A stretch of 64,000 nucleotides of DNA from Acidobacteriota bacterium (GTDB lineage Bacteria > Acidobacteriota > Terriglobia > Terriglobales > Acidobacteriaceae), in assembly GCA_021781795.1 (NCBI GenBank), contig JAJXWA010000007.1, positions 21,113 through 85,112 on the forward strand, read 5' to 3'. Every line of letters begins with the position of its first letter. Positions within the stretch are counted from its first letter, which is position 1. Below the pieces are notes generated by a model. That model saw only the letters and a list, made by a program, of their open reading frames with translations, did not search any database and was not told the origin of the DNA. Positions 1 to 64,000 of this stretch are shown one piece after another. The position numbers and the translations under genes are program-made.

Positions 1-393
1 GGGCGTCTGCTTGCCGCGCGGGCCTGAGATGGTGGCATAGATCATGCCGGAGCGGCTGATTGCCGGGCTGGTGACGGGGTGCAGGCCGCTGGAGAGCTGA
101 CGGGCTACACGGAGAGGCAGAGCATTGCTCGTGCCGCCGGTTGAGCGCACTTCAACCAGTCCGGTGGTTGCATCGTCCGGCACGCGAAAGGCGAGCCGCG
201 ATGGGCGCGCCATCACCACATGTCCGGACTCGGGGCCGATGAAGACGGAGGGCAGGGCCGATCCATGGGGGCCGAGTCCTTCGCCGACCAGTTCCACCTC
301 TCCCTGCGGCAGAGCCGCCGATGGCGCGATGTTGTCGAGATGCGGCATCGTTGGGATGTCTTGCGGCGCGGATTGAGAACGGGTGCGAGGCAT
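1..393 (-). CDS. IPT/TIG-like domain protein, N-terminal part (3' end runs off the window)
   Basis: Manual reverse translation from the ATG at 391-393: MPRTRSQSAPQDIPTMPHLDNIAPSAALPQGEVELVGEGLGPHG...VPDDATTGLVEVRSTGGTSNALPLRVARQL; TIG-like beta-sandwich pattern; open to the window edge. Confidence 0.55.
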   Translation of the reverse strand, partial: MPRTRSQSAPQDIPTMPHLDNIAPSAALPQGEVELVGEGLGPHGSALPSVFIGPESGHVVMARPSRLAFRVPDDATTGLVEVRSTGGTSNALPLRVARQLSSGLHPVTSPAISRSGMIYATISGPRGKQTP

Positions 394-400
394 GATGTTT

Positions 401-904
401 TCAGAACCAGATGCGTACCAGCGAGGCTATACCCAAAGCATACAGCCCTGCAGCTACGTCATCGAGGACGATACCCCAGCCTTCGGGCAGACGCTCCAGC
501 CGCCGGACTGGGAAGGGCTTGGTGATGTCGAAGAGCCGGAAGAGAATGAGCGCAAGCAGTCCGTGGCGCCAATCCAGCGGGCTGCCGAGCAGGGTGATCC
601 ACTGGCCCGCGACCTCATCGATGACGACGAAGCCAGGGTCCTTGCGGCCGCTCTCGCGCGCGGCCAGGGTGGCGGCTGGGATTCCGAAGATCAATGTGAG
701 CGCGATGCCCGCCAGCAGGGCGATGAACAGCGCGTGCGGTGAAGGATGCCCGAGAAGGCCGAAAAGTGCCCACAGCAAAACGGCGGCGACTGATCCCCAG
801 GTTCCCGGACCCGGCTTGCCCAGGCCTGCGCCAAAAAAGGTGGCGAATGTCCACGCCCAAAGTGTTTTGTGTTTGCTTGCCGGGCCGACGATGGACTCAC
901 TCAT
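401..904 (-). CDS. pgpA: Phosphatidylglycerophosphatase A
   Basis: ORF MSESIVGPASKHKTLWAWTFATFFGAGLGKPGPGTWGSVAAVLLW...DPGFVVIDEVAGQWITLL; PgpA signature GxGxxPxAPGTxGS-like and VIDExxGxW. Confidence 0.93.
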   Translation of the reverse strand: MSESIVGPASKHKTLWAWTFATFFGAGLGKPGPGTWGSVAAVLLWALFGLLGHPSPHALFIALLAGIALTLIFGIPAATLAARESGRKDPGFVVIDEVAGQWITLLGSPLDWRHGLLALILFRLFDITKPFPVRRLERLPEGWGIVLDDVAAGLYALGIASLVRIWF

Positions 905-1127
905 GGCGATCGCCTTTAGGCTGCCCGCCGCCGAGACCGCCCAGGTCTTCCAGGACTTCAGGATCGAGGACGGGCGAACTAATCTTGTAGACGCCCGATG
1001 CCCATTTGCCAAGATCAATCTTGCGGCAGCGGTCACTGCAGAATGGGAAGTCCTCATCGCGGTGCTGGACCAACATGCCGCAGGTGGGACAGCGCAAAAC
1101 TTTTGCCGATTTCTTTTTTCCCGCCAT
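897..1127 (-). CDS. yacG: DNA gyrase inhibitor YacG-like zinc protein
   Basis: RCPTCGMLVQHRDEDFPFCSDRCRKIDLGKWASGVYKI; C-x2-C...C-x3-C YacG pattern. Confidence 0.9.
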   Translation of the reverse strand: MAGKKKSAKVLRCPTCGMLVQHRDEDFPFCSDRCRKIDLGKWASGVYKISSPVLDPEVLEDLGGLGGGQPKGDRHE

Positions 1128-1155
1128 CGCTCGAACTCACACCTGAATCAACAGT

Positions 1156-2703
1156 CTACTGCGCCGGGGAGATCACCCGTGCCACCACATCGTAGTCGTG
1201 CGCCTCGGTAATCTCCGCGCGATAGAAGCGGCCTGCTTCCAGCGCGTCGAGATCGCCAAAGTCGTTGATATATACCTTGCCGTCAATCTCCGGCGCGTGG
1301 AACTGCGTCCGGCCTTCCCACAGCAACTCAGTCTCTTCGGACGGCCCTTCAGCGAGCAGCAGCACTTCACGCCCGACCCATTGCTGCTTAACCCGCTTGC
1401 TGATGTCCTGCTGCAGCTTCATCAGGTGGCGCTTGCGGGCCTCGATGGTGCGCTTTGGCACCTTGGCGTCGAGCGTGTGTGCGCCGGAGCCTTCTTCGTC
1501 GGAGTAGTTGAAGACGCCGAGCCAGTCGAACTTTGCTGCGGCGATGAAGTCCTCAAGAATTTCAAAGTCTTGGGATGACTCGCCGGGGAAGCCGACGATG
1601 AAGCTGGTCCGCAGGACGATTCCCGGCACGGCAGCGCGGACCTTGTCGAGCGTTTTGAGGAAGATCTCCGCGCCGGCGCCGCGCTTCATGCGTTTGAGCA
1701 CATCGGGCGAGGCGTGCTGCAGGGGAAGATCCAGATACTTGCAGATGTTGTCATGCCGCGCGATGGTCTCGAGCAGTTTGCCGGTGATGCGATTGGGATA
1801 GGCGTACAGAAAACGGAGCCAACGGAGACCGTCGATGCGAGCGAGGGAGTCGAGCAAGGTTGCGAGCCCGTCTTTGAGGCCAAGGTCTTCGCCGTAGCAG
1901 GTGGTGTCCTGTCCGATGAGGGTAATCTCCTGCACGCCGCGGGCGACGAGCTGCTGCGCCTCGGCCACCACGCTCTCAAAACGCCGCGAGCGAAACTTGC
2001 CGCGCAGATTGGGAATGACGCAGAAGCTGCAAGGGTGGTCGCAGCCCTCGGCAATTTTGATGTAGGCCGAAGTCTGGCCGGTGGAGAGCAGGCGCGGTGT
2101 GGTCTCGTCGTAGAGATAGGTGGGCAGCATGTGGGCGGCGCCGTGCCAGGCATCGCGGCGAAAGCGGCCCTGCTGCTCACGGTGTTCGCCTTCAGGGCGG
2201 AAGCTCATCTCTGCGGGAAGATTGCGATGGGTGCCCGACTCTGCCTCGCGTCCGGCGCGGACGTCAGCGCGCACGTCTGCGGGAGCATCGTGCCTGAGGA
2301 TTGTGAAGGGCGATGGCGCGGCAGGGGTGGGCGCGATGCCGGCGGCGGCCAGAATCGAGTCCAACTCGCCGGTGCCGATGACCGCATCGACTTCGGGGAT
2401 GTTCTTTTGAATCTCATCGCGATAGCGCTCGACGAGGCAGCCGGCGACGATGAGCTTGCGGGCGCGGCCTTCGGTCTTGTGGCGGGCCATCTCGAGGATG
2501 GTGTCCACGGATTCCTGCTTGGCGGTGTCGATGAAGCTGCAGGTATTGACGACGAGGATTTCCGCCTCTTCTGGCTTTGCCGTCAGACGCGCTCCTGCAT
2601 GGTCGAGCATGCCCATCATGACCTCGGAGTCGACGAGGTTTTTGGGGCAGCCTAACGAAACAAATCCCACGGTGGGCGCCGTGGGCTGGGAAGACTTAGT
2701 CAC
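1156..2703 (-). CDS. rimO: Ribosomal protein uS12 methylthiotransferase RimO
   Basis: FVSLGCPKNLVDSEVMMGML..., radical SAM CDHPCSFCVIPNLRGKFRSR, C-terminal TRAM-like domain; extra inter-domain segment (see findings). Confidence 0.95.
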   Translation of the reverse strand: MTKSSQPTAPTVGFVSLGCPKNLVDSEVMMGMLDHAGARLTAKPEEAEILVVNTCSFIDTAKQESVDTILEMARHKTEGRARKLIVAGCLVERYRDEIQKNIPEVDAVIGTGELDSILAAAGIAPTPAAPSPFTILRHDAPADVRADVRAGREAESGTHRNLPAEMSFRPEGEHREQQGRFRRDAWHGAAHMLPTYLYDETTPRLLSTGQTSAYIKIAEGCDHPCSFCVIPNLRGKFRSRRFESVVAEAQQLVARGVQEITLIGQDTTCYGEDLGLKDGLATLLDSLARIDGLRWLRFLYAYPNRITGKLLETIARHDNICKYLDLPLQHASPDVLKRMKRGAGAEIFLKTLDKVRAAVPGIVLRTSFIVGFPGESSQDFEILEDFIAAAKFDWLGVFNYSDEEGSGAHTLDAKVPKRTIEARKRHLMKLQQDISKRVKQQWVGREVLLLAEGPSEETELLWEGRTQFHAPEIDGKVYINDFGDLDALEAGRFYRAEITEAHDYDVVARVISPAQ

Positions 2704-2804
2704 AAATCTATTGTACCGTTTGCGGAGTTCTGGCTGGCGTAATACTGCTTGGCGCAGCTTTGGGCGTCGCCCGCATGAATCTGCATTCGGATGGTAAAAT
2801 CAAT

Positions 2805-2908
2805 GGTGCCGGGTCCTACGCGACGTAATCCCGCCAACCCCGCCAGGTCCGGAAGGAAGCAACGGTAACGGGCTAGTACGGGCGCAGTAGGCAACCCGGT
2901 ACTTTTTT
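2805..2908 (+). ncRNA. ffs: Signal recognition particle small RNA (4.5S-type)
   Basis: Conserved apical core GCCAGGTCCGGAAGGAAGCAACGG; ends GGTGCCGGGT / ACCCGGTACT pair; followed by a T tract. Confidence 0.9.
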
Positions 2909-3038
2909 GGCGCTCGGGGCGGATGATTATTATGCCCGGCGCTTGTGCAAGGCGGCTGCGCTGCAGCCCAACGATGAATGAGCGGCACGTGTGGATGGCT
3001 GAGACTCGTTCGGCCTCCCCGCCGCAAGGAGAATTGCC

Positions 3039-4055
3039 TTGAGCCTCACCGTGCGTCCTGTGGTGGGCCGGCGCGCAAAGATTACCGCGCTCGGAACCTA
3101 TGTTCCTCCCCAAGTTCTTACCAATCAAGATCTCGAAAAGATGGTGGAGACCAGCGACCAGTGGATCATGGATCGCACGGGCATTCGTGAGCGGCACGTG
3201 CTGGCGAAGGGACTGGGCACGAGCGATATGTGCGTGGAGGCGGCGAAGAAGTGTCTCGCAGCCCGCGGCATCGCGCCCAGCGAGGTTGAGGCCATCATCG
3301 TCGGGACCGTTACGCCGGACATGATGTTCCCCTCGACGGCGTGCCTGGTGCAGGACAAGATCGGAGCGAAGGGCGCCTGGGGCTTCGATGTTTCGGCTGG
3401 CTGCTCAGGCTTTGTGTTTGCGCTGCAGGCTGGTGTCAAGCTGGTGGAGAGCGGTGCGCACAGCAAGGTGCTGGTGTGCGGCGCAGATGCGAACACGCGC
3501 ATGACGGATTACACCGACCGCACCACCTGCGTTCTTTTCGGCGACGGCGGCGGCGCGGTGCTGATTGAGCCGGCAGCCGAGGGTGAGATTGGCTTCATCG
3601 ACTTTGTGCATGAGATTGACGGCTCGGGCGGGGCAGCGCTGAATCTGAAGGGCGGCGGCAGCCTGAATCCGACGAGTCACGAGACCATCGACAAGAAGAT
3701 GCACTACATCTATCAGGATGGTCCAGCGGTGTTCAAGTTTGCTGTGCGCAAGATGGCAGAGACGACGGTGAAGGTGCTGGAGCGCAATGGTGTGACTGGC
3801 ACGGACCTCGGCTGCTTCATCCCGCACCAGGCCAACAAGCGCATCATCATGGCGACGGCGGAGCGGCTCAACATGCCGGAAGACCGGGTCATCATCAATA
3901 TTGAGAAGTACGGCAACACGTCGTCCGGCACGATTCCGCTGGCCATGCAGACGGCACTCGACGAGGGCAAACTCAAAAAGGGCGATCTGGTGCTGCTAGG
4001 CGCGATGGGCGCGGGTTTTACGGTGGGCGCGGCGCTGCTTCGCTGGGAGATTTGA
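3039..4055 (+). CDS. fabH: Beta-ketoacyl-ACP synthase III
   Basis: [38 protein letters not shown]...[13 protein letters not shown]...PHQANKRII...[19 protein letters not shown] start. Confidence 0.96.
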
Positions 4056-4109
4056 AGAAGCAGCCGCTGCTTTTTGTGCAGTGATCCAGCGCAGCCTGCA
4101 ACGGGAGTC

Positions 4110-4976
4110 CTAGATCACAAGCTCCGGAGGCGCGAGTTCATACTCGGGAAGCACACCGGCCTCCGCAGCGGCGCGGAAGAATCCCCTCATGCCTTCGATG
4201 CACTCTTCGTCCAGCGTGTAGTGGATGTTCGCGCTGAGGTAGGTGCGAATTGTCTCTGCGGGCAGGGGCATCCGGGTGGACCACTCTTCGACGAGAGTGT
4301 CGATATGCGCGAGGCCGTGATCGCGCGAGCGGATGAAGTCTTCGGCGACGCGATCCAGTTCCGAGTTGGGAATGGTTGCGCCCCACACGGCGGAGACAAA
4401 CGGCAGGCCAGTGAGCGCGCGCCACTCCGTGGCGAGATCGTGGTAGACGAGCACTTCGCCGGTGCGCTCTTCGCGGTTTGTCCTCTCTTCCAGCGCCAAC
4501 AGCGCGGGGTCGCCAATGACAATGGCAGCGTCAGCGCGGTCCAGCATCATATCGAGATCGGCAGCCATGGGCACGAAGGGAACATGGGCGTTGCCCCATT
4601 TGTGAAAAAGGATACGCGCGTAGGTCACTGTGGTGCGGCTGGCGGTATCGGCGGCGACGCTGCGGAGTCTCTCGAGCGGACGATCTGCGCGACGGACCAG
4701 CAGGAGCGAGCGGACGTTACCTTTAGATGCAATCGTGCAGCCCGGCAGAATGCGCAGTTCGGGGTTGGCCGGGAGGGCCGCGATGGGAACGAGACCGATC
4801 TCTGCCGCGCCGGTGGCGAGCCGCTCGGCGCACTCCGCGGGCAGCATCCAGTCGATGTGGTAGCGCCCGGAAAGCGCTGAATTCAAAGGCGGATGTTCAA
4901 AGTCCCACATGAGCGGCGCGGGATTGAGAAAGCGGATTGCGGCAATACGTAAAGGGCGATGCAAAGTCGAACTCAC
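4110..4976 (-). CDS. mqnA: Chorismate dehydratase MqnA (futalosine menaquinone pathway)
   Basis: RIAAIRFLNPAPLMWDF...LLPAECAERLATGAAEIGLVPIAAL-type MqnA pattern. Confidence 0.85.
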   Translation of the reverse strand: MSSTLHRPLRIAAIRFLNPAPLMWDFEHPPLNSALSGRYHIDWMLPAECAERLATGAAEIGLVPIAALPANPELRILPGCTIASKGNVRSLLLVRRADRPLERLRSVAADTASRTTVTYARILFHKWGNAHVPFVPMAADLDMMLDRADAAIVIGDPALLALEERTNREERTGEVLVYHDLATEWRALTGLPFVSAVWGATIPNSELDRVAEDFIRSRDHGLAHIDTLVEEWSTRMPLPAETIRTYLSANIHYTLDEECIEGMRGFFRAAAEAGVLPEYELAPPELVI

Positions 4977-5164
4977 ACTCCATTAGACACACCAGGCAGC
5001 GCCAAGGATGCGTGGGCGCAGGGGCCGGCTTGACGGCATGCCCAGCTTGACTTCATCCGGCTGCGCGGTTATTGTGGGCGCAAATCCAAATAAAGCAAGA
5101 TGAGCTACTTACAGGTTAGCGCACAGGTGTGCGTGGTTGCGCCAGCGGAGAACAAGTGACGACG

Positions 5165-6341
5165 ATGCCTCATCCGGCGTCCAGAAGCGCCGGCGTACCG
5201 ACAGAAGGGGACCAGCTTGCCTGCCTGGCTCTGGCATTGACGCAGGGACTGGGCCCGCGAAGAATCTACGAGGCGCTGCGCGGACTCGATGCAGCCAGCC
5301 AAGTCTTTGCGCTGTCGCTCGCTGACGGAGTTGGAGGCGCTGCGGCTGCCGGCGCAGGCCGCACAGTTCATTTTCGAGGGGAAAGCTCGCCAGATGGCGG
5401 AAGAGGAGTGGGCGCGCGTGCAGGAGCAGGGCGCGGGCCTCGTGACTCTAGCCAGCTCTGCGTATCCTGAGCGTCTCAAGGAGATTTACGATCCGCCGCC
5501 GGTGCTGTGGGTGCGCGGCAAGGCGAGCCTGCTGACGCGGCCGCTGCTGGCCGTGGTGGGCACGCGCCACCCATCGCCGTATGGCAGCGCCGTGGCGGAG
5601 ATGCTGTCGCGGGATCTGGCCGCGAGGCGATTGCTGATTGTGAGCGGCATGGCGCGGGGCATCGACACTTGCGCGCATAAGGGGGCGCAGGCCGCGCGCA
5701 CGCCCACGGTGGCCGTGTGGGGAACCGGCATTGACGTGATCTATCCCAAGGAGAACAAGAAGCTGGCGGAGGAGATTCTGGCGACAGGGGGAGCGATTGT
5801 GAGCGAGGTGCCGATGGGCACGTTTCCAGCGCCGCAGAACTTCCCGCGCCACAACCGGATTATCAGTGGACTGAGCATTGCCGTTCTGGTAGTGGAGGCG
5901 AGCGAGAACTCAGGAACGCGTGTGACGGCTCGCTGCGCCTCCGAGCAGAATCGCGATGTGTATGCCGTGCCAGGAAACGTGACGAGCAAAGGCTCCTGGA
6001 CGTCGAACACGCTGATTAAGCAGGGCGCAAAGCTGGTCGCCTCATGGGAGGATGTGTGGGAGGATCTTCCGTCGGAGGTGCGCAACGAACTGGAGGCTGA
6101 AGCCGGCACTGAATCCAAACCGGAGGCTCAGGCATCCTTGTTACCTGACCCGGCTTTGCGGCCGGAAGAGGCGATGGTGCTCGAGGTTCTGGGCACCGAC
6201 GAGGCTCTGCAACTGGATGAGCTTCTGGAAGCTCTGGAGACGCAATTGACCTCCTCCGAGGTGTTCACGGCCCTGTTCGAGCTGGAGATGAGCGGCCGGG
6301 TCCGCTGCCCTCCGGGGAAGAACTACGTGCGGACGCTTTGA
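5165..6341 (+). pseudogene. dprA: DNA-processing protein DprA, interrupted by a +1-type frameshift near 5315-5322
   Basis: N-terminus in frame 2 (GDQLACLALALTQGLGPRRIYEALRGLDAASQVFALSL), remainder in frame 0 (SLTELEALRLPAQAAQFIF...AVVGTRHPSPYGSAVAEML...SGMARGIDTCAHKGAQ...YAVPGNVTSKGSWTSNTLIKQGA); C-terminal winged helix present. Confidence 0.85.
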
Positions 6342-6457
6342 AATTTTTTTTCAAGCACGAAGCCGAAACCGCTCGAACCCCTGGAAAATCGCGCGTTTTG
6401 AATCTGTTGCGCGTGACGCGGATGGTGCAGGACAAGCATGAAAATCGATTCTCCTTG

Positions 6458-6490
6458 TGGAAACGAAGCTGCCTTTCGTGTTAGTTTCCA
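6458..6490 (+). promoter_or_regulatory. Inverted repeat in the topA leader
   Basis: TGGAAAC (6458-6464) and GTTTCCA (6484-6490) with nested CGAA/TTCG; lies in the 290-nt dprA-topA gap. Confidence 0.3.
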
Positions 6491-6630
6491 GATTTTGTAA
6501 CGTCTATTGTGCTGTGAAGCAAAAACCGGAGCTGTGAGCCCGGCGCTTCCGGCAGTTGACGAGACACGGATTGGGCCAACCCGGCGTCCAAGAGGTCGAA
6601 CGGGATGGAACCCTCATATTAAGGATGGCA

Positions 6631-9297
6631 ATGAGCAAATCACTGGTGATCGTCGAGTCTCCTGCAAAGGCCAAGACGATCGAGAAGTATCTCGGCAAGG
6701 GTTTTGAAGTGCGTGCGTCGGTGGGCCACATCATGGACCTGCCGAAGAACGACATCGGCGTGGAACTGAAGAAGCGGACTTTCGAGCCGGAGCTGGTTGT
6801 TTCGCCCGGCAAGGAAAAAGTTGTAGACCAACTGAAGAAGGCAGCCGCCAAGGCGGATGAGATTTTTCTGGCGCCCGACCCGGACCGCGAGGGCGAGGCG
6901 ATTGCGTACCACCTCGCGCTGCAGCTTGGCGCGTCGGCAAAAGAGAAGAAGAAGATTCACCGCATCACCTTCAACGAGATTACGAAGAAGGCCGTGCAGG
7001 ATGCGTTCAAGCATGCGCGGGATGTGGACCAGAATCTGGTGGACGCGCAGCAGACGCGGCGTGTGCTCGACCGCCTGGTGGGGTATCAGATTTCTCCGCT
7101 GCTGTGGGATAAGGTGCGGCGCGGTCTCTCCGCCGGCCGCGTGCAGACGGTGGCGGTGCGCCTGATTGTGGAACGAGAGCGCGAGATTGCGGGGTTCAAG
7201 CCGGTGGAGTACTGGACGCTGGATGCGATGGTGCATCCCGAGCGCGAGCCCGGCAAGAGCTTCAAGGCGCGCTGGATTGGCATCGACGGAGAGCCAGCGC
7301 GTGTGGGTAATGGCCTGGACAAGGATGGGAAGGCACAATATCTCAACAACGCCGCGCCGGATAAGGCGACGATGGATGAGATTGTTGCGGCGCTGGAAAA
7401 GGCCAACTGGTCTCTGACCTCGCTGCAGGCGCGCGAGCAGCAGAGGCGTCCGCTGCCACCTTTCATCACCAGCCAGTTGCAGCGGGACGCGGCGAACAAG
7501 CTGGGTTTCAATGTGCGGCGCACGATGGGCGTGGCGCAGCGGCTCTATGAGGGCGTGGACCTTGGGCCTGAGGGCACAACCGGCCTGATTACCTACATGC
7601 GTACGGATTCGCCCCGCGTGGCGCCGGAGGCCAAGGTCGCGGCCCGCGAGTGGATCGAGAAGACGCTGGGGGCGAAGTATCTGCCGGAGAAGCCGAACGA
7701 GTTCAAGGGGAAGAAAGATGCGCAGGACGCGCACGAGGCAATCCGTCCGACGGATGCCGCGCGCACGCCGGAGTCGATTGCGCGGTATCTCTCGGATGAA
7801 CAACTGAAGCTCTACACGCTGATCTGGAAACGGTTTGTTGCGTCGCAGATGGTTCCCGCGGTGTATGACGTGACGACGGCGAACATTGCCGCGGTGTCTT
7901 CCAAGACGGGCAGGACTTACGACTTCAGGGCGAGCGGCTCGGTGATGCGGTTTGACGGCTTCCTGAAGGTGTATGAGATGTCGGAGGAGAAGCGGGACGA
8001 GGAAGATGAGTCCGCGAACCGCTTGCCAAGCCTCGATGGAGTGAAGGTACTGCAGAAGGAGAGCCTGACGCCGGAGCAGCACTTCACGCAGCCGCCGCCG
8101 CGCTATAACGAATCATCGCTGGTGAAGGAGTTGGAAGAGCGGGGCATCGGGCGGCCTTCAACCTATGCGTCGATTATCAACACGATCCAGGATCGCGAGT
8201 ACGTGGTGAAGCATGGCGGGTCGCGCGGACGCTTCTATCCAACTGAGATTGGCGTAGTGGTGTGCGACCTGCTGGTGAAGAATTTTCCATACATCTTCGA
8301 TACCAAGTACACAGCCCGGCTGGAAGAAGAGCTGGACGATATTGAAGAAGGCAAGGAGAAGTGGACTGACCTGCTGAATGGCTTCTATGACTACTTTGAG
8401 GAAGAGCTCAAAGACGCGGGCAAGAACATGGAAGACATCAAGCGGATGGAGAAGGTGACCGGTGAGAAGTGTGAGGTCTGCGGATCGCCGCTGGTGCTGA
8501 AGTGGGGCAAGTTCGGCAGCTTCTATTCGTGCTCGGCGTACAACAAGAAGGACCCCACGAGTTGCACGTTCACAAAGGAGAATATCGCCGCGAAGCCGGA
8601 CCTGAACACGCCGGAGGCGCAGGAGGCGGGAGACACGGAGGAGTACTGCGAGAACTGCGGCCGGGTGATGGTGCTGAAGCGCGGGCCGTGGGGCCCGTTT
8701 ATGAGCTGCCCCGGATACAGCGAGGACCCGCCGTGCAAGACGATTCGCAAGCTGAGCCAGAAGCAGCAGCAGAAGCCCCCGCAGCCGACGGGAGAGGACT
8801 GCCCGGCGTGCGGCAAGCCGCTGGTGCTGCGCCAGGGCGCGTATGGGGAGTTTGTTTCGTGCTCGGGCTATCCCAAGTGCAAGTACGTGAAGCAGAACCT
8901 GATTGAGGGGATGAAGTGCCCGAAGTGCGGCGAGGGCGATATTGCCGAGCGCAAGGCGCGGCGGGGCAACGTCTTCTGGGGCTGCACGAACTATCCCAAG
9001 TGCGATTTCACGTCGAACAACAAGCCGGTTCCGCAGAAGTGCCCGGAGTGCGGCAGCCCGTATCTGGTGGAGAAGACGCTGAAGTCGGGCGTGTATCTGG
9101 AGTGCCCGAACAAGAAGAAGGGTGCCGAGGAGGACGCGCCGAAGCGGCGGGGCAAGAAGGCCGCCGAAGCTGCCGAGGGCGTGGTGGTGTGCAGCTATTC
9201 GAAGCGTATTGGAGACGCACCGCCGCCGCCGACCGCGGAGACGCACGGGCCGGTGCTGGAGAAGTCTGAGGGCAGAAAAGAATTGCAGCCTGCTTGA
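6631..9297 (+). CDS. topA: DNA topoisomerase I, with extended C-terminal zinc-ribbon tail
   Basis: MSKSLVIVESPAKAKTIEKYLG...PDPDREGEAIAYHL...TYMRTDSPRVAPEA...ERGIGRPSTYASI; several C-x2-C...C zinc ribbons. Confidence 0.97.
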   Translation: MSKSLVIVESPAKAKTIEKYLGKGFEVRASVGHIMDLPKNDIGVELKKRTFEPELVVSPGKEKVVDQLKKAAAKADEIFLAPDPDREGEAIAYHLALQLGASAKEKKKIHRITFNEITKKAVQDAFKHARDVDQNLVDAQQTRRVLDRLVGYQISPLLWDKVRRGLSAGRVQTVAVRLIVEREREIAGFKPVEYWTLDAMVHPEREPGKSFKARWIGIDGEPARVGNGLDKDGKAQYLNNAAPDKATMDEIVAALEKANWSLTSLQAREQQRRPLPPFITSQLQRDAANKLGFNVRRTMGVAQRLYEGVDLGPEGTTGLITYMRTDSPRVAPEAKVAAREWIEKTLGAKYLPEKPNEFKGKKDAQDAHEAIRPTDAARTPESIARYLSDEQLKLYTLIWKRFVASQMVPAVYDVTTANIAAVSSKTGRTYDFRASGSVMRFDGFLKVYEMSEEKRDEEDESANRLPSLDGVKVLQKESLTPEQHFTQPPPRYNESSLVKELEERGIGRPSTYASIINTIQDREYVVKHGGSRGRFYPTEIGVVVCDLLVKNFPYIFDTKYTARLEEELDDIEEGKEKWTDLLNGFYDYFEEELKDAGKNMEDIKRMEKVTGEKCEVCGSPLVLKWGKFGSFYSCSAYNKKDPTSCTFTKENIAAKPDLNTPEAQEAGDTEEYCENCGRVMVLKRGPWGPFMSCPGYSEDPPCKTIRKLSQKQQQKPPQPTGEDCPACGKPLVLRQGAYGEFVSCSGYPKCKYVKQNLIEGMKCPKCGEGDIAERKARRGNVFWGCTNYPKCDFTSNNKPVPQKCPECGSPYLVEKTLKSGVYLECPNKKKGAEEDAPKRRGKKAAEAAEGVVVCSYSKRIGDAPPPPTAETHGPVLEKSEGRKELQPA

Positions 9298-9362
9298 TTG
9301 CAAGCAGATCGTTGGATAGAGTTGCAGAGGCCATCTTTTCCGATGGCAGTGGAGAACCCTGC

Positions 9363-9821
9363 ATGGAGCGAATGCTTGCGACCCCGGCAGATGCCGAGAT
9401 CATTCTGAAGTTGTATGAGTTGAGGACCGAGCCGGTGATGCGGCAGGCGCGTGCGTGGATGGCGGGCGAGTGGTGGCCGCAGACTGCGGAGGATTTCTTT
9501 GCCGTAGCCTCGAACCCCACGGATCCGCACAACGCGTATTTTCGCCAGGTGACGACGTACTGGGAGATGGCGGCGGCGCTGGTGCTCCATGGCGCGGTTT
9601 CGGCGGACCTGTTTGTGGATTGCAACGGGGAAGGATTCTTCCTGCTGGCGAAACTCTCCCACATTTTGGTCGCGATTCGGGAGCAGATGCCGACCTTCAT
9701 GAACAAGACTTCTGAGGTGGTGAGCCGGTTTTCGGCGGCGTCGGCGCGTTATGAGCTGGTATTGAAGAATATAGAGGCGCGGCGCAAGGTCATGGCGGCA
9801 AAGCAGGAATCGAAGCTGTGA
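9363..9821 (+). CDS. Conserved hypothetical protein (about 152 aa)
   Basis: ORF MERMLATPADAEIILKLYELRTEPVMRQARAWMAGEWWPQ... with coding character directly downstream of topA. Confidence 0.7.
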   Translation: MERMLATPADAEIILKLYELRTEPVMRQARAWMAGEWWPQTAEDFFAVASNPTDPHNAYFRQVTTYWEMAAALVLHGAVSADLFVDCNGEGFFLLAKLSHILVAIREQMPTFMNKTSEVVSRFSAASARYELVLKNIEARRKVMAAKQESKL

Positions 9822-9921
9822 TCTTTCAGTGGGGCGAAAGCCAGACTCCCGTGCGCTTGTGCGGGGCGCGCCTGAAGGCGCATGATGGTGTGCGGGAGGT
9901 TAACTTCCCCGGAGGTCGATT

Positions 9922-10248
9922 GTGAAACGGATTCTTGCGGTAGCGTGTTTGATTTTGATGTCGGGTGCGGTTGCGGCGAGCGCGGCAGACTCGAGCATCA
10001 ATGGGTGGATTTCTGACGCCATGTGCGGCGCGAAGCATTCCGGCGCGACGGCCAATGCGGCCTGCGTGAAGAAGTGCATTGCGGGCGGCATGAAGCCTGT
10101 GTTTGTGGATGCGGCCAAGAAGCAGGTCTGGGCGATCGATAACCCGGATGCGGTCAAGGACTTTTATGGCGACCATGTCACGGTGAAGGCCACGATCGAC
10201 GAGTCGGCCAAGAGCGTCCACATCGATTCCATCGAGGCCGCCAAGTAG
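9922..10248 (+). CDS. Small secreted protein with CxxC-poor DAMCGAKH motif
   Basis: Signal peptide MKRILAVACLILMSGAVAASAA then SSINGWISDAMCGAKHSGATANAACVKKCIAGG. Confidence 0.75.
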   Translation: MKRILAVACLILMSGAVAASAADSSINGWISDAMCGAKHSGATANAACVKKCIAGGMKPVFVDAAKKQVWAIDNPDAVKDFYGDHVTVKATIDESAKSVHIDSIEAAK

Positions 10249-10372
10249 CTTTTCCCATCGGCGGCAGACTCGCCATGCCGGATAATCTCTGGTAGTGTCG
10301 TATGCGTCAGCTTTTTGCGGACCGCCCTGCGCGGTCCGCAGAGGCGCATCTCTGGATTGAACCGGTAGAGCC

Positions 10373-10657
10373 ATGGCTAGAGCAATTTGGAACGGCAAAG
10401 TGATTGCGGAGAGCGACGTTACGGAAGTTGTGGAAGGGAATGTGTACTTTCCGGAATCGAGTCTGGTGAAAGAGTACTTTCGCCCCAGTTCGAGCACCTC
10501 GACGTGTCCGTGGAAGGGCCAGGCGCGGTACATGAGCCTGTTGATTGACGGACAAGACAACCCGGACGCGGCCTGGTACTACCCCGATCCCAAGCCTGCG
10601 GCGCGCAAGATTAAAGGTTTTGTGGCCTTCTGGCGCGGGGTAGAAATCGAAAAGTGA
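10373..10657 (+). CDS. DUF427 domain protein
   Basis: ARAIWNGKVIAESDVTEVVEGNVYFPESSL...TCPWKGQARYMSL...NPDAAWYYPDPKPAARKIKGFVAFW. Confidence 0.85.
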   Translation: MARAIWNGKVIAESDVTEVVEGNVYFPESSLVKEYFRPSSSTSTCPWKGQARYMSLLIDGQDNPDAAWYYPDPKPAARKIKGFVAFWRGVEIEK

Positions 10658-11166
10658 GTTCAGAGCCAAGCGAGGGAGCAAGCCGGACTCGCAGAACGGC
10701 GCTCAGTCTTGGGCTGGCCGCTGCGGTTCTGCTATCGGGCTGCGCAGAGCGCGCCCTGACGACGGCTGCATCTTTGCCACCTCAGGCGCAGGCGGCGCCC
10801 ATCCTCAAAGGAGATGAAGCCCACCCCGGCCAGACGCAGGGCTGGGTGGAGACCAAGCTCTATTTCGGTCTCGGCCCGGCGGATGATCCGGCAAAAGGCA
10901 TCGGCGAGGCAGAGTGGCGGGCGTTTCTGGACAAGGAAGTGACACCGCGATTTCCGGATGGGCTGAGCGTGGTGGATCTCTACGGGCAATGGCAGGGCAA
11001 GCAGGAAACCACGCCCGAGCGGCTGCACACGAAGATGCTGTTGATTCTCTATCGGGACAACTCTGAGAACCGGGCCAAGATTGACGCAATTCGCGCGGCG
11101 TGGAAGCAGAAGACCGGCGACCAGTCTGTGCTGCGGGTAACCGAGCCCGCGGATGTGTCGTTCTGA
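10654..11166 (+). CDS. DUF3574-like lipoprotein
   Basis: Lipobox-like VLLSGCAERA; ETKLYFGLGP...WRAFLDKEVTPRFPDGLSVVDLYGQW. Confidence 0.75.
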   Translation: MSSEPSEGASRTRRTALSLGLAAAVLLSGCAERALTTAASLPPQAQAAPILKGDEAHPGQTQGWVETKLYFGLGPADDPAKGIGEAEWRAFLDKEVTPRFPDGLSVVDLYGQWQGKQETTPERLHTKMLLILYRDNSENRAKIDAIRAAWKQKTGDQSVLRVTEPADVSF

Positions 11167-11181
11167 GGCAAAGAAGCGCCC

Positions 11182-12615
11182 TCAATAGGCCTGGAGCTGG
11201 TCGAGCGGCAGGCGGACGCGGAAGCATGTGGAGCCTGGTTCCGAGCGGACACTGATGTGGCCACGGTGCTTGCGGACGATGCGCATGGCGTTGTCGAGGC
11301 CGAGTCCGAGGCCCTGACCGGGCGCTTTTGTCGTGAAGAACGGCTCGAAGATGCGGTCCTGCATTTCGGGCGGGATGCCGGGTCCGGTGTCCCATATCTC
11401 AACGAGGAGCATTTCACCTTCGAGCCGGCAGGCGAGCTTGAGATGGCCCTGGCTGCCGAGTGCGTCGAGGGCGTTTTCGATGAGTGCCGTCCAGACCTGA
11501 TTGAGTTCGCTGCCGTAGGCGCTGATTTTAGGCAGATTGGGCTGGTAGTCGCGCTCGATGGTGATGCCGTTCATGCGGGAGCGGAGCATCTGCGCCGTGG
11601 CGTCGAGGCCTGCAGGGACATCGATTTCGAGGATAGGCGCGCGGTCCATGTAGGAGTAGGCCTTGACGGCGCTGATGAGGGCGAAGATGCGGTCGGTGGC
11701 GTTGAGCAGCGTGTCGACCGAGCGGGTGGAACGCAGGTAGCGCGCGAAGTATTGCAGGGCGACGCAGACCTCGCGGGGTTCGAGGAAGTTGCGCAGGGCG
11801 TTGAGGTCGTCTATGGTGGCAAGCTGATCGCCGAGCTGGGCTGCGATGTCCCAGGCATCTTCACAGGGCAGAGCAGTGAGCCAGTTGCGCAGAGATTCTT
11901 CGCGGGCAATGAGAGCGGCGGCGTTGGTGTGGTCGTCCGCGGGGCGGCTGAGGATGTGCTGCTCCCATTCCTCAATGCCGCGAATCTGCGTGTCAGTGAG
12001 GCAGAGGTTGACGAGCTTGAAGCGGTTGGAGCGGTTGGCTCGCAGTTCCGTGACGAGGCTGGCGGCGGCGCGTTGCGCGGCGGAGGCGGGGTTGTTGAGC
12101 TCGTGGGCGAGATTGCCGGCAAGCTTGCCGAGCGCGGTGAGCTTTTCCGCCTGCTGTTCGATGCGGGTGACCTCGCGGACGCGATCGAGCAACGTGGAGA
12201 CGATCCGCTGAGTCATGGAGGGAATGGCGGCGAGCATCTCAGGGAAGCGGGATTTGTGGATATAGAGCGCCCATGCATGCGAGATGGCGAAGCCCTGGCC
12301 ACCGTAGGTTTTCATGCGGCTGAAGGGCAGCAAGCCGGTCATCTGTCCGGCTCGGCCAATGAAGAGGGCCATGGGACCGCCATGCTGGCGGCGGACATGA
12401 ATCTCGCCCTTGAGGATGAGGATCATGTGCTCGGCTTCGGTGCCTTCTTCGAAGATGACCTCTCCGGGTTCGGCGACGGCCTCTTCGCCGTTTCGCGCGA
12501 GCCAGAGCCTGTCTTCGAGGGGTAGGCCATGGAGAGGGCCGATGCGCTCAAGGGATTCTGCAATCTGCTCGGCGGGAGTGGGGTGAGCAGGTGGCTTGAG
12601 GTTGAGGGTGAGCAT
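11182..12615 (-). CDS. Sensor histidine kinase with N-terminal cyclic-nucleotide-binding-like domain
   Basis: cNMP-like EPGEVIFEEGTEAEHMILILKGEIHVRRQ; HisKA-type GNLAHELNNPASAAQRAA; HATPase VWTALIENALDAL...DTGPGIPPEMQDRIFEPFFTTKAPGQGLGLGL. Confidence 0.9.
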   Translation of the reverse strand: MLTLNLKPPAHPTPAEQIAESLERIGPLHGLPLEDRLWLARNGEEAVAEPGEVIFEEGTEAEHMILILKGEIHVRRQHGGPMALFIGRAGQMTGLLPFSRMKTYGGQGFAISHAWALYIHKSRFPEMLAAIPSMTQRIVSTLLDRVREVTRIEQQAEKLTALGKLAGNLAHELNNPASAAQRAAASLVTELRANRSNRFKLVNLCLTDTQIRGIEEWEQHILSRPADDHTNAAALIAREESLRNWLTALPCEDAWDIAAQLGDQLATIDDLNALRNFLEPREVCVALQYFARYLRSTRSVDTLLNATDRIFALISAVKAYSYMDRAPILEIDVPAGLDATAQMLRSRMNGITIERDYQPNLPKISAYGSELNQVWTALIENALDALGSQGHLKLACRLEGEMLLVEIWDTGPGIPPEMQDRIFEPFFTTKAPGQGLGLGLDNAMRIVRKHRGHISVRSEPGSTCFRVRLPLDQLQAY

Positions 12616-12748
12616 GCAAGTTCTCCTGCTTTGGAAACAGGATAGCCGATGAGCGGGGGCGAGAGCGGGAGCTTTCGCCGCGCGGGGTTTGGATTGCGAG
12701 GGGTGGTGATATGATGAGCCGGTTGTTGGAGCGAGAGGGGTTGGGGCG

Positions 12749-14965
12749 ATGATGAAAACCTTTCCATTGGCCGCGGCGCTGCTGGCGGCAGGAGCAGTGG
12801 CGATGGCGCAGGCGGCGACGTTTGATGGGGCGGCGCAGGTCTTTCGGCTCGATGGCGGCAACACGTCGTATGTCTTTGGCGTGAACGAGCGAGGAGAGCT
12901 GCAGCAGATGTACTGGGGCGGGCGGCTGGGCGCAGAGGACAGATTTACCGCGCCCAAGCCGATGATTGGCTGGGCCTCGTTTGATCCGTCCTACTCCACT
13001 ACGCCGCAGGAGTATGCGGGATGGGGTGCCGGGCTCTATGTGGAGCCTGCGCTGAAGGTGACCTTTGCCGACGGGAATCGCGACCTGGTGCTGCACTATG
13101 AGAGCCACACGATGACAGCCAACGGCGTGGACGTGGTGCTGAAGGACATCGAACGGCCCATCGACGTGACGCTGCACTATGCAATGGACCCGGCAAGCGG
13201 AATTCTGGCGCGGTCGGCGACGATTGAGAATCGCGGAAAGGAGCCGGTCACGGTGGAGCAGGCCGCTGCTGCGGCGTGGGCGCTGCCTGTGGGGCACTAT
13301 ACGCTGAACTACCTGACGGGCCGATGGGCCGGTGAGTGGACGCTGACGCAGGAGACGCTGCATCCGGGAGCGCGAGTGATTGAGAGCCGGCGCGGCACGA
13401 CGGGGCACCAGGCGAACCCGTGGTTCGCGATTCAGGCGGGCGGGCCAAGCGAAGACGCAAGCGAGGTCTGGTTTGGCGCGCTGGCGTGGAGCGGGTCATG
13501 GCGCATCACTGTGGAGCAGGACCAACTGGATGCGGTGCGCGTGACGGGCGGCTTCAATCCGTTTGATTTCGGCTATGTGCTTCATCCGGGCGAGAAGCTG
13601 GATACGCCGGTGTTCTATGGTGGCTACTCGGCGCATGGGATGGGTGGTGCGTCGCGGCTGCTGCATCACTTTGAGATTGCCCATATCTTGCCGCACCGGA
13701 TTGGGACGGGTGAGGACGCAGCGCCGAAGCCGCGGCCGGTCATCTACAACTCGTGGGAGGCGACGGAGTTCAACGTTAGCGAGGCAGGCCAGATGGCGCT
13801 GGCGGAGCGCGCGGCGGCGCTGGGAGTGGACCGCTTTGTGATGGACGACGGCTGGTTCGGTCAGCGTAAGGACGACCACGCGGGCCTGGGCGACTGGTAT
13901 GTGAATCCGCAGAAGTTTCCGCATGGACTGAAGCCGCTGATCGACAGGGTACATGCGCTGGGGATGGATTTTGGTTTGTGGGTGGAGCCGGAGATGGTGA
14001 ATCCAAACTCGGACCTCTATCGCAAACATCCGGACTGGGTGCTGAATTTTGCGGGACGTCCGCGATCGGAGGAGCGCAACCAACTGGTGCTGAACCTGGC
14101 GCGACCGGATGTGAAGGAATACGTGCTGGGCTTTCTGGACAAGCTGCTGACGGAAAACGATATTGCCTTTCTGAAGTGGGACTACAACCGCAACTGGAGC
14201 GAGCCAGGTTGGGACCAGTTGCCTGCGGCGGAGCAGAAGAAAGTCTACGTGGCGTTCACAGAGAACCTGTACAGCATTCTGGAGGAGCTGCACCGTCGGC
14301 ATCCGAAGGTCGAGCTGGAGTCGTGCTCGGGCGGTGGCGGGCGCGTGGATTTAGGAATCCTGCGCTATGCCGATGAGGTATGGCCCTCGGACAATACCGA
14401 TCCGTTTGACAGGCTTTCGCAGCAATACGGATTCACGTATGCGTATACGCCGCAGATCATGATGGCGTGGGTAACCGATTCGCCACATTGGCTGAACAAG
14501 CGGAGCACCTCGCTGACCTATCGGTTGCTGAGCTCGATGGAGGGGTCGCTGGGGATTGGCGCAGACATTACGAAGTGGAATGACGAGGAGATGGCGACGG
14601 CAAAGCGGCTGATTTCGGCCTACCACCAGGTGCAGCGGACGATTGTGCAGGGCGACCAGTACCGGCTGATCTCGCCGCTGAACGGGAGCGAATTCTCTGC
14701 GACGCAGACGGTGAACAGGGAAAAGAGCCAGTCGGTCGTGTTCCTGTATATTCACTCGACGCAGGAAGGCCGCATTTTTCCGCTGCTGAAGCTGAAAGGT
14801 CTGGATCCGAAGGCCGAGTACGCGCTGACACCAATCGAGGGCAAGGCGCAGCCGGATACTCCGACGGAGGCGAGCGGGGCGTGGTGGATGAACCATGGCC
14901 TGCAGATGGGTGGTGACTTCCGCGGGGACTTTCAGGCGGCGGCCTTCCGGCTCGACAAAAAGTGA
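12749..14965 (+). CDS. Alpha-galactosidase, GH36 family, secreted
   Basis: Signal peptide; DRFVMDDGWFGQRKDDHAGLGDW, FLKWDYNRNWSEPG, ELESCSGGGGRVDLGILRYADEVWPSDNTDP. Confidence 0.95.
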   Translation: MMKTFPLAAALLAAGAVAMAQAATFDGAAQVFRLDGGNTSYVFGVNERGELQQMYWGGRLGAEDRFTAPKPMIGWASFDPSYSTTPQEYAGWGAGLYVEPALKVTFADGNRDLVLHYESHTMTANGVDVVLKDIERPIDVTLHYAMDPASGILARSATIENRGKEPVTVEQAAAAAWALPVGHYTLNYLTGRWAGEWTLTQETLHPGARVIESRRGTTGHQANPWFAIQAGGPSEDASEVWFGALAWSGSWRITVEQDQLDAVRVTGGFNPFDFGYVLHPGEKLDTPVFYGGYSAHGMGGASRLLHHFEIAHILPHRIGTGEDAAPKPRPVIYNSWEATEFNVSEAGQMALAERAAALGVDRFVMDDGWFGQRKDDHAGLGDWYVNPQKFPHGLKPLIDRVHALGMDFGLWVEPEMVNPNSDLYRKHPDWVLNFAGRPRSEERNQLVLNLARPDVKEYVLGFLDKLLTENDIAFLKWDYNRNWSEPGWDQLPAAEQKKVYVAFTENLYSILEELHRRHPKVELESCSGGGGRVDLGILRYADEVWPSDNTDPFDRLSQQYGFTYAYTPQIMMAWVTDSPHWLNKRSTSLTYRLLSSMEGSLGIGADITKWNDEEMATAKRLISAYHQVQRTIVQGDQYRLISPLNGSEFSATQTVNREKSQSVVFLYIHSTQEGRIFPLLKLKGLDPKAEYALTPIEGKAQPDTPTEASGAWWMNHGLQMGGDFRGDFQAAAFRLDKK

Positions 14966-15012
14966 AGCTGCAATGATGCCGGACTGCGTGGATTAAGTCT
15001 GCGCGGCAGGGC

Positions 15013-16065
15013 TTAGACGCCGGGGGGGGGCGGAGCGGTGGAGCCGCGGACGACGAGTTCGGTGGAGACGAGGAACTCGTGCTGCACGGGGCCCGTGGGG
15101 CGATTCTCTGCCTGCTGGCGCAGGGCTTCAAAGGCAGCGCGGGCCAGCTCGACGCGAGACAGGCGGATGGTGGTGAGGGGCGGCAGGGTGAACTCTGCGA
15201 AGTCGATGTCGTCGAGACCAATGACTGAGAGATCCTGCGGAACCTTGAGACCTTTGAGATACGCAGCGCGCAGTACGCCGATGGCGGTCATGTCGTTGGA
15301 GCACAGGATGGCCGTGGGGCGGGACTGGAGGGATTGCAGCTTTTCAAAGCCTGCCACGCCGCCCTTGGGTGTGTGATTGCACTCAATGATCCATGCCTTG
15401 TCGATGGGCAGTCCAGCCTCCTGCATGGCGGTGCGGAAGTTGTTTTCGCGCGTGACTGCGGAGTGGATGGTGTGGGGTCCGGCGAGAAAGGCAATCTTCC
15501 GATGGCCGAGCTGCACAAGATGCTGAATCGCGGTGCGGATGCCGGTGGCGTAGTCGAGGAGAATCGTGCTGGCCTTGGGATCATCGAGGTGAAACTCGGC
15601 GAGCACGATGGGGATGTCGTGGTAGGCGAGATTCTCAAGGACCGGTTCCTCCTCGCCGAAGGTAAGGACGGCAACGCCCTCGACCTTGCGCTCGATCATG
15701 CGGCGCACGCAGTTGGTGAGCACTGCAGGATCGCTGTTGGATGAACTGACGAGGATTTCGTAGCCGTTGGCGACGGCGATCTCTTCAAAGCTCTGAATCA
15801 GCTCGGGGAAGAAAGGGTTGGTGATGTTTTCAACAATGATGCCGAGGATGCGGCTGCGGCCGGAGACGAGGCTGCGGGCCTGCGTGTTCGGAAAGTAGTT
15901 CAACTGCTCGATGGCCTGCCAGACGCGCTTGGAGAGCTTATCGCTGACAACCGGAGCTCCATTGATGGTTCTGGAGACGGTGGCGATGGAGACCTTGGCG
16001 AGCGCGGCCACGGCGCGAATATCGGGCGTTTTGTCGGAGGGTCTGCGAGTTGCTCGGCGCGCCAC
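15013..16065 (-). CDS. LacI-family transcriptional regulator
   Basis: DIRAVAALAKVSIATVSRTINGAPVVSDKLSKRVWQAIEQLNYFPNTQARSL; periplasmic-binding-like C-terminal domain. Confidence 0.95.
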   Translation of the reverse strand: MARRATRRPSDKTPDIRAVAALAKVSIATVSRTINGAPVVSDKLSKRVWQAIEQLNYFPNTQARSLVSGRSRILGIIVENITNPFFPELIQSFEEIAVANGYEILVSSSNSDPAVLTNCVRRMIERKVEGVAVLTFGEEEPVLENLAYHDIPIVLAEFHLDDPKASTILLDYATGIRTAIQHLVQLGHRKIAFLAGPHTIHSAVTRENNFRTAMQEAGLPIDKAWIIECNHTPKGGVAGFEKLQSLQSRPTAILCSNDMTAIGVLRAAYLKGLKVPQDLSVIGLDDIDFAEFTLPPLTTIRLSRVELARAAFEALRQQAENRPTGPVQHEFLVSTELVVRGSTAPPPPGV

Positions 16066-16132
16066 GGATTCATCCTAAAGCAAACGAGCGGGGCATGGCG
16101 AACCGCGAGGGAAGAGCGCGGAGGCCATGCGA

Positions 16133-17584
16133 TTATGAAGTCTCGGCAATCAGCAGGCGGAGATCCCGGAGGTTGTGTCCCGTGGGGCCGGTCACGACTG
16201 TGTCCCCAAGGGCTGTGAAGAGCGGGCAGGCGTTGAAGCTCTGCAAGGCCAGCTGCGGATCGAAGCCGAAGGAGCGCGCGCGGTCGAGCGTGGTGGGGTC
16301 GGTGATGGCGCCGGCGGTTTGCGTGTTGCCGTCGATACCGTCAGACCCTGCGCTGAGGACGGTGAGCTTCTGGCCGGGGAATCGCGCAAGATCGAAGGCG
16401 CAGGCCAGGGCGAACTGCTGATTGCGACCACCAGCGCCGGGAGTTCGGTCCAGGGTGACGGTCACTTCGCCGCCGGAGATGAGGCAGAGGCGGGGATGAA
16501 CCGCGCGCAGTTCGTGAAAGCGATCTAGCAGATAGCGCGCAGCATCGGCGTAGTCCCAGTCGTCGCATGAGTTGTCTACAGCGACAAAGTAGCCGGCCTT
16601 CTGCGCCAGGGCGCGCGCATTTTCTACGAGGTCATGGCTGGAGAGAAGGATTTCATACACCGAATCGCGGAAGGCTTTGTTTTCGCCGTCCATGGAGGTG
16701 GCGGCGGTGAGGCGGCGAAACTGCGTGACACTGCGCGCGGCCAGAGACAGGAAGGGCGGCAGCCAGCCTTTGTTGCCGGGCGACTCCGGCAGATCGGCGC
16801 GTTCGAGGAACTCACGGACAGCCGGGGGCAGCTTTTCGGCGATGCCATATTTGGCGATGATTCCGTGGACTTCCAGCACGGTGGTGTGATCGGGCGACGT
16901 AGGGCCGGAGGACAGCGCGTCGAGCGTGCGCAGCGGCACGTCGGGGACGAGCAGGTTGACCTTCATTGCGTCGGGAGCGGCCATGGCAAGACGACCGCCT
17001 TTGACAGCGGAGAAGTGCTTGCGGAGGGTATTGATCTCCTGGATTGGCGCGCCTGAGCCGAGCAGAACGTCGTGGAAGGCGACGGTGTCCGCGAAGGTGA
17101 TCTGTGGATCGAGGGGCAGGTCAAACATAGCCGACCCGCCGCCGGAGATGAGGAAGAAGATGAGGGTGTCCTTCTTGGCTTTCTTGAGCAGCGCCAGCGT
17201 AGCGCGGGCCGCGGCGAAGGAGTCCTCGTTGGGTAGCGGATGGCCTCCCTCGAAGTAGCGAAAGCGCCAGTTGCGGCGGCCGGGAAGGTACTTGGAGCAG
17301 CAGATACCGCGCAGGCCCTTGCGGCGCTTCATGCGGGTAAGCAGGACATCGAGCATGGGGCCAGCGGCCTTGCCGATGGCGACGACAAAGATGCGACGAT
17401 AGTTGGCGAGCGGAATCTCCTCGGCTCCGCTGCCGTCGGGCAGCAGGCGCTTAAGAACACCACCTTCAAAACGAAGACGGCGATCAAAGGCCGAAGGAAT
17501 GTCGCATGCCGCGAGGGCGTCCGTGAAGATCTCAGTGGCCGCGGCGTGCAGAGGGTCAAAGACGAAGTCGTTGACGGGGGTCAT
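16133..17584 (-). CDS. Glycerate 2-kinase (DUF4147/MOFRL)
   Basis: IFVVAIGKAAGPMLDVLL...LISGGGSAMFDLP...LISGGEVTVTLDRTPGAGGRNQQFAL...LSAGSDGIDGNTQTAGAI. Confidence 0.92.
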   Translation of the reverse strand: MTPVNDFVFDPLHAAATEIFTDALAACDIPSAFDRRLRFEGGVLKRLLPDGSGAEEIPLANYRRIFVVAIGKAAGPMLDVLLTRMKRRKGLRGICCSKYLPGRRNWRFRYFEGGHPLPNEDSFAAARATLALLKKAKKDTLIFFLISGGGSAMFDLPLDPQITFADTVAFHDVLLGSGAPIQEINTLRKHFSAVKGGRLAMAAPDAMKVNLLVPDVPLRTLDALSSGPTSPDHTTVLEVHGIIAKYGIAEKLPPAVREFLERADLPESPGNKGWLPPFLSLAARSVTQFRRLTAATSMDGENKAFRDSVYEILLSSHDLVENARALAQKAGYFVAVDNSCDDWDYADAARYLLDRFHELRAVHPRLCLISGGEVTVTLDRTPGAGGRNQQFALACAFDLARFPGQKLTVLSAGSDGIDGNTQTAGAITDPTTLDRARSFGFDPQLALQSFNACPLFTALGDTVVTGPTGHNLRDLRLLIAETS

Positions 17585-18273
17585 CCCAGTTGCTCCTTCA
17601 GCCAGCTTGCGAGCGCGCCTTGCATGGCTTCAAGCTGGGTGGCGAAAAAGTGATCGGCGCCGGGCAGGAGCACCAGGTTTTTGGGTGGCGCGGCATGTGC
17701 AAAAATCTGCTGCAGGTCCTGCTGCGGGGCGTACTCGTCTCGGTCTCCGCTGAGAAAGAGCTTGGGCAGCAAACAGGCGCTGAGGAACGAGTAGCGATAG
17801 TGACGGCCCTCAGCCTGCGTGGGCAGGCCCAGCGCAACCATCGCGCGCAGGCTCGTGCGCGGAGAGTTGCCGTCGCAGCAGGCAAAGAGGGCCATGGCAG
17901 CTCCAAAGCTGAAGCCAGCAAGGACGACCGGCAGCTTGAATTCATTCTCGATCCAGTCGAGAGCCGCCAGCACGTCGCCTGTCTCTGCGCGGCCGTCGTG
18001 CGCGCCCTCGCTGAGCCCTGTGCCACGGAAATTGAAGCGGAGGACAGGCAGGCAGAGCCCCCACTCGGGCGCATTGAGGGCCTTCATGGCGTGGTAGACC
18101 ACCTTGTTGTGCATCGTGCCGCCGCCCTTGGGGTGGGGATGGCAGACCAGTGCGGCGAAGCGCGCCGAGGTAGATCCCTCGTTGAGCAGTGCTTCGAGCC
18201 TGCCCGCGGGCCCGTTGAGCGTAACTCCGCGCAGCCGTGCGCCGACAGCTACGGATGCGTCTGTGGTGGTCAT
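17581..18273 (-). CDS. Alpha/beta hydrolase
   Basis: VCHPHPKGGGTMHNKVV...NFRGTGLSEGAHDG...VLAGFSFGAAMALFAC...GADHFF. Confidence 0.9.
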   Translation of the reverse strand: MTTTDASVAVGARLRGVTLNGPAGRLEALLNEGSTSARFAALVCHPHPKGGGTMHNKVVYHAMKALNAPEWGLCLPVLRFNFRGTGLSEGAHDGRAETGDVLAALDWIENEFKLPVVLAGFSFGAAMALFACCDGNSPRTSLRAMVALGLPTQAEGRHYRYSFLSACLLPKLFLSGDRDEYAPQQDLQQIFAHAAPPKNLVLLPGADHFFATQLEAMQGALASWLKEQLG

Positions 18274-18428
18274 TTCAAGTTCTTATTTTACGCGCACAGG
18301 ACGGCTCCTGCTCGATTCGCGGGACGAGCAGGTTAATCGCTATACCTGACACTTTGGCGCAGAGAGACACACGGAAGTGGATACGGTGCGATGCCGCGCA
18401 CTGCGTCATACGATATTCTGGCTGCACG

Positions 18429-19463
18429 ATGCCAGCTGATGACCCGCTCGATCCCATTCAACTGACCCGCGAGCTTGTTGCTATTCAGTCCACTACGTAT
18501 CACGAAGGTGCAGTGGGCGATTTTCTGGACGAGCTGCTGCGGAGGCGCGGCTGGGCGACGGAGAAGACTGCCGTGCCGCAGCCTGCGGACAGTGGCACCG
18601 ATGGGCCGCGCTGGAACCTCTATGCGGCCATGGCGGGGCAGACGCCCGATCTGGTTTTTTCCACCCACTTGGACACGGTGCCGCCCTACATTCCGCTGCG
18701 CGAGGACGATGCGTATCTGTACGGGCGCGGCGTCTGCGATGCGAAGGGAATTATTGCAGCACAGGTGGCGGCTGCAGAAGCGCTGCGCGCAGAGGGCCTG
18801 CGTGTGGGCATGCTGTTTGTCTCCGGCGAGGAGAGGGACTCAGCCGGAGCAAAGGTGGCCAACGAGTCGCCGAAGGGAAGCCGGTTTCTGATTAACGGCG
18901 AGCCAACCGACAACCGGCTGGCGCTGGCGTCGAAGGGCGCACTGCGCACCGTGCTGCGGGCCAGCGGAAAGATGGCGCACTCGGCTTATCCTGAGCTGGG
19001 CGAAAGCGCCGTGCACAAGCTGGTGGAGGTGCTGAGCAAGCTGCTGGCGCTGGAGCTGCCGGTGACGGAGGACGTGGGGCCGAGCACGCTGAATATAGGC
19101 CAGGTGCATGGCGGCTACGCGCCGAACGTGATTGCCGATCAGGCCGAGGCGCAGGTGCTGGTGCGACTGGTGGGCGACTCGGCGCCGGTGCGGAAGGCGA
19201 TTTTAGAAGCGGCGGCGGGCCTCGCTGAGGTGGACTTTACGCTGGAGATCCCGTTTGTGCGTCTGCGCGCGGTGGATGGACTGCCGACGATGATTGCCAA
19301 ATTCACAACGGACATTCCGCAGTTGAGCAACTGGGGCGAGCCGCTGCTGTTGGGGCCGGGGTCGATTCACGTGGCGCACACTCCGCATGAGCGGATTGCG
19401 AAGACGGAGTTGCTGGATGCCGTGAGACTCTACGTCGAGGTGGGGCGAAGGCTGCTGGCATAG
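18429..19463 (+). CDS. M20-family metallopeptidase (ArgE/DapE-like)
   Basis: LDPIQLTRELVAIQSTTYHEGAVGDFL...FSTHLDTVPPYIPLREDDAYLYGRGVCDAKG. Confidence 0.92.
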   Translation: MPADDPLDPIQLTRELVAIQSTTYHEGAVGDFLDELLRRRGWATEKTAVPQPADSGTDGPRWNLYAAMAGQTPDLVFSTHLDTVPPYIPLREDDAYLYGRGVCDAKGIIAAQVAAAEALRAEGLRVGMLFVSGEERDSAGAKVANESPKGSRFLINGEPTDNRLALASKGALRTVLRASGKMAHSAYPELGESAVHKLVEVLSKLLALELPVTEDVGPSTLNIGQVHGGYAPNVIADQAEAQVLVRLVGDSAPVRKAILEAAAGLAEVDFTLEIPFVRLRAVDGLPTMIAKFTTDIPQLSNWGEPLLLGPGSIHVAHTPHERIAKTELLDAVRLYVEVGRRLLA

Positions 19464-19495
19464 ACGGTTTGAAGCTAAATGAAAATGGAGGTTGC

Positions 19496-20050
19496 ATGAA
19501 CAGTTCAATTTATGAGATTCCCGTGCAGACGATTGCGGGCAAGGACGCTGCGCTAGGCGAGTTCAAGGGCAAGGTGATTCTGGTGGTCAACGTTGCCTCC
19601 AAGTGCGGATTGACGCCGCAGTATGAAGGGCTTGAGAAGCTCTACGAGCAATACCGCGGGCAGGGGTTTGTGATTGCAGGATTCCCGGCGAACGACTTTA
19701 AGAGCCAGGAGCCGGGCACGAATGAAGAGATCCAGAGCTTCTGCTCGATGAACTATGGAGTGACGTTTCCGCTGTTCAGCAAGATCACGGTCGTCGGGCC
19801 CGGCAAGCATCCGCTCTATGCGACATTGATTGCGGCGCAGCCCAAAGCGATCAGCAAGGCAGAGGTGCCGTTCGCGCAGAAGCTGAAGGGATACGGCATC
19901 GAGTCCAACGCCGAGCCGGAGATCCTGTGGAACTTCGAGAAGTTTCTGGTGAGCCGCAGCGGCGACGTGGTGAAGCGCTTCTCGCCGGACACCGCGCCGG
20001 ATGCGCCGGAGCTGGTGGCGGCGATTGAAGCAGAGATCGCCAAAGGCTGA
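19496..20050 (+). CDS. Glutathione peroxidase
   Basis: VNVASKCGLTPQYEGLEKLYEQYRGQGFVIAGFPANDFKSQEPGTNEEI; WNFEKFLVSRSGDVVKRF. Confidence 0.95.
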   Translation: MNSSIYEIPVQTIAGKDAALGEFKGKVILVVNVASKCGLTPQYEGLEKLYEQYRGQGFVIAGFPANDFKSQEPGTNEEIQSFCSMNYGVTFPLFSKITVVGPGKHPLYATLIAAQPKAISKAEVPFAQKLKGYGIESNAEPEILWNFEKFLVSRSGDVVKRFSPDTAPDAPELVAAIEAEIAKG

Positions 20051-20082
20051 ACCGGTCGAAGCGAAGCCGGCAAATTGAAGGA

Positions 20083-20115
20083 GAGCAGCCGTCGAACGGA
20101 CTGGCTGCTCTTTTT
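20083..20115 (+). terminator. Rho-independent terminator after glutathione peroxidase gene
   Basis: GAGCAGCC ... GGCTGCTC stem followed by TTTTT. Confidence 0.8.
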
Positions 20116-20169
20116 GCTGCAAATGGAGGGCTCCGTGCACCGATGCAGCGACTGCGGTATTCTCAGCCC

Positions 20170-22320
20170 ATGGACGAGGAAACTTCCCCAGCTTCCGGGC
20201 CACAGAATCCACTTGAACATGCTGCGTCGTCGTATCTGCGCTCGGCGCGGCATCAGCCGGTGCAATGGCATGCATGGGGCGCGGCGGCCTTTGCGCGCGC
20301 GCAGGCGGAAGACAAGCCGATCCTGCTGGACATTGGCGCGGTGTGGTGCCACTGGTGCCACGTGATGGATCGCGAGTCGTATGAAGATGCGGAGATGGCG
20401 CGCATCATCAATGAGCACTATGTGGCGATTAAAGTGGATCGGGACGAGCGGCCGGATGTAGATGCGCGTTACCAGGCGGCGGTTTCGGCGATCAGCGGAC
20501 AGGGCGGCTGGCCGTTGACTGCGTTTCTGACGCCGGATGGAAGGCCGTATTTTGGCGGAACGTATTTCCCGCGCGACGACCGCTATGGGCGTCCAGGCTT
20601 TGGCCGGGTGCTGCTGACCATGGCGCAGGTGTGGCGCGAGCGGCGCGAAGAGGCGCTGGAGTCGGCATCGAGTGTGATGGCGGCGATTGAGCACAACGAG
20701 AGCTTCTCCGGCCGCGGAGGCGAGCTGACGCTTGGGCTGTCAGAGAAGATTGCAGCATCGGCGATGGCGCAGTTCGATCCGCACAACGGAGGGTTCGGCT
20801 CGCAACCGAAGTTTCCGCATGCGGCTGCGCTGGATCTTCTGTTGCATCTGGCGGTAAATCGCGGCAACAAGCAGGCAGGCGAAGTGTTTCGAGTGACGCT
20901 CGAAAAGATGGCGCGGGGCGGCGTGTATGACCAGCTCGCCGGGGGCTTCCACCGCTACAGCGTAGATGAGCGCTGGGTGGTTCCGCATTTCGAAAAGATG
21001 CTCTACGACAATACCGAGCTGCTGCGGAACTATGTACACGGGTTTCAGAGCTTTGTGGCGGGGGAGTTCCGGCAGACCGCGGAGGAGATCATCGGCTGGC
21101 TCGATGCGACGATGACAGACCGCGAACGGGGCGGATTCTACGCGTCACAGGATGCAGACATCAACCTCGACGACGATGGTGACTACTTCACGTGGACGCT
21201 GGAGGAAGCACGCTCAGTGCTGAGTTCCGCAGAGCTGGATGTGGCTGCGCGCTACTACGACATCGGCGAACTTGGCGAGATGCACCACAATCCGGCGCGC
21301 AATGTTCTTCATCGCAAATATGCGCTGGAGGATCTGGCGGAAGACACCGGACGCAGCACGGAGGAGATGAAGCAACTGCTGGCGACGGCTCGGCGCAAGA
21401 TGTTGCTGGCGCGCAGCGCAAGGCCGACGCCGTTTGTAGACCGGACGATGTACACGGGCTGGAATGCGATGGCGGTGACGGCCTATCTGGAGACTGCGCG
21501 CGTCCTGCGCAGCGGGGCTGCGCGCGAGTTTGCGCTCAAGACACTGATGCGCCTTCTGAACGATGCGTGGGATGGAGATGCGTCCCTGAGTCACGTGATT
21601 GCGTACCACGATGGAACGCGACCGGACGAAAAGGTGGCGGCGAATCTGGACGACTTCGCGTTTACGATTCATGCCTGCATCGATGGCTGGCTCGCGTCGG
21701 GCGAGATGCGCTACTACCAGGCTGCGGTCCAGTTCGCCGATGCGATGCTCGCGCGCTTTTACGACCGCGCAGCGGGAGCATTCTATGACACTCCGCTAAC
21801 AATGAACGGCGAGGCGCCGCTGGGCGCGCTGACGGCGAGACGCAAGCCGCTCCAGGATTCGCCTACGCCCGCGGGCAATCCCACGGCGGCGGCGGCTCTC
21901 CTGCGTTTGGAATCGCTGAGCGGCCACGCAGCGTACCGTGAGGCGGCGGAGGATACGCTGGGGTCCTTCACGGGCATCGTGGAGCACTTTGGGCTCTATG
22001 CCGGAAGCTATGCTTTGGCGCTGGAGCGTCTGCTGCTGGACCCACTGCAGATTGTTGTGGTGGGGGACGGCGCAGAGGCGGATCACCTGGAGGCGCTTGC
22101 CGTCGCGGGATTCGCAGTGCACAAGACCGTGGTGAGACTGGAGCCGGGGCAACTGGTTGCTGGCGAGCTTCCACCCGCGCTGGAGGAAACTGTGCTGCAT
22201 GCCCCCGTTCCTGCCGGTGCGAAAGCGTGGGCCCTAGTCTGCAAGGGACGCACCTGCCTTCCGCCGATCGTGGGGGCCGACGATCTGCTGAAGGCTCTGC
22301 AGGAGAGCGGAGCGGCGTAA
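20170..22320 (+). CDS. Thioredoxin-domain (DUF255/YyaL) protein
   Basis: NPLEHAASSYLRSARHQPVQWHAWG...DIGAVWCHWCHVMDRESYEDAEMARIINEHYVAIKVDRDERPDVD. Confidence 0.95.
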   Translation: MDEETSPASGPQNPLEHAASSYLRSARHQPVQWHAWGAAAFARAQAEDKPILLDIGAVWCHWCHVMDRESYEDAEMARIINEHYVAIKVDRDERPDVDARYQAAVSAISGQGGWPLTAFLTPDGRPYFGGTYFPRDDRYGRPGFGRVLLTMAQVWRERREEALESASSVMAAIEHNESFSGRGGELTLGLSEKIAASAMAQFDPHNGGFGSQPKFPHAAALDLLLHLAVNRGNKQAGEVFRVTLEKMARGGVYDQLAGGFHRYSVDERWVVPHFEKMLYDNTELLRNYVHGFQSFVAGEFRQTAEEIIGWLDATMTDRERGGFYASQDADINLDDDGDYFTWTLEEARSVLSSAELDVAARYYDIGELGEMHHNPARNVLHRKYALEDLAEDTGRSTEEMKQLLATARRKMLLARSARPTPFVDRTMYTGWNAMAVTAYLETARVLRSGAAREFALKTLMRLLNDAWDGDASLSHVIAYHDGTRPDEKVAANLDDFAFTIHACIDGWLASGEMRYYQAAVQFADAMLARFYDRAAGAFYDTPLTMNGEAPLGALTARRKPLQDSPTPAGNPTAAAALLRLESLSGHAAYREAAEDTLGSFTGIVEHFGLYAGSYALALERLLLDPLQIVVVGDGAEADHLEALAVAGFAVHKTVVRLEPGQLVAGELPPALEETVLHAPVPAGAKAWALVCKGRTCLPPIVGADDLLKALQESGAA

Positions 22321-22327
22321 GGTCGAT

Positions 22328-23329
22328 TTACTGGCCGGCGAACGGATTGCTTTCCGGCGCTTTGGCGGAAGTGGGATCCTGGGCGGGAGAGGGTTCCACG
22401 GTGGACTTGCGACCGGGGACCGCAGCAGCGTCCGCAGTGCGATGGAAGACGCGATACGGATCGCCGGGGAGTAGGTTCTTCACTTCCAGGGCGAGACGGA
22501 CGCGGCGGCGGAACTCGCGCACAGGAGCGAACTGCCGTTGGGCGCGGGTTTTGAAGAGGACGGGGAAGATCATCTCGGAGCCTCTTACGGCATCGACTCC
22601 GAGAATCTGCGGATCGGCCACGAAGTCCTCGCGAAAGGCCTCGCTGGTGCGGACCTGCATGGCAATGTCTTTGAGCAGCGCGAGCACAGCGTTCGGGTCA
22701 GCGGAGTAATCGACGCTGAGGTTGATGGTCGCGATGGAGTAGTCGATGCTCTGGTTGGCGACGGTGGTGATCTGGGAGTTGGGAATGACGTAGAGCGTGC
22801 CATCGGCGTCGCGGACGGCGGTCTTGCGCAGGGTCATGGCTTCGACGACCCCGGCGACTCCAGCGACGCGCACGGTGTCACCTACGTTGAACTGGTCTTC
22901 GATGAGGATCAGGACGCCGTTGAGCATATCGCGAACGATATTCTGCGCGGCGAGGCCGATGGCGACGCCGGCCACTCCAGCTGAGGCGAGGAGCGGGGCC
23001 ATATCGACGCCGACCGCGGCGAGGAATTGCATGGCGGCGATAGCAGCAATGATGGCGAGGCCCGACGTGCGGATGACGCCGGCCAGAGTCCTGACCTGCC
23101 CGATGCGGCTGGGGCCGGCGGCATGCTGCTCGGCAATGGAGATCATCCGTGCCGTGGCGAGGCGCAGCAAGCGATTCAGAACAAAAGCGATAAGAACGAC
23201 CACGATCAGGTGTGGCAGCTTGGTGTGAAGAAATTCCTGCGTGTCGTCGATCCACTCGTCGAGCACTTTACCCAGGAACCGGCCCTGCGCGAACCAGCCG
23301 GTCCGGATGGCGAGCAAAAAAGGATGCAT
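22328..23329 (-). CDS. MscS-family mechanosensitive ion channel
   Basis: LLASAGVAGVAIGLAAQNIVRDMLNGVLILIEDQFNVGDTVRVAGVAGVVEAMTLRKTAVRDADGTLYVIPNSQI. Confidence 0.95.
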   Translation of the reverse strand: MHPFLLAIRTGWFAQGRFLGKVLDEWIDDTQEFLHTKLPHLIVVVLIAFVLNRLLRLATARMISIAEQHAAGPSRIGQVRTLAGVIRTSGLAIIAAIAAMQFLAAVGVDMAPLLASAGVAGVAIGLAAQNIVRDMLNGVLILIEDQFNVGDTVRVAGVAGVVEAMTLRKTAVRDADGTLYVIPNSQITTVANQSIDYSIATINLSVDYSADPNAVLALLKDIAMQVRTSEAFREDFVADPQILGVDAVRGSEMIFPVLFKTRAQRQFAPVREFRRRVRLALEVKNLLPGDPYRVFHRTADAAAVPGRKSTVEPSPAQDPTSAKAPESNPFAGQ

Positions 23330-23441
23330 CCCAAACTCCTCTTTCTAGACTAGACTGTGCGCAGAGAAATCCGGGGCATGTTTTCCTTGCGTTCCCCATC
23401 CCGGACCCGGAAACGCCCCGATCCCACAGTGAGCAGGTGAG

Positions 23442-23900
23442 ATGGAGGTGCCTATGCGACGGAGCCTCTATGGCGAATTCAAGCGGAGAGCGAGGATTGC
23501 GCGCGTAGCTGGATGCCGGAAGACTCTGGCGTGCGGAGCATTGTCTGCGGGTCTGTTTGCAGGAGGCCTTGTGGTGATGGCGAGCAGCATCCATGTGCAG
23601 GCCGCGCAGCCTGCCGCCGCGCATGAGCCGGAGCAAAAGGCGGCTGCGCCGGCAGAGACGGGAAAAACCGCGAGCAATGGAGCGACTTCACTACCGGCTG
23701 CGGGCCCGCAGGACAACAGTCCGGAGGCGAAGCGGCGTAAAGAGATGAGCGAAGAGAGCGCCGAACTGCTGAGCCTCGCAATTGCGTTGAAGGCTGAAGT
23801 GAACAAGACAAATAAGGACATGTTGTCGCTGAGTGTGATTCGAAGAGCCGATGAGATCGAACGACTTGCGAAGACGATGCGGCGCAACCTGAAGCAGTAA
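23442..23900 (+). CDS. Small secreted hypothetical protein, tandem family member 1
   Basis: Hydrophobic N-terminal segment and C-terminal helical region SAELLSLAIALKAEVNK...ADEIERLAKTMRRNLK shared with the next two ORFs. Confidence 0.7.
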   Translation: MEVPMRRSLYGEFKRRARIARVAGCRKTLACGALSAGLFAGGLVVMASSIHVQAAQPAAAHEPEQKAAAPAETGKTASNGATSLPAAGPQDNSPEAKRRKEMSEESAELLSLAIALKAEVNKTNKDMLSLSVIRRADEIERLAKTMRRNLKQ

Positions 23901-23920
23901 GGCTTGAGGTAACTCGGAGC

Positions 23921-24448
23921 ATGGGATGGGAGGCTGTGAAACAAAGGCAGCCCAGGAGGAGAGACAAGGGGGTCAGAATGACGAAACTCAGCAAGCTTGC
24001 GAAGGGCCGAGGTCCAGGATTTATTGGGCGGCGCCCCAACTTGAGGCCGCTGCGCGCTGCGATGGTTCTGGGGATTGCGATACTCGGGATGGTTTTTGCC
24101 CTGCAGATGTCCGCGGGGAGCGCCAGCGGGCAATCCGTGAGCGCTCCGCCCAAGCTGGAGGGGTACATCCTTCCCGCGGCGAATCGTCCGCCTGACGCGA
24201 ATGATCGGATGTTGATGAGCGATCGGCGCACAAGGAACCAGAACTTTGATAAGGCCAATGCCGAGCGAATGATGAAAATCAGCGATGAAACCGCGAAGCT
24301 GCTGATTCTGACGGCGGACCTGAAGGCCAGGATGGACAAGATTGGTCGCGGTCCTTACCCGCCTGAGGTTGCGAAAGAGATGCAGGTGATTGAGATTCTC
24401 GCTCACGATGTGCAGGAGAAGATGAAGTTGACGGTCGGCGGGAGCTGA
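23921..24448 (+). CDS. Small secreted hypothetical protein, tandem family member 2
   Basis: Hydrophobic segment AAMVLGIAILGMVFALQ; C-terminus TAKLLILTADLKARMDKIG...VIEILAHDVQEKMK. Confidence 0.7.
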   Translation: MGWEAVKQRQPRRRDKGVRMTKLSKLAKGRGPGFIGRRPNLRPLRAAMVLGIAILGMVFALQMSAGSASGQSVSAPPKLEGYILPAANRPPDANDRMLMSDRRTRNQNFDKANAERMMKISDETAKLLILTADLKARMDKIGRGPYPPEVAKEMQVIEILAHDVQEKMKLTVGGS

Positions 24449-24455
24449 GCGGAAA

Positions 24456-24977
24456 ATGGCCGTTTTGGCTACGAGGGAAAAGAGAGTGTCTGTTTTGGGC
24501 CCGGGGCAGTCGATGGAAGGTAGGAAGCGCTGGAAGTCAGAATCACGAGGCCACGGCCGTATCGTTTCCGCATGGATCATCGCGGCGCTTCTCGTCTGCT
24601 GGGTGGGTGACTTTGGAAGAGGCGCGGCCGGTCAGGCGAACGCTCCGGGAGCGTGGATCGGGAATGCGAGGCGTCAGACCGGTGCCAACTCGCCGCCTAC
24701 ACCGCAGTTGAGCGCCAAGCAACTTCATCAGCTCAACGAGTTGCGGCAGAAACAGCTGGTGGCGGATACGGACCGGCTATTGCAGCTTGCGCGCGAATTG
24801 AACCATGAACTGGACGGAGCCGGGACGGATCTATCCCCGGAACAGATGAACAAGGTGAGCCGGATCGAGAAGCTCGCGCACAGCGTGAAGGAAAAGATGC
24901 GCGACGCGGTTGCGCCGGGACCAGCGCTGGAGAGCCCGCTGAGTCCGCTGAACCCGCAGAGCTCGGCTTTGCCCTAA
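24456..24977 (+). CDS. Small secreted hypothetical protein, tandem family member 3
   Basis: Hydrophobic segment WIIAALLVCWVGDFG; C-terminus DRLLQLARELNHELDGAG...RIEKLAHSVKEKMR. Confidence 0.7.
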   Translation: MAVLATREKRVSVLGPGQSMEGRKRWKSESRGHGRIVSAWIIAALLVCWVGDFGRGAAGQANAPGAWIGNARRQTGANSPPTPQLSAKQLHQLNELRQKQLVADTDRLLQLARELNHELDGAGTDLSPEQMNKVSRIEKLAHSVKEKMRDAVAPGPALESPLSPLNPQSSALP

Positions 24978-25061
24978 CCGAGTTGGACGATGGCCGAGTT
25001 GCGCCCGATGGTTGCTACAATCATGGATGGTCCGGGCGAGCTTCGCCCCTGAGAGGCAGGC

Positions 25062-27230
25062 ATGGGATCTGTGATTTCCGGCGCAAGCAAGTCTGCGAAG
25101 ACGGCCGGTCTTGCTCCTGAAAAACTCGTTGAAATCTACAGGCTGATGTATCTGTCGCGGCGGATTGACGACCGCGAGATTCTGCTGAAACGCCAGCAAA
25201 AGATCTTCTTCCAGATTTCCGGCGCAGGACATGAGGCTTTGCAGGTTGCAGCGGCGCTGGCCCTTAAGCCGGGATATGACTGGTTCTTCCCGTACTATCG
25301 CGATCGCGCGCTTTGTCTGGCGCTGGGCGTGACGCCGCATGAAATGTTTCTTCAGGCGGTTGGCGCGGCCGATGATCCGGCGAGTGGCGGACGGCAGATG
25401 CCCACCCACTGGAGCAGCACGGCGCTGCACATTGTGAGCACATCGTCTTCCACGGCGACGCAGGTGCTGCATGCTGTGGGCTGCGCGGAAGCAGGGCGCT
25501 ACTTCAGCCGGCATCCGGAGGCCGCGGCCAAGGCAGACGGAGACTACAGGGCTTTTCATGAAGTGCAGTTCCACGCGGATGAGGTGGTGCTGGCGACGAT
25601 TGGAGAGGGCTCAACATCTCAAGGCGAGTTCTGGGAAGCGCTGAGCGCGGCCTCCAACAAGAAGCTGCCGGTTATCTTCTGCGTTGAGGACAACGGATAC
25701 GCGATCAGCGTGCCAGTGGAAGTGAACACGCCGGGAGGAAATATCTCGAGGCTGGTGGCGAACTTCCCGAATTTCTTTTTTGCCGAGGTGGACGGCACGG
25801 ATGCGGAAGCTTCGTTGCGTGCCTTTGAGGATGCGGCTGCACATTGCCGCGCAGGCCTCGGGCCGGCATTCGTGCATGGACACTGCATTCGCCCCTACTC
25901 ACACTCGCTCTCGGACGATGACAAACTCTATCGCTCGGCGGCAGAGCGGGAGGCCGATGCGCTGCGGGATCCGCTGACCCGGCTGCAGATGCGGCTGTTG
26001 CGCGAGGGAATCCTGACGGCCGAGCAGATCACCGCGCTGGAGCAGGCTGCGGACCGGGAGGCTTCGGAGGCGGCCGAGCAGGCGCTGCACGCGCCCCTGC
26101 CGGAGATTGCAAGCATCGAGCGGCACGTCTATTCGGAGGATCTGGATCCGACGCGCGCTCCGTTTGCGACGGAGCAGACAAAGGCTGCCAATGAGGAGAG
26201 TGGCGCACCGAAGACAATGGCGGACCTGATCAACGTCTGCCTGCACGATGAGATGCGGCGCGATTCGCGGATTGTGGTCTATGGCGAAGACGTGGCGGAC
26301 GCCAGTCGCGAAACGGCGCTACGCGAGGTCAAGGGCAAGGGCGGAGTTTTCAAACTCACGGCGGGCCTGCAGACAGAGTTCGGGTCGGAGCGCGTCTTCA
26401 ACTCGCAGCTTGCCGAGGCCAACATTGTGGGCCGCGCTGTGGGCTACGGCGTCCGTGGCATGAAGCCGGTGGTTGAGATTCAGTTCTTCGACTACATCTG
26501 GCCCGCGATGCATCAGATTCGCAATGAGCTTGCGCTGATGCGCTGGCGGTCGAACGGGGCGTGGGCGGCGCCGGTCGTGATGCGCGTGCCGATCGGTGGG
26601 TACCTGACGGGCGGCGCAATCTACCATTCGCAGTCCGGCGAAAGCATCTTCACGCACATCCCGGGGCTGCGCGTCGTGTTCCCCTCAAACGCACTGGATG
26701 CCAATGGACTGCTGCGCACGGCGATTCGCTGCGATGACCCTGTACTCTTTCTCGAGCACAAGCGCCTCTATCGCGAGACCTACGGCAGGGCTGCGTATCC
26801 GGGGCCTGATTTTGCGATTCCATTCGGGAAGGCGAGAATTGTGCGGCCGGGCAAGGATCTAACGCTCGTGACGTATGGCGCGGTTGTGCCGCGGGCATTG
26901 CAGGCTGCGGAGCGAGCGCATCGCGAACACGGGATCGATGTGGAGATTCTGGACCTGCGCACGCTCAATCCCTATGATTGGGAGTCGATTGCCAACTCGG
27001 TGCGCAAGACGAGCCGCGTGATTGTGGCTCACGAAGACATGCTGAGCTGGGGCTACGGAGCTGAGATTGCGGCGCGCATTGCCGATGAACTTTTTGAGGA
27101 TCTGGATGCGCCGGTAAAGCGTGTGGGATCGATGGATACGTTCGTGGCCTATCAGCCGGTGCTGGAAGATGTGATTCTCCCTCAGCCGGAGACGATTCTG
27201 AAGGCTATCCGCGCGCTGTGCGCTTACTGA
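25062..27230 (+). CDS. Fused alpha/beta E1 component of a 2-oxoacid dehydrogenase complex
   Basis: E1-alpha [15 protein letters not shown]-like, [18 protein letters not shown]; then E1-beta [30 protein letters not shown]...[41 protein letters not shown] in one ORF. Confidence 0.95.
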
Positions 27231-27811
27231 CGGAAGCGAAGAAGTGCAGTAACGGCCTGCGCGAGCGAGGCAGAGCAAAGGTCTGCGAGAACTACTGCTT
27301 CTGCCGCGCCTGGCCTCTCCTGGCTTTTGTCGCCGTCCAACAGAATCGTCAACATGCCGAGGCGATGGCCGAACTCGATGTCGGACAGAGAATCGCCAAT
27401 CATCGCGCTGCTGGCCGCGGCGATTGCAGGGAAGTCGTGCCGGGCCTGGTCGAACATGCCGATACGCGGCTTGCGGCAGTCGCAGCCGGCCTTGTCGTGC
27501 GGACAGAAGTAAAAGCCGTCGATGCGCGCGCCGTTCGCCGCCAGCACATGCTGAAATCGGGCGTGAATCTCTTCGACATCGGTCTCCGAATATAGGCCCT
27601 TGGCAATACCGCGCTGGTTGGATACGACGATGATGCGGATGCCGGCATCGTTGAGGTTTCGAATCGCTTCCACTACGCCGGGAAGAACTTCAAATTCGCT
27701 CCATCTCCTGACGTACTGGCCTTCGGGCATCTTTCGATTCAGAACGCCATCGCGGTCGAGAAAACAGGTGCGAATTCCGGCTGCGCGTGCGGCGAAGGTC
27801 GAAGCATCCAT
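27224..27811 (-). CDS. gmhB: D-glycero-beta-D-manno-heptose 1,7-bisphosphate 7-phosphatase-like HAD hydrolase
   Basis: [57 protein letters not shown]...[17 protein letters not shown]. Confidence 0.88.
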
Positions 27812-27950
27812 GAAGACAGGATAGCAATGCGAGGGCCCTGAGCCGACGTCTGTGGGATGGGCGACCCTTATACAATACGGAGATGGAATGGCAGATACAG
27901 TGCGCAGGGACGATGCGGAATGGACTGGCGCATAAGGCTGGCGTGCAGGT

Positions 27951-29810
27951 ATGACGAGATTTTTCCGGCTCATGCGCTACGGGCTGCCGTATACGGTGCA
28001 GTGGGTGCCGGGTGTGCTGCTGCTGGCGATGGTGGGCGTGCTGGATACGTTCCGCGTGCTACTGCTGCAGCCAATCTTCGACCAGGTGCTGCGGCCCGAT
28101 GCAGCGGAAGGGCCGATCATTCTCGGCATGCGGCAAAGCGCGTGGCACTTCGATTTACGTACGTTGATTCCGCACTTCCTGCACATTCATAACGCGTGGA
28201 ACGTGGTGGCGTTTGCGCTGGTGACGGCGACTCTGGGCAAGGGCATTTGCGACTACCTGGGCACGTACCTGGTGAATTATGCGGGCTTCGGCACGATCAC
28301 CGACCTCCGCAATCATCTGTACGAGGCGACGCTGCGGCGCTCGTCCAGCTTCTTCCATCGCCACGCGACGGGCACGATTCTCTCGACGCTCATCAACGAT
28401 GTGGACCGCGTGCAGAATGCGATGAGCTCGGTGATAGGCGAGTTTCTGCAGCAGTTCTTCACGTTTCTTGTGGGCATTGTCTTCGTCATCCGGCTAGGCG
28501 GTTACCTGAGCTGGGCGCTGGTGCTGTTTATTCCGGTGGTGGTCACGTCGGCGCGCAAGATTGGCCGCGAGGTGCGGACGCGCACACGCACGGGCCAGGA
28601 CAAGCTGGCGGAGATTCAGAACATTCTGCACGAGACGGTGACGGGCAACCGCATCGTGAAGGCGTTCAACAACGAGATTGGCGAAGTGATTCGCTTTCAA
28701 CGCGCGGCTAAGCGGTTGTTTCGCGCCAACCTGCGCAGCGTGCGCATTCAGTCCATCAGCTCTCCTCTGATGGACACGATCGGGGCCATCGCGATTGCGC
28801 TGTTCCTGTTCATCGGGCGCAACGAGATCATGCACGGGCACATGACGATGGGCCTGTTCGGCGCATTCATTATCCTGCTGTTCAAGCTCTACGACCCAGT
28901 GCGGAAGTTTGCGTATTTCTACAACGCATTTCAGCAGGCGATGGGCGCATCGGCATCCATCTTCACCTTCTTTGACGCCAAGGATGACGTGAAGGAGCGG
29001 CCCCACGCGATCACGTTCAGGAAGTTCTCGCGATCGATCCGGTTTGAGGATGTGGGCTTCCAGTATCCGACGGACGAAGGCGAGACGCAGATCCTGTTTG
29101 ACGTGAACCTTGAGGTGCGCGCGGGTGAGGTGCTCGCGGTTGTGGGTCCGAGCGGGGCGGGGAAGTCCACGCTGGCGAATCTGATTCCGCGTTTTTTCGA
29201 CGTGACCTCGGGCCGAATTCTGATCGACGGCCAGGATGTACGCAACCTGACGCTGGCCTCGCTGCGCGGGCAGATTGCGCAGGTGACGCAGGAGACGATC
29301 CTCTTCAACGATACGGTCCGCCACAATATCGCCTACGGGCAGCCGGAGACGAAGATGTCGCTTGTTGAGAGCGCCGCGCGCAATGCGCTTGCCCACGATT
29401 TCATTCTGCGGATGCCGCAGGGCTACGACACCGTCATTGGCGAAAAGGGATTTCGGCTGTCTGGCGGCGAGCGGCAGCGGATTGCGATCGCGCGAGCGAT
29501 CCTGAAGAATGCGCCAATCCTGATTCTGGATGAAGCGACCTCGGCGCTGGACGCGGAGAGCGAGTCGCTGGTGCAGGCCGCGCTGGCCAACCTGATGCAG
29601 GGACGCACGGTGGTGGTGATTGCGCACCGGCTGAGCACCATCCGTCGCGCAAACCGGATTGTGGTGCTGGAAGACGGAAGGATTACTGCGGTTGGCCCAC
29701 ATGAGGAGTTGCTGAGCGCATCGCCGACTTACCAGCGGCTATATCAACTACAATTCATCGATGTACCGGAGCCGGCGGAGCCGCTGCTTTCCACGGATCC
29801 GAGGATATGA
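27951..29810 (+). CDS. ABC transporter with fused permease and ATPase (MsbA/lipid exporter-like)
   Basis: VVGPSGAGKSTLANLIPRFFDVTSGRILIDG...LSGGERQRIAIARAILKNAPILILDEATSALD. Confidence 0.95.
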   Translation: MTRFFRLMRYGLPYTVQWVPGVLLLAMVGVLDTFRVLLLQPIFDQVLRPDAAEGPIILGMRQSAWHFDLRTLIPHFLHIHNAWNVVAFALVTATLGKGICDYLGTYLVNYAGFGTITDLRNHLYEATLRRSSSFFHRHATGTILSTLINDVDRVQNAMSSVIGEFLQQFFTFLVGIVFVIRLGGYLSWALVLFIPVVVTSARKIGREVRTRTRTGQDKLAEIQNILHETVTGNRIVKAFNNEIGEVIRFQRAAKRLFRANLRSVRIQSISSPLMDTIGAIAIALFLFIGRNEIMHGHMTMGLFGAFIILLFKLYDPVRKFAYFYNAFQQAMGASASIFTFFDAKDDVKERPHAITFRKFSRSIRFEDVGFQYPTDEGETQILFDVNLEVRAGEVLAVVGPSGAGKSTLANLIPRFFDVTSGRILIDGQDVRNLTLASLRGQIAQVTQETILFNDTVRHNIAYGQPETKMSLVESAARNALAHDFILRMPQGYDTVIGEKGFRLSGGERQRIAIARAILKNAPILILDEATSALDAESESLVQAALANLMQGRTVVVIAHRLSTIRRANRIVVLEDGRITAVGPHEELLSASPTYQRLYQLQFIDVPEPAEPLLSTDPRI

Positions 29811-30715
29811 AGCGCATGACGATTTCTTCGATGACCGGCTATGCCCGCACGCAGGTTCGCGTAGAGGGGCAGTTCGTCTACACACTGAGCTTGAAGAGCG
29901 TCAATCATCGCTTTCTGGACATGCAACTGCGTTTGCCGGGCGGGATGGATGCGCTGGAGATGGAGCTGCGGCGGGCATTGAAAGAAGCTCTGGTGCGCGG
30001 CCATGTGGAATTGACGCTGTCACTGGAGCGGTCTACGCAGATGAAGGCCGGCTACAACCGCGATCTGGTGGCGAACTATCTCGGTGCGTTCAACGCTGCG
30101 AAGGAAGAGTTCAACCTTCAAGGGGAGCCTGACCTGAACGCAGCTCTGCGCCTGCCCACGGCTCTGCAAAGCGAGAGCCGGAGCAACGGCGAGACCGAGC
30201 TGACGGCGCTGACTGAGAGCGTGAAGCAGCAGATCGAGCCACTACTGGATGAGTTGAAGGCGATGCGTGCGCGCGAAGGCGAGGCTCTGGCAAGTCTTTT
30301 GAATGCGGCGCTGGACCGGCTTGCCGAGGCGGTAAAAGGAGTGGGTGCACTGCGGCCGGAGGTCGAGCAGCGGTACCAGGAGCGGCTGACTCAGCGGCTA
30401 ACGGCAGCCACGGGAAACGAGTTCAACCGGCAGCGCCTGCTGGAAGAAGTTGCGATTCTGGTGGACCGAAGCGACATTGCCGAGGAACTGGAAAGAATGA
30501 CGACGCATATCGCGCACTTCAGGGAACTGCTCGCCGCTGGTGGCGAGGCAGGAAAGAAGCTGGACTTCCTGCTGCAGGAGATGAATCGCGAAGCGAATAC
30601 GCTGCTTTCAAAGACGGGCGGCGTCGGCGGCAAAGGCACGCGGATTACGGAACTGGGACTGGCCATGAAGGCCGAGATCGAGAAGGCGCGCGAGCAGGTG
30701 CAGAACGTCGAGTAG
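29807..30715 (+). CDS. YicC-family endoribonuclease
   Basis: MTISSMTGYARTQVR...LKSVNHRFLDMQLRLP...GKKLDFLLQEMNREANTLLSK. Confidence 0.94.
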   Translation: MKRMTISSMTGYARTQVRVEGQFVYTLSLKSVNHRFLDMQLRLPGGMDALEMELRRALKEALVRGHVELTLSLERSTQMKAGYNRDLVANYLGAFNAAKEEFNLQGEPDLNAALRLPTALQSESRSNGETELTALTESVKQQIEPLLDELKAMRAREGEALASLLNAALDRLAEAVKGVGALRPEVEQRYQERLTQRLTAATGNEFNRQRLLEEVAILVDRSDIAEELERMTTHIAHFRELLAAGGEAGKKLDFLLQEMNREANTLLSKTGGVGGKGTRITELGLAMKAEIEKAREQVQNVE

Positions 30716-30750
30716 GGACGCAGGGATCTGAGGCAAAAGGAAGAGGTCGA

Positions 30751-31491
30751 GTGGCAGGGATTCTATTCATCATTTCAGCGCCGTCAGGGTCGGGCAAGAG
30801 CACGCTGGTGAGCGAGCTGCGCAAGCAGGTGAGCAACGTGGACTTTTCGATCTCATGGACCACGCGGCCGCCGCGCGGCTCGGAAGAGAACGGACGCGAA
30901 TACTACTTCGCTTCGCGTGAAGAGTTTGAGCGGATGCGCGACGAAGGGATGTTTCTGGAATATGCAGAGGTTTTCGGGAACTACTACGGGACGTCACGGC
31001 AGTCGCTGGAGGAGGCGCGGCGCCAGGGACACGACCTGCTGTTGGACATTGATGTGCAGGGCGCAGCGCAGGTTCGCAAGGCTTTGCCCGAGGCAGTGAG
31101 CATCTTTGTGATGCCGCCGACGCCAAAGGTGCTGCGCACGCGCCTGCGCAATCGGAGCCGTGCGGAAGGCGTGGTGAATGAGGCGGAGCTGTACCGTCGC
31201 CTGAGCGAAGCCAGCAAAGAGATTGAGAATTATCGCGACTATAGTTATATTCTGGTTAACGACATCCTGGACCGGACGGTTGCGCAACTGGAGGCAATCG
31301 TGCTGGCGGAGCGCTACTACCGCAATGGCGAGCCGATCGCATTCCGGTCGAGCAGGGTACTTGAGGTTGCCGCGGCCTGCCGGCAGGCCAATTCGCAGGA
31401 GCGGCTGAAGCCGGTGCTTGAGGCATTTGGCATCGGGACCTCGAACGGACAGCAGCAACTTCCCTTTGGAGACGACCTCGATGACGATTGA
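30751..31491 (+). CDS. gmk: Guanylate kinase
   Basis: ILFIISAPSGSGKSTLVSEL...SWTTRPPRGSEENGREYYF...YAEVFGNYYGT; GTG start. Confidence 0.96.
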   Translation: MAGILFIISAPSGSGKSTLVSELRKQVSNVDFSISWTTRPPRGSEENGREYYFASREEFERMRDEGMFLEYAEVFGNYYGTSRQSLEEARRQGHDLLLDIDVQGAAQVRKALPEAVSIFVMPPTPKVLRTRLRNRSRAEGVVNEAELYRRLSEASKEIENYRDYSYILVNDILDRTVAQLEAIVLAERYYRNGEPIAFRSSRVLEVAAACRQANSQERLKPVLEAFGIGTSNGQQQLPFGDDLDDD

Positions 31492-31711
31492 AACTCAATT
31501 CGACTCGGACTATCGCAAGGTGCTTGTGGCGGCGCGTCGCGCGCGGCAACTGCAGAATGGATCGGCGGCGCTTGTCCCCAGCGCATCCAACAAGGTCTGC
31601 CGGATTGCGCAGGATGAGGTCAAGGCCGGCAAGATTTCCTACGTGAAGAAGGATGTGCCGGTGGTCAAGCCCCTTGTGGAAGACCGCGGCGTGCCGATCA
31701 TGGCGCACTAG
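31482..31711 (+). CDS. rpoZ: RNA polymerase subunit omega
   Basis: FDSDYRKVLVAARRARQLQNGS...KVCRIAQDEVKAGKISY; immediately after gmk. Confidence 0.85.
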
Positions 31712-31788
31712 GGCATTCCGCAGGGACAGCGCGTGGCGGCGTTTCGCGAGGGATGCGCGCGGCAAATGATGCAGTCTACAATCAGAAT

Positions 31789-33093
31789 ATGAGGGTGACG
31801 GTCGGTGTCTCCGGCGGTATTGCTGCGTACAAGGCGGCTGAGCTTGTGCGCGCATTGCAGCGGCGAGCTCTGGATGTGCATGTGGTGATGACTGAAGCGG
31901 CGACGCGGTTTGTACAGCCGCTGACGTTTGCCGCGTTGAGCGGGCACAGGGTCATCACCAGCCTATGGGACGAAGCGCAACCCGAGGAAGCATCGGGTGG
32001 AGCCAGCGGCATTGATCACATCGGAGAGGCTCAACTCTCAGATGCACTCGTCGTCGCTCCCGCTACTGCCAACATTCTGGCGAAGTTCGCGCACGGAATC
32101 GCAGACGATTTCCTGACCACGATGTATCTGGCGACACAAGTCCCGGTTCTGGTGGCTCCGGCCATGAACGTGAACATGTGGGAACATCCTGCGACACAGG
32201 CGAATCTTGAGATTCTGCGCCAGCGCGGCGTGAAAGTGATTGAGCCGGGGACAGGAGTTCTGGCCTGCGGCATGGTAGGGCCGGGTCGCCTGGCCGATCC
32301 TGAAGCGATTGCCGATGCCGTGTGGAATGCCCTTGGCAAGCGGCATGATTTGGCCGGCGAAGTGGTGCTGGTGACCGCGGGAGGCACGCGGGAGGCGCTC
32401 GATCCCGTGCGGTTCCTGGGGAATCGGTCGAGCGGAAAGATGGGATACGCGCTGGCGGAAGCGGCTCAGAGTCGCGGAGCGCGCGTGATTCTGGTCAGCG
32501 GGCCGTCGTCGCTGCACCCGCCGGCGCACTGCGAAGTAATTAAAGTGACCACCGCCGAACAGATGCGGAGTGCCGTGCTGCAGCGCATGGCGGAGGTCAC
32601 GCTCATCATTAAGGCTGCGGCCGTGGCGGATTACAAGCCGGTTTCTGTTTCCGGGCAGAAGCTGAAGCGCAGCGGGCCGATGACGCTGGAACTGGAGCCG
32701 ACCGCTGACATTCTTGCGGAAGTGGCGCGGCAGAGGCGACCGGGGCAGTTGATCGTCGGTTTCGCTGCCGAGACGGAGAACGGGATGGAAAACGGCCGCG
32801 CCAAGCTGCTTCGCAAAGGCGCAGACGCCATTGTGATGAACGACGTCTCTGGAGATAACACCGGGATTGATGCAGACAAGAACGCGGCGACGTTCCTAAC
32901 GGCATCCACTGCGATCGAGCTGCCAGAGATGCCCAAGCGCAAGCTCGCGGATCGCATTCTGGACGAGATTGCGGTGCTGCGCAAGCCCCGTGCTGTGGTG
33001 GTCGAGATGGATCAGCCCACGGCGCAGGCACGAGTGCTGAGCGAGTCGGATGCGCCGCCTGCCGTGCGCCGTTCGCTGATTGTGGAGGGCTAG
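31789..33093 (+). CDS. coaBC: Phosphopantothenoylcysteine decarboxylase / phosphopantothenate-cysteine ligase
   Basis: VGVSGGIAAYKAAELVRAL...APAMNVNMWEHPATQANLEILRQRG...VTAGGTREALDPVRFLGNRSSGKMGYALAEAA. Confidence 0.96.
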   Translation: MRVTVGVSGGIAAYKAAELVRALQRRALDVHVVMTEAATRFVQPLTFAALSGHRVITSLWDEAQPEEASGGASGIDHIGEAQLSDALVVAPATANILAKFAHGIADDFLTTMYLATQVPVLVAPAMNVNMWEHPATQANLEILRQRGVKVIEPGTGVLACGMVGPGRLADPEAIADAVWNALGKRHDLAGEVVLVTAGGTREALDPVRFLGNRSSGKMGYALAEAAQSRGARVILVSGPSSLHPPAHCEVIKVTTAEQMRSAVLQRMAEVTLIIKAAAVADYKPVSVSGQKLKRSGPMTLELEPTADILAEVARQRRPGQLIVGFAAETENGMENGRAKLLRKGADAIVMNDVSGDNTGIDADKNAATFLTASTAIELPEMPKRKLADRILDEIAVLRKPRAVVVEMDQPTAQARVLSESDAPPAVRRSLIVEG

Positions 33094-33095
33094 GA

Positions 33096-33959
33096 GTGGT
33101 GCGTGAGATGGAACCAGATGCGCGCGGTGCTCTTACCGCGCGGATGCGCTTCTATCGCGATCTTGGCCTCTACGAGATGTACCGTCGTCCGGTCGATCCA
33201 TCGATTCTGCGCGATGCAATGTTGGACGGTCGGCCAGAGCTGATCGTGGAAGAGGCGAACCCGGCGGAGTCTTTGCCGGCCGGAGCGCAGCAGAGCATTT
33301 TGCCATCGCAGATGGAGGACTTGAAAATTCCAGCCTGCAAGCCGAGCACTGAGTCTGTTCATCCTGCTTCGGGTGCTGCACCCGCAAATCGCGAAGCGGC
33401 ACTGCGCGTGATTCGAGAAGAGATAGGCGACTGCACCCGCTGCGCGCTGCACACGGGTCGCAATAAGCTGGTCTTTGGCGATGGGGATGCCAATGCTCGC
33501 TTGATGTTTGTGGGTGAAGGGCCGGGTGCCGATGAAGATGAGCAGGGGATTCCGTTCGTTGGACGCGCGGGTCAGTTGCTGAACAACATGATCGCCGCCA
33601 TGGGGCTGAAGCGCGAAGAGGTCTACATCGCCAATGTGGTCAAGTGCCGCCCGCCGGGCAACCGCACGCCGGAGCCGGCAGAGGCAAATACCTGCTCGCC
33701 GTTTCTCTTCCAGCAGATCGATGTAGTGAAGCCGCAGGTGCTGGTGGCGCTGGGCGCAACGGCGGCGACGTATCTGCTGGGGCAACGCCAGCCGCTTGCC
33801 GGGTTGCGTGGGCGGGTCCATGCGTTTCGCGGATGCCAGCTCATCGTCACGTACCATCCGGCGTATCTGCTGCGCGATCCGCGCCAGAAGAAAGAGGCCT
33901 GGGCGGACTTGCAGATCGCCATGCGCGAACTGGGGCTGAAGGCTCCGGCCAAATGTTAG
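33096..33959 (+). CDS. Uracil-DNA glycosylase (family 4-like, with N-terminal extension)
   Basis: GDCTRCALHTGRNKLVFGDGDANARLMFVGEGPGADEDEQGIPFVGRAGQLLNNM...NVVKCRPPGNRTPEPAE...TYHPAYLLRDP. Confidence 0.94.
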   Translation: MVREMEPDARGALTARMRFYRDLGLYEMYRRPVDPSILRDAMLDGRPELIVEEANPAESLPAGAQQSILPSQMEDLKIPACKPSTESVHPASGAAPANREAALRVIREEIGDCTRCALHTGRNKLVFGDGDANARLMFVGEGPGADEDEQGIPFVGRAGQLLNNMIAAMGLKREEVYIANVVKCRPPGNRTPEPAEANTCSPFLFQQIDVVKPQVLVALGATAATYLLGQRQPLAGLRGRVHAFRGCQLIVTYHPAYLLRDPRQKKEAWADLQIAMRELGLKAPAKC

Positions 33960-33986
33960 AGCTAGTCTGGGTGTGAGCCGCGAAAA

Positions 33987-34739
33987 TTAAGGCTTATCTT
34001 CCCAGAGCCTGACTCCGCCCAGGATGCCCGTCTCATTCGAAATGATGGTGACGTTCGCGGGCGGATGGAACTCGATCTTCTTCGCGTTGCCACCCCCAAG
34101 GTAGAGATGGTCCCAATTGAAGAGCTTGGAAGTCTGCTCGATTGCTTCCTGCAGAAGCTTGTTCCAATGCTTCTTGCCGAACTTGTCGAGTCCGCGGCGG
34201 CCAAGGTAGTCCTCGTAGGTTTTCTTGAGCCAGGGATGATGGCCCAGCTCGAGGCCTGGGCAAAGCCGTCCGCCTGTGAAGAGGGACGATCCAAGACCTG
34301 TGCCGAGCGTGATAACCAACTCCACACCTTCGCCTTTGATGGCGCCGTAACCTTGCACCGCGGCGTCATTGGCCACGCGCACGGGCTTCTTCCACCGCTT
34401 TTCCAGTTCTTTCTGGAGCGGGAATCCCGCCCAGGTCGGATGCAGATTAAATGCTCCAAGGGTGGTTCCGTGCTTGATGACGCCGGGAAATCCTACGGAG
34501 ATGCGGTCATAACCGGGCAGCATCTGGCTCAACTCGTGCAGCTTTTCAAGAACGGCTGCCGACAGGGCCGGTTCGGGTGTAGCGACGCGCTGGCGGTCGC
34601 TGACGGGCGTTCCGGCTGCGTCCAGCAGCATGGCCTTCAGGCCTGACCCGCCGATATCGATGGCGAGTGTGATGGGACGCTTCGATTGCGCCACAGGTTT
34701 TAGCGCAGGAGTATGCGGGTTGGAGCCGGAGGTAGCCAT
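33987..34739 (-). CDS. ROK-family kinase, probable polyphosphate glucokinase
   Basis: TLAIDIGGSGLKAMLLDAAG...SVGFPGVIKHG...VANDAAVQGYGAIKGEGVELVITLGTGLGSSLFTGG. Confidence 0.85.
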   Translation of the reverse strand: MATSGSNPHTPALKPVAQSKRPITLAIDIGGSGLKAMLLDAAGTPVSDRQRVATPEPALSAAVLEKLHELSQMLPGYDRISVGFPGVIKHGTTLGAFNLHPTWAGFPLQKELEKRWKKPVRVANDAAVQGYGAIKGEGVELVITLGTGLGSSLFTGGRLCPGLELGHHPWLKKTYEDYLGRRGLDKFGKKHWNKLLQEAIEQTSKLFNWDHLYLGGGNAKKIEFHPPANVTIISNETGILGGVRLWEDKP

Positions 34740-34849
34740 CAGAGATGAATTGTACTGCGCCTGAACGCACCGCTGGCGCATGTGCAAATCATGGTGGAAT
34801 CTCTCCCATGCAGGCGGCGCTGCATCCCCTACACTGAGTGTTGCCGCAC

Positions 34850-37345
34850 ATGCCTCTCTATTGCGAAGTCGCGCTGCCGGTGCCGCTGGATCGCACGTTT
34901 ACCTACTCTGTTCCCGATGGGCGGCAGGTGCAGAGGGGTGCGCGCGTGATTGCGCCGTTTCGGAAAGAAAAGCTGATTGGCGTGGTGATGGCTTTTCCCG
35001 CAGAGGCGCCAACTGAATTTGAAGCTCGGCCGATTGAGGCCGTGATGGATGAAGAACCTTTGCTCAACGAGCATCTACTGAAGCTGGGCGAGTGGATTGC
35101 GCAGTACTATCTTGCCCCGCTGGGTGAGGTATTGCGCGGCATGCTTCCACTGGCAGCCGAGGTACGGAGGACGGTCTACTATCGCATCACGGACCTGGGG
35201 CGCGATGTGCTGGCCAGCGCGCTCGAAGCCGACACGGGGCGGTTGCCGCCACGGCGTCTTGAGCGTGGCGCAAAGGCTGAAGCCGGTATGGTCGACGGGC
35301 AAAGTCTAGTGCGTCGTGTTCTGGAGCGGCTGGCCGACGGGGAACCGGTGCGCGTGTCAACGCTGAGGACAGCGACGTCGGCAACGCTGCATGTGCTGGC
35401 ATCGATGGCGCGCAAAAAGTGGATTGCGCGCGAGACGAGCGCCATAGAGCGGGATGCGCGGCGCACGGAACGGTTTGCCGTGCTGCTACCGGAGGTGCGG
35501 CTGCCGGCTCTGACGGACAGGCAGCAGGCTGTGCTGGCTGAACTGGCAGCCTGCGGAGGCGAGATGCCGCTTGCGGTTCTGCGCGGCAAGAACCTGCCTA
35601 CATCCACTCTGCAGACGCTGGTGCGGCGCGGCCTGGTGCGCGTCGAAGAGCGGGCCGCAGCGTTTCATCTTGGGGGCATCTGCGCGCAGCGTGAATCGGT
35701 GCGGTTGAATGAGCCGCAGGTCGATGCGCTGGCGGCTATCTCTGCCGCGCTGGGCAGCTTCAAGCCGTTTCTGTTGCGCGGTGTTACGGGCTCGGGTAAG
35801 ACGGCAGTGTATCTTGCAGCGATGCAGCGGGCGCTGGATCGCGGGTTTGCCTCCATCCTGCTAGTCCCAGAGATTGGCTTGACGCCTCAAATGGCCGGTC
35901 TGCTCGACGCGGCGTTTGGAACGCAGGTGGCGCTGCTGCATTCAGCGCTGACGCCCGAGGAACGCAGCGAGCAATGGCGCCGGATTCATCGGGGCGAGGC
36001 GCCCATCGTGGTGGGCACGCGCTCTGCGGTCTTTGCACCGCTGGAAAATCTCGGCCTGATTCTAGTGGATGAGGAGCACGACCAGAGTTACAAGCAGGAG
36101 GAGACGCCGCGCTACAACGCCCGCGATGTGGCGGTGGTGCGCGCCAAGCTGGCAGGGGCGGTGGTCGTGTTGGGCTCTGCGACGCCCTCGCTCGAGACCT
36201 GGCAGAACGCAACGCTGGGCCGCTATACGCTGATCGAGATGCGCGATCGGGTGAATGAGCGACCGCTACCCGAGGTGGAACTGGTGGATATGCGGCGCGA
36301 GTTTCAGGAGACCGGGCAGGAGCAGCTCTTCTCTCGCGCGCTGGTCGAGCAGACCCAGGCTGCGTTGGATCGGGGTGAACAGGCGATGATTCTGCTCAAC
36401 CGCCGCGGCTATTCTTTTGCCGTGATCTGCCGGGCATGCGGCAAGAAGCTGGAGTGCCAGAACTGCGCGATTGCCCTGACGCACCACAAGCCGCCGGCCG
36501 GCGAGGATGGCCTGGCACGCGAAGGGCAGCGGCTGGAGTGCCACTATTGCGGCTACAGGCGGACGGTGCCGGCGCGCTGCCCAGAGTGCGACAGCGAGCA
36601 CCTTTACTACCTCGGCGCAGGTTCGCAGCAGGGCGAGGAGCGGCTGGCTGAGATCTTCCCTTCCGCTCGGATTGGGCGGATGGACCGCGACACAGTGCGC
36701 GGACGGCACGATCTGGAGCGCCTGCTGGCGCGGCTGCACTCCGGCGAGATCAACCTGCTGGTGGGCACGCAGATGATCGCCAAGGGGCACGATATTCACG
36801 GAGTGACGCTGGTCGGCGTCGTGGGCTGCGATCACGCGCTCTCCATGCCGGACTTCCGCGCTGCGGAGCGCGTCTTCCAGTTGATTACCCAGGTCTCCGG
36901 TCGAGCAGGCCGAGGGGAGCGGTCAGGCCGCGTGGTGGTGCAGACCTATTACCCAGACCATTACGCTGTGATTGCCGCGAGCCAGCACGACTATCTGGCT
37001 TTTGTTGAGAGAGAGCTCAAGTACCGTCGCTGGATGCACTATCCGCCCTTTGGCGTGCTGGCCAATGTGCTCATTCAGTCGGAAAAGCTGGAAGAGGCGG
37101 CCGGATGGTCGGCCGAGCTAGGCAGGTGGCTGCAGAGTGCGGCGAAAGACCATGTGCGCGTACTGGGCCCCTGCACGGCTCCGATCGCTCGCATCAAGGG
37201 CATCTACCGATTTCACCTGATCCTGAAAGGCGCATCGCGCCAGGCGTTGAACGCGGTGCTGCGAGGGGCAGCGACGTTTGCCGAGCAGACAGGAATTCCC
37301 CGTCGCAATCTGGTAATCGATGTGGACGCACAACGACTCATGTAG
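34850..37345 (+). CDS. priA: Primosomal protein N' (replication restart helicase)
   Basis: RGVTGSGKTAVYLAAMQRAL...LILVDEEHDQSYKQEETPRYNARDVAVVRA; zinc-binding CRACGKKLECQNCAIALTHHK...CHYCGYRRTVPARCPECDS. Confidence 0.96.
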   Translation: MPLYCEVALPVPLDRTFTYSVPDGRQVQRGARVIAPFRKEKLIGVVMAFPAEAPTEFEARPIEAVMDEEPLLNEHLLKLGEWIAQYYLAPLGEVLRGMLPLAAEVRRTVYYRITDLGRDVLASALEADTGRLPPRRLERGAKAEAGMVDGQSLVRRVLERLADGEPVRVSTLRTATSATLHVLASMARKKWIARETSAIERDARRTERFAVLLPEVRLPALTDRQQAVLAELAACGGEMPLAVLRGKNLPTSTLQTLVRRGLVRVEERAAAFHLGGICAQRESVRLNEPQVDALAAISAALGSFKPFLLRGVTGSGKTAVYLAAMQRALDRGFASILLVPEIGLTPQMAGLLDAAFGTQVALLHSALTPEERSEQWRRIHRGEAPIVVGTRSAVFAPLENLGLILVDEEHDQSYKQEETPRYNARDVAVVRAKLAGAVVVLGSATPSLETWQNATLGRYTLIEMRDRVNERPLPEVELVDMRREFQETGQEQLFSRALVEQTQAALDRGEQAMILLNRRGYSFAVICRACGKKLECQNCAIALTHHKPPAGEDGLAREGQRLECHYCGYRRTVPARCPECDSEHLYYLGAGSQQGEERLAEIFPSARIGRMDRDTVRGRHDLERLLARLHSGEINLLVGTQMIAKGHDIHGVTLVGVVGCDHALSMPDFRAAERVFQLITQVSGRAGRGERSGRVVVQTYYPDHYAVIAASQHDYLAFVERELKYRRWMHYPPFGVLANVLIQSEKLEEAAGWSAELGRWLQSAAKDHVRVLGPCTAPIARIKGIYRFHLILKGASRQALNAVLRGAATFAEQTGIPRRNLVIDVDAQRLM

Positions 37346-37369
37346 GCTCAGAGGCGAGTGCGAGGTGAG

Positions 37370-37670
37370 CTACTCGGACGGTTGAGCCGGCTCGGAGTTG
37401 TTGGCCAGCGTATGCAGCTCTTTGCCCGGCTTGAATCGCACTGCTTTTCCAGGCGTAATGCTGACTTCGGTCCCGGTCCGCGGATTGCGGCCTATGCCGG
37501 TCTTGCGGGCGCGAACGCTGAAGACTCCAAAACCTCGCAGTTCAATCCGCTCGCCTGCCGCGAGAGCCTGCTTGAGCCCCTCGAAGACGGTATCCACGGC
37601 TGCCTCAGCTTTGGTGCGCGGCAGGCCCGTGCGCTCGATTACATGGTGTACGATGTCCTGCTTAATCAAT
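37370..37670 (-). CDS. HU-family DNA-binding protein
   Basis: IKQDIVHHVIERTGLPRTKAEAAVDTVFEGLKQALAAGERIELRGFGVFSVRARKTGIGRNPRTG; start codon uncertain (TTG proposed). Confidence 0.9.
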
Positions 37671-37959
37671 GCGGTTACCTCGCATGCGCAACTGGATTTG
37701 ACTGTACCATGCCCTGCAAAGTTGATAGTACAGATTTTAGACGTAAGTTGAAAATGTTCGGGTTGGAATTCAGATTGCGGCAAGCTTTCTGAGGTGCTGG
37801 CGGGCGAAAATTGCCAAAACTTCGGCCGGGGAAGCCAGAAACGACCGAGTTTCTCACAGGTTGTCACGTGCCGATGCGTTTCGTAAGATGAAGTTTTCGC
37901 GCGGCCAATCGAGCCAGTCCGAGAGAGGCCAGCCCAAAGGGCGGCCGTACAGGAGAAGC

Positions 37960-38514
37960 ATGTCAATTCAGAGCGACCGTTGGATCAGGGAACAGGCCCT
38001 CAACCACAAAATGATTGAGCCATTCAGCGAAAAGCAGGTGCGCGAGGGGGTCATCTCCTACGGTCTCTCCTCCTACGGCTATGACCTCAGGGTCACGGAT
38101 GAGTTCAAGATCTTCACGAACGTCAACTCGGCCATCATCGACCCGAAGGCATTTGACGAGCGGTCGTTTGTCTCGGTGCAGGCTGAGTCGGTCATTATTC
38201 CGCCCAACTCCTTCGCTCTGGCACGCTCGGTTGAGTACTTTCGTATCCCCAGAAACGTGCTCACCATCTGCGTCGGCAAGTCTACCTACGCGCGATGCGG
38301 CATCATTGTAAATGTCACACCGTTTGAACCGGAGTGGGAGGGCTTCGTCACTCTGGAGATTTCCAACACGACGCCTCTGCCGGCCAGGGTGTACGCGAAC
38401 GAAGGGCTTTGCCAGATCTTGTTTTTCAAGTCCGACGAGATATGCGAAGTCAGCTATGCGGATCGGAAGGGCAAGTACCAGAAGCAGCAGGGCATCGTAC
38501 TTCCCAAGCTCTGA
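37960..38514 (+). CDS. dcd: dCTP deaminase
   Basis: [41 protein letters not shown]...[56 protein letters not shown]. Confidence 0.96.
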
Positions 38515-38660
38515 TCGCGTTCCAGTTTGGGCGAATCGGCTGGAGCGGGAGCGGGCTTTTCTTCCTGTGCGCTGCGATCTGGCAAGGTGGCGAAGGGCAA
38601 GAGACGTGTAGAACCACAAGGCACCGCGCAACGGCGCGCCGTTCAGTTGAGAGCTCGTTT

Positions 38661-39332
38661 ATGGCCGAATCAAGCTTGCTGGAGACAGTGCACGTAGGGC
38701 TCATTGCCGGCGAGCCTCTGCGCGTGGAAGGTCTTCGCGGTGTTTTTGAGCATCAACCGCGCGACAGCCATGCGGATCTAGTCCCTGTTGTGGGCTACCT
38801 GGACGAACTTCTGGTGGATCCGACCGTTGCATATCTCATCGTCGACCTGAATTCCTGCGCACTGCCTTTACATACCCTTAAGAAGATTCATCGCGCCAAG
38901 ACGCCGGCAAGGCTGATTGTGATCGGTCCGGACGAGGATGAAGAGCTTGTGATGGAGGCGATTCTAGCGGGAGCCCGCGCATTTGTGGATGGCACAGCCG
39001 GCCCACGACAGATTCGTGACGCGATTGAAGTGGCGCTGTCCGGCTCGATCTGGGCGCCGAGGCGGTCGCTGGCTCAACTGATTGACCGGCTTCTGTCCGA
39101 AAGAAGCCAGAGACCCGTTCCCTCCAACCCACAATTGACCGATCGCGAGCAGCAGGTGCTGGATTTGATCCTGCTGGCGCGGTCCAACCGCGAGATTGCC
39201 GACGAATTGGGAATTGAGGAGCGCACGGTGAAGTCGCATGTTGGCAAGCTGATGAGAAAGATAGGAGCCGAAAATCGGATTGAGCTGTCCATCCGCGCTT
39301 TGCGAGGGCCAATCCAAGCCGTGCCGGACTAA
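38661..39332 (+). CDS. LuxR/NarL-type response regulator with atypical receiver domain
   Basis: C-terminal LTDREQQVLDLILLARSNREIADELGIEERTVKSHVGKLMRKIGAENRIEL; N-terminal receiver-like HVGLIAGEPLRVEGL...LIVDLNS. Confidence 0.88.
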   Translation: MAESSLLETVHVGLIAGEPLRVEGLRGVFEHQPRDSHADLVPVVGYLDELLVDPTVAYLIVDLNSCALPLHTLKKIHRAKTPARLIVIGPDEDEELVMEAILAGARAFVDGTAGPRQIRDAIEVALSGSIWAPRRSLAQLIDRLLSERSQRPVPSNPQLTDREQQVLDLILLARSNREIADELGIEERTVKSHVGKLMRKIGAENRIELSIRALRGPIQAVPD

Positions 39333-39463
39333 ACGACAGTCATATTCGAGTTAAATTACTCTAGTACTTAAAGTCGGTTACTGATTTTCTAGTCCTTTTG
39401 TACTCTTGTACCCATTTGCTGATTACCTGAGACTGAATTCAGAAACAACGCAGATCTGGGGAA

Positions 39464-39515
39464 AGGGGTTCCCAGGCGGCGTGTCCGCATGAAGCCTGGG
39501 AACCCCTCTTTTTTC
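39464..39515 (+). terminator. Rho-independent terminator with 14-bp perfect stem
   Basis: AGGGGTTCCCAGGC...GCCTGGGAACCCCT followed by CTTTTTTC. Confidence 0.85.
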
Positions 39516-39852
39516 TTCAGCTTGGCGCCAAGTGTCAATTCCAGCCCGCCCTAGCGAATCTGACTCCCAGCCTACCCCGTTTCCTGTTCCCGCATCCAAG
39601 CTTCCGTGTACAAACAACTGGAGGTTTACCTCGCCTCCCTGGTCGATTTGACCCATGGAACGGCGGGCTGAGATCTTCTTCCTTGGTAAGTGAACACGCG
39701 GGACCCGCAAGTCAATGTCCTGCAATCTCGGCGGCGGCGATCTCTGGCGTATGCTGGTGCGGACGACTGGCTTACTGGCATCGGGGTGAGCCGTCTATTG
39801 CAAAGGCATTGCATTCCACTTCATCACTGGCGCAATTTGAAAGGACTCAAAG

Positions 39853-40545
39853 ATGAAAAAGATCATTTCCTCTCTCTGCTTTTGTATTTTGGCGACGGGC
39901 ATGTCGTTTGCGGCCTCGTCGAAGCAAGATCTCCAGGACCGCCTCGATGCAGCAAGCACAGTGCTGGAACAGATTATGGCTGCACCGGACCACAGCGTTC
40001 CCAGCGACATTCTGCAGCAGGCGACGTGTGTAGGCGTTGTTCCCGGAATGCTGAAAGGGGCGTTCATCTTCGGCGGTCAGTATGGCCAGGGTGTGGTGAC
40101 ATGCCGCACCGGGCATGGCTGGAGCGCGCCGGTATTCATTCGCATGGCGGGTGGGTCGTTCGGCTTCCAGATTGGCGGTCAATCAACGGACCTAGTGCTG
40201 GTGGCTGTGAACGACAAGGGCTTTCAGGATCTGCTGAAGAGCAAGTTTAAGATTGGCGCGGATGCCTCTGCCGCTGCCGGTCCAGTGGGTCGGGCCGGTC
40301 AGGCGTCGACCGACTGGAAGATGAATGCCGAGCTACTCAGCTACTCGCGCAACAAGGGTCTCTTTGCCGGCATCGATCTGGATGGAACCAGCGTGACCCA
40401 GAATCAAGACGATACCGATACGTTCTACGGCGCCAAGCACACGTTTGAATCCATTTTGAAGGGCAACGTGGCGGTTCCGGGTGCTGCGGCGCCTTTTGTG
40501 CGCACTGTAGCAAAGTACTTTGTGGCGGCAAAAGATCACAAGTAA
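39853..40545 (+). CDS. SYLF/Ysc84-domain lipid-binding protein, secreted
   Basis: Signal peptide; GVVPGMLKGAFIFGGQYGQGVVTCRTGHGWSAPVFIRMAGGSFGFQIGGQSTDLVLV. Confidence 0.92.
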   Translation: MKKIISSLCFCILATGMSFAASSKQDLQDRLDAASTVLEQIMAAPDHSVPSDILQQATCVGVVPGMLKGAFIFGGQYGQGVVTCRTGHGWSAPVFIRMAGGSFGFQIGGQSTDLVLVAVNDKGFQDLLKSKFKIGADASAAAGPVGRAGQASTDWKMNAELLSYSRNKGLFAGIDLDGTSVTQNQDDTDTFYGAKHTFESILKGNVAVPGAAAPFVRTVAKYFVAAKDHK

Positions 40546-40567
40546 CGGCAGTACAAGCACTCTCAAA

Positions 40568-40596
40568 GGGTGGTTCCGCTCGGGACCGCCCTTTTG
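40568..40596 (+). terminator. Rho-independent terminator after SYLF gene
   Basis: GGGTGGTTCC...GGGACCGCCC stem followed by TTTT. Confidence 0.75.
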
Positions 40597-40689
40597 CCTT
40601 TCTTGCCGGGACAACTTGGCAGGGCTCACTCCCGGGCTTGATGAAGGCGTTTGTCCATTCTGGCCGAGGCACAGACCCGCAGCGGACGC

Positions 40690-41931
40690 TTATTGTTCCG
40701 CATAGAACATGGTGCTTGTGCGCACGGTGACACTCGGCTTGTTGACTGTGATCGTCAGTGCATGGAACTCATCTGGTTTGGCTGCCGGTGCGACGTCAAA
40801 TGTCAGCACGTAATAGGACGTGGCGTCAGCAGCGCACTGAGCGATGCCAGTTTCAAGGTCTTTGCTGCTGGTCAGCAACTGCCCGCCGCTTTGGTGGGCA
40901 AGTGCCTCGAGGCTCAGACTCCCAGAGGTTACATCGGTCTCGCCCGGGACGCCGTTGATGAAGGCTTGGTCGTGTGTGTTGAGTTCAGCCGTCTTTCGGA
41001 GGAGACTCGACGGTGAGACCATGTCGAGCGTGACTTGACCCTCCCTGAGGGCATTGGACACTCGCACAAGATTGGCGAAAAAGTCTTGCTTGACCGCTTC
41101 GTCGTCAGGACGGAATTGCTTTTCATACAGCAAAGGCCATCCGGAACCGATCCAGATGAGGATCGCTCTGCCGGGGATATTGACCTGCTGGGCAGCGATG
41201 CGATCAAGGGCGACGACTGATCGTTTGAAACGCTCATTCATGCACGACAACATGTGAACAGAGCTGTTCGTACTCACCTGCCCAGGCATCCAGACGGCCA
41301 TGAATGGATCATTTGGATTCACCTCAGACGCGCAGCTGTATGCGTGAAGAGAATGAGTAAGAGATTTGAAATCTCCGAGAAGAGCATCCCGGTTCGTGGA
41401 ATTTTCGCTCATTGCTGCTCCTGAGTTCGTCAAAACAGCAATGGAGATGGGATAAGGGAGATGGCTCGGGCTCTGTCCGAGGAATCTCCCAATCCCCCTG
41501 CGGTATTCGGTCAGATCCCTCGATGAGCTATTGATTGCATCCAGCAGGATGATCACGTGTGCCTGTGTGACGGTCGCGTCCCGATTGGCCTTCCGGACTG
41601 AGACGAGCGGATGCGGCTGATGATCCAGCAGCAGGGTGAAATCTTTCTCCTGCAAGTGCGACACTGGCTCGCCTGACGCACCGTTGACCTGTACATTGAG
41701 GATGATGCGGTGCTCCATCTTGTAGCGCATCTCGCGCTCTGCGTGGGTTCTGGGGATGAGTTGCGGGGATGGTGACGATTCAGGCGGAGCGGTCTGGCTC
41801 GACGCGTTCCTGGGCGCAAGAAGGGCAACCCACGTGAGCGTGAGGCAGAGGAGAATTTCGCCCAGTGATTTCCCTCTCGGCATGCGTCCCGCCCGGGCAC
41901 GGATTCTCCGGCCAAGGTGCCAGTACTCCAT
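40690..41931 (-). CDS. VWA-related (VWFA-like) secreted protein
   Basis: VNGASGEPVSHLQEKDFTLLLDHQPHPLVSVRKANRDATVTQAHVIILLDAINSSSRDLTEYRRGIGRFL...YYVLTFDVAPAAKPDEFH. Confidence 0.8.
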   Translation of the reverse strand: MEYWHLGRRIRARAGRMPRGKSLGEILLCLTLTWVALLAPRNASSQTAPPESSPSPQLIPRTHAEREMRYKMEHRIILNVQVNGASGEPVSHLQEKDFTLLLDHQPHPLVSVRKANRDATVTQAHVIILLDAINSSSRDLTEYRRGIGRFLGQSPSHLPYPISIAVLTNSGAAMSENSTNRDALLGDFKSLTHSLHAYSCASEVNPNDPFMAVWMPGQVSTNSSVHMLSCMNERFKRSVVALDRIAAQQVNIPGRAILIWIGSGWPLLYEKQFRPDDEAVKQDFFANLVRVSNALREGQVTLDMVSPSSLLRKTAELNTHDQAFINGVPGETDVTSGSLSLEALAHQSGGQLLTSSKDLETGIAQCAADATSYYVLTFDVAPAAKPDEFHALTITVNKPSVTVRTSTMFYAEQ

Positions 41932-42061
41932 CGTAACCGGACGGGGCAGAGGCTTGCACTGTTTGATAGGGAATGGCAGCCTGGCGGAGATGCACGTTGT
42001 GTTGGAGGGGATGCGTTGGTCGCCGATGGATACCCTACAGTAAGCTGTTATCCAAAGTGTG

Positions 42062-42997
42062 ATGCGGGAAAGGTTCGAGTACGGGCTGGTGTGGCTGGTG
42101 GCGCGCGCTCTGGGGCGCATGCCGCGGGAAGTGGCGCGCGGATTGGCAGGCGTACTGGCGTGGTGCGTGTATCGTTTCATGGGCCGGTTGCGGTATGTGG
42201 GCCTGCGCAACCTTGCGCTGGCCTACCCGGAGCAGAGCGACGCATGGCGCAAGACGATGCTGCGCGGCGTCTATCGGCATCTGGGATGGCAGTTGGTCGA
42301 GTTCTGCCGCATGGGGCGCTATACGCCAGAGAACACGCGCAATTGGATTCACACCGACGGCCTCGAGCATTATCTTGCAGCGCGCGACCGCGGCAAAGGT
42401 GTGCTGGTGCTGACAGGACATCTGGGAGCATGGGAGCTGTCGAGCTTTTATCACTCGCTCATGGGCTATCCCATGGGAATGGTGATTCGCAGGCTCGACA
42501 ACCGGCTGCTGGACAGGTTTGTGAATGGAATCCGGTGTCTGCACGGCAATCGCGTGCTGCACAAGGACGACTTCGCGCGTGGGCTGCTGAAGGCGATGCA
42601 CGCTGGCGAGTCGGTTGGTATCCTGATGGACACAAATATGACGCCGCCGCAGGGCGTCTTTGTGGACTTCTTTGGGCGCAAGGCCTGCACTGCCTCAGGA
42701 TTGGCGCGCGTCGCCCTGAAGACCGGCGCGGCGGTGTTGCCCGGTTTTCTGCTGTGGGAGCCGGACGAACGGCGCTATCTGCTGCGCTTTGGTGCGGAGC
42801 TGCACTTTGCACGCACCGGCGATCACGAGGCGGATGTGCTGGCGGCAACGCAGCAGTGCGCGGCGGTCACGGAGGCGTGGATCAGGCGCTATCCGGACCA
42901 GTGGCTGTGGATTCATCGGCGGTGGAAGACACGGCCGGCTGGCGAGCCGGCACTGTATGGACGGAGCAATGTGCATGAAGGTGCGGGAGCTAGTTGA
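42062..42997 (+). CDS. LpxL/HtrB-like lysophospholipid (lipid A) acyltransferase
   Basis: NLALAYPEQSDAWRKTMLRGVYRHLGWQLVEF...KGVLVLTGHLGAWEL...GILMDTNMTPPQGVFVDFFGRKACT...YPDQWLWIHRRWKTRP. Confidence 0.9.
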   Translation: MRERFEYGLVWLVARALGRMPREVARGLAGVLAWCVYRFMGRLRYVGLRNLALAYPEQSDAWRKTMLRGVYRHLGWQLVEFCRMGRYTPENTRNWIHTDGLEHYLAARDRGKGVLVLTGHLGAWELSSFYHSLMGYPMGMVIRRLDNRLLDRFVNGIRCLHGNRVLHKDDFARGLLKAMHAGESVGILMDTNMTPPQGVFVDFFGRKACTASGLARVALKTGAAVLPGFLLWEPDERRYLLRFGAELHFARTGDHEADVLAATQQCAAVTEAWIRRYPDQWLWIHRRWKTRPAGEPALYGRSNVHEGAGAS

Positions 42998-44021
42998 TAA
43001 GCTGGGCGGAGTCCTGGCGCAGGGAGACCCAGATTTCAGCATCGAAGGCGTCCGTTCCGCGGAGGATGCCAGAAGTGCGGATCTTGTTTTTGCGGAGACT
43101 CCAGCGGCTGCGACTCAGGCGTGGGCCAGCGGTGCGGGCGCGGTTGTCTTGCACGCAGCCCTCGCGAAGGATCGCCCGTTGGGAAAATCCGTGATCGTCG
43201 CGGTGCAGCCGAAGTTATGGTTTGCGCTTGCGGCGCGGGTATTGCAGTGCGGCGGCGTTGAGTCAGGTGTGCACCCGGCTGCGTCCGTCGCCGACAACGC
43301 TACGCTCGGGCCTCAGGTTTCAGTCGCGGCCGGGGCAGTCATTGGAGACGATGCGAAGGTCGGAGCGAGAACGCTGATCGGAGCCGGGGCCGTCATTGGA
43401 CGCGGCGTCCGAGTTGGCGCCGATTGCCGTATTTATCCTCGTGCGGTGCTCTATCCAGAAACGGTTCTCGGTGATCGCGTGGTTGTGCATGCCGGCGCGG
43501 TGCTGGGTGCGGACGGCTTTGGCTACGTGCGCGACAAAACGACGGGAGCCTACACGCAGTTTCCTCAGCAGGGAACGCTGGTGATTGAAGACGACGTGGA
43601 GATCGGCGCCAATTCCACCATTGACCGGGGCGCGCTGAAGGAGACGCGCATAGGGCGCGGAACCAAGATTGACAATCTCGTGCATGTAGGCCACAACTGT
43701 GAGATCGGGGCGAATGTCATCCTGGTGGCGCTCACCGGTATCTCCGGTTCGAGCACGGTCGGCGAAGGCGCGGTAATCGCGGGCCAGGTGGGTATTGGCG
43801 ACCACGCGCATGTCGGGCCGGGTGTAATTCTGGGCGGGCAGGCCGGAGTCTTCAACGGCAAGTCGCTCACGAATGAGGGGCACAAGCCGGGAACGGTGTT
43901 CTTTGGCACGCCTGCGCGGCCGCTCAAGGAAGTGCTGCGCGAGCAGGCAGTGCTGTCCCGATTGGCGAAGGAGAGAAACCGGACGCCGCGCGGCACCAAG
44001 GGCGAGGACAAGGAAGCCTGA
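42975..44021 (+). CDS. lpxD: UDP-3-O-(3-hydroxyacyl)glucosamine N-acyltransferase
   Basis: Hexapeptide repeats; GVHPAASVADNATLGPQVSVAAGAVIGDDAKVG...GADGFGYVRD...IGANSTIDRGAL. Confidence 0.95.
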   Translation: MKVRELVDKLGGVLAQGDPDFSIEGVRSAEDARSADLVFAETPAAATQAWASGAGAVVLHAALAKDRPLGKSVIVAVQPKLWFALAARVLQCGGVESGVHPAASVADNATLGPQVSVAAGAVIGDDAKVGARTLIGAGAVIGRGVRVGADCRIYPRAVLYPETVLGDRVVVHAGAVLGADGFGYVRDKTTGAYTQFPQQGTLVIEDDVEIGANSTIDRGALKETRIGRGTKIDNLVHVGHNCEIGANVILVALTGISGSSTVGEGAVIAGQVGIGDHAHVGPGVILGGQAGVFNGKSLTNEGHKPGTVFFGTPARPLKEVLREQAVLSRLAKERNRTPRGTKGEDKEA

Positions 44022-44023
44022 CG

Positions 44024-44566
44024 ATGCCAGTGATTGTGGTGGGCGGCACCGGTCGAGGCGTCGGCAAGACGTCGCTCCTCTGCGGCCTTGTTGCAGGGCT
44101 GCCAGAGTTGCGTTGGACGGTCGTCAAACTGACCTCTCACGCACACGGCAAGGACGCATCAATCATGGAAGAGCGTGCACCTGGGCAGCATACTGACACG
44201 GGGCGCTACCTTGCGGCGGGCGCATACCGGGCGCTTCTCGTGATGGCACAGGACAGCGAGCTGGGCGCGGTTGTCCGGCGCCTTTGGGAGCAAATCGATT
44301 CAAATGCTCCGTTGCTCTTCGAGTCCAATCGAATCGTAGACTATTGCCAGCCGGATGTGTGTCTGGCTGTTGATGGGCGGAGTGAAGTGGCCGACAAACC
44401 TTCGTATGCGAAGCTCCTTGCACGCGCTGACGCTGTGGTGGTGCGATCGCAGGCGGATCGCGTCGAGCATAGGGCCCGGCCGGTCTTCCATCTGGCGGAC
44501 ATGGATCGGATATCCCTGCCGTTGCTCGCTTGGCTGCGCGAGCGATGGACGGGGCAATGGAGCTGA
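44024..44566 (+). CDS. P-loop NTPase-like protein (MobB/DTB-synthetase-like fold)
   Basis: Walker A VVGGTGRGVGKTSLLCGLV; start 2 nt after the lpxD stop. Confidence 0.7.
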   Translation: MPVIVVGGTGRGVGKTSLLCGLVAGLPELRWTVVKLTSHAHGKDASIMEERAPGQHTDTGRYLAAGAYRALLVMAQDSELGAVVRRLWEQIDSNAPLLFESNRIVDYCQPDVCLAVDGRSEVADKPSYAKLLARADAVVVRSQADRVEHRARPVFHLADMDRISLPLLAWLRERWTGQWS

Positions 44567-44578
44567 AGCATCTGGGGC

Positions 44579-45604
44579 GTGATGGGAGGAAGCATGGACA
44601 GGAGAGATTTCTTGAAGTCGGCGTCAGGTGCAGTGGGAGTTGCGGCTGCATCGCAGATTTTGTCATCGGTGGCGCAAGGTGAGCAGACGAGGGAGACTGA
44701 GGGGATGCTGTATCGTCCACTTGGCCGAACCGGCGAGCGCGTCTCCGCGATCGGCCTCGGAGGCTATCACATTGGCAAGCCATCGCTCACGGAGCAGGAG
44801 TCAATTCAGCTCATCCGCCAGGCCGTGGATCGCGGCATCACTTTGATGGATAACTGCTGGGACTATAACGATGGCGTGAGCGAGATTCGCATGGGCAAGG
44901 CGTTGGCCGGTGGGTACCGGAACAAGGTTTTTCTGATGACGAAGATCGACGGACGCACCCGGTCAGCCGCTGCGCAGCAGATTGATGAGTCGCTCCAGCG
45001 GCTGCAGACCGATCACCTGGATCTGATGCAGTTTCATGAAGTCATTCGGCTGGAAGACCCCGACCGCATCTTTGCGGAAGGCGGGGCCATGGAGGCTATG
45101 CTGGATGCGCAAAAGGCAGGCAAGGTGCGCTTTATCGGATTCACGGGTCACAAGGATCCATTTGTGCATTTGCGAATGCTCGACGAGGCGCGGCAGCGCA
45201 GCTTTCACTTCGATGCGGTGCAGATGCCGCTGAACGTGATGGATGCGCATTTCCGCAGCTTCGAGAAGGATGTCCTGCCGGTGCTCGTTCGCGAGGGGAT
45301 TGCGCCGCTGGGTATGAAGGCCTTCGGCGACCACTACATTCTCGACAGCAAGACGGTGAAGCCAATCGAGTGCCTGCACTATTGCCTGAATCTGCCCATT
45401 GCGACCCAGATCACGGGGATCGACAGCCCGGCGATTCTGGACCAAGCGATTGAAGCGGCGCACACATTCAAGCCCATGACAGCCGGGCAAGTCGCGGAGC
45501 TTCTGGGTCGCACACAGGAGTCCGCACAACAGGGAAAGTTCGAGTTGTACAAGACAACCCCTCACTTTGATGGAACAGCTCATCGTCCGCAGATGCTCGG
45601 ATAG
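44579..45604 (+). CDS. Aldo/keto reductase with Tat-type signal
   Basis: MDRRDFLKSASGAVGVAAA; YRPLGRTGERVSAIGLGGYHIGKP...LMDNCWDYNDGVSEIRMGKAL...DHLDLMQFHEV. Confidence 0.92.
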   Translation: MMGGSMDRRDFLKSASGAVGVAAASQILSSVAQGEQTRETEGMLYRPLGRTGERVSAIGLGGYHIGKPSLTEQESIQLIRQAVDRGITLMDNCWDYNDGVSEIRMGKALAGGYRNKVFLMTKIDGRTRSAAAQQIDESLQRLQTDHLDLMQFHEVIRLEDPDRIFAEGGAMEAMLDAQKAGKVRFIGFTGHKDPFVHLRMLDEARQRSFHFDAVQMPLNVMDAHFRSFEKDVLPVLVREGIAPLGMKAFGDHYILDSKTVKPIECLHYCLNLPIATQITGIDSPAILDQAIEAAHTFKPMTAGQVAELLGRTQESAQQGKFELYKTTPHFDGTAHRPQMLG

Positions 45605-45666
45605 GTGCGGCGGATTTGTCGAGTATTCTGCTGAGTGATCGAGGCGGGACTACCGTTCGCCAGCTG

Positions 45667-45888
45667 TTATTTGTCCTGCGGAAATGGTTCGGTGCGGAAG
45701 GAACCGTCGCGCTGCCGGATGAGCGTCTCGACTTTGCCCTCGGCTTCGTCGAGCTCTTTCTTGCAGGCGGCTGACAAAGCAACGCCCTCCTCGAAGAGCT
45801 TGACGGACTCCTCGAGACTCAGCTCGCCCTTCTCCATCTGTTCCACGATGGATTCGAGCTTCTTCAACGACTCTTCAAACGATGGCAT
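45667..45888 (-). CDS. xseB: Exodeoxyribonuclease VII small subunit
   Basis: MPSFEESLKKLESIVEQMEKGELSLEESVKLFEEGVAL. Confidence 0.9.
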   Translation of the reverse strand: MPSFEESLKKLESIVEQMEKGELSLEESVKLFEEGVALSAACKKELDEAEGKVETLIRQRDGSFRTEPFPQDK

Positions 45889-45893
45889 CGGTC

Positions 45894-47768
45894 TCACTCC
45901 TTGGTGCCGGGTGCGGGCGGCAGCATTCCGGCGATGACCTCTGCCGCGACCATGGCTTGACCGAAGGGCGCGCTGATCTGCACTCCCTGCACATAAGGCC
46001 GCACGGCAGCCAGCATCTCCTGGGCAATCCGGATGCCTTCCTGCTGGGCTGCTTCAGGCGTGTTGGCCAATGCCATGCGCAGCATAATCTCTTCCGGCAT
46101 GGAGACACGCAGGTCGTTCTTCATGAACTCTGCATTGCGCAGGCTCGTGAGCGGCCATATTCCGGCAATCACAGGAATGCGATGCGGCTCGATCCGCTTG
46201 AGGAATTCTTCGAGAAGGCGCAGATCGAACACCGGTTGCGTGATGGCGTACTCCGCGCCGGCCTCAACCTTGAATGCGAAGCGGCGCAACTCGTGCTCAA
46301 TGTCGGGCGCCCCTGGGTTGGCAGCAACTCCGATGGTGAAGTTGGTGGAGGCGCCGATGGCGTTCGCGCCGATGTCGAGGCCGCGATTCAGGCTGCGCAC
46401 AAGATTGACGAGGCCGATCGAATCCACGTCGAATACGGCGGTCGCATCCGGATAGTTGCCAAGCTTGGGCGGATCGCCAGTAAGGCAGAGGATATTGCGC
46501 AAGCCGATGGAGGACGCGCCGAGGAGATCCGACTGGATGGACAGGACATTGCGATCGCGGCAGGTGTAGTGAAGCACGGTTTCGATGCCTGTATGCTGCT
46601 GAATCTGGATGCAGAGGCTTTGCGCGCTCATGCGTGCAGAAGCGCGGGGAGAGTCGGGCACATTGATGGCGTGGACGCCCAGCTGCGCGAGCATCTGCGC
46701 GGCTTCAATCTCGCGGTGGCAATCGATACCCTTCGGTGGCACAATCTCCACCAACGTCACGAACTGTCCCTGATCGATGAGCAAGCCCAGCCGGGAACGA
46801 TGCCCGAGCGGTGCGGGCGGCGTCTCCCGCGTTGGTTCGGCTGTGGCGCTGCCTTCCACGAAATGGGCCTGACCGTCGAGCGCGCGCATGGCCGAGCGCA
46901 TGGCGCGGATATGGTTCGGCGTTGTGCCGCAACATCCGCCCACTACCTGAGCGCCGCAGGCAATCGCCTTGCGGGCGAAGCTGGCCATGTACTCCGGCGA
47001 GCAGAGGTAGATATTGCGTCCTTCAACGGCCCGAGGCAGACCCGCATTGGGCATGGCGACGATAGGCAACGAAGTCGCTGCACGCATGGCCTCGACGGCG
47101 GTGAGCACTGCGGAGGGCCCTGTGGAGCAGTTGACTCCGACAGCGTTCGCGCCCCACTCCGTGAGGAGCGTCGCCGCGTGCTGCGGAGACGACCCGTCAA
47201 GACAATTGCTTTCGTCATCGACGGTGACCATGACCACAATGGGCAGATGCGGTGCGGCTTCCTGAGCGGCCCGCAGCGCCTCGTGGGCTTCATTGAGCGC
47301 GGGCATGGTTTCAATGATCAGCAGGTCTGCCCCCGCGTCGGCCAGAGCGCGAATCTGCTCCGCGAATGCTGCACGCGCCTCTTCCAGGCTGGTCTTGCCG
47401 AGGGGCTCCAGCCGCACGCCGAGCGGCCCAACAGAGCCCGCCACCCATGCTTCACAGGGCTGCCGCTCCTGCAGATGCGCGATTGCCTCGCGCGCGATGC
47501 GAACGCCGGCCGCGTTAATCTCAGCCACCCTGCCCGCAAGCCCGTGACGCGCAAGACGGAACCGGTTAGCGCCGAAGGTATTCGACTCCAGGATCTGCGC
47601 GCCGGCCTGCAGGTACTCTTCATGGACGGCCATGATCAGCGCCGGATCGGAGAGGTTGAGCTCGTCGTAGCAGCGGTGGATAAAGATGCCGCGGGAATAG
47701 AGAACTGTGCCCATGGCGCCATCGGCGAGCAGCGGCTGGCCGGCGAGGATGTCACTCAATTGCGGCAT
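45894..47768 (-). CDS. Bifunctional homocysteine S-methyltransferase / methylenetetrahydrofolate reductase
   Basis: LADGAMGTVLYSRG...VGVNCSTGPSAVL...VGGCCGTTPNHIRAM; C-terminal NILCLTGDPPKLGNYPDATAVFDVDSIGLVNLV. Confidence 0.94.
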   Translation of the reverse strand: MPQLSDILAGQPLLADGAMGTVLYSRGIFIHRCYDELNLSDPALIMAVHEEYLQAGAQILESNTFGANRFRLARHGLAGRVAEINAAGVRIAREAIAHLQERQPCEAWVAGSVGPLGVRLEPLGKTSLEEARAAFAEQIRALADAGADLLIIETMPALNEAHEALRAAQEAAPHLPIVVMVTVDDESNCLDGSSPQHAATLLTEWGANAVGVNCSTGPSAVLTAVEAMRAATSLPIVAMPNAGLPRAVEGRNIYLCSPEYMASFARKAIACGAQVVGGCCGTTPNHIRAMRSAMRALDGQAHFVEGSATAEPTRETPPAPLGHRSRLGLLIDQGQFVTLVEIVPPKGIDCHREIEAAQMLAQLGVHAINVPDSPRASARMSAQSLCIQIQQHTGIETVLHYTCRDRNVLSIQSDLLGASSIGLRNILCLTGDPPKLGNYPDATAVFDVDSIGLVNLVRSLNRGLDIGANAIGASTNFTIGVAANPGAPDIEHELRRFAFKVEAGAEYAITQPVFDLRLLEEFLKRIEPHRIPVIAGIWPLTSLRNAEFMKNDLRVSMPEEIMLRMALANTPEAAQQEGIRIAQEMLAAVRPYVQGVQISAPFGQAMVAAEVIAGMLPPAPGTKE

Positions 47769-48096
47769 TCTGAACCCATGCTATCGCATCGGGATGCCCG
47801 TCGATGGGCGGGAGTTGACAGAAAACTGGCACCCACACGGACCGCCGCGAAGAACGGCTCTGAGCCTGCTGCGCGAGTTTCGCAAGCATCTTCCGGCGTG
47901 CTCCCAAGGCATCGAATCGGTTCCCCTGCGGGCGGCTTTGCGCAGGGCTGCTTTGTTATACTTCGAGAGTCTAAGGGAGTGCAGGAAGCAGCCGCGACCC
48001 GAGCAAAGAATTGCTTTGGAATGCGTCTCGGGCTCCAAGCAAAGTCTTCATGAGAAGGCGGCGGACGCACCGCTGGCTCTGTCGAGGTAAGGGATC

Positions 48097-49542
48097 TTGA
48101 AGAAGAGAAGTCTATGGTTGAGCGCCGCTGGTGCACTAGCGGTAGCGGTTGCACTTGCAGGCTGCGGAAGTACGACCTATTTTGCCGGGCGCGTTCTGCC
48201 GCCGAGCGGGCTGCTGCATCGAGTGCTGATCGCCGTGCAGAATCCGAGCTCCTTCAGCAGGGGAGCTCTCGAGTTTGTTGATTCCTACTACGACATTCGT
48301 TACGCTTACGACAATCTCAACAAAACATACTCCATCTCAGGCTATTCGGGTGCGCTGCCGGTCAGCATCCAAAACATGCCGGAAGAACAGGTGGGGGCGG
48401 TCTACAGCGTTGGCGACGGTGCGCTGACCTTGGTGCAGTATGCCAAAGAAGATACGAATGGCTCGGTCGCCGGCTTGAATGGCGTTTCGGCAAGCGTGTA
48501 TCTCACCCGCAATCAGGCCTACACATTCGCGGCCAGCCAGCAGGCACACGTGGTGACTGCAATCGACCGGGCGACCAACCAGGCGGCCAGTCTGAACCTG
48601 CCCGGCGTCTATCGTGTGAGTGTGAATCCGGGCGGAACCGCCGCGCTGGCATTCGTGCAGAATTCCAACTACGTCTATTACACCCGCCAGCTTTCGGCGA
48701 CGCAGACAATTTCCTACTCCGGCGGACCCGGCAACTGGCCCAAGGCGGCCGTTGACTGCGAGCCGCAGAATGCACCTTTATGGTGCCTGATCCAGGCGCA
48801 GAGCCCTGACAATGTCGATGCCACCGGAAACTATTACGGTGCGCCTCTCTCGTTTGACCGGCCCGTCAAAGCGGTCTTCTCCGCCGACGGCGGAACTGCG
48901 TACATCTTGAATTGTGGACCGGAATGCGGCGGGACCGCCTCCTCCGTGACGCCGGTTTCAGTAGGGCCCTTCATCTTCCAGATCGGCCAGCAGTCGGGCA
49001 CGCTTCCAAAAACAGGCTCACTCTCCTTCATCCCTGTCCCCGGAGGAGCCAGTAACGCGCTTGTCGTCGGCTCCACGATGTATGTCGTTGGGCAGCAACT
49101 GCAGCCCGATGGCCTCTTCACGGGGAATCTGACGGTGATGAATCTGCTCAACAACACCGCGGGCAGCGCGACACCGATCAGCGACGGTTTTCCCGGTGGT
49201 GTCAGCCGGATGATTCTTGCCGATGACAACACCCTCTGGATCGGCATGACGAAGTGCAATAACGGCGAACGCTTCGCCAAGGGGCTACCTTACGGCTGCC
49301 TCACGATGTACAACACGTCCACGAACTCTGTGACGATGATTGAGCCGTATCTCGGCGACCTGACCGGCATCGCGGATGTCGAAGGACTGCACAAGGTATA
49401 CGTTGCTCAGGGCGGGCAGGTATACATCTACAGCACGCGCGACGGCGCGGCTATCAATAACCAGTATGTGACCGTGACTGGCACCGCGTATGACGTGGCC
49501 TACATGGATGGCTCGACGGACGCCAACAACACCGTCTACTGA
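48097..49542 (+). CDS. Lipoprotein of unknown function, probable beta-propeller-like
   Basis: MKKRSLWLSAAGALAVAVALAGCGSTTYFAG lipobox; repetitive beta-rich sequence. Confidence 0.75.
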   Translation: MKKRSLWLSAAGALAVAVALAGCGSTTYFAGRVLPPSGLLHRVLIAVQNPSSFSRGALEFVDSYYDIRYAYDNLNKTYSISGYSGALPVSIQNMPEEQVGAVYSVGDGALTLVQYAKEDTNGSVAGLNGVSASVYLTRNQAYTFAASQQAHVVTAIDRATNQAASLNLPGVYRVSVNPGGTAALAFVQNSNYVYYTRQLSATQTISYSGGPGNWPKAAVDCEPQNAPLWCLIQAQSPDNVDATGNYYGAPLSFDRPVKAVFSADGGTAYILNCGPECGGTASSVTPVSVGPFIFQIGQQSGTLPKTGSLSFIPVPGGASNALVVGSTMYVVGQQLQPDGLFTGNLTVMNLLNNTAGSATPISDGFPGGVSRMILADDNTLWIGMTKCNNGERFAKGLPYGCLTMYNTSTNSVTMIEPYLGDLTGIADVEGLHKVYVAQGGQVYIYSTRDGAAINNQYVTVTGTAYDVAYMDGSTDANNTVY

Positions 49543-49547
49543 TCACC

Positions 49548-50276
49548 ATGAGCGCCGAGAGCCTGCCTGCCGCTGATGTGCTGGCGATTGCCGCACATCG
49601 AGATGACGTGGAGCAGACATGCGGCGGAACACTGCTGCGCATGGCTGCGCGCGGTCTCCGGACCGCAATTCTGGACCTGACGCAGGGCGAGGCCGGTACG
49701 CGCGGCACTACCGAAGAGAGAGCCGCGGAGGCCTCAGAGGCAGCGCGACTGCTCGGTGCGGGTTGGCGGCAGGCGCTTGACCTCCCGGACGGTGCCGTCG
49801 CCAATACCTTTGAGAATCGAATCAAAGTTGCGCGCGTAGTCCGCGAGTTGAGGCCGCGCGTTGTTATTCTGCCGTACTGGAAGGCCCGGCATCCGGATCA
49901 CGCAGTTGCCGGGCATCTGGGATATGAAGCCTGTTTCGTCGCCGGGCTCGCGAAGGTCGAGACCGGCCAGGCTCCGCATCGGCCCTTCAAGATTGTCTAC
50001 GCTAGCCTGTATGCCGATGTGCGGCCCAGCTTCATCGTGGACATCACGCCGTTTATCGAACAGCGCCATGCAGCGCTGATGGCCTACAAATCGCAGTATG
50101 CAAACCAGCCTTTGGGTAGTGCTCTGTTTGTTCCTGAAGAAGAGATTCGCGAACGGACATTCGCCGAGGCGCGCCATTATGGCCTGCTGGCCGGCGTGCG
50201 CTACGGCGAGCCGTTTGTTCAAAAAGAGGTCGGCCTCGTGGACGACCTGACGCTGCTGCCGGTGCAGTCGATCTAA
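49548..50276 (+). CDS. bshB1: Bacillithiol biosynthesis deacetylase BshB1-like (LmbE family)
   Basis: ADVLAIAAHRDDVEQTCGGTLLRMAARGLRTAILDLTQGEAGTRGTTEERAAEA...YWKARHPDH. Confidence 0.88.
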   Translation: MSAESLPAADVLAIAAHRDDVEQTCGGTLLRMAARGLRTAILDLTQGEAGTRGTTEERAAEASEAARLLGAGWRQALDLPDGAVANTFENRIKVARVVRELRPRVVILPYWKARHPDHAVAGHLGYEACFVAGLAKVETGQAPHRPFKIVYASLYADVRPSFIVDITPFIEQRHAALMAYKSQYANQPLGSALFVPEEEIRERTFAEARHYGLLAGVRYGEPFVQKEVGLVDDLTLLPVQSI

Positions 50277-50303
50277 GGCGCCGGGAAGGTTGGCGCGCAA
50301 CCT

Positions 50304-50693
50304 CTATGCATGATTCCAGAGCAGCTTGGCGGCAATCACCAGCAGAGTAAGCGCGAAGATGCGGCGGAGCCACAGATCCGGAACGTGCTGCGCCCAGGCC
50401 GCTCCAAAATAGCCGCCCACGGAAAAGCCGACAGCCAGGAGTGCAGCCACGCGGATGTCAGCGTTGCCGTTGCGGTAGTACTCAAGGAAGGCCAACAGAC
50501 CAACCGGAGCAAGCAACGCGCCGAGCGAGGTCCCCTGGGCGCGGTGCTGATCCATCCCGAGAAGCCAGACAAGAGCCGGGACAAAAAGAATGCCTCCACC
50601 CAGGCCAATGACACCTGAAAATGCGCCAACTGCAACTCCGATGAGCAGAATGATCCAGGTCATAGCTTCTCCGCCAGACCGGCAAAGTCTCAT
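50304..50693 (-). CDS. TauE/SafE-family permease (short, half-size)
   Basis: ILLIGVAVGAFSGVIGLGGGILFVPALVWLLGMDQHRAQGTSLGALLAPVGLLAFLEYYRNG. Confidence 0.88.
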   Translation of the reverse strand: MRLCRSGGEAMTWIILLIGVAVGAFSGVIGLGGGILFVPALVWLLGMDQHRAQGTSLGALLAPVGLLAFLEYYRNGNADIRVAALLAVGFSVGGYFGAAWAQHVPDLWLRRIFALTLLVIAAKLLWNHA

Positions 50694-50759
50694 GCCGGGC
50701 CATCTGCTCCAGAGTACTGTGTGGGGACCGGCCCCGCCTTGCCAGAACCGGTCGAGGAT

Positions 50760-51443
50760 CTAGTCGGCTTCCAGCGCCCTGGTGCGGAACAGCAGGCCAG
50801 CCGCAAGTCCGGCGATGCTGGGGACAAGCAGGAAGAGCCACACCTGCGCCAGCGCTTTGCCGCCCACGAACAGAGCCGGTCCCAGGCTGCGGGCAGGGTT
50901 GACGCTGACGCCCGTCACGTGAATGCCGAAGATGTGAATGGCGACGAGCGTGATGCCGATCGCCAGGCCGGCAAACCCCGCTGGCGCGCTCTTCTGGGTC
51001 GAGCCGAGAATTACGATGACAAAGATCAACGTAGCGACAAACTCGAACACAATTGCCGAGAGCATGTTGTATTCGCCCTGATAGCCGGCGCCCCAGCCGT
51101 TCTGGCCAAGGCCGCTCGCCCCGATACTGTATCCGCCGCCAACCCCGCTGATGAGGACGCTCAGGACCCAAGCGCCGAGGATTCCGCCGATAAATTGACC
51201 GACCCAATAGCCGAGCATGTCTTTTATTTTCATGCGGCCGGCGGACCAGACGCCAAGACTGACTGCCGGGTTAATGTGGCATCCGGAGATGGGGCCGATG
51301 CCATAGGCCGCGGCAATCAGGGCGAAGCCAAAGGCAAAGGCGATGCCGATGATTCCGACTTTATCGCCTGCGACAACTGCCGTTCCGCAACCAAAGAGTA
51401 CAAGGATGAACGTGCCAACCAGCTCAGCAAAATACTTCTTCAT
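50760..51443 (-). CDS. Aquaporin (MIP family)
   Basis: FAELVGTFILVLFGCGTAVV...GCHINPAVSLGVW...GVSVNPARSLGPAL; two NPA motifs. Confidence 0.95.
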   Translation of the reverse strand: MKKYFAELVGTFILVLFGCGTAVVAGDKVGIIGIAFAFGFALIAAAYGIGPISGCHINPAVSLGVWSAGRMKIKDMLGYWVGQFIGGILGAWVLSVLISGVGGGYSIGASGLGQNGWGAGYQGEYNMLSAIVFEFVATLIFVIVILGSTQKSAPAGFAGLAIGITLVAIHIFGIHVTGVSVNPARSLGPALFVGGKALAQVWLFLLVPSIAGLAAGLLFRTRALEAD

Positions 51444-51761
51444 GGCGATTCCTTCCTGTCCCGGAATGGGTAGACATCAGCTTTCTGGGGGTGAACAGAC
51501 ACAGCGCGGGTAGCTCCGGAAGTGTACGGCGATCTGCCCGCCACGCTTCACGCTCCGTGCCGCGGCGGAGAGAGTGTTCCAGACCCATCTATCGCTCGTC
51601 AAGTGAATCCTGTGTGCGGCGCTGTGAAAATGGGAAATTCGGGGCTGAACCCCCAAATTTACACAACGTTTGCAATCTATTTGCCCTGTTGCAGTAGTCT
51701 GTTCATGATTTCGAGCAGTAGCGGGCCTCGCCCCAATTGCTGCGGGAAAAGGACAATCCGG

Positions 51762-52460
51762 TTGAGTCAGACGGTCTTTGTACTTGAAGATGAGACAGAT
51801 ATTGCGCGGCTCGTGCAGCATCATCTGGAGGCCGCAGGGTTCAGCGTCCGGCTATTTCACACTCCGGGCAATCTGATTCCTGACGCCGAACGCCAGACCC
51901 CCGCGCTGTTCCTCCTGGACATTATGGTGCCTGGCGGTGACGGCCTTGACGTGTGCCGGCGACTGCGCAGCCATGCCGGCCTGTCGACGGTTCCAATCAT
52001 CTTTCTCACGGCGAGGGCGGGCGAAAATGACCGCGTGCTCGGCCTTGAGCTCGGCGCAGACGACTACATCACCAAGCCCTTTGCAACCCGCGAATTAGTT
52101 GCACGCGTGAAGGCTGTGTTGCGGCGCTTCGAGCGCCCATCGACTCCGGCGGTGATCAGTTTTGAAGAGGTCACCATCGACGCCAATGCCATGCAATTAC
52201 GGGTGCGAGGGGAACTGACCACAACCACCGCAACCGAGTTCCGCCTGCTGGATTACCTTGCGCGCCATCCCGGCCGCGTCTTCAGCCGCGACCATCTGCT
52301 GGATGCCGTGTGGGGTGACGCGCGCTTCGTAACCCCCCGGTCTGTCGATGTCTATGTGCGTCGTATCCGTGAGAAGATTGAGGTGGATCCGGAAAATCCG
52401 CGGTACCTCAAGACTGTGCGTGGCGCTGGTTACCGATTCGAGATCCCAAAGGGCGAATAG
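51762..52460 (+). CDS. PhoB-like OmpR-family response regulator
   Basis: TVFVLEDETDIARLVQHHLEAAGF...LFLLDIMVPGGDGLDVCRRLR...YITKPFATRELVARV; winged helix VWGDARFVTPRSVDVYVRRIREKIE; TTG start proposed. Confidence 0.93.
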   Translation: MSQTVFVLEDETDIARLVQHHLEAAGFSVRLFHTPGNLIPDAERQTPALFLLDIMVPGGDGLDVCRRLRSHAGLSTVPIIFLTARAGENDRVLGLELGADDYITKPFATRELVARVKAVLRRFERPSTPAVISFEEVTIDANAMQLRVRGELTTTTATEFRLLDYLARHPGRVFSRDHLLDAVWGDARFVTPRSVDVYVRRIREKIEVDPENPRYLKTVRGAGYRFEIPKGE

Positions 52461-52498
52461 CAGCACAACAGACGGATGCACGCGCTGCTCCGAGGCAG

Positions 52499-53896
52499 GT
52501 GGGACGGGTGCTCTTGACTCGCAAAGTCTTCCCCAGGTTGCTGGGGCTTTTCGTTCTCCTGCTGGTCTTCCAGACCGTGGCTATCGAACTGATCCTGCGT
52601 CTTTTCATGCAGAATCTGCCCGCCGATACCCTGCACCAGATTGACCGGGAGGCCCTCTGGGCCGGACTTCTGGCGCTGGCCGTAGCGCTGCCTCTGGCGG
52701 CCTGGGTCGCCCGTGGCGTCACTGGGCGACTTCAGCGCGTGGTCGACTTCTCGCGCCACATCGCCGAGGGCGAGTTCTCCGCGCGGCTCAACCCCGAAGG
52801 GTCAGACGAGCTGTCGGCTATGGAGACCGCTCTGAATCAGACCGCGGAGAGGCTGGACAGTAACTTTGCCGAGCTCGAGAGCCGGCGTCACGAGCTGGCT
52901 ACGATGCTCGACTCGATGCAGGAGGCCGTCGTCGCCGTTACAGCGGAGGGCCAGGTGCGCTGGTCCAACTCCGTGATGCAGCAGATTGCAGGAACGGAGA
53001 TTCGGTCGGGCAGACCGCTCGTGCATTCTGTTCGCGATCCTGAACTGCTGGCCTGTATTCGTGGGGCTATCGAGAGCCACGAGGTGCGCTTCGGGCGGTC
53101 TGGTTCTCTCGCGCCCGGCAAGATGCTGGAAATCAATGCGGCGCCGCTCCCCTCGGGTGGCGCACTGGCCGTCCTGCACGACGTGACGCGAATCGAGGCT
53201 GCGGAGAAGTCCCGGCGCGAATTCATCGCGAACGTGAGCCACGAGCTGCGGACGCCGCTCACGTCCATTCAGGGCTATGTTGAGACGCTGATTGAAGATC
53301 CGCTGCCGAATCCCGAAACGGCGAGAGAGTTCCTGAACATTATCCAGAAGAATGCCAGCCGGATGAGCCGTCTGACTGAAGATCTATTGGCCCTCGCCGG
53401 CGTGGAGAGCCCCGATTACAAGCTGGCCGCTCAGCCCGTGCGGGCCTCTGCCCTGGTGCATGACGCGATTGATTCTCTCGGGGGCATCGTGATGGATTCA
53501 GGCATCCATTTGGAATCTGCGGGCTCCCCGGAGACCTGCGTCATGGCGGACCCCGACGCCCTGAATCAGGTCTTTGGCAATCTCATTGAGAATGCGGTTA
53601 AGTACGGCAAGTCGGGGAAGAAGATTGTAGTTGGCGCACGCGATGCGGAGGGGTGCGTCGAGTTCTGGGTACAGGACTTCGGGCCTGGAATCGCATCGGA
53701 TCATCAGGGACGAATCTTTGAAAGGTTCTACCGGGTCGACAAGGCGCGTTCCCGCGAGTCGGGCGGCACCGGGTTGGGATTGGCGATCGTGAAACACATC
53801 GTGCAGGCGCACGGCGGGCGCATCTGGGTGGAGACGGAACTCGGCGCCGGTGCAATCTTTCATTTCACGCTTCCGCTGGCCGTTCGCGGAGTCTAA
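52499..53896 (+). CDS. PhoR-like sensor histidine kinase (HAMP, PAS-like, HisKA, HATPase)
   Basis: FIANVSHELRTPLTSIQGYVETLIED...NLIENAVKYGKSGKK...DFGPGIASDHQGRIFERFYRVDKARSRESGGTGLGLAIVKHIV. Confidence 0.93.
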   Translation: MGRVLLTRKVFPRLLGLFVLLLVFQTVAIELILRLFMQNLPADTLHQIDREALWAGLLALAVALPLAAWVARGVTGRLQRVVDFSRHIAEGEFSARLNPEGSDELSAMETALNQTAERLDSNFAELESRRHELATMLDSMQEAVVAVTAEGQVRWSNSVMQQIAGTEIRSGRPLVHSVRDPELLACIRGAIESHEVRFGRSGSLAPGKMLEINAAPLPSGGALAVLHDVTRIEAAEKSRREFIANVSHELRTPLTSIQGYVETLIEDPLPNPETAREFLNIIQKNASRMSRLTEDLLALAGVESPDYKLAAQPVRASALVHDAIDSLGGIVMDSGIHLESAGSPETCVMADPDALNQVFGNLIENAVKYGKSGKKIVVGARDAEGCVEFWVQDFGPGIASDHQGRIFERFYRVDKARSRESGGTGLGLAIVKHIVQAHGGRIWVETELGAGAIFHFTLPLAVRGV

Positions 53897-54039
53897 TCGC
53901 AGCCTTCCGAACGGCCCGCAAACGCCGGCTGAGACCGCCTGACCCGTAACGCCTTCCCAAGGAATAACTTCCAAATTCTGCGGTTCTTTCAAATCCCCTT
54001 AACATAATCAGCCGAAAATAGAGGAGTAGTAAATCCGCC

Positions 54040-55053
54040 ATGGAGCCTTCCGTGAAAAAGACCCTTCTTGCAATTGGCTTGTTCGCTTTGGCCTTGAGTG
54101 CTGCTCAGGCTCAGAAGCTGACTGGAGCAGGCGCCACCTTTCCTTATCCCATCTACTCCAAGTGGTTCACCGAATACAGCAATGCCCACTCCGGCGTTCA
54201 GGTCAACTACGCTTCGATCGGATCCGGCGGCGGCATCGCCCAGGTCACGAAAGGTCTGGTTGATTTTGGCGCATCGGACATGCCGATGACCGACGACATG
54301 CTGGCCTCTTCTAAAGTGAAGCTGATTCATATTCCGACCGTGCTTGGCGCGGTCGTGCCGGTCTTCAATGTGCCGGGCGTGAGCGACCTCCGGTTCAGTC
54401 CCGACGTCCTGGCCGATATCTACCTCGGCAAGATCAGTAACTGGAACGATGCCCGCATCGCAAAGGACAACGCCGGTGCTCACCTGCCCGACCAGAAAAT
54501 CATCGTGGTGCATCGCTCGGATGGCTCCGGCACGAGCTTCATCTGGACCGACTATCTCAGCAAGATAAGCAGCGACTGGGCGAATGGGCCCGGCAAAGGC
54601 ACCGCGCCGAGCTGGCCTGTGGGCGTCGGCGGCAAAGGCAATGAAGGCGTCGCCGGTCTGGTGCGTCAGTTGCCCGGAGCCATCGGCTACGTCGAGCTGA
54701 TATATGCCCTGCAGAACAACATCAGCTTCGGCAGCATTCGAAATGCCGCCGGAAACTGGGTCAAGGGTTCCATCGCCGGCGTCACTGAGGCAGCGGCCAG
54801 CATCAAGACGATGCCTGCCGACTATCGTGTCTCCATCACCAATGCGCCGGGCGCGACCGCCTATCCTGTCTCCAGCTTCACCTATCTTCTGATCCCGGTG
54901 GCTTCCACCAACGCAGCGAATCGAGCGGTGCTGAAGGACATGCTGAGCTGGATTCTGAAGTCGGGTGAATCCGAGGTCTCGGCGCTGTCGTACGCGCCGC
55001 TTCCGCAGAGCCTCATCGACAAGGAACTCAAGACGGTGTACTCGCTCAAGTAG
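54040..55053 (+). CDS. pstS: Phosphate ABC transporter substrate-binding protein
   Basis: KLTGAGATFPYPIYSKWFTEYSNAHSGVQVNYASIGSGGGIAQVTKGLVDFGASDMPM...VVHRSDGSGTSFIWTDYLSK. Confidence 0.95.
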   Translation: MEPSVKKTLLAIGLFALALSAAQAQKLTGAGATFPYPIYSKWFTEYSNAHSGVQVNYASIGSGGGIAQVTKGLVDFGASDMPMTDDMLASSKVKLIHIPTVLGAVVPVFNVPGVSDLRFSPDVLADIYLGKISNWNDARIAKDNAGAHLPDQKIIVVHRSDGSGTSFIWTDYLSKISSDWANGPGKGTAPSWPVGVGGKGNEGVAGLVRQLPGAIGYVELIYALQNNISFGSIRNAAGNWVKGSIAGVTEAAASIKTMPADYRVSITNAPGATAYPVSSFTYLLIPVASTNAANRAVLKDMLSWILKSGESEVSALSYAPLPQSLIDKELKTVYSLK

Positions 55054-55078
55054 CCTAGTGAAAACCGCATTGCAAGGG

Positions 55079-55108
55079 GCCTGGTAGCCACGCTGCCGGG
55101 CTCTTTTG
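55079..55108 (+). terminator. Rho-independent terminator immediately after pstS
   Basis: GCCTGGTAGC-CAC-GCTGCCGGGC followed by TCTTTTG. Confidence 0.75.
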
Positions 55109-55236
55109 TTTATGTTCGGTCGGAATCTCGCTGCCCGTGGAACCGCATCTGCGTCTTTTCCGTAAGAGCTAGTGTCCACGCAGGCCGTGGGGAATGCGGA
55201 CGAAGCACGTCGAAAGCAGTTTCGTGGCGTATCTTT

Positions 55237-56490
55237 ATGCAGCGTTTTGGTGACACAATCGGGCAGGTGTTTCGAGCCATAGCGGCCAACAAGCTGCGCA
55301 GCTTCCTCACCATGTTTGGCATTGCGTGGGGAGTTGGCTCGCTGCTGGTGTTGGTGGGGCTGGGTGAAGGATTCCGCTCCGGCCAGCGGCGCAACCTCTC
55401 GAAGCTGGGCAACGACCTGGTGATGATGTGGAACGGAACCATCCCTGCGGTGGCAGACCAGCACACCGGCATGCGTCCTTATGAGCTGACCATGGGAGAT
55501 GCTGCGGCCTTGAGCCGCTTGCCCGAGTTGCGCGCTGTCACCGTTGAATTGGCCCGCAGCGACCTGTACGAGGTGAGCCAGTGGGCCAACACCTCCAGTC
55601 ACGTGATGGGCGTGCTGCCAAACTACACCGTTGTGCGGTTTATTCCCATGGCGACGGGGCGGTTCATCGATCAGAGAGATGTGGACAATCAGCGCAGAGT
55701 CGCAGTCCTCGGCTCCAAGGCAGCCACGCTCCTGTTCAATGGCCGTCCGATGCTGGGTGAAGTTATCACCATCAACGGGACCGGCTTCACCGTTGTCGGG
55801 TCGGTTGAAAAAATCAGCCGCGGAGACAACGACTTCGACGACCAGAAAGTCTACGTGCCCGTGACCACCATGCAGGAGCTGTTCCCGCTGAAGGGCGACA
55901 ACATCCCGCTCGATGCGCTCACGTCGATCCAGTATCAGCCTGCGGTCCGTGGAGAATCTGCCGCCGCGGTCGCCGCGGTTCACAAGGTCATCGCGATGAG
56001 GCACGGATTCGATCCCTCTCTCAAAGATGCATTTCAGGAGTGGAACACGATAGAGGAGATGAAGATGATCGGTGCCATCTTCACCGCCATGGACATCTTT
56101 CTCGGTGGAGTGGGGATTGTGACGCTGGGACTGGGCGCCGTGGGGATTATCAACATCATGCTCGTTTCTGTGACCGAGAGAACGCATGAAATTGGCCTGC
56201 TGAAGGCACTTGGCGCAACCAAGAGCACAATCCTCTCTCAGTTCTTCTGGGAAGGTCTGCTGCTCACGGGCATCAGCGGGGTGATCGGAATCGCGCTCTC
56301 GGCGGGATTCATGGCGCTGCTGCAGTCGGCGCTGACCGACAAGATGCCGGGATGGGACCCGCCCCGGCTGGTGCCATGGTCTGCGGCGCTGGCCCTTGGA
56401 TCACTGGTGCTGAGCGGCGTTGTCGCCGGCTTGTATCCCGCCGGCAAGGCGGCGCAAATGGACCCGATTGAGGCTCTGCGAAGAGAGTAG
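55237..56490 (+). CDS. MacB/FtsX-type ABC transporter permease
   Basis: AIAANKLRSFLTMFGIAWGVGSLLVLVGLGEGF...GAVGIINIMLVSVTERTHEIGLLKALGATKSTI...LYPAGKAAQMDPIEALRRE. Confidence 0.93.
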   Translation: MQRFGDTIGQVFRAIAANKLRSFLTMFGIAWGVGSLLVLVGLGEGFRSGQRRNLSKLGNDLVMMWNGTIPAVADQHTGMRPYELTMGDAAALSRLPELRAVTVELARSDLYEVSQWANTSSHVMGVLPNYTVVRFIPMATGRFIDQRDVDNQRRVAVLGSKAATLLFNGRPMLGEVITINGTGFTVVGSVEKISRGDNDFDDQKVYVPVTTMQELFPLKGDNIPLDALTSIQYQPAVRGESAAAVAAVHKVIAMRHGFDPSLKDAFQEWNTIEEMKMIGAIFTAMDIFLGGVGIVTLGLGAVGIINIMLVSVTERTHEIGLLKALGATKSTILSQFFWEGLLLTGISGVIGIALSAGFMALLQSALTDKMPGWDPPRLVPWSAALALGSLVLSGVVAGLYPAGKAAQMDPIEALRRE

Positions 56491-56501
56491 GGGCGACCGA
56501 C

Positions 56502-57743
56502 ATGATGAAAGACATTTGGAGTCAGGCCTGGGAGGCGATGCTCTACAACCGGCGTCGCACCGCCATCACGATGGTCGGTATGGCATGGGGCATTGCCACG
56601 GTGGTGCTCCTGCTCGCATACGGCGCCGGCTTCAGTCGCGCCATCGAGGCAATCTTTGCGCAGTGGGGAACCAACGTCATTGGCGTCTTTCCGGGGAGAA
56701 CCAGCGAACAGGCGGGCGGCGATAAAGCCGGCGTGCAGGTGCGCTTCACTGAGGATGATCTCGACCGGATGGACACCACGGTGGCGGGCATCAACCACGT
56801 CTCTCCTGCCGTATGGAAGGACGTTCCCGTGCAGAACGACCTGCACACCTATACCTGGACCGTCAACGGCGTCTTCCCGGTCTTTCAGGACATCTGGAAG
56901 CTTGACACGGAACAGGGACGCTTCTTCAATGGCATGGAAGAGCAGCAGCGCGCGCATGTGTGCGTCATCGGGTCGGAGTCAAAGACGAAGCTTTTCTCAG
57001 GCGGATGGGCCGTCGGCCAGACGATTCGACTCAATGGCGTGCTCTTTACGATTGTGGGCGTACTGGCGCCAAAAATGCAGGAGGGCGAAGACAGCGACCG
57101 CAATCGCCAGATCTACGTGCCCTTCAGCACCATGAGCGACATCAAGGACATCAAATACCTCGACGGCATCTGGCTGAACTATCGCGGCGACCACGAGTTG
57201 GTCGAGAAGAACCTGCGCAGCACGCTGGCGCTTGCCCACCATTTCAGAACCTCGGACCACAACGCCATCTACGTGGCGAATCTGATGACGCAGTTGCAGC
57301 AGTTCCGAATTCTTTCTCTCGCGCTCCAGGTGCTGCTCTCGCTCGTGGGCGCTCTGACTCTGGGCATTGCGGGGATCGGCCTGATGAATATCATGCTGGT
57401 CGCCGTCCAGCAGCGCACCCGCGAGATCGGCGTCGAAAAGGCGCTGGGCGCGCAGAAGAGGCACATCCTTTTGCAGTTCCTTGCAGAGGCCTTCGTGATT
57501 ACCGGCGTCGGCGGGCTGGGCGGAATCCTCCTCGCATATCTCGTGTCCGTGCTCGTCGGACGCATCCCCTTCTATAGCGCCATCGCCCTGAATGCCGAAG
57601 GTGCGGATATCTACCTCAGAATCTCGCCCGTTTCCATTCTCGTCGCCACCCTGATTCTTGCGCTGACCGGGCTCGTCAGTGGAATGCTGCCAGCAATCCG
57701 CGCAGCCAATCTGGACCCCATCGAAGCATTGCGCTACGAATAG
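56502..57743 (+). CDS. MacB/FtsX-type ABC transporter permease (second, tandem)
   Basis: WEAMLYNRRRTAITMVGMAWGIATVVLLLAYGAGF...GIGLMNIMLVAVQQRTREIGVEKALGAQKRHI...IRAANLDPIEALRYE. Confidence 0.93.
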   Translation: MMKDIWSQAWEAMLYNRRRTAITMVGMAWGIATVVLLLAYGAGFSRAIEAIFAQWGTNVIGVFPGRTSEQAGGDKAGVQVRFTEDDLDRMDTTVAGINHVSPAVWKDVPVQNDLHTYTWTVNGVFPVFQDIWKLDTEQGRFFNGMEEQQRAHVCVIGSESKTKLFSGGWAVGQTIRLNGVLFTIVGVLAPKMQEGEDSDRNRQIYVPFSTMSDIKDIKYLDGIWLNYRGDHELVEKNLRSTLALAHHFRTSDHNAIYVANLMTQLQQFRILSLALQVLLSLVGALTLGIAGIGLMNIMLVAVQQRTREIGVEKALGAQKRHILLQFLAEAFVITGVGGLGGILLAYLVSVLVGRIPFYSAIALNAEGADIYLRISPVSILVATLILALTGLVSGMLPAIRAANLDPIEALRYE

Positions 57744-57826
57744 TCCCACTATTCGCGGCCTTCCACCGGCCCGAGCCCGTTCTGCGCCTACATGTTGATT
57801 GCACCCAAGGGGAGTAATCTATCTCT

Positions 57827-59140
57827 ATGAGCACCTATTGCGCCGTCGGAACTGCGGAAACAGATCTTTCGCTCAGTGAGTTGAACACATTGCTTGTCCA
57901 GAGTCTCGCGAAGCTCGGTGACAGGCAGCGCGTCCTCGCCGTTCCGCCTGACCAGACACGAGCGCACTCCAGGGCAGGTGAACTGACGCAGATGACCTGG
58001 AAGTATTTTGGTGACCGTCTGAAGGCAGTCCTCCCGGCCTTGGGCACACATACTGCAATGCCCGAAGCGCAGCTCAAAGGCATGTTCGGAGAGATTCCTC
58101 TCGATAAGTTCCGCGTGCACAATTGGCGCACCGATATCGAAACCGTCGGCGAGGTGCCCGCCGAGTTCATTCACAAGCAGTCAGAGGGCAAGCTGAATTT
58201 TGCGTGGCCCGCGCAGGTGAACCGCCTCATTTCGCAGGGCGGCTTCGATCTTATCCTTTCCATCGGCCAGGTCGTCCCCCACGAGGTCATCGGCATGGCG
58301 AATTACAACAAGAACATCCTGGTGGGCACCGGAGGCCGCGAGGGCATTAATCGCAGCCATTATCTTGGCGCTGTCTATGGCATGGAGCGCATCATGGGCA
58401 GGGCCGATAACCCCGTCCGCGCCGTGCTGAACTACGCCTCCGATCACTTCCTAGCCCATCTGCCCATCGTGTACGTGCTCACCGTCGTGGGCCGCCGTGC
58501 TGACGGCGAACTCGCCGTGCGTGGGCTGTTCATCGGGGATGATCTGGAGTGCTTCCAGCGCGCGGCTCAGCTCAGCCTCAAGGTGAACTTCGAGATGGTC
58601 GAAAAGCCCATCCAAAAGGCCGTCGTCTATCTCGACCCGCACGAATTCCATTCAACATGGCTCGGCAACAAGGCGGTCTATCGCACGAGGATGGCGATGG
58701 CGGACGGAGGTGAGCTGATCGTGCTGGCCCCGGCCGTGCGCGAGTTTGGCGAGGACAGAACCATCGACAGCATGATTCGCAAGTACGGCTATCGCGGCAC
58801 GCCCGCTACTCTCGCCGCAGTGGAGGGTAACGCCGACCTTGCCCATGAACTCAGCGCTGCAGCGCATCTCATTCATGGCTCCTCCGAAGGGCGCTTCCAC
58901 ATCACTTGGTGTCCCGGCCACCTGAGCAAGGACGAGGTGGAGAGCGTCGGCTTTGCCTACGCCGACCTGGCGGCGATGCTGCAGCGCTTCAATCCAGAAA
59001 AGCTCAGCCACGGATATAACACCGTGGACGGAGAAGAAGTCTTCTTCATCGCCAATCCGGGGCTCGGCTTGTGGGCGAATCCTGCGCGCTTAGAGTCCAC
59101 GAAAGTCGAAGAGCCTGCTGCCTCATCAGCGCACAGATAG
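57827..59140 (+). CDS. LarA/DUF2088-family (lactate racemase-like) protein
   Basis: RVLAVPPDQTRAHSRAGELTQ...LGTHTAMPEAQLKGMFG...ILSIGQVVPHEVIGMANYNKNILVGTGGREGINRSHYLG. Confidence 0.88.
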   Translation: MSTYCAVGTAETDLSLSELNTLLVQSLAKLGDRQRVLAVPPDQTRAHSRAGELTQMTWKYFGDRLKAVLPALGTHTAMPEAQLKGMFGEIPLDKFRVHNWRTDIETVGEVPAEFIHKQSEGKLNFAWPAQVNRLISQGGFDLILSIGQVVPHEVIGMANYNKNILVGTGGREGINRSHYLGAVYGMERIMGRADNPVRAVLNYASDHFLAHLPIVYVLTVVGRRADGELAVRGLFIGDDLECFQRAAQLSLKVNFEMVEKPIQKAVVYLDPHEFHSTWLGNKAVYRTRMAMADGGELIVLAPAVREFGEDRTIDSMIRKYGYRGTPATLAAVEGNADLAHELSAAAHLIHGSSEGRFHITWCPGHLSKDEVESVGFAYADLAAMLQRFNPEKLSHGYNTVDGEEVFFIANPGLGLWANPARLESTKVEEPAASSAHR

Positions 59141-59268
59141 AGAATCTCGCAAGGCGATGCAACGCCGCCCAATAGAACACCGGATTGGCGCGTGCCCCAT
59201 ACGGAGACAGGATGGATACTACCATTCTGATAGGGGCTTGCAACCCACGAAGTCCCCTCCTTCAGCTT

Positions 59269-59313
59269 GGCTCCGTAGCTCAGATGGATAGAGCAGCAGT
59301 TTCCCGAAACTAC
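59269..59313 (+). pseudogene. Truncated tRNA (5' half only), tRNA-Arg-like
   Basis: GGCTCCGTAGCTCAGATGGATAGAGCAGCAGTTTCCCGAAACTAC: acceptor 5' strand, D-arm and anticodon arm recognisable; no T-arm (GGTTCGAATCC) or 3' acceptor follows. Confidence 0.65.
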
Positions 59314-60060
59314 TATGTACAAATACTCGAGCGTCATGCCGAGAATCCGTGGGAATCTAAAACCCACGCAGCACAGGGAGAGTACGCTGCTGTGAGGGAA
59401 AAAATCTGGGGGACCTTGTATCGAGCCTGATGCAACCTCTGTAGATCGATGCGGTTGATTTAAACGGTCGAGCACAAGAACTTCCGATGCTCGGCAGGGC
59501 ACTGAAGACAGACGTATCCTGTCGCCCATTAGTTCCGTCTTGCGAGCGAGCAGAAGCGTCAATGAAACCACCAGAGAAATGACGCCCCAACACCCAGGGG
59601 CAGACTGTAATGAAATCTTGGCTCGACGAGCTTATGGTGATTTGGCAAGAAGTGACCGTCGCACAGGTACAAGCAGGCGACTATGCAGCAGGGTGGATCG
59701 CGGAATCCTGCCCCCGCAATTATTTCTGCGGATCTTGCCTACTTTGTAACGCGACGATAGCCGGTAATACTCCCGCGACGCTCGCCATAGTCTGATTGGG
59801 GCGCGTTTTTCGTTATACTGCCGGTTGATGTGTTGGTGGCAAATTCCGCTTGCGCTTGTTGTCGGAGGCATTGGCACTTAGCTTTGGGCCGTGCCTTCCT
59901 CAACGTTTCAGAGGCATATGCGTAAGCTCTGGAACAAACTCAAATCTCATTCGACGTAATCCGTGGAACAGTTCCTTGCGGAAAGCATGGCGCCAAGGTC
60001 GTGTCCGGATTGGCGGTCATCGGCTCGCGACAGCCAGTTAGCCCGAGACCTATTGGGCGC

Positions 60061-60084
60061 ATATTCTAATCGATGTTAGAATAT
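60061..60084. promoter_or_regulatory. Palindromic candidate operator upstream of the AbrB/MazE-Doc cassette
   Basis: ATATTCTAA-TCGATG-TTAGAATAT, 9-bp perfect arms, ending 18 nt before the antitoxin ATG. Confidence 0.6.
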
Positions 60085-60102
60085 TCAGTGCGAGGTAACC
60101 CA

Positions 60103-60327
60103 ATGCTGAAACTGAAACTGACGACGATTGGAAGCTCTGTGGGAGTGATCCTCCCCAAAGAAGCCTTGTCGCGCCTCAAGGTTGAGAAGGGCGATTCAGT
60201 CTTTCTTACCGAAGACCAAGATGGTTTCAGGATTACCCCATTCGACCCAGAGTTCGAAAAGGCCATGGAGTCGGCCCGCAAGGTGATGAAGCGACGCCGG
60301 AATGCACTGCGTGAGTTGGCAAAGTGA
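60103..60327 (+). CDS. AbrB/MazE/SpoVT-type antitoxin
   Basis: MLKLKLTTIGSSVGVILPKEALSRLKVEKGDSVFLTEDQDGFRITPFDPEFEKAMESARKVMKRRRNALRELAK; overlaps the next ORF by 4 nt. Confidence 0.88.
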   Translation: MLKLKLTTIGSSVGVILPKEALSRLKVEKGDSVFLTEDQDGFRITPFDPEFEKAMESARKVMKRRRNALRELAK

Positions 60328-60734
60328 AGGCCCATCGATGGGTATGGGTTCCTCTGGACGCTGTGCTTGCCATTCATGACGAACAGATTTCGGAACACGG
60401 GGGCATTCGCGGTCTTCGTGACCTCGCTGTAATCGCCTCTGCGCTCGCCAAGCCTCGCAACGTCGTTGCGTACGGGAAGCCCGATGCAGCTGCCTTAGCG
60501 GCCGCTTATGCATTCGGGCTATGCAACAGTCGTGGGTTTCTCGACGGCAACAAACGCACGGCCTACGTGGTTGCCGAAACATTCCTTGATCTGAACGGTT
60601 GCGCAATGAAGGCCACAGACGAGGAAATTGTCAACACGATGCTGGCGGTTGCATCAGGAGTCATGTCAGAAGGCCGCCTGGCGGAGTGGTTCCGGTCACT
60701 TATCACAACACCAAAAGAGAAGGGCGAAAGCTGA
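60324..60734 (+). CDS. Death-on-curing (Doc/Fic-fold) family toxin
   Basis: VWVPLDAVLAIHDEQISEHGGIRGLRDLAVIASALAKPRNVVAYGKPDAAALAAAYAFGLCNSRGFLDGNKRTAYVVAETFLDLNG. Confidence 0.88.
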   Translation: MKAHRWVWVPLDAVLAIHDEQISEHGGIRGLRDLAVIASALAKPRNVVAYGKPDAAALAAAYAFGLCNSRGFLDGNKRTAYVVAETFLDLNGCAMKATDEEIVNTMLAVASGVMSEGRLAEWFRSLITTPKEKGES

Positions 60735-60895
60735 TCCGTCCATGCTTTTCCACGATCAAATTCGCTCCACCCATGCCGTAGTTGCCCCCCGGCGACTTCA
60801 GCATGCGATGTGTTTACGAATCTCAAACGCCACCATTGCCGGTGATACGACAAGAATGGAAATCGGTCTATTTTCCGAGTGAATCTCGAATTGGT

Positions 60896-61750
60896 CTAAC
60901 GCATAACTTTCAATGTGCGTTTCCACCGCGTATCCGAGAAGAAATGCAGCGCAACGTGGCCCATCCACGCAAACTTCTGGCTGACACCCGTCTTTTCGTA
61001 CTCCCCTTCAGTAGCCTCAAACGACCAATAATTAAATAGCGGCCGTCCAATGATATTTGCCCTGGGCACGAATCCCCAGAAGCGCGAGTCCAGGCTGTTG
61101 TGCCGGTTGTCGCCCATCATGAAGTACATGCCGGGTGGAACCACCAAGTCACCATCGCGCACATAATTTGAGAAGTTCACAGCCCACGACTCTGTGGACC
61201 CAGTCGCCTCCGACGGGGGAACTGCGGGAAAATCATCGAGGAATTCGTTGAAGTTATCCGTCGTCGTCGGCTGCGCAAATCCAGCAGGCTGCGCGACGCC
61301 ATTAACGATCACAATGCCGTTGTGTAGATGGATATGATCGCCCGGTACGCCAATTAATCTCTTCACCAGGGGAGTGTACTGCGGAGTCCCATCGGCGTCA
61401 GTCGCGTCAATGCCGGGCTGATAAACGGGCTTGTAGAACACCACTATGTCGCCGCGCCTCGGCTCGCGATACCTTATTAGCGGCATCCAAGAAGTGGATG
61501 GCGCCAGCGTGATCTGGTCGACAAGCAGATGATCGCCCACAAGCAACGTATTCTCCATCGAGCCTGACGGAATCACACGGTTCTGAGCTAAGAATGTCAG
61601 GATGAATAATCCCACCACCAGAACTGAGCAGATGCTGGCGACTGCCTCAAATGGTGTCTCTTTCCTTTCAATGTCGGTAGAAGCTGGGCGCTCCTCCGAA
61701 CATCTTTTCTCGTGGTTTGTCTTGTTCATGGCGCATGACAAGATTAGCAA
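60896..61750 (-). CDS. lepB: Signal peptidase I
   Basis: VIPSGSMENTLLVGDHLLVDQI...YREPRRGDIVVFYKP...VKRLIGVPGDHIHL...MGDNRHNSLDSRFWGFVPRANIIGRPLF. Confidence 0.95.
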   Translation of the reverse strand: MLILSCAMNKTNHEKRCSEERPASTDIERKETPFEAVASICSVLVVGLFILTFLAQNRVIPSGSMENTLLVGDHLLVDQITLAPSTSWMPLIRYREPRRGDIVVFYKPVYQPGIDATDADGTPQYTPLVKRLIGVPGDHIHLHNGIVIVNGVAQPAGFAQPTTTDNFNEFLDDFPAVPPSEATGSTESWAVNFSNYVRDGDLVVPPGMYFMMGDNRHNSLDSRFWGFVPRANIIGRPLFNYWSFEATEGEYEKTGVSQKFAWMGHVALHFFSDTRWKRTLKVMR

Positions 61751-61927
61751 ATGTCCGCCGGACTACCGTTCTGAGTGGTTTGTCGGCCAACGTCGCCCGA
61801 GCGTGAAAGGGATCACCAAGGGCGACGGTGGGCGGTCAACCACCAACAACTCGGGAATTCGACATCCCTGAGTGGTTCGACGATTATGAACTCTCTGAGA
61901 ATGGAAACTGCGCAGTTTCCAAGGGTC

Positions 61928-63115
61928 CTAATGAAGGTGTTGATGGAACGCGATCGCAATACTTTTCAAAGCACCTTCCGTTCCGTTGCAGGTATCGTTC
62001 GCAAGGAGCACATAGCCCTGGTGGCTATTAGGAAACAGAACAACTTGGCTCGACATACCAAATGTGCCTCCCCCATGCCACAGCATTTCCGAGCCGTCAA
62101 TGGTGCCTACGTTCCAGACGAGTGCCTTTCCGTCGTGAGCGTCACCCTGAATCAGCCTATGAGCAATCACGATGACCGGGTCTGTTGGGCTTAACTGCCA
62201 TCGGACATACTTGGCCATATCCCGAGGGGTTGAATACAAGCCGTAAGCGGCTCCGGCATTACGTAGGTGATACGGCATCAAGTGTCCGGCGGGGCTATAA
62301 CCTTTGACCAACCGGGAGCGCTCTTTCGCGTTCAGGACAAATCCAGTGGACGCCATCCCGAGCGGCTGCAGTATCTGTTCCATCAGCAATCGCTCGAATG
62401 GCAACTTGTAGACGGTTTCCAGTCCCCATCCAATAACTTTGAAGCCAAGATTGGAATAGACTTCTTTGGTACCTGGGTCGCTCCGCAATGAAACATCGTG
62501 AAGATCATGTAGATAACGCCCTCGGTCGAAGCCGAATTCGCGCGCGATTAGCTTAAATGGCAGAGTCTCCGGGTCGCGGTGTGCATAAAGATCATCCGTG
62601 TCAGGGAGATCACGGGGCAGCCCTGAGGTGTGAGTAGCAAGGGTCCTCAATGTGATGGGGTTTCCCCGCCATGCGAGGTTTGAATAAGCTTCGGGGAGAT
62701 ATTGCCTAAAATCAGCATCGAGTTGCATTCGATGCTGGAACAGGGCCCGCGCAGCCAGGGCGCCAGTGAATGTCTTTGTGACAGAAGCAATCTCATAGAC
62801 GCTGTCAGGCGTGGGTTTGGCACGCCTGCTTCTTGAAGTGGATCCGAAATCATAGAACTCGATTTGATTATCTAGTACGACGGCGACCGATAACCCAACG
62901 TGGCACGTGTTCTTAAGAAACGATGCAACAAGCTGATCAACAATCGCATCGTGGTGGGTATCCTGACCTGCCGCCGCAGTTATCGTCGGCCGTTCGCGGC
63001 CCTCAGCAGAAGCCCCAGACAGGATGAGCAGCAGGAGCAGTATTTGAATGAGCGCTGGACGGATTACTGGACGGATTATGTGAGACAGCTCAGGCTGTTG
63101 CGACTTCTCCGGCAT
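61928..63115 (-). CDS. Class C beta-lactamase-like serine hydrolase
   Basis: Signal peptide; SxxK in YEIASVTKTFTGALAA, YxN in VYSNLGFKVIGWGLE, WHGGGTFGMSS. Confidence 0.92.
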   Translation of the reverse strand: MPEKSQQPELSHIIRPVIRPALIQILLLLLILSGASAEGRERPTITAAAGQDTHHDAIVDQLVASFLKNTCHVGLSVAVVLDNQIEFYDFGSTSRSRRAKPTPDSVYEIASVTKTFTGALAARALFQHRMQLDADFRQYLPEAYSNLAWRGNPITLRTLATHTSGLPRDLPDTDDLYAHRDPETLPFKLIAREFGFDRGRYLHDLHDVSLRSDPGTKEVYSNLGFKVIGWGLETVYKLPFERLLMEQILQPLGMASTGFVLNAKERSRLVKGYSPAGHLMPYHLRNAGAAYGLYSTPRDMAKYVRWQLSPTDPVIVIAHRLIQGDAHDGKALVWNVGTIDGSEMLWHGGGTFGMSSQVVLFPNSHQGYVLLANDTCNGTEGALKSIAIAFHQHLH

Positions 63116-63836
63116 TGTCGTGCCCCTACGATGATGATAACCGCGCCTTGAGCGAACGATTTTGCCGAGCCAATCTCAGTTCATGCTTACAGGCCATAAG
63201 CGGCAATCGGGTCCCGCTTCTCGCTTCGATCCGCCAAGATACTCGGCAGGAAGCGGAGCTCCGCCTTCTGAAGAAATCGCGCCTGAAAGAAAATATAGCT
63301 TCTTACTGCCAGCCTTTATGGCACCATCCGCGTTATTGGCCGCGTATCTTCGCCGAGGCACTCATCGAGATGGGATGGCCGGTGAAATCCTCGTTCTGGC
63401 CGGTTTGTCGGAAACATCCAAATGCCTCGAAAGCGGCTCCATGGCCAGCCACGCGCTTCGCCCTGGTTCGCACTTCTGAATGTCAAGCCCCGGCGAACCG
63501 TTGACCAACATGTAATCTCCGGTTGGGCGGTGATACACCCGGGCAGCCAGATTCTGGCGACAAGCGCGTTTTATGAGGAGGGTTCGGGACCAGTGTGATT
63601 TGTTGCCAGCAGTTGCAGTCTGTGGCGATCTGCGGTCCCGAACAGCGAGGGGGACACCCTCATCGTGGTTTTGGGGGGGGCGATATTGTGATCGGACCAA
63701 CCAGGTTGGAAAGGATCCGGCCAGTTTCTCCATCGTTGCCTGACCGCTCGCGATCGCAGGCCACTTCGCCCGCAATTGCCAATACGTGAACCTGCACCCG
63801 GGAACGGTTTTAAGAAGCCGAGTTCAGGCCCCTTCC

Positions 63837-64000
63837 TCAGTACCACTTGAAGTTCACCTCAATCTTGATCGAGACTGCCACAGGCTTTCCTGAAAGCATG
63901 GCTGGCCTGAATCGATATTGCTTTACCGCCTTCACCGCTTGCGCATCAAAGTCAGAGCGGAATGACTTCACGACATGAATGTCCTGCGGCATTCCTTTCG
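63837..64000 (-). CDS. TonB-family C-terminal domain protein (partial, 5' end beyond window)
   Basis: Manual reverse translation: KGMPQDIHVVKSFRSDFDAQAVKAVKQYRFRPAMLSGKPVAVSIKIEVNFKWY*. Confidence 0.75.
   Translation of the reverse strand, partial: KGMPQDIHVVKSFRSDFDAQAVKAVKQYRFRPAMLSGKPVAVSIKIEVNFKWY

Follow-up and report, generated by a model that had tools for sequence, protein, structure and literature searches.

A private four-base duplication splits dprA in an Acidobacteriaceae genome bin from which comEC is missing

Transformation genes in described systems

Frameshifts in comM, pilD, and comD have been described in strains of Haemophilus influenzae (PMC2689351), and A. baumannii (Acinetobacter) often carries an inactivated comM (PMC11472951). 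In Piscirickettsia salmonis, comEC is broken in all genomes and dprA is intact (PMC12955456). The DprA protein of Helicobacter pylori consists of Rossmann and DML1-like domains only (PMC4489622), and a Riemerella DprA construct that lacked the SAM domain restored transformation weakly (PMC6533540). Changes in the number of 4-bp units shift the reading frame of the Haemophilus genes licA and mod, which carry ∼5 to >50 units, and Haemophilus tetranucleotide tracts of 5 to 11 units show rare if any phase variation (PMC2992063). No direct study of DprA or transformation in Acidobacteria was found in the literature.

The locus described here, a dprA gene split by a short duplication, resembles the competence pseudogenes of H. 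influenzae in that a small frameshift lies in a transformation gene of one lineage while relatives are intact. It differs in the gene affected (dprA), in its host, an uncultured acidobacterium, and in the additional absence of comEC. As in P. salmonis, where the loss is irreversible, the ComEC channel appears to have been lost in the lineage; however, comEC of P. salmonis was broken by mobile elements and dprA was conserved, whereas in the present case a deletion has removed comEC and dprA is broken too. The case is also comparable to comM of A. baumannii, a transformation gene lost within a transformable group, although the lesion there is the insertion of a mobile element and here a short duplication in dprA.

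The split dprA gene and its relatives

The window, the 64,000-nucleotide stretch analyzed here, comes from contig C47 of an Acidobacteriaceae metagenome-assembled genome (MAG; bin G000) of 3,398,867 bases in 89 contigs, estimated to be 87.7% complete and 1.3% contaminated. The nearest named relatives of the bin are Acidobacteriaceae MAGs and Terracidiphilus, and in these comparisons the species is represented by this bin alone. Of its 3.4 Mb, ∼1.1 Mb was inspected directly. Elsewhere in the window, an ordinary bacterial small SRP RNA (RF00169) lies between rimO and fabH (2807 to 2904, plus strand). Three long open frames of 506, 723, and 732 codons have no Pfam match (40690 to 42210, minus strand; 45882 to 48053, plus strand; and 53989 to 56187, minus strand); some of these overlap long frames on the opposite strand, so that their coding strand is uncertain.

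Positions 5315 to 5322 of the window (plus strand) read TCGCTCGC, a tandem TCGC TCGC embedded in GCGCTGTCGCTCGCTGACGGAG. Upstream of it, frame 2 opens at an ATG at 5165 and encodes MPHPASRSAGVPTEGDQLACLALALTQGLGPRRIYEALRGLDAASQVFALS, the SAM-like N-terminal part that aligns with the DprA proteins of relatives up to ∼5314, beyond which translation proceeds in the wrong frame until it meets a stop codon at 5468 to 5470, giving a dead-end peptide of 101 amino acids (5165 to 5470, plus strand). Frame 0 remains open between 5241 and 6341 and, from 5322 onwards on the plus strand, carries the end of the SAM-like part followed by the Rossmann (PF02481; E value, 3.4e−75) and winged-helix (PF17782; E value, 1.7e−8) parts with no internal stops. 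The PF02481 score of 252.3 bits against a cutoff of 29.6 places the product among DprA proteins, although the SAM, Rossmann, and winged-helix parts do not share a single intact frame, which is broken at 5315 to 5322. Translation and Pfam matches thus bear out the preliminary description of this DNA, which had assigned the SAM-like part to frame 2 and the remaining parts to frame 0. No second dprA was found in the 3.4-Mb bin; the gene is single copy, and the idea of an intact copy elsewhere in the bin was rejected.

The junction was aligned at the DNA level between the bin and 29 relatives from the same genus. Exactly four extra bases, which are the source of the frameshift, were found in G000 only, and dprA formed one continuous frame in all 29 relatives. 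The frameshift is therefore derived and private to G000 among the aligned relatives and, as is expected of a pseudogene, the disruption is absent from the orthologues of close relatives (29/29). A comparison with sister strains had been proposed in the preliminary description; carried out at the level of the genus, it identified no relative sharing the split, and the alignment also upheld the proposed exact 4-bp tandem duplication. An exact tandem copy is the product expected of slippage or a short duplication, in keeping with the slipped-strand event suggested there. A screen of two collections with ∼100 dprA loci between them yielded one other frameshift, in the Edaphobacter MAG RYN_3 (L105), where two bases are missing at ∼3065 to 3070 of that locus, ∼25 residues downstream of the G000 site; it represents an independent event.

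Pairwise dN/dS values for the 3′ part of dprA ranged from 0.04 to 0.14, the same as between intact relatives, so that any decay would be recent, and the break itself is probably recent. Two residues of the G000 protein have changed at positions that are invariant in 91 other DprA sequences: an Arg to His change within the FPxRNR motif (5850 to 5852, plus strand), where the Arg is also retained in solved homologues, and a Pro to Ser change (6003 to 6005, plus strand). By this count G000 takes joint rank 2 of 92 sequences. The two changes hint at relaxed constraint, though not strongly.

Absence of comEC and comM, and dprA across the family

The preliminary description had considered dprA without its wider context, namely that comEC is gone from its locus, that comM was not found, and that dprA is repeatedly broken in the family. 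A profile search for the ComEC Competence domain (PF03772) found no match in bin G000; the domain is present in 362 of 398 family genomes and in 48 of 49 other genomes of the same genus. When the ComEC protein of the closest relative, G026, was used as a query against the bin, nothing was recovered beyond an overlap artefact and a metallo-beta-lactamase relative. Weak comEC matches on C49 and C44 were rejected because the former lies in the overlap with a methyltransferase gene and the latter covers the metallo-beta-lactamase part only.

In relatives, the comEC locus consists of nadC, birA, coaX, a tRNA/rRNA-type methyltransferase gene, and then comEC. On contig C49 of the bin, the end of nadC is followed by birA, coaX, and the methyltransferase gene and then, after 31 bp, by the remnant of an outer-membrane-protein gene and by obgE; neither comEC nor the 3′ part of the outer-membrane-protein gene is present in the interval that separates the methyltransferase gene from obgE (L259, 3798 to 5860). 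Compared with G026 the locus is ∼6 kb shorter, comEC being included in the loss. comEC is consequently missing from an otherwise assembled locus, with C49 and C47 presumed to originate from the same genome. The comEC-less junction was not seen in other genomes among the matches listed in 80 same-genus genomes.

The first 612 bp of C49 (L259, 1 to 612) overlap the end of C87 (L260, 1 to 612) as a dovetail with 87.6% identity, and the contig order C87-C49 agrees with that in G026. Other contig-end overlaps in the bin measure 241 to 325 bp at 97 to 99% identity, and the C87/C49 pattern thus resembles neighboring contigs that end in strain-variable places. A divergence of 12% is nevertheless large, and C49 may derive from a second related strain; it is possible, judging from this overlap, that the bin mixes related strains or haplotypes at C49. 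The comM gene (Mg_chelatase_C, PF13335) was likewise not found by profile search in this 88% complete bin; it is present in 41 of 42 good same-genus genomes, and given the completeness of the bin its absence may be missing data. An illustration is G030 (84% complete), which is without comEC and comM yet has an intact dprA, showing that gene absence alone can reflect missing data.

The wider survey covered 398 family genomes, 256 of which were of good quality (≥90% complete and ≤5% contaminated). dprA is present in 373 of the 398 genomes and in 252 of the 256. The association with comEC was tallied by hand in the good-quality genomes, and dprA was counted as affected when absent or when its best match was weaker than 1e−100. 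By this measure dprA was absent, weak, or fragmented in 8 of 12 genomes without comEC (G117, G118, G170, G183, G230, G258, G324, and G330) versus 7 of 244 with it (G072, G132, G149, G192, G227, G308, and G329; Fisher P = 7e−9, a value that ignores shared ancestry). Some of the affected genomes are fragmented assemblies in which a weak dprA match can be a contig end; in the subset with ≤300 contigs, three of six comEC-less genomes were affected versus four affected genomes with comEC. Breaks in the middle of a contig were confirmed for dprA in G072 (L144), G118 (L145), G230 (L146), G329 (L143), G364 (L140), and G336 (L135), and one is likely in G287 (L141). These genomes belong to several other genera of the family, and G118 and G230 are also without comEC.

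Probable inactivation of dprA and alternative explanations

On balance, it seems likely from these comparisons that dprA was inactivated by one short slippage or duplication event, in which one TCGC was copied, in a lineage losing natural transformation. Copying of one unit would have broken the frame, leaving a cell that would produce the dead-end peptide and no full-length DprA. DprA takes imported DNA and loads RecA; with ComEC, the channel for import of single-stranded DNA, lost, it would have been left with little to do, and relaxed selection could then have allowed the frameshift to persist. Since comEC is wholly deleted and dprA is otherwise little decayed, comEC would have gone first and dprA later. 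A broken dprA in a bin from which comEC is missing most likely reflects ordinary decay of transformation rather than a genetic switch. Decay is supported by the private frameshift in a single dprA, the lack of other real frameshifts in the 83 genes compared, the comEC-less locus, the failure to find comM, the association across the family, the mid-contig breaks elsewhere, and the two changes at invariant DprA positions; the low identity of the C49/C87 overlap, the incompleteness of the bin, the intact dprA of G030, and dN/dS values like those of intact relatives count against it. The preliminary description had offered a knockout, a phase-variable switch, or an assembly error; the knockout is the best supported of these, on the strength of the derived private duplication and the comEC-less bin, and the switch is not sustained.

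The extra TCGC could instead be a consensus artefact, or dprA could be intact in most cells and the assembly record an error or a minority haplotype. The sequence is known from a MAG assembly alone, and strain-variable overlapping contig ends are present in the bin, but we consider this explanation unlikely. When ∼760 kb of the bin was checked for frameshifts against the proteins of relatives, the comparable part amounted to 113 kb and 83 genes, in which dprA carried the only real frameshift; the absence of frameshifts from the other 82 genes sets a 95% upper bound of ∼3.6% per gene, which indicates that errors are not frequent in the assembly. On C14 and C18, candidate frameshifts were rejected as antisense shadow frames of real genes, as was one at C47:22252, which lies antisense to rimO. 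Short-read consensus errors do not typically take the form of an exact 4-bp tandem copy, and the absence of comEC from the same bin also argues against an artefact.

The best functional rival to inactivation is that translation initiates internally (at GTG 5418, ATG 5394, or ATG 5289) and still yields a SAM-less DprA with some remaining role in DNA binding. The Rossmann and winged-helix frame is free of stops with dN/dS like that of relatives, and a GAGGAG lies 9 bases before the GTG at 5418 (5403 to 5420, plus strand), at the first residue of the Rossmann match, which is residue 44 of the frame that starts at 5289. A protein from the downstream frame would share its layout of Rossmann and C-terminal domains with the naturally SAM-less DprA of H. 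pylori (PMC4489622), and weak transformation by the SAM-less construct in Riemerella (PMC6533540) is consistent with residual function. However, the H. pylori protein is native with its own start, whereas a short DprA in G000 would arise incidentally from a disrupted gene. Conserved codons (EEEW) account for the GAGGAG, the sites at 5289 and 5394 are weak, a conserved Arg is replaced, and with comEC missing there would be no imported DNA to process, such that a channel-less cell would have little transformation use for the protein. The ATG at 5289 to 5291 (plus strand), put forward in the preliminary description as a possible start for a truncated DprA, does exist, but its ribosome-binding context is poor, the sole candidate being a GAGG 15 nucleotides upstream. 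We therefore regard a functional SAM-less DprA as improbable.

A reversible switch of transformation through TCGC copy number is very improbable. The reading frame does depend on that number, as in licA and mod, but G000 has two units and its relatives have no repeat, compared with the 5- to 11-unit tetranucleotide tracts for which switching is rare if any (PMC2992063). Many tandem units that vary among relatives, the mark of a phase-variable locus, are not seen here: the octamer TCGCTCGC is about as frequent in the window as chance predicts (9 occurrences versus 9.3 expected), none of the 29 relatives has the repeat at this site, and loss of comEC would render switching pointless. A programmed ribosomal frameshift has practically no chance of being correct, since a +1 shift near the junction would connect the two frames but the junction has neither a stop nor a known slippery codon, and relatives need no shift.

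Taken alone, the break in dprA is an ordinary pseudogene, an event of a known kind. With comEC also missing, decay of dprA would illustrate on a small scale how an uncultured acidobacterial lineage dismantles transformation, and it is the comEC context that adds to its value. That dprA decay tends to accompany comEC loss across the family suggests that DprA is kept mainly for transformation in Acidobacteriaceae. More tentatively, transformation may have been lost repeatedly within the family, comEC and dprA decaying together, and G000 may represent a stage at which comEC has been deleted and dprA has only just been broken. If this is true, the family could form a natural series from which to read the order in which transformation genes are lost.
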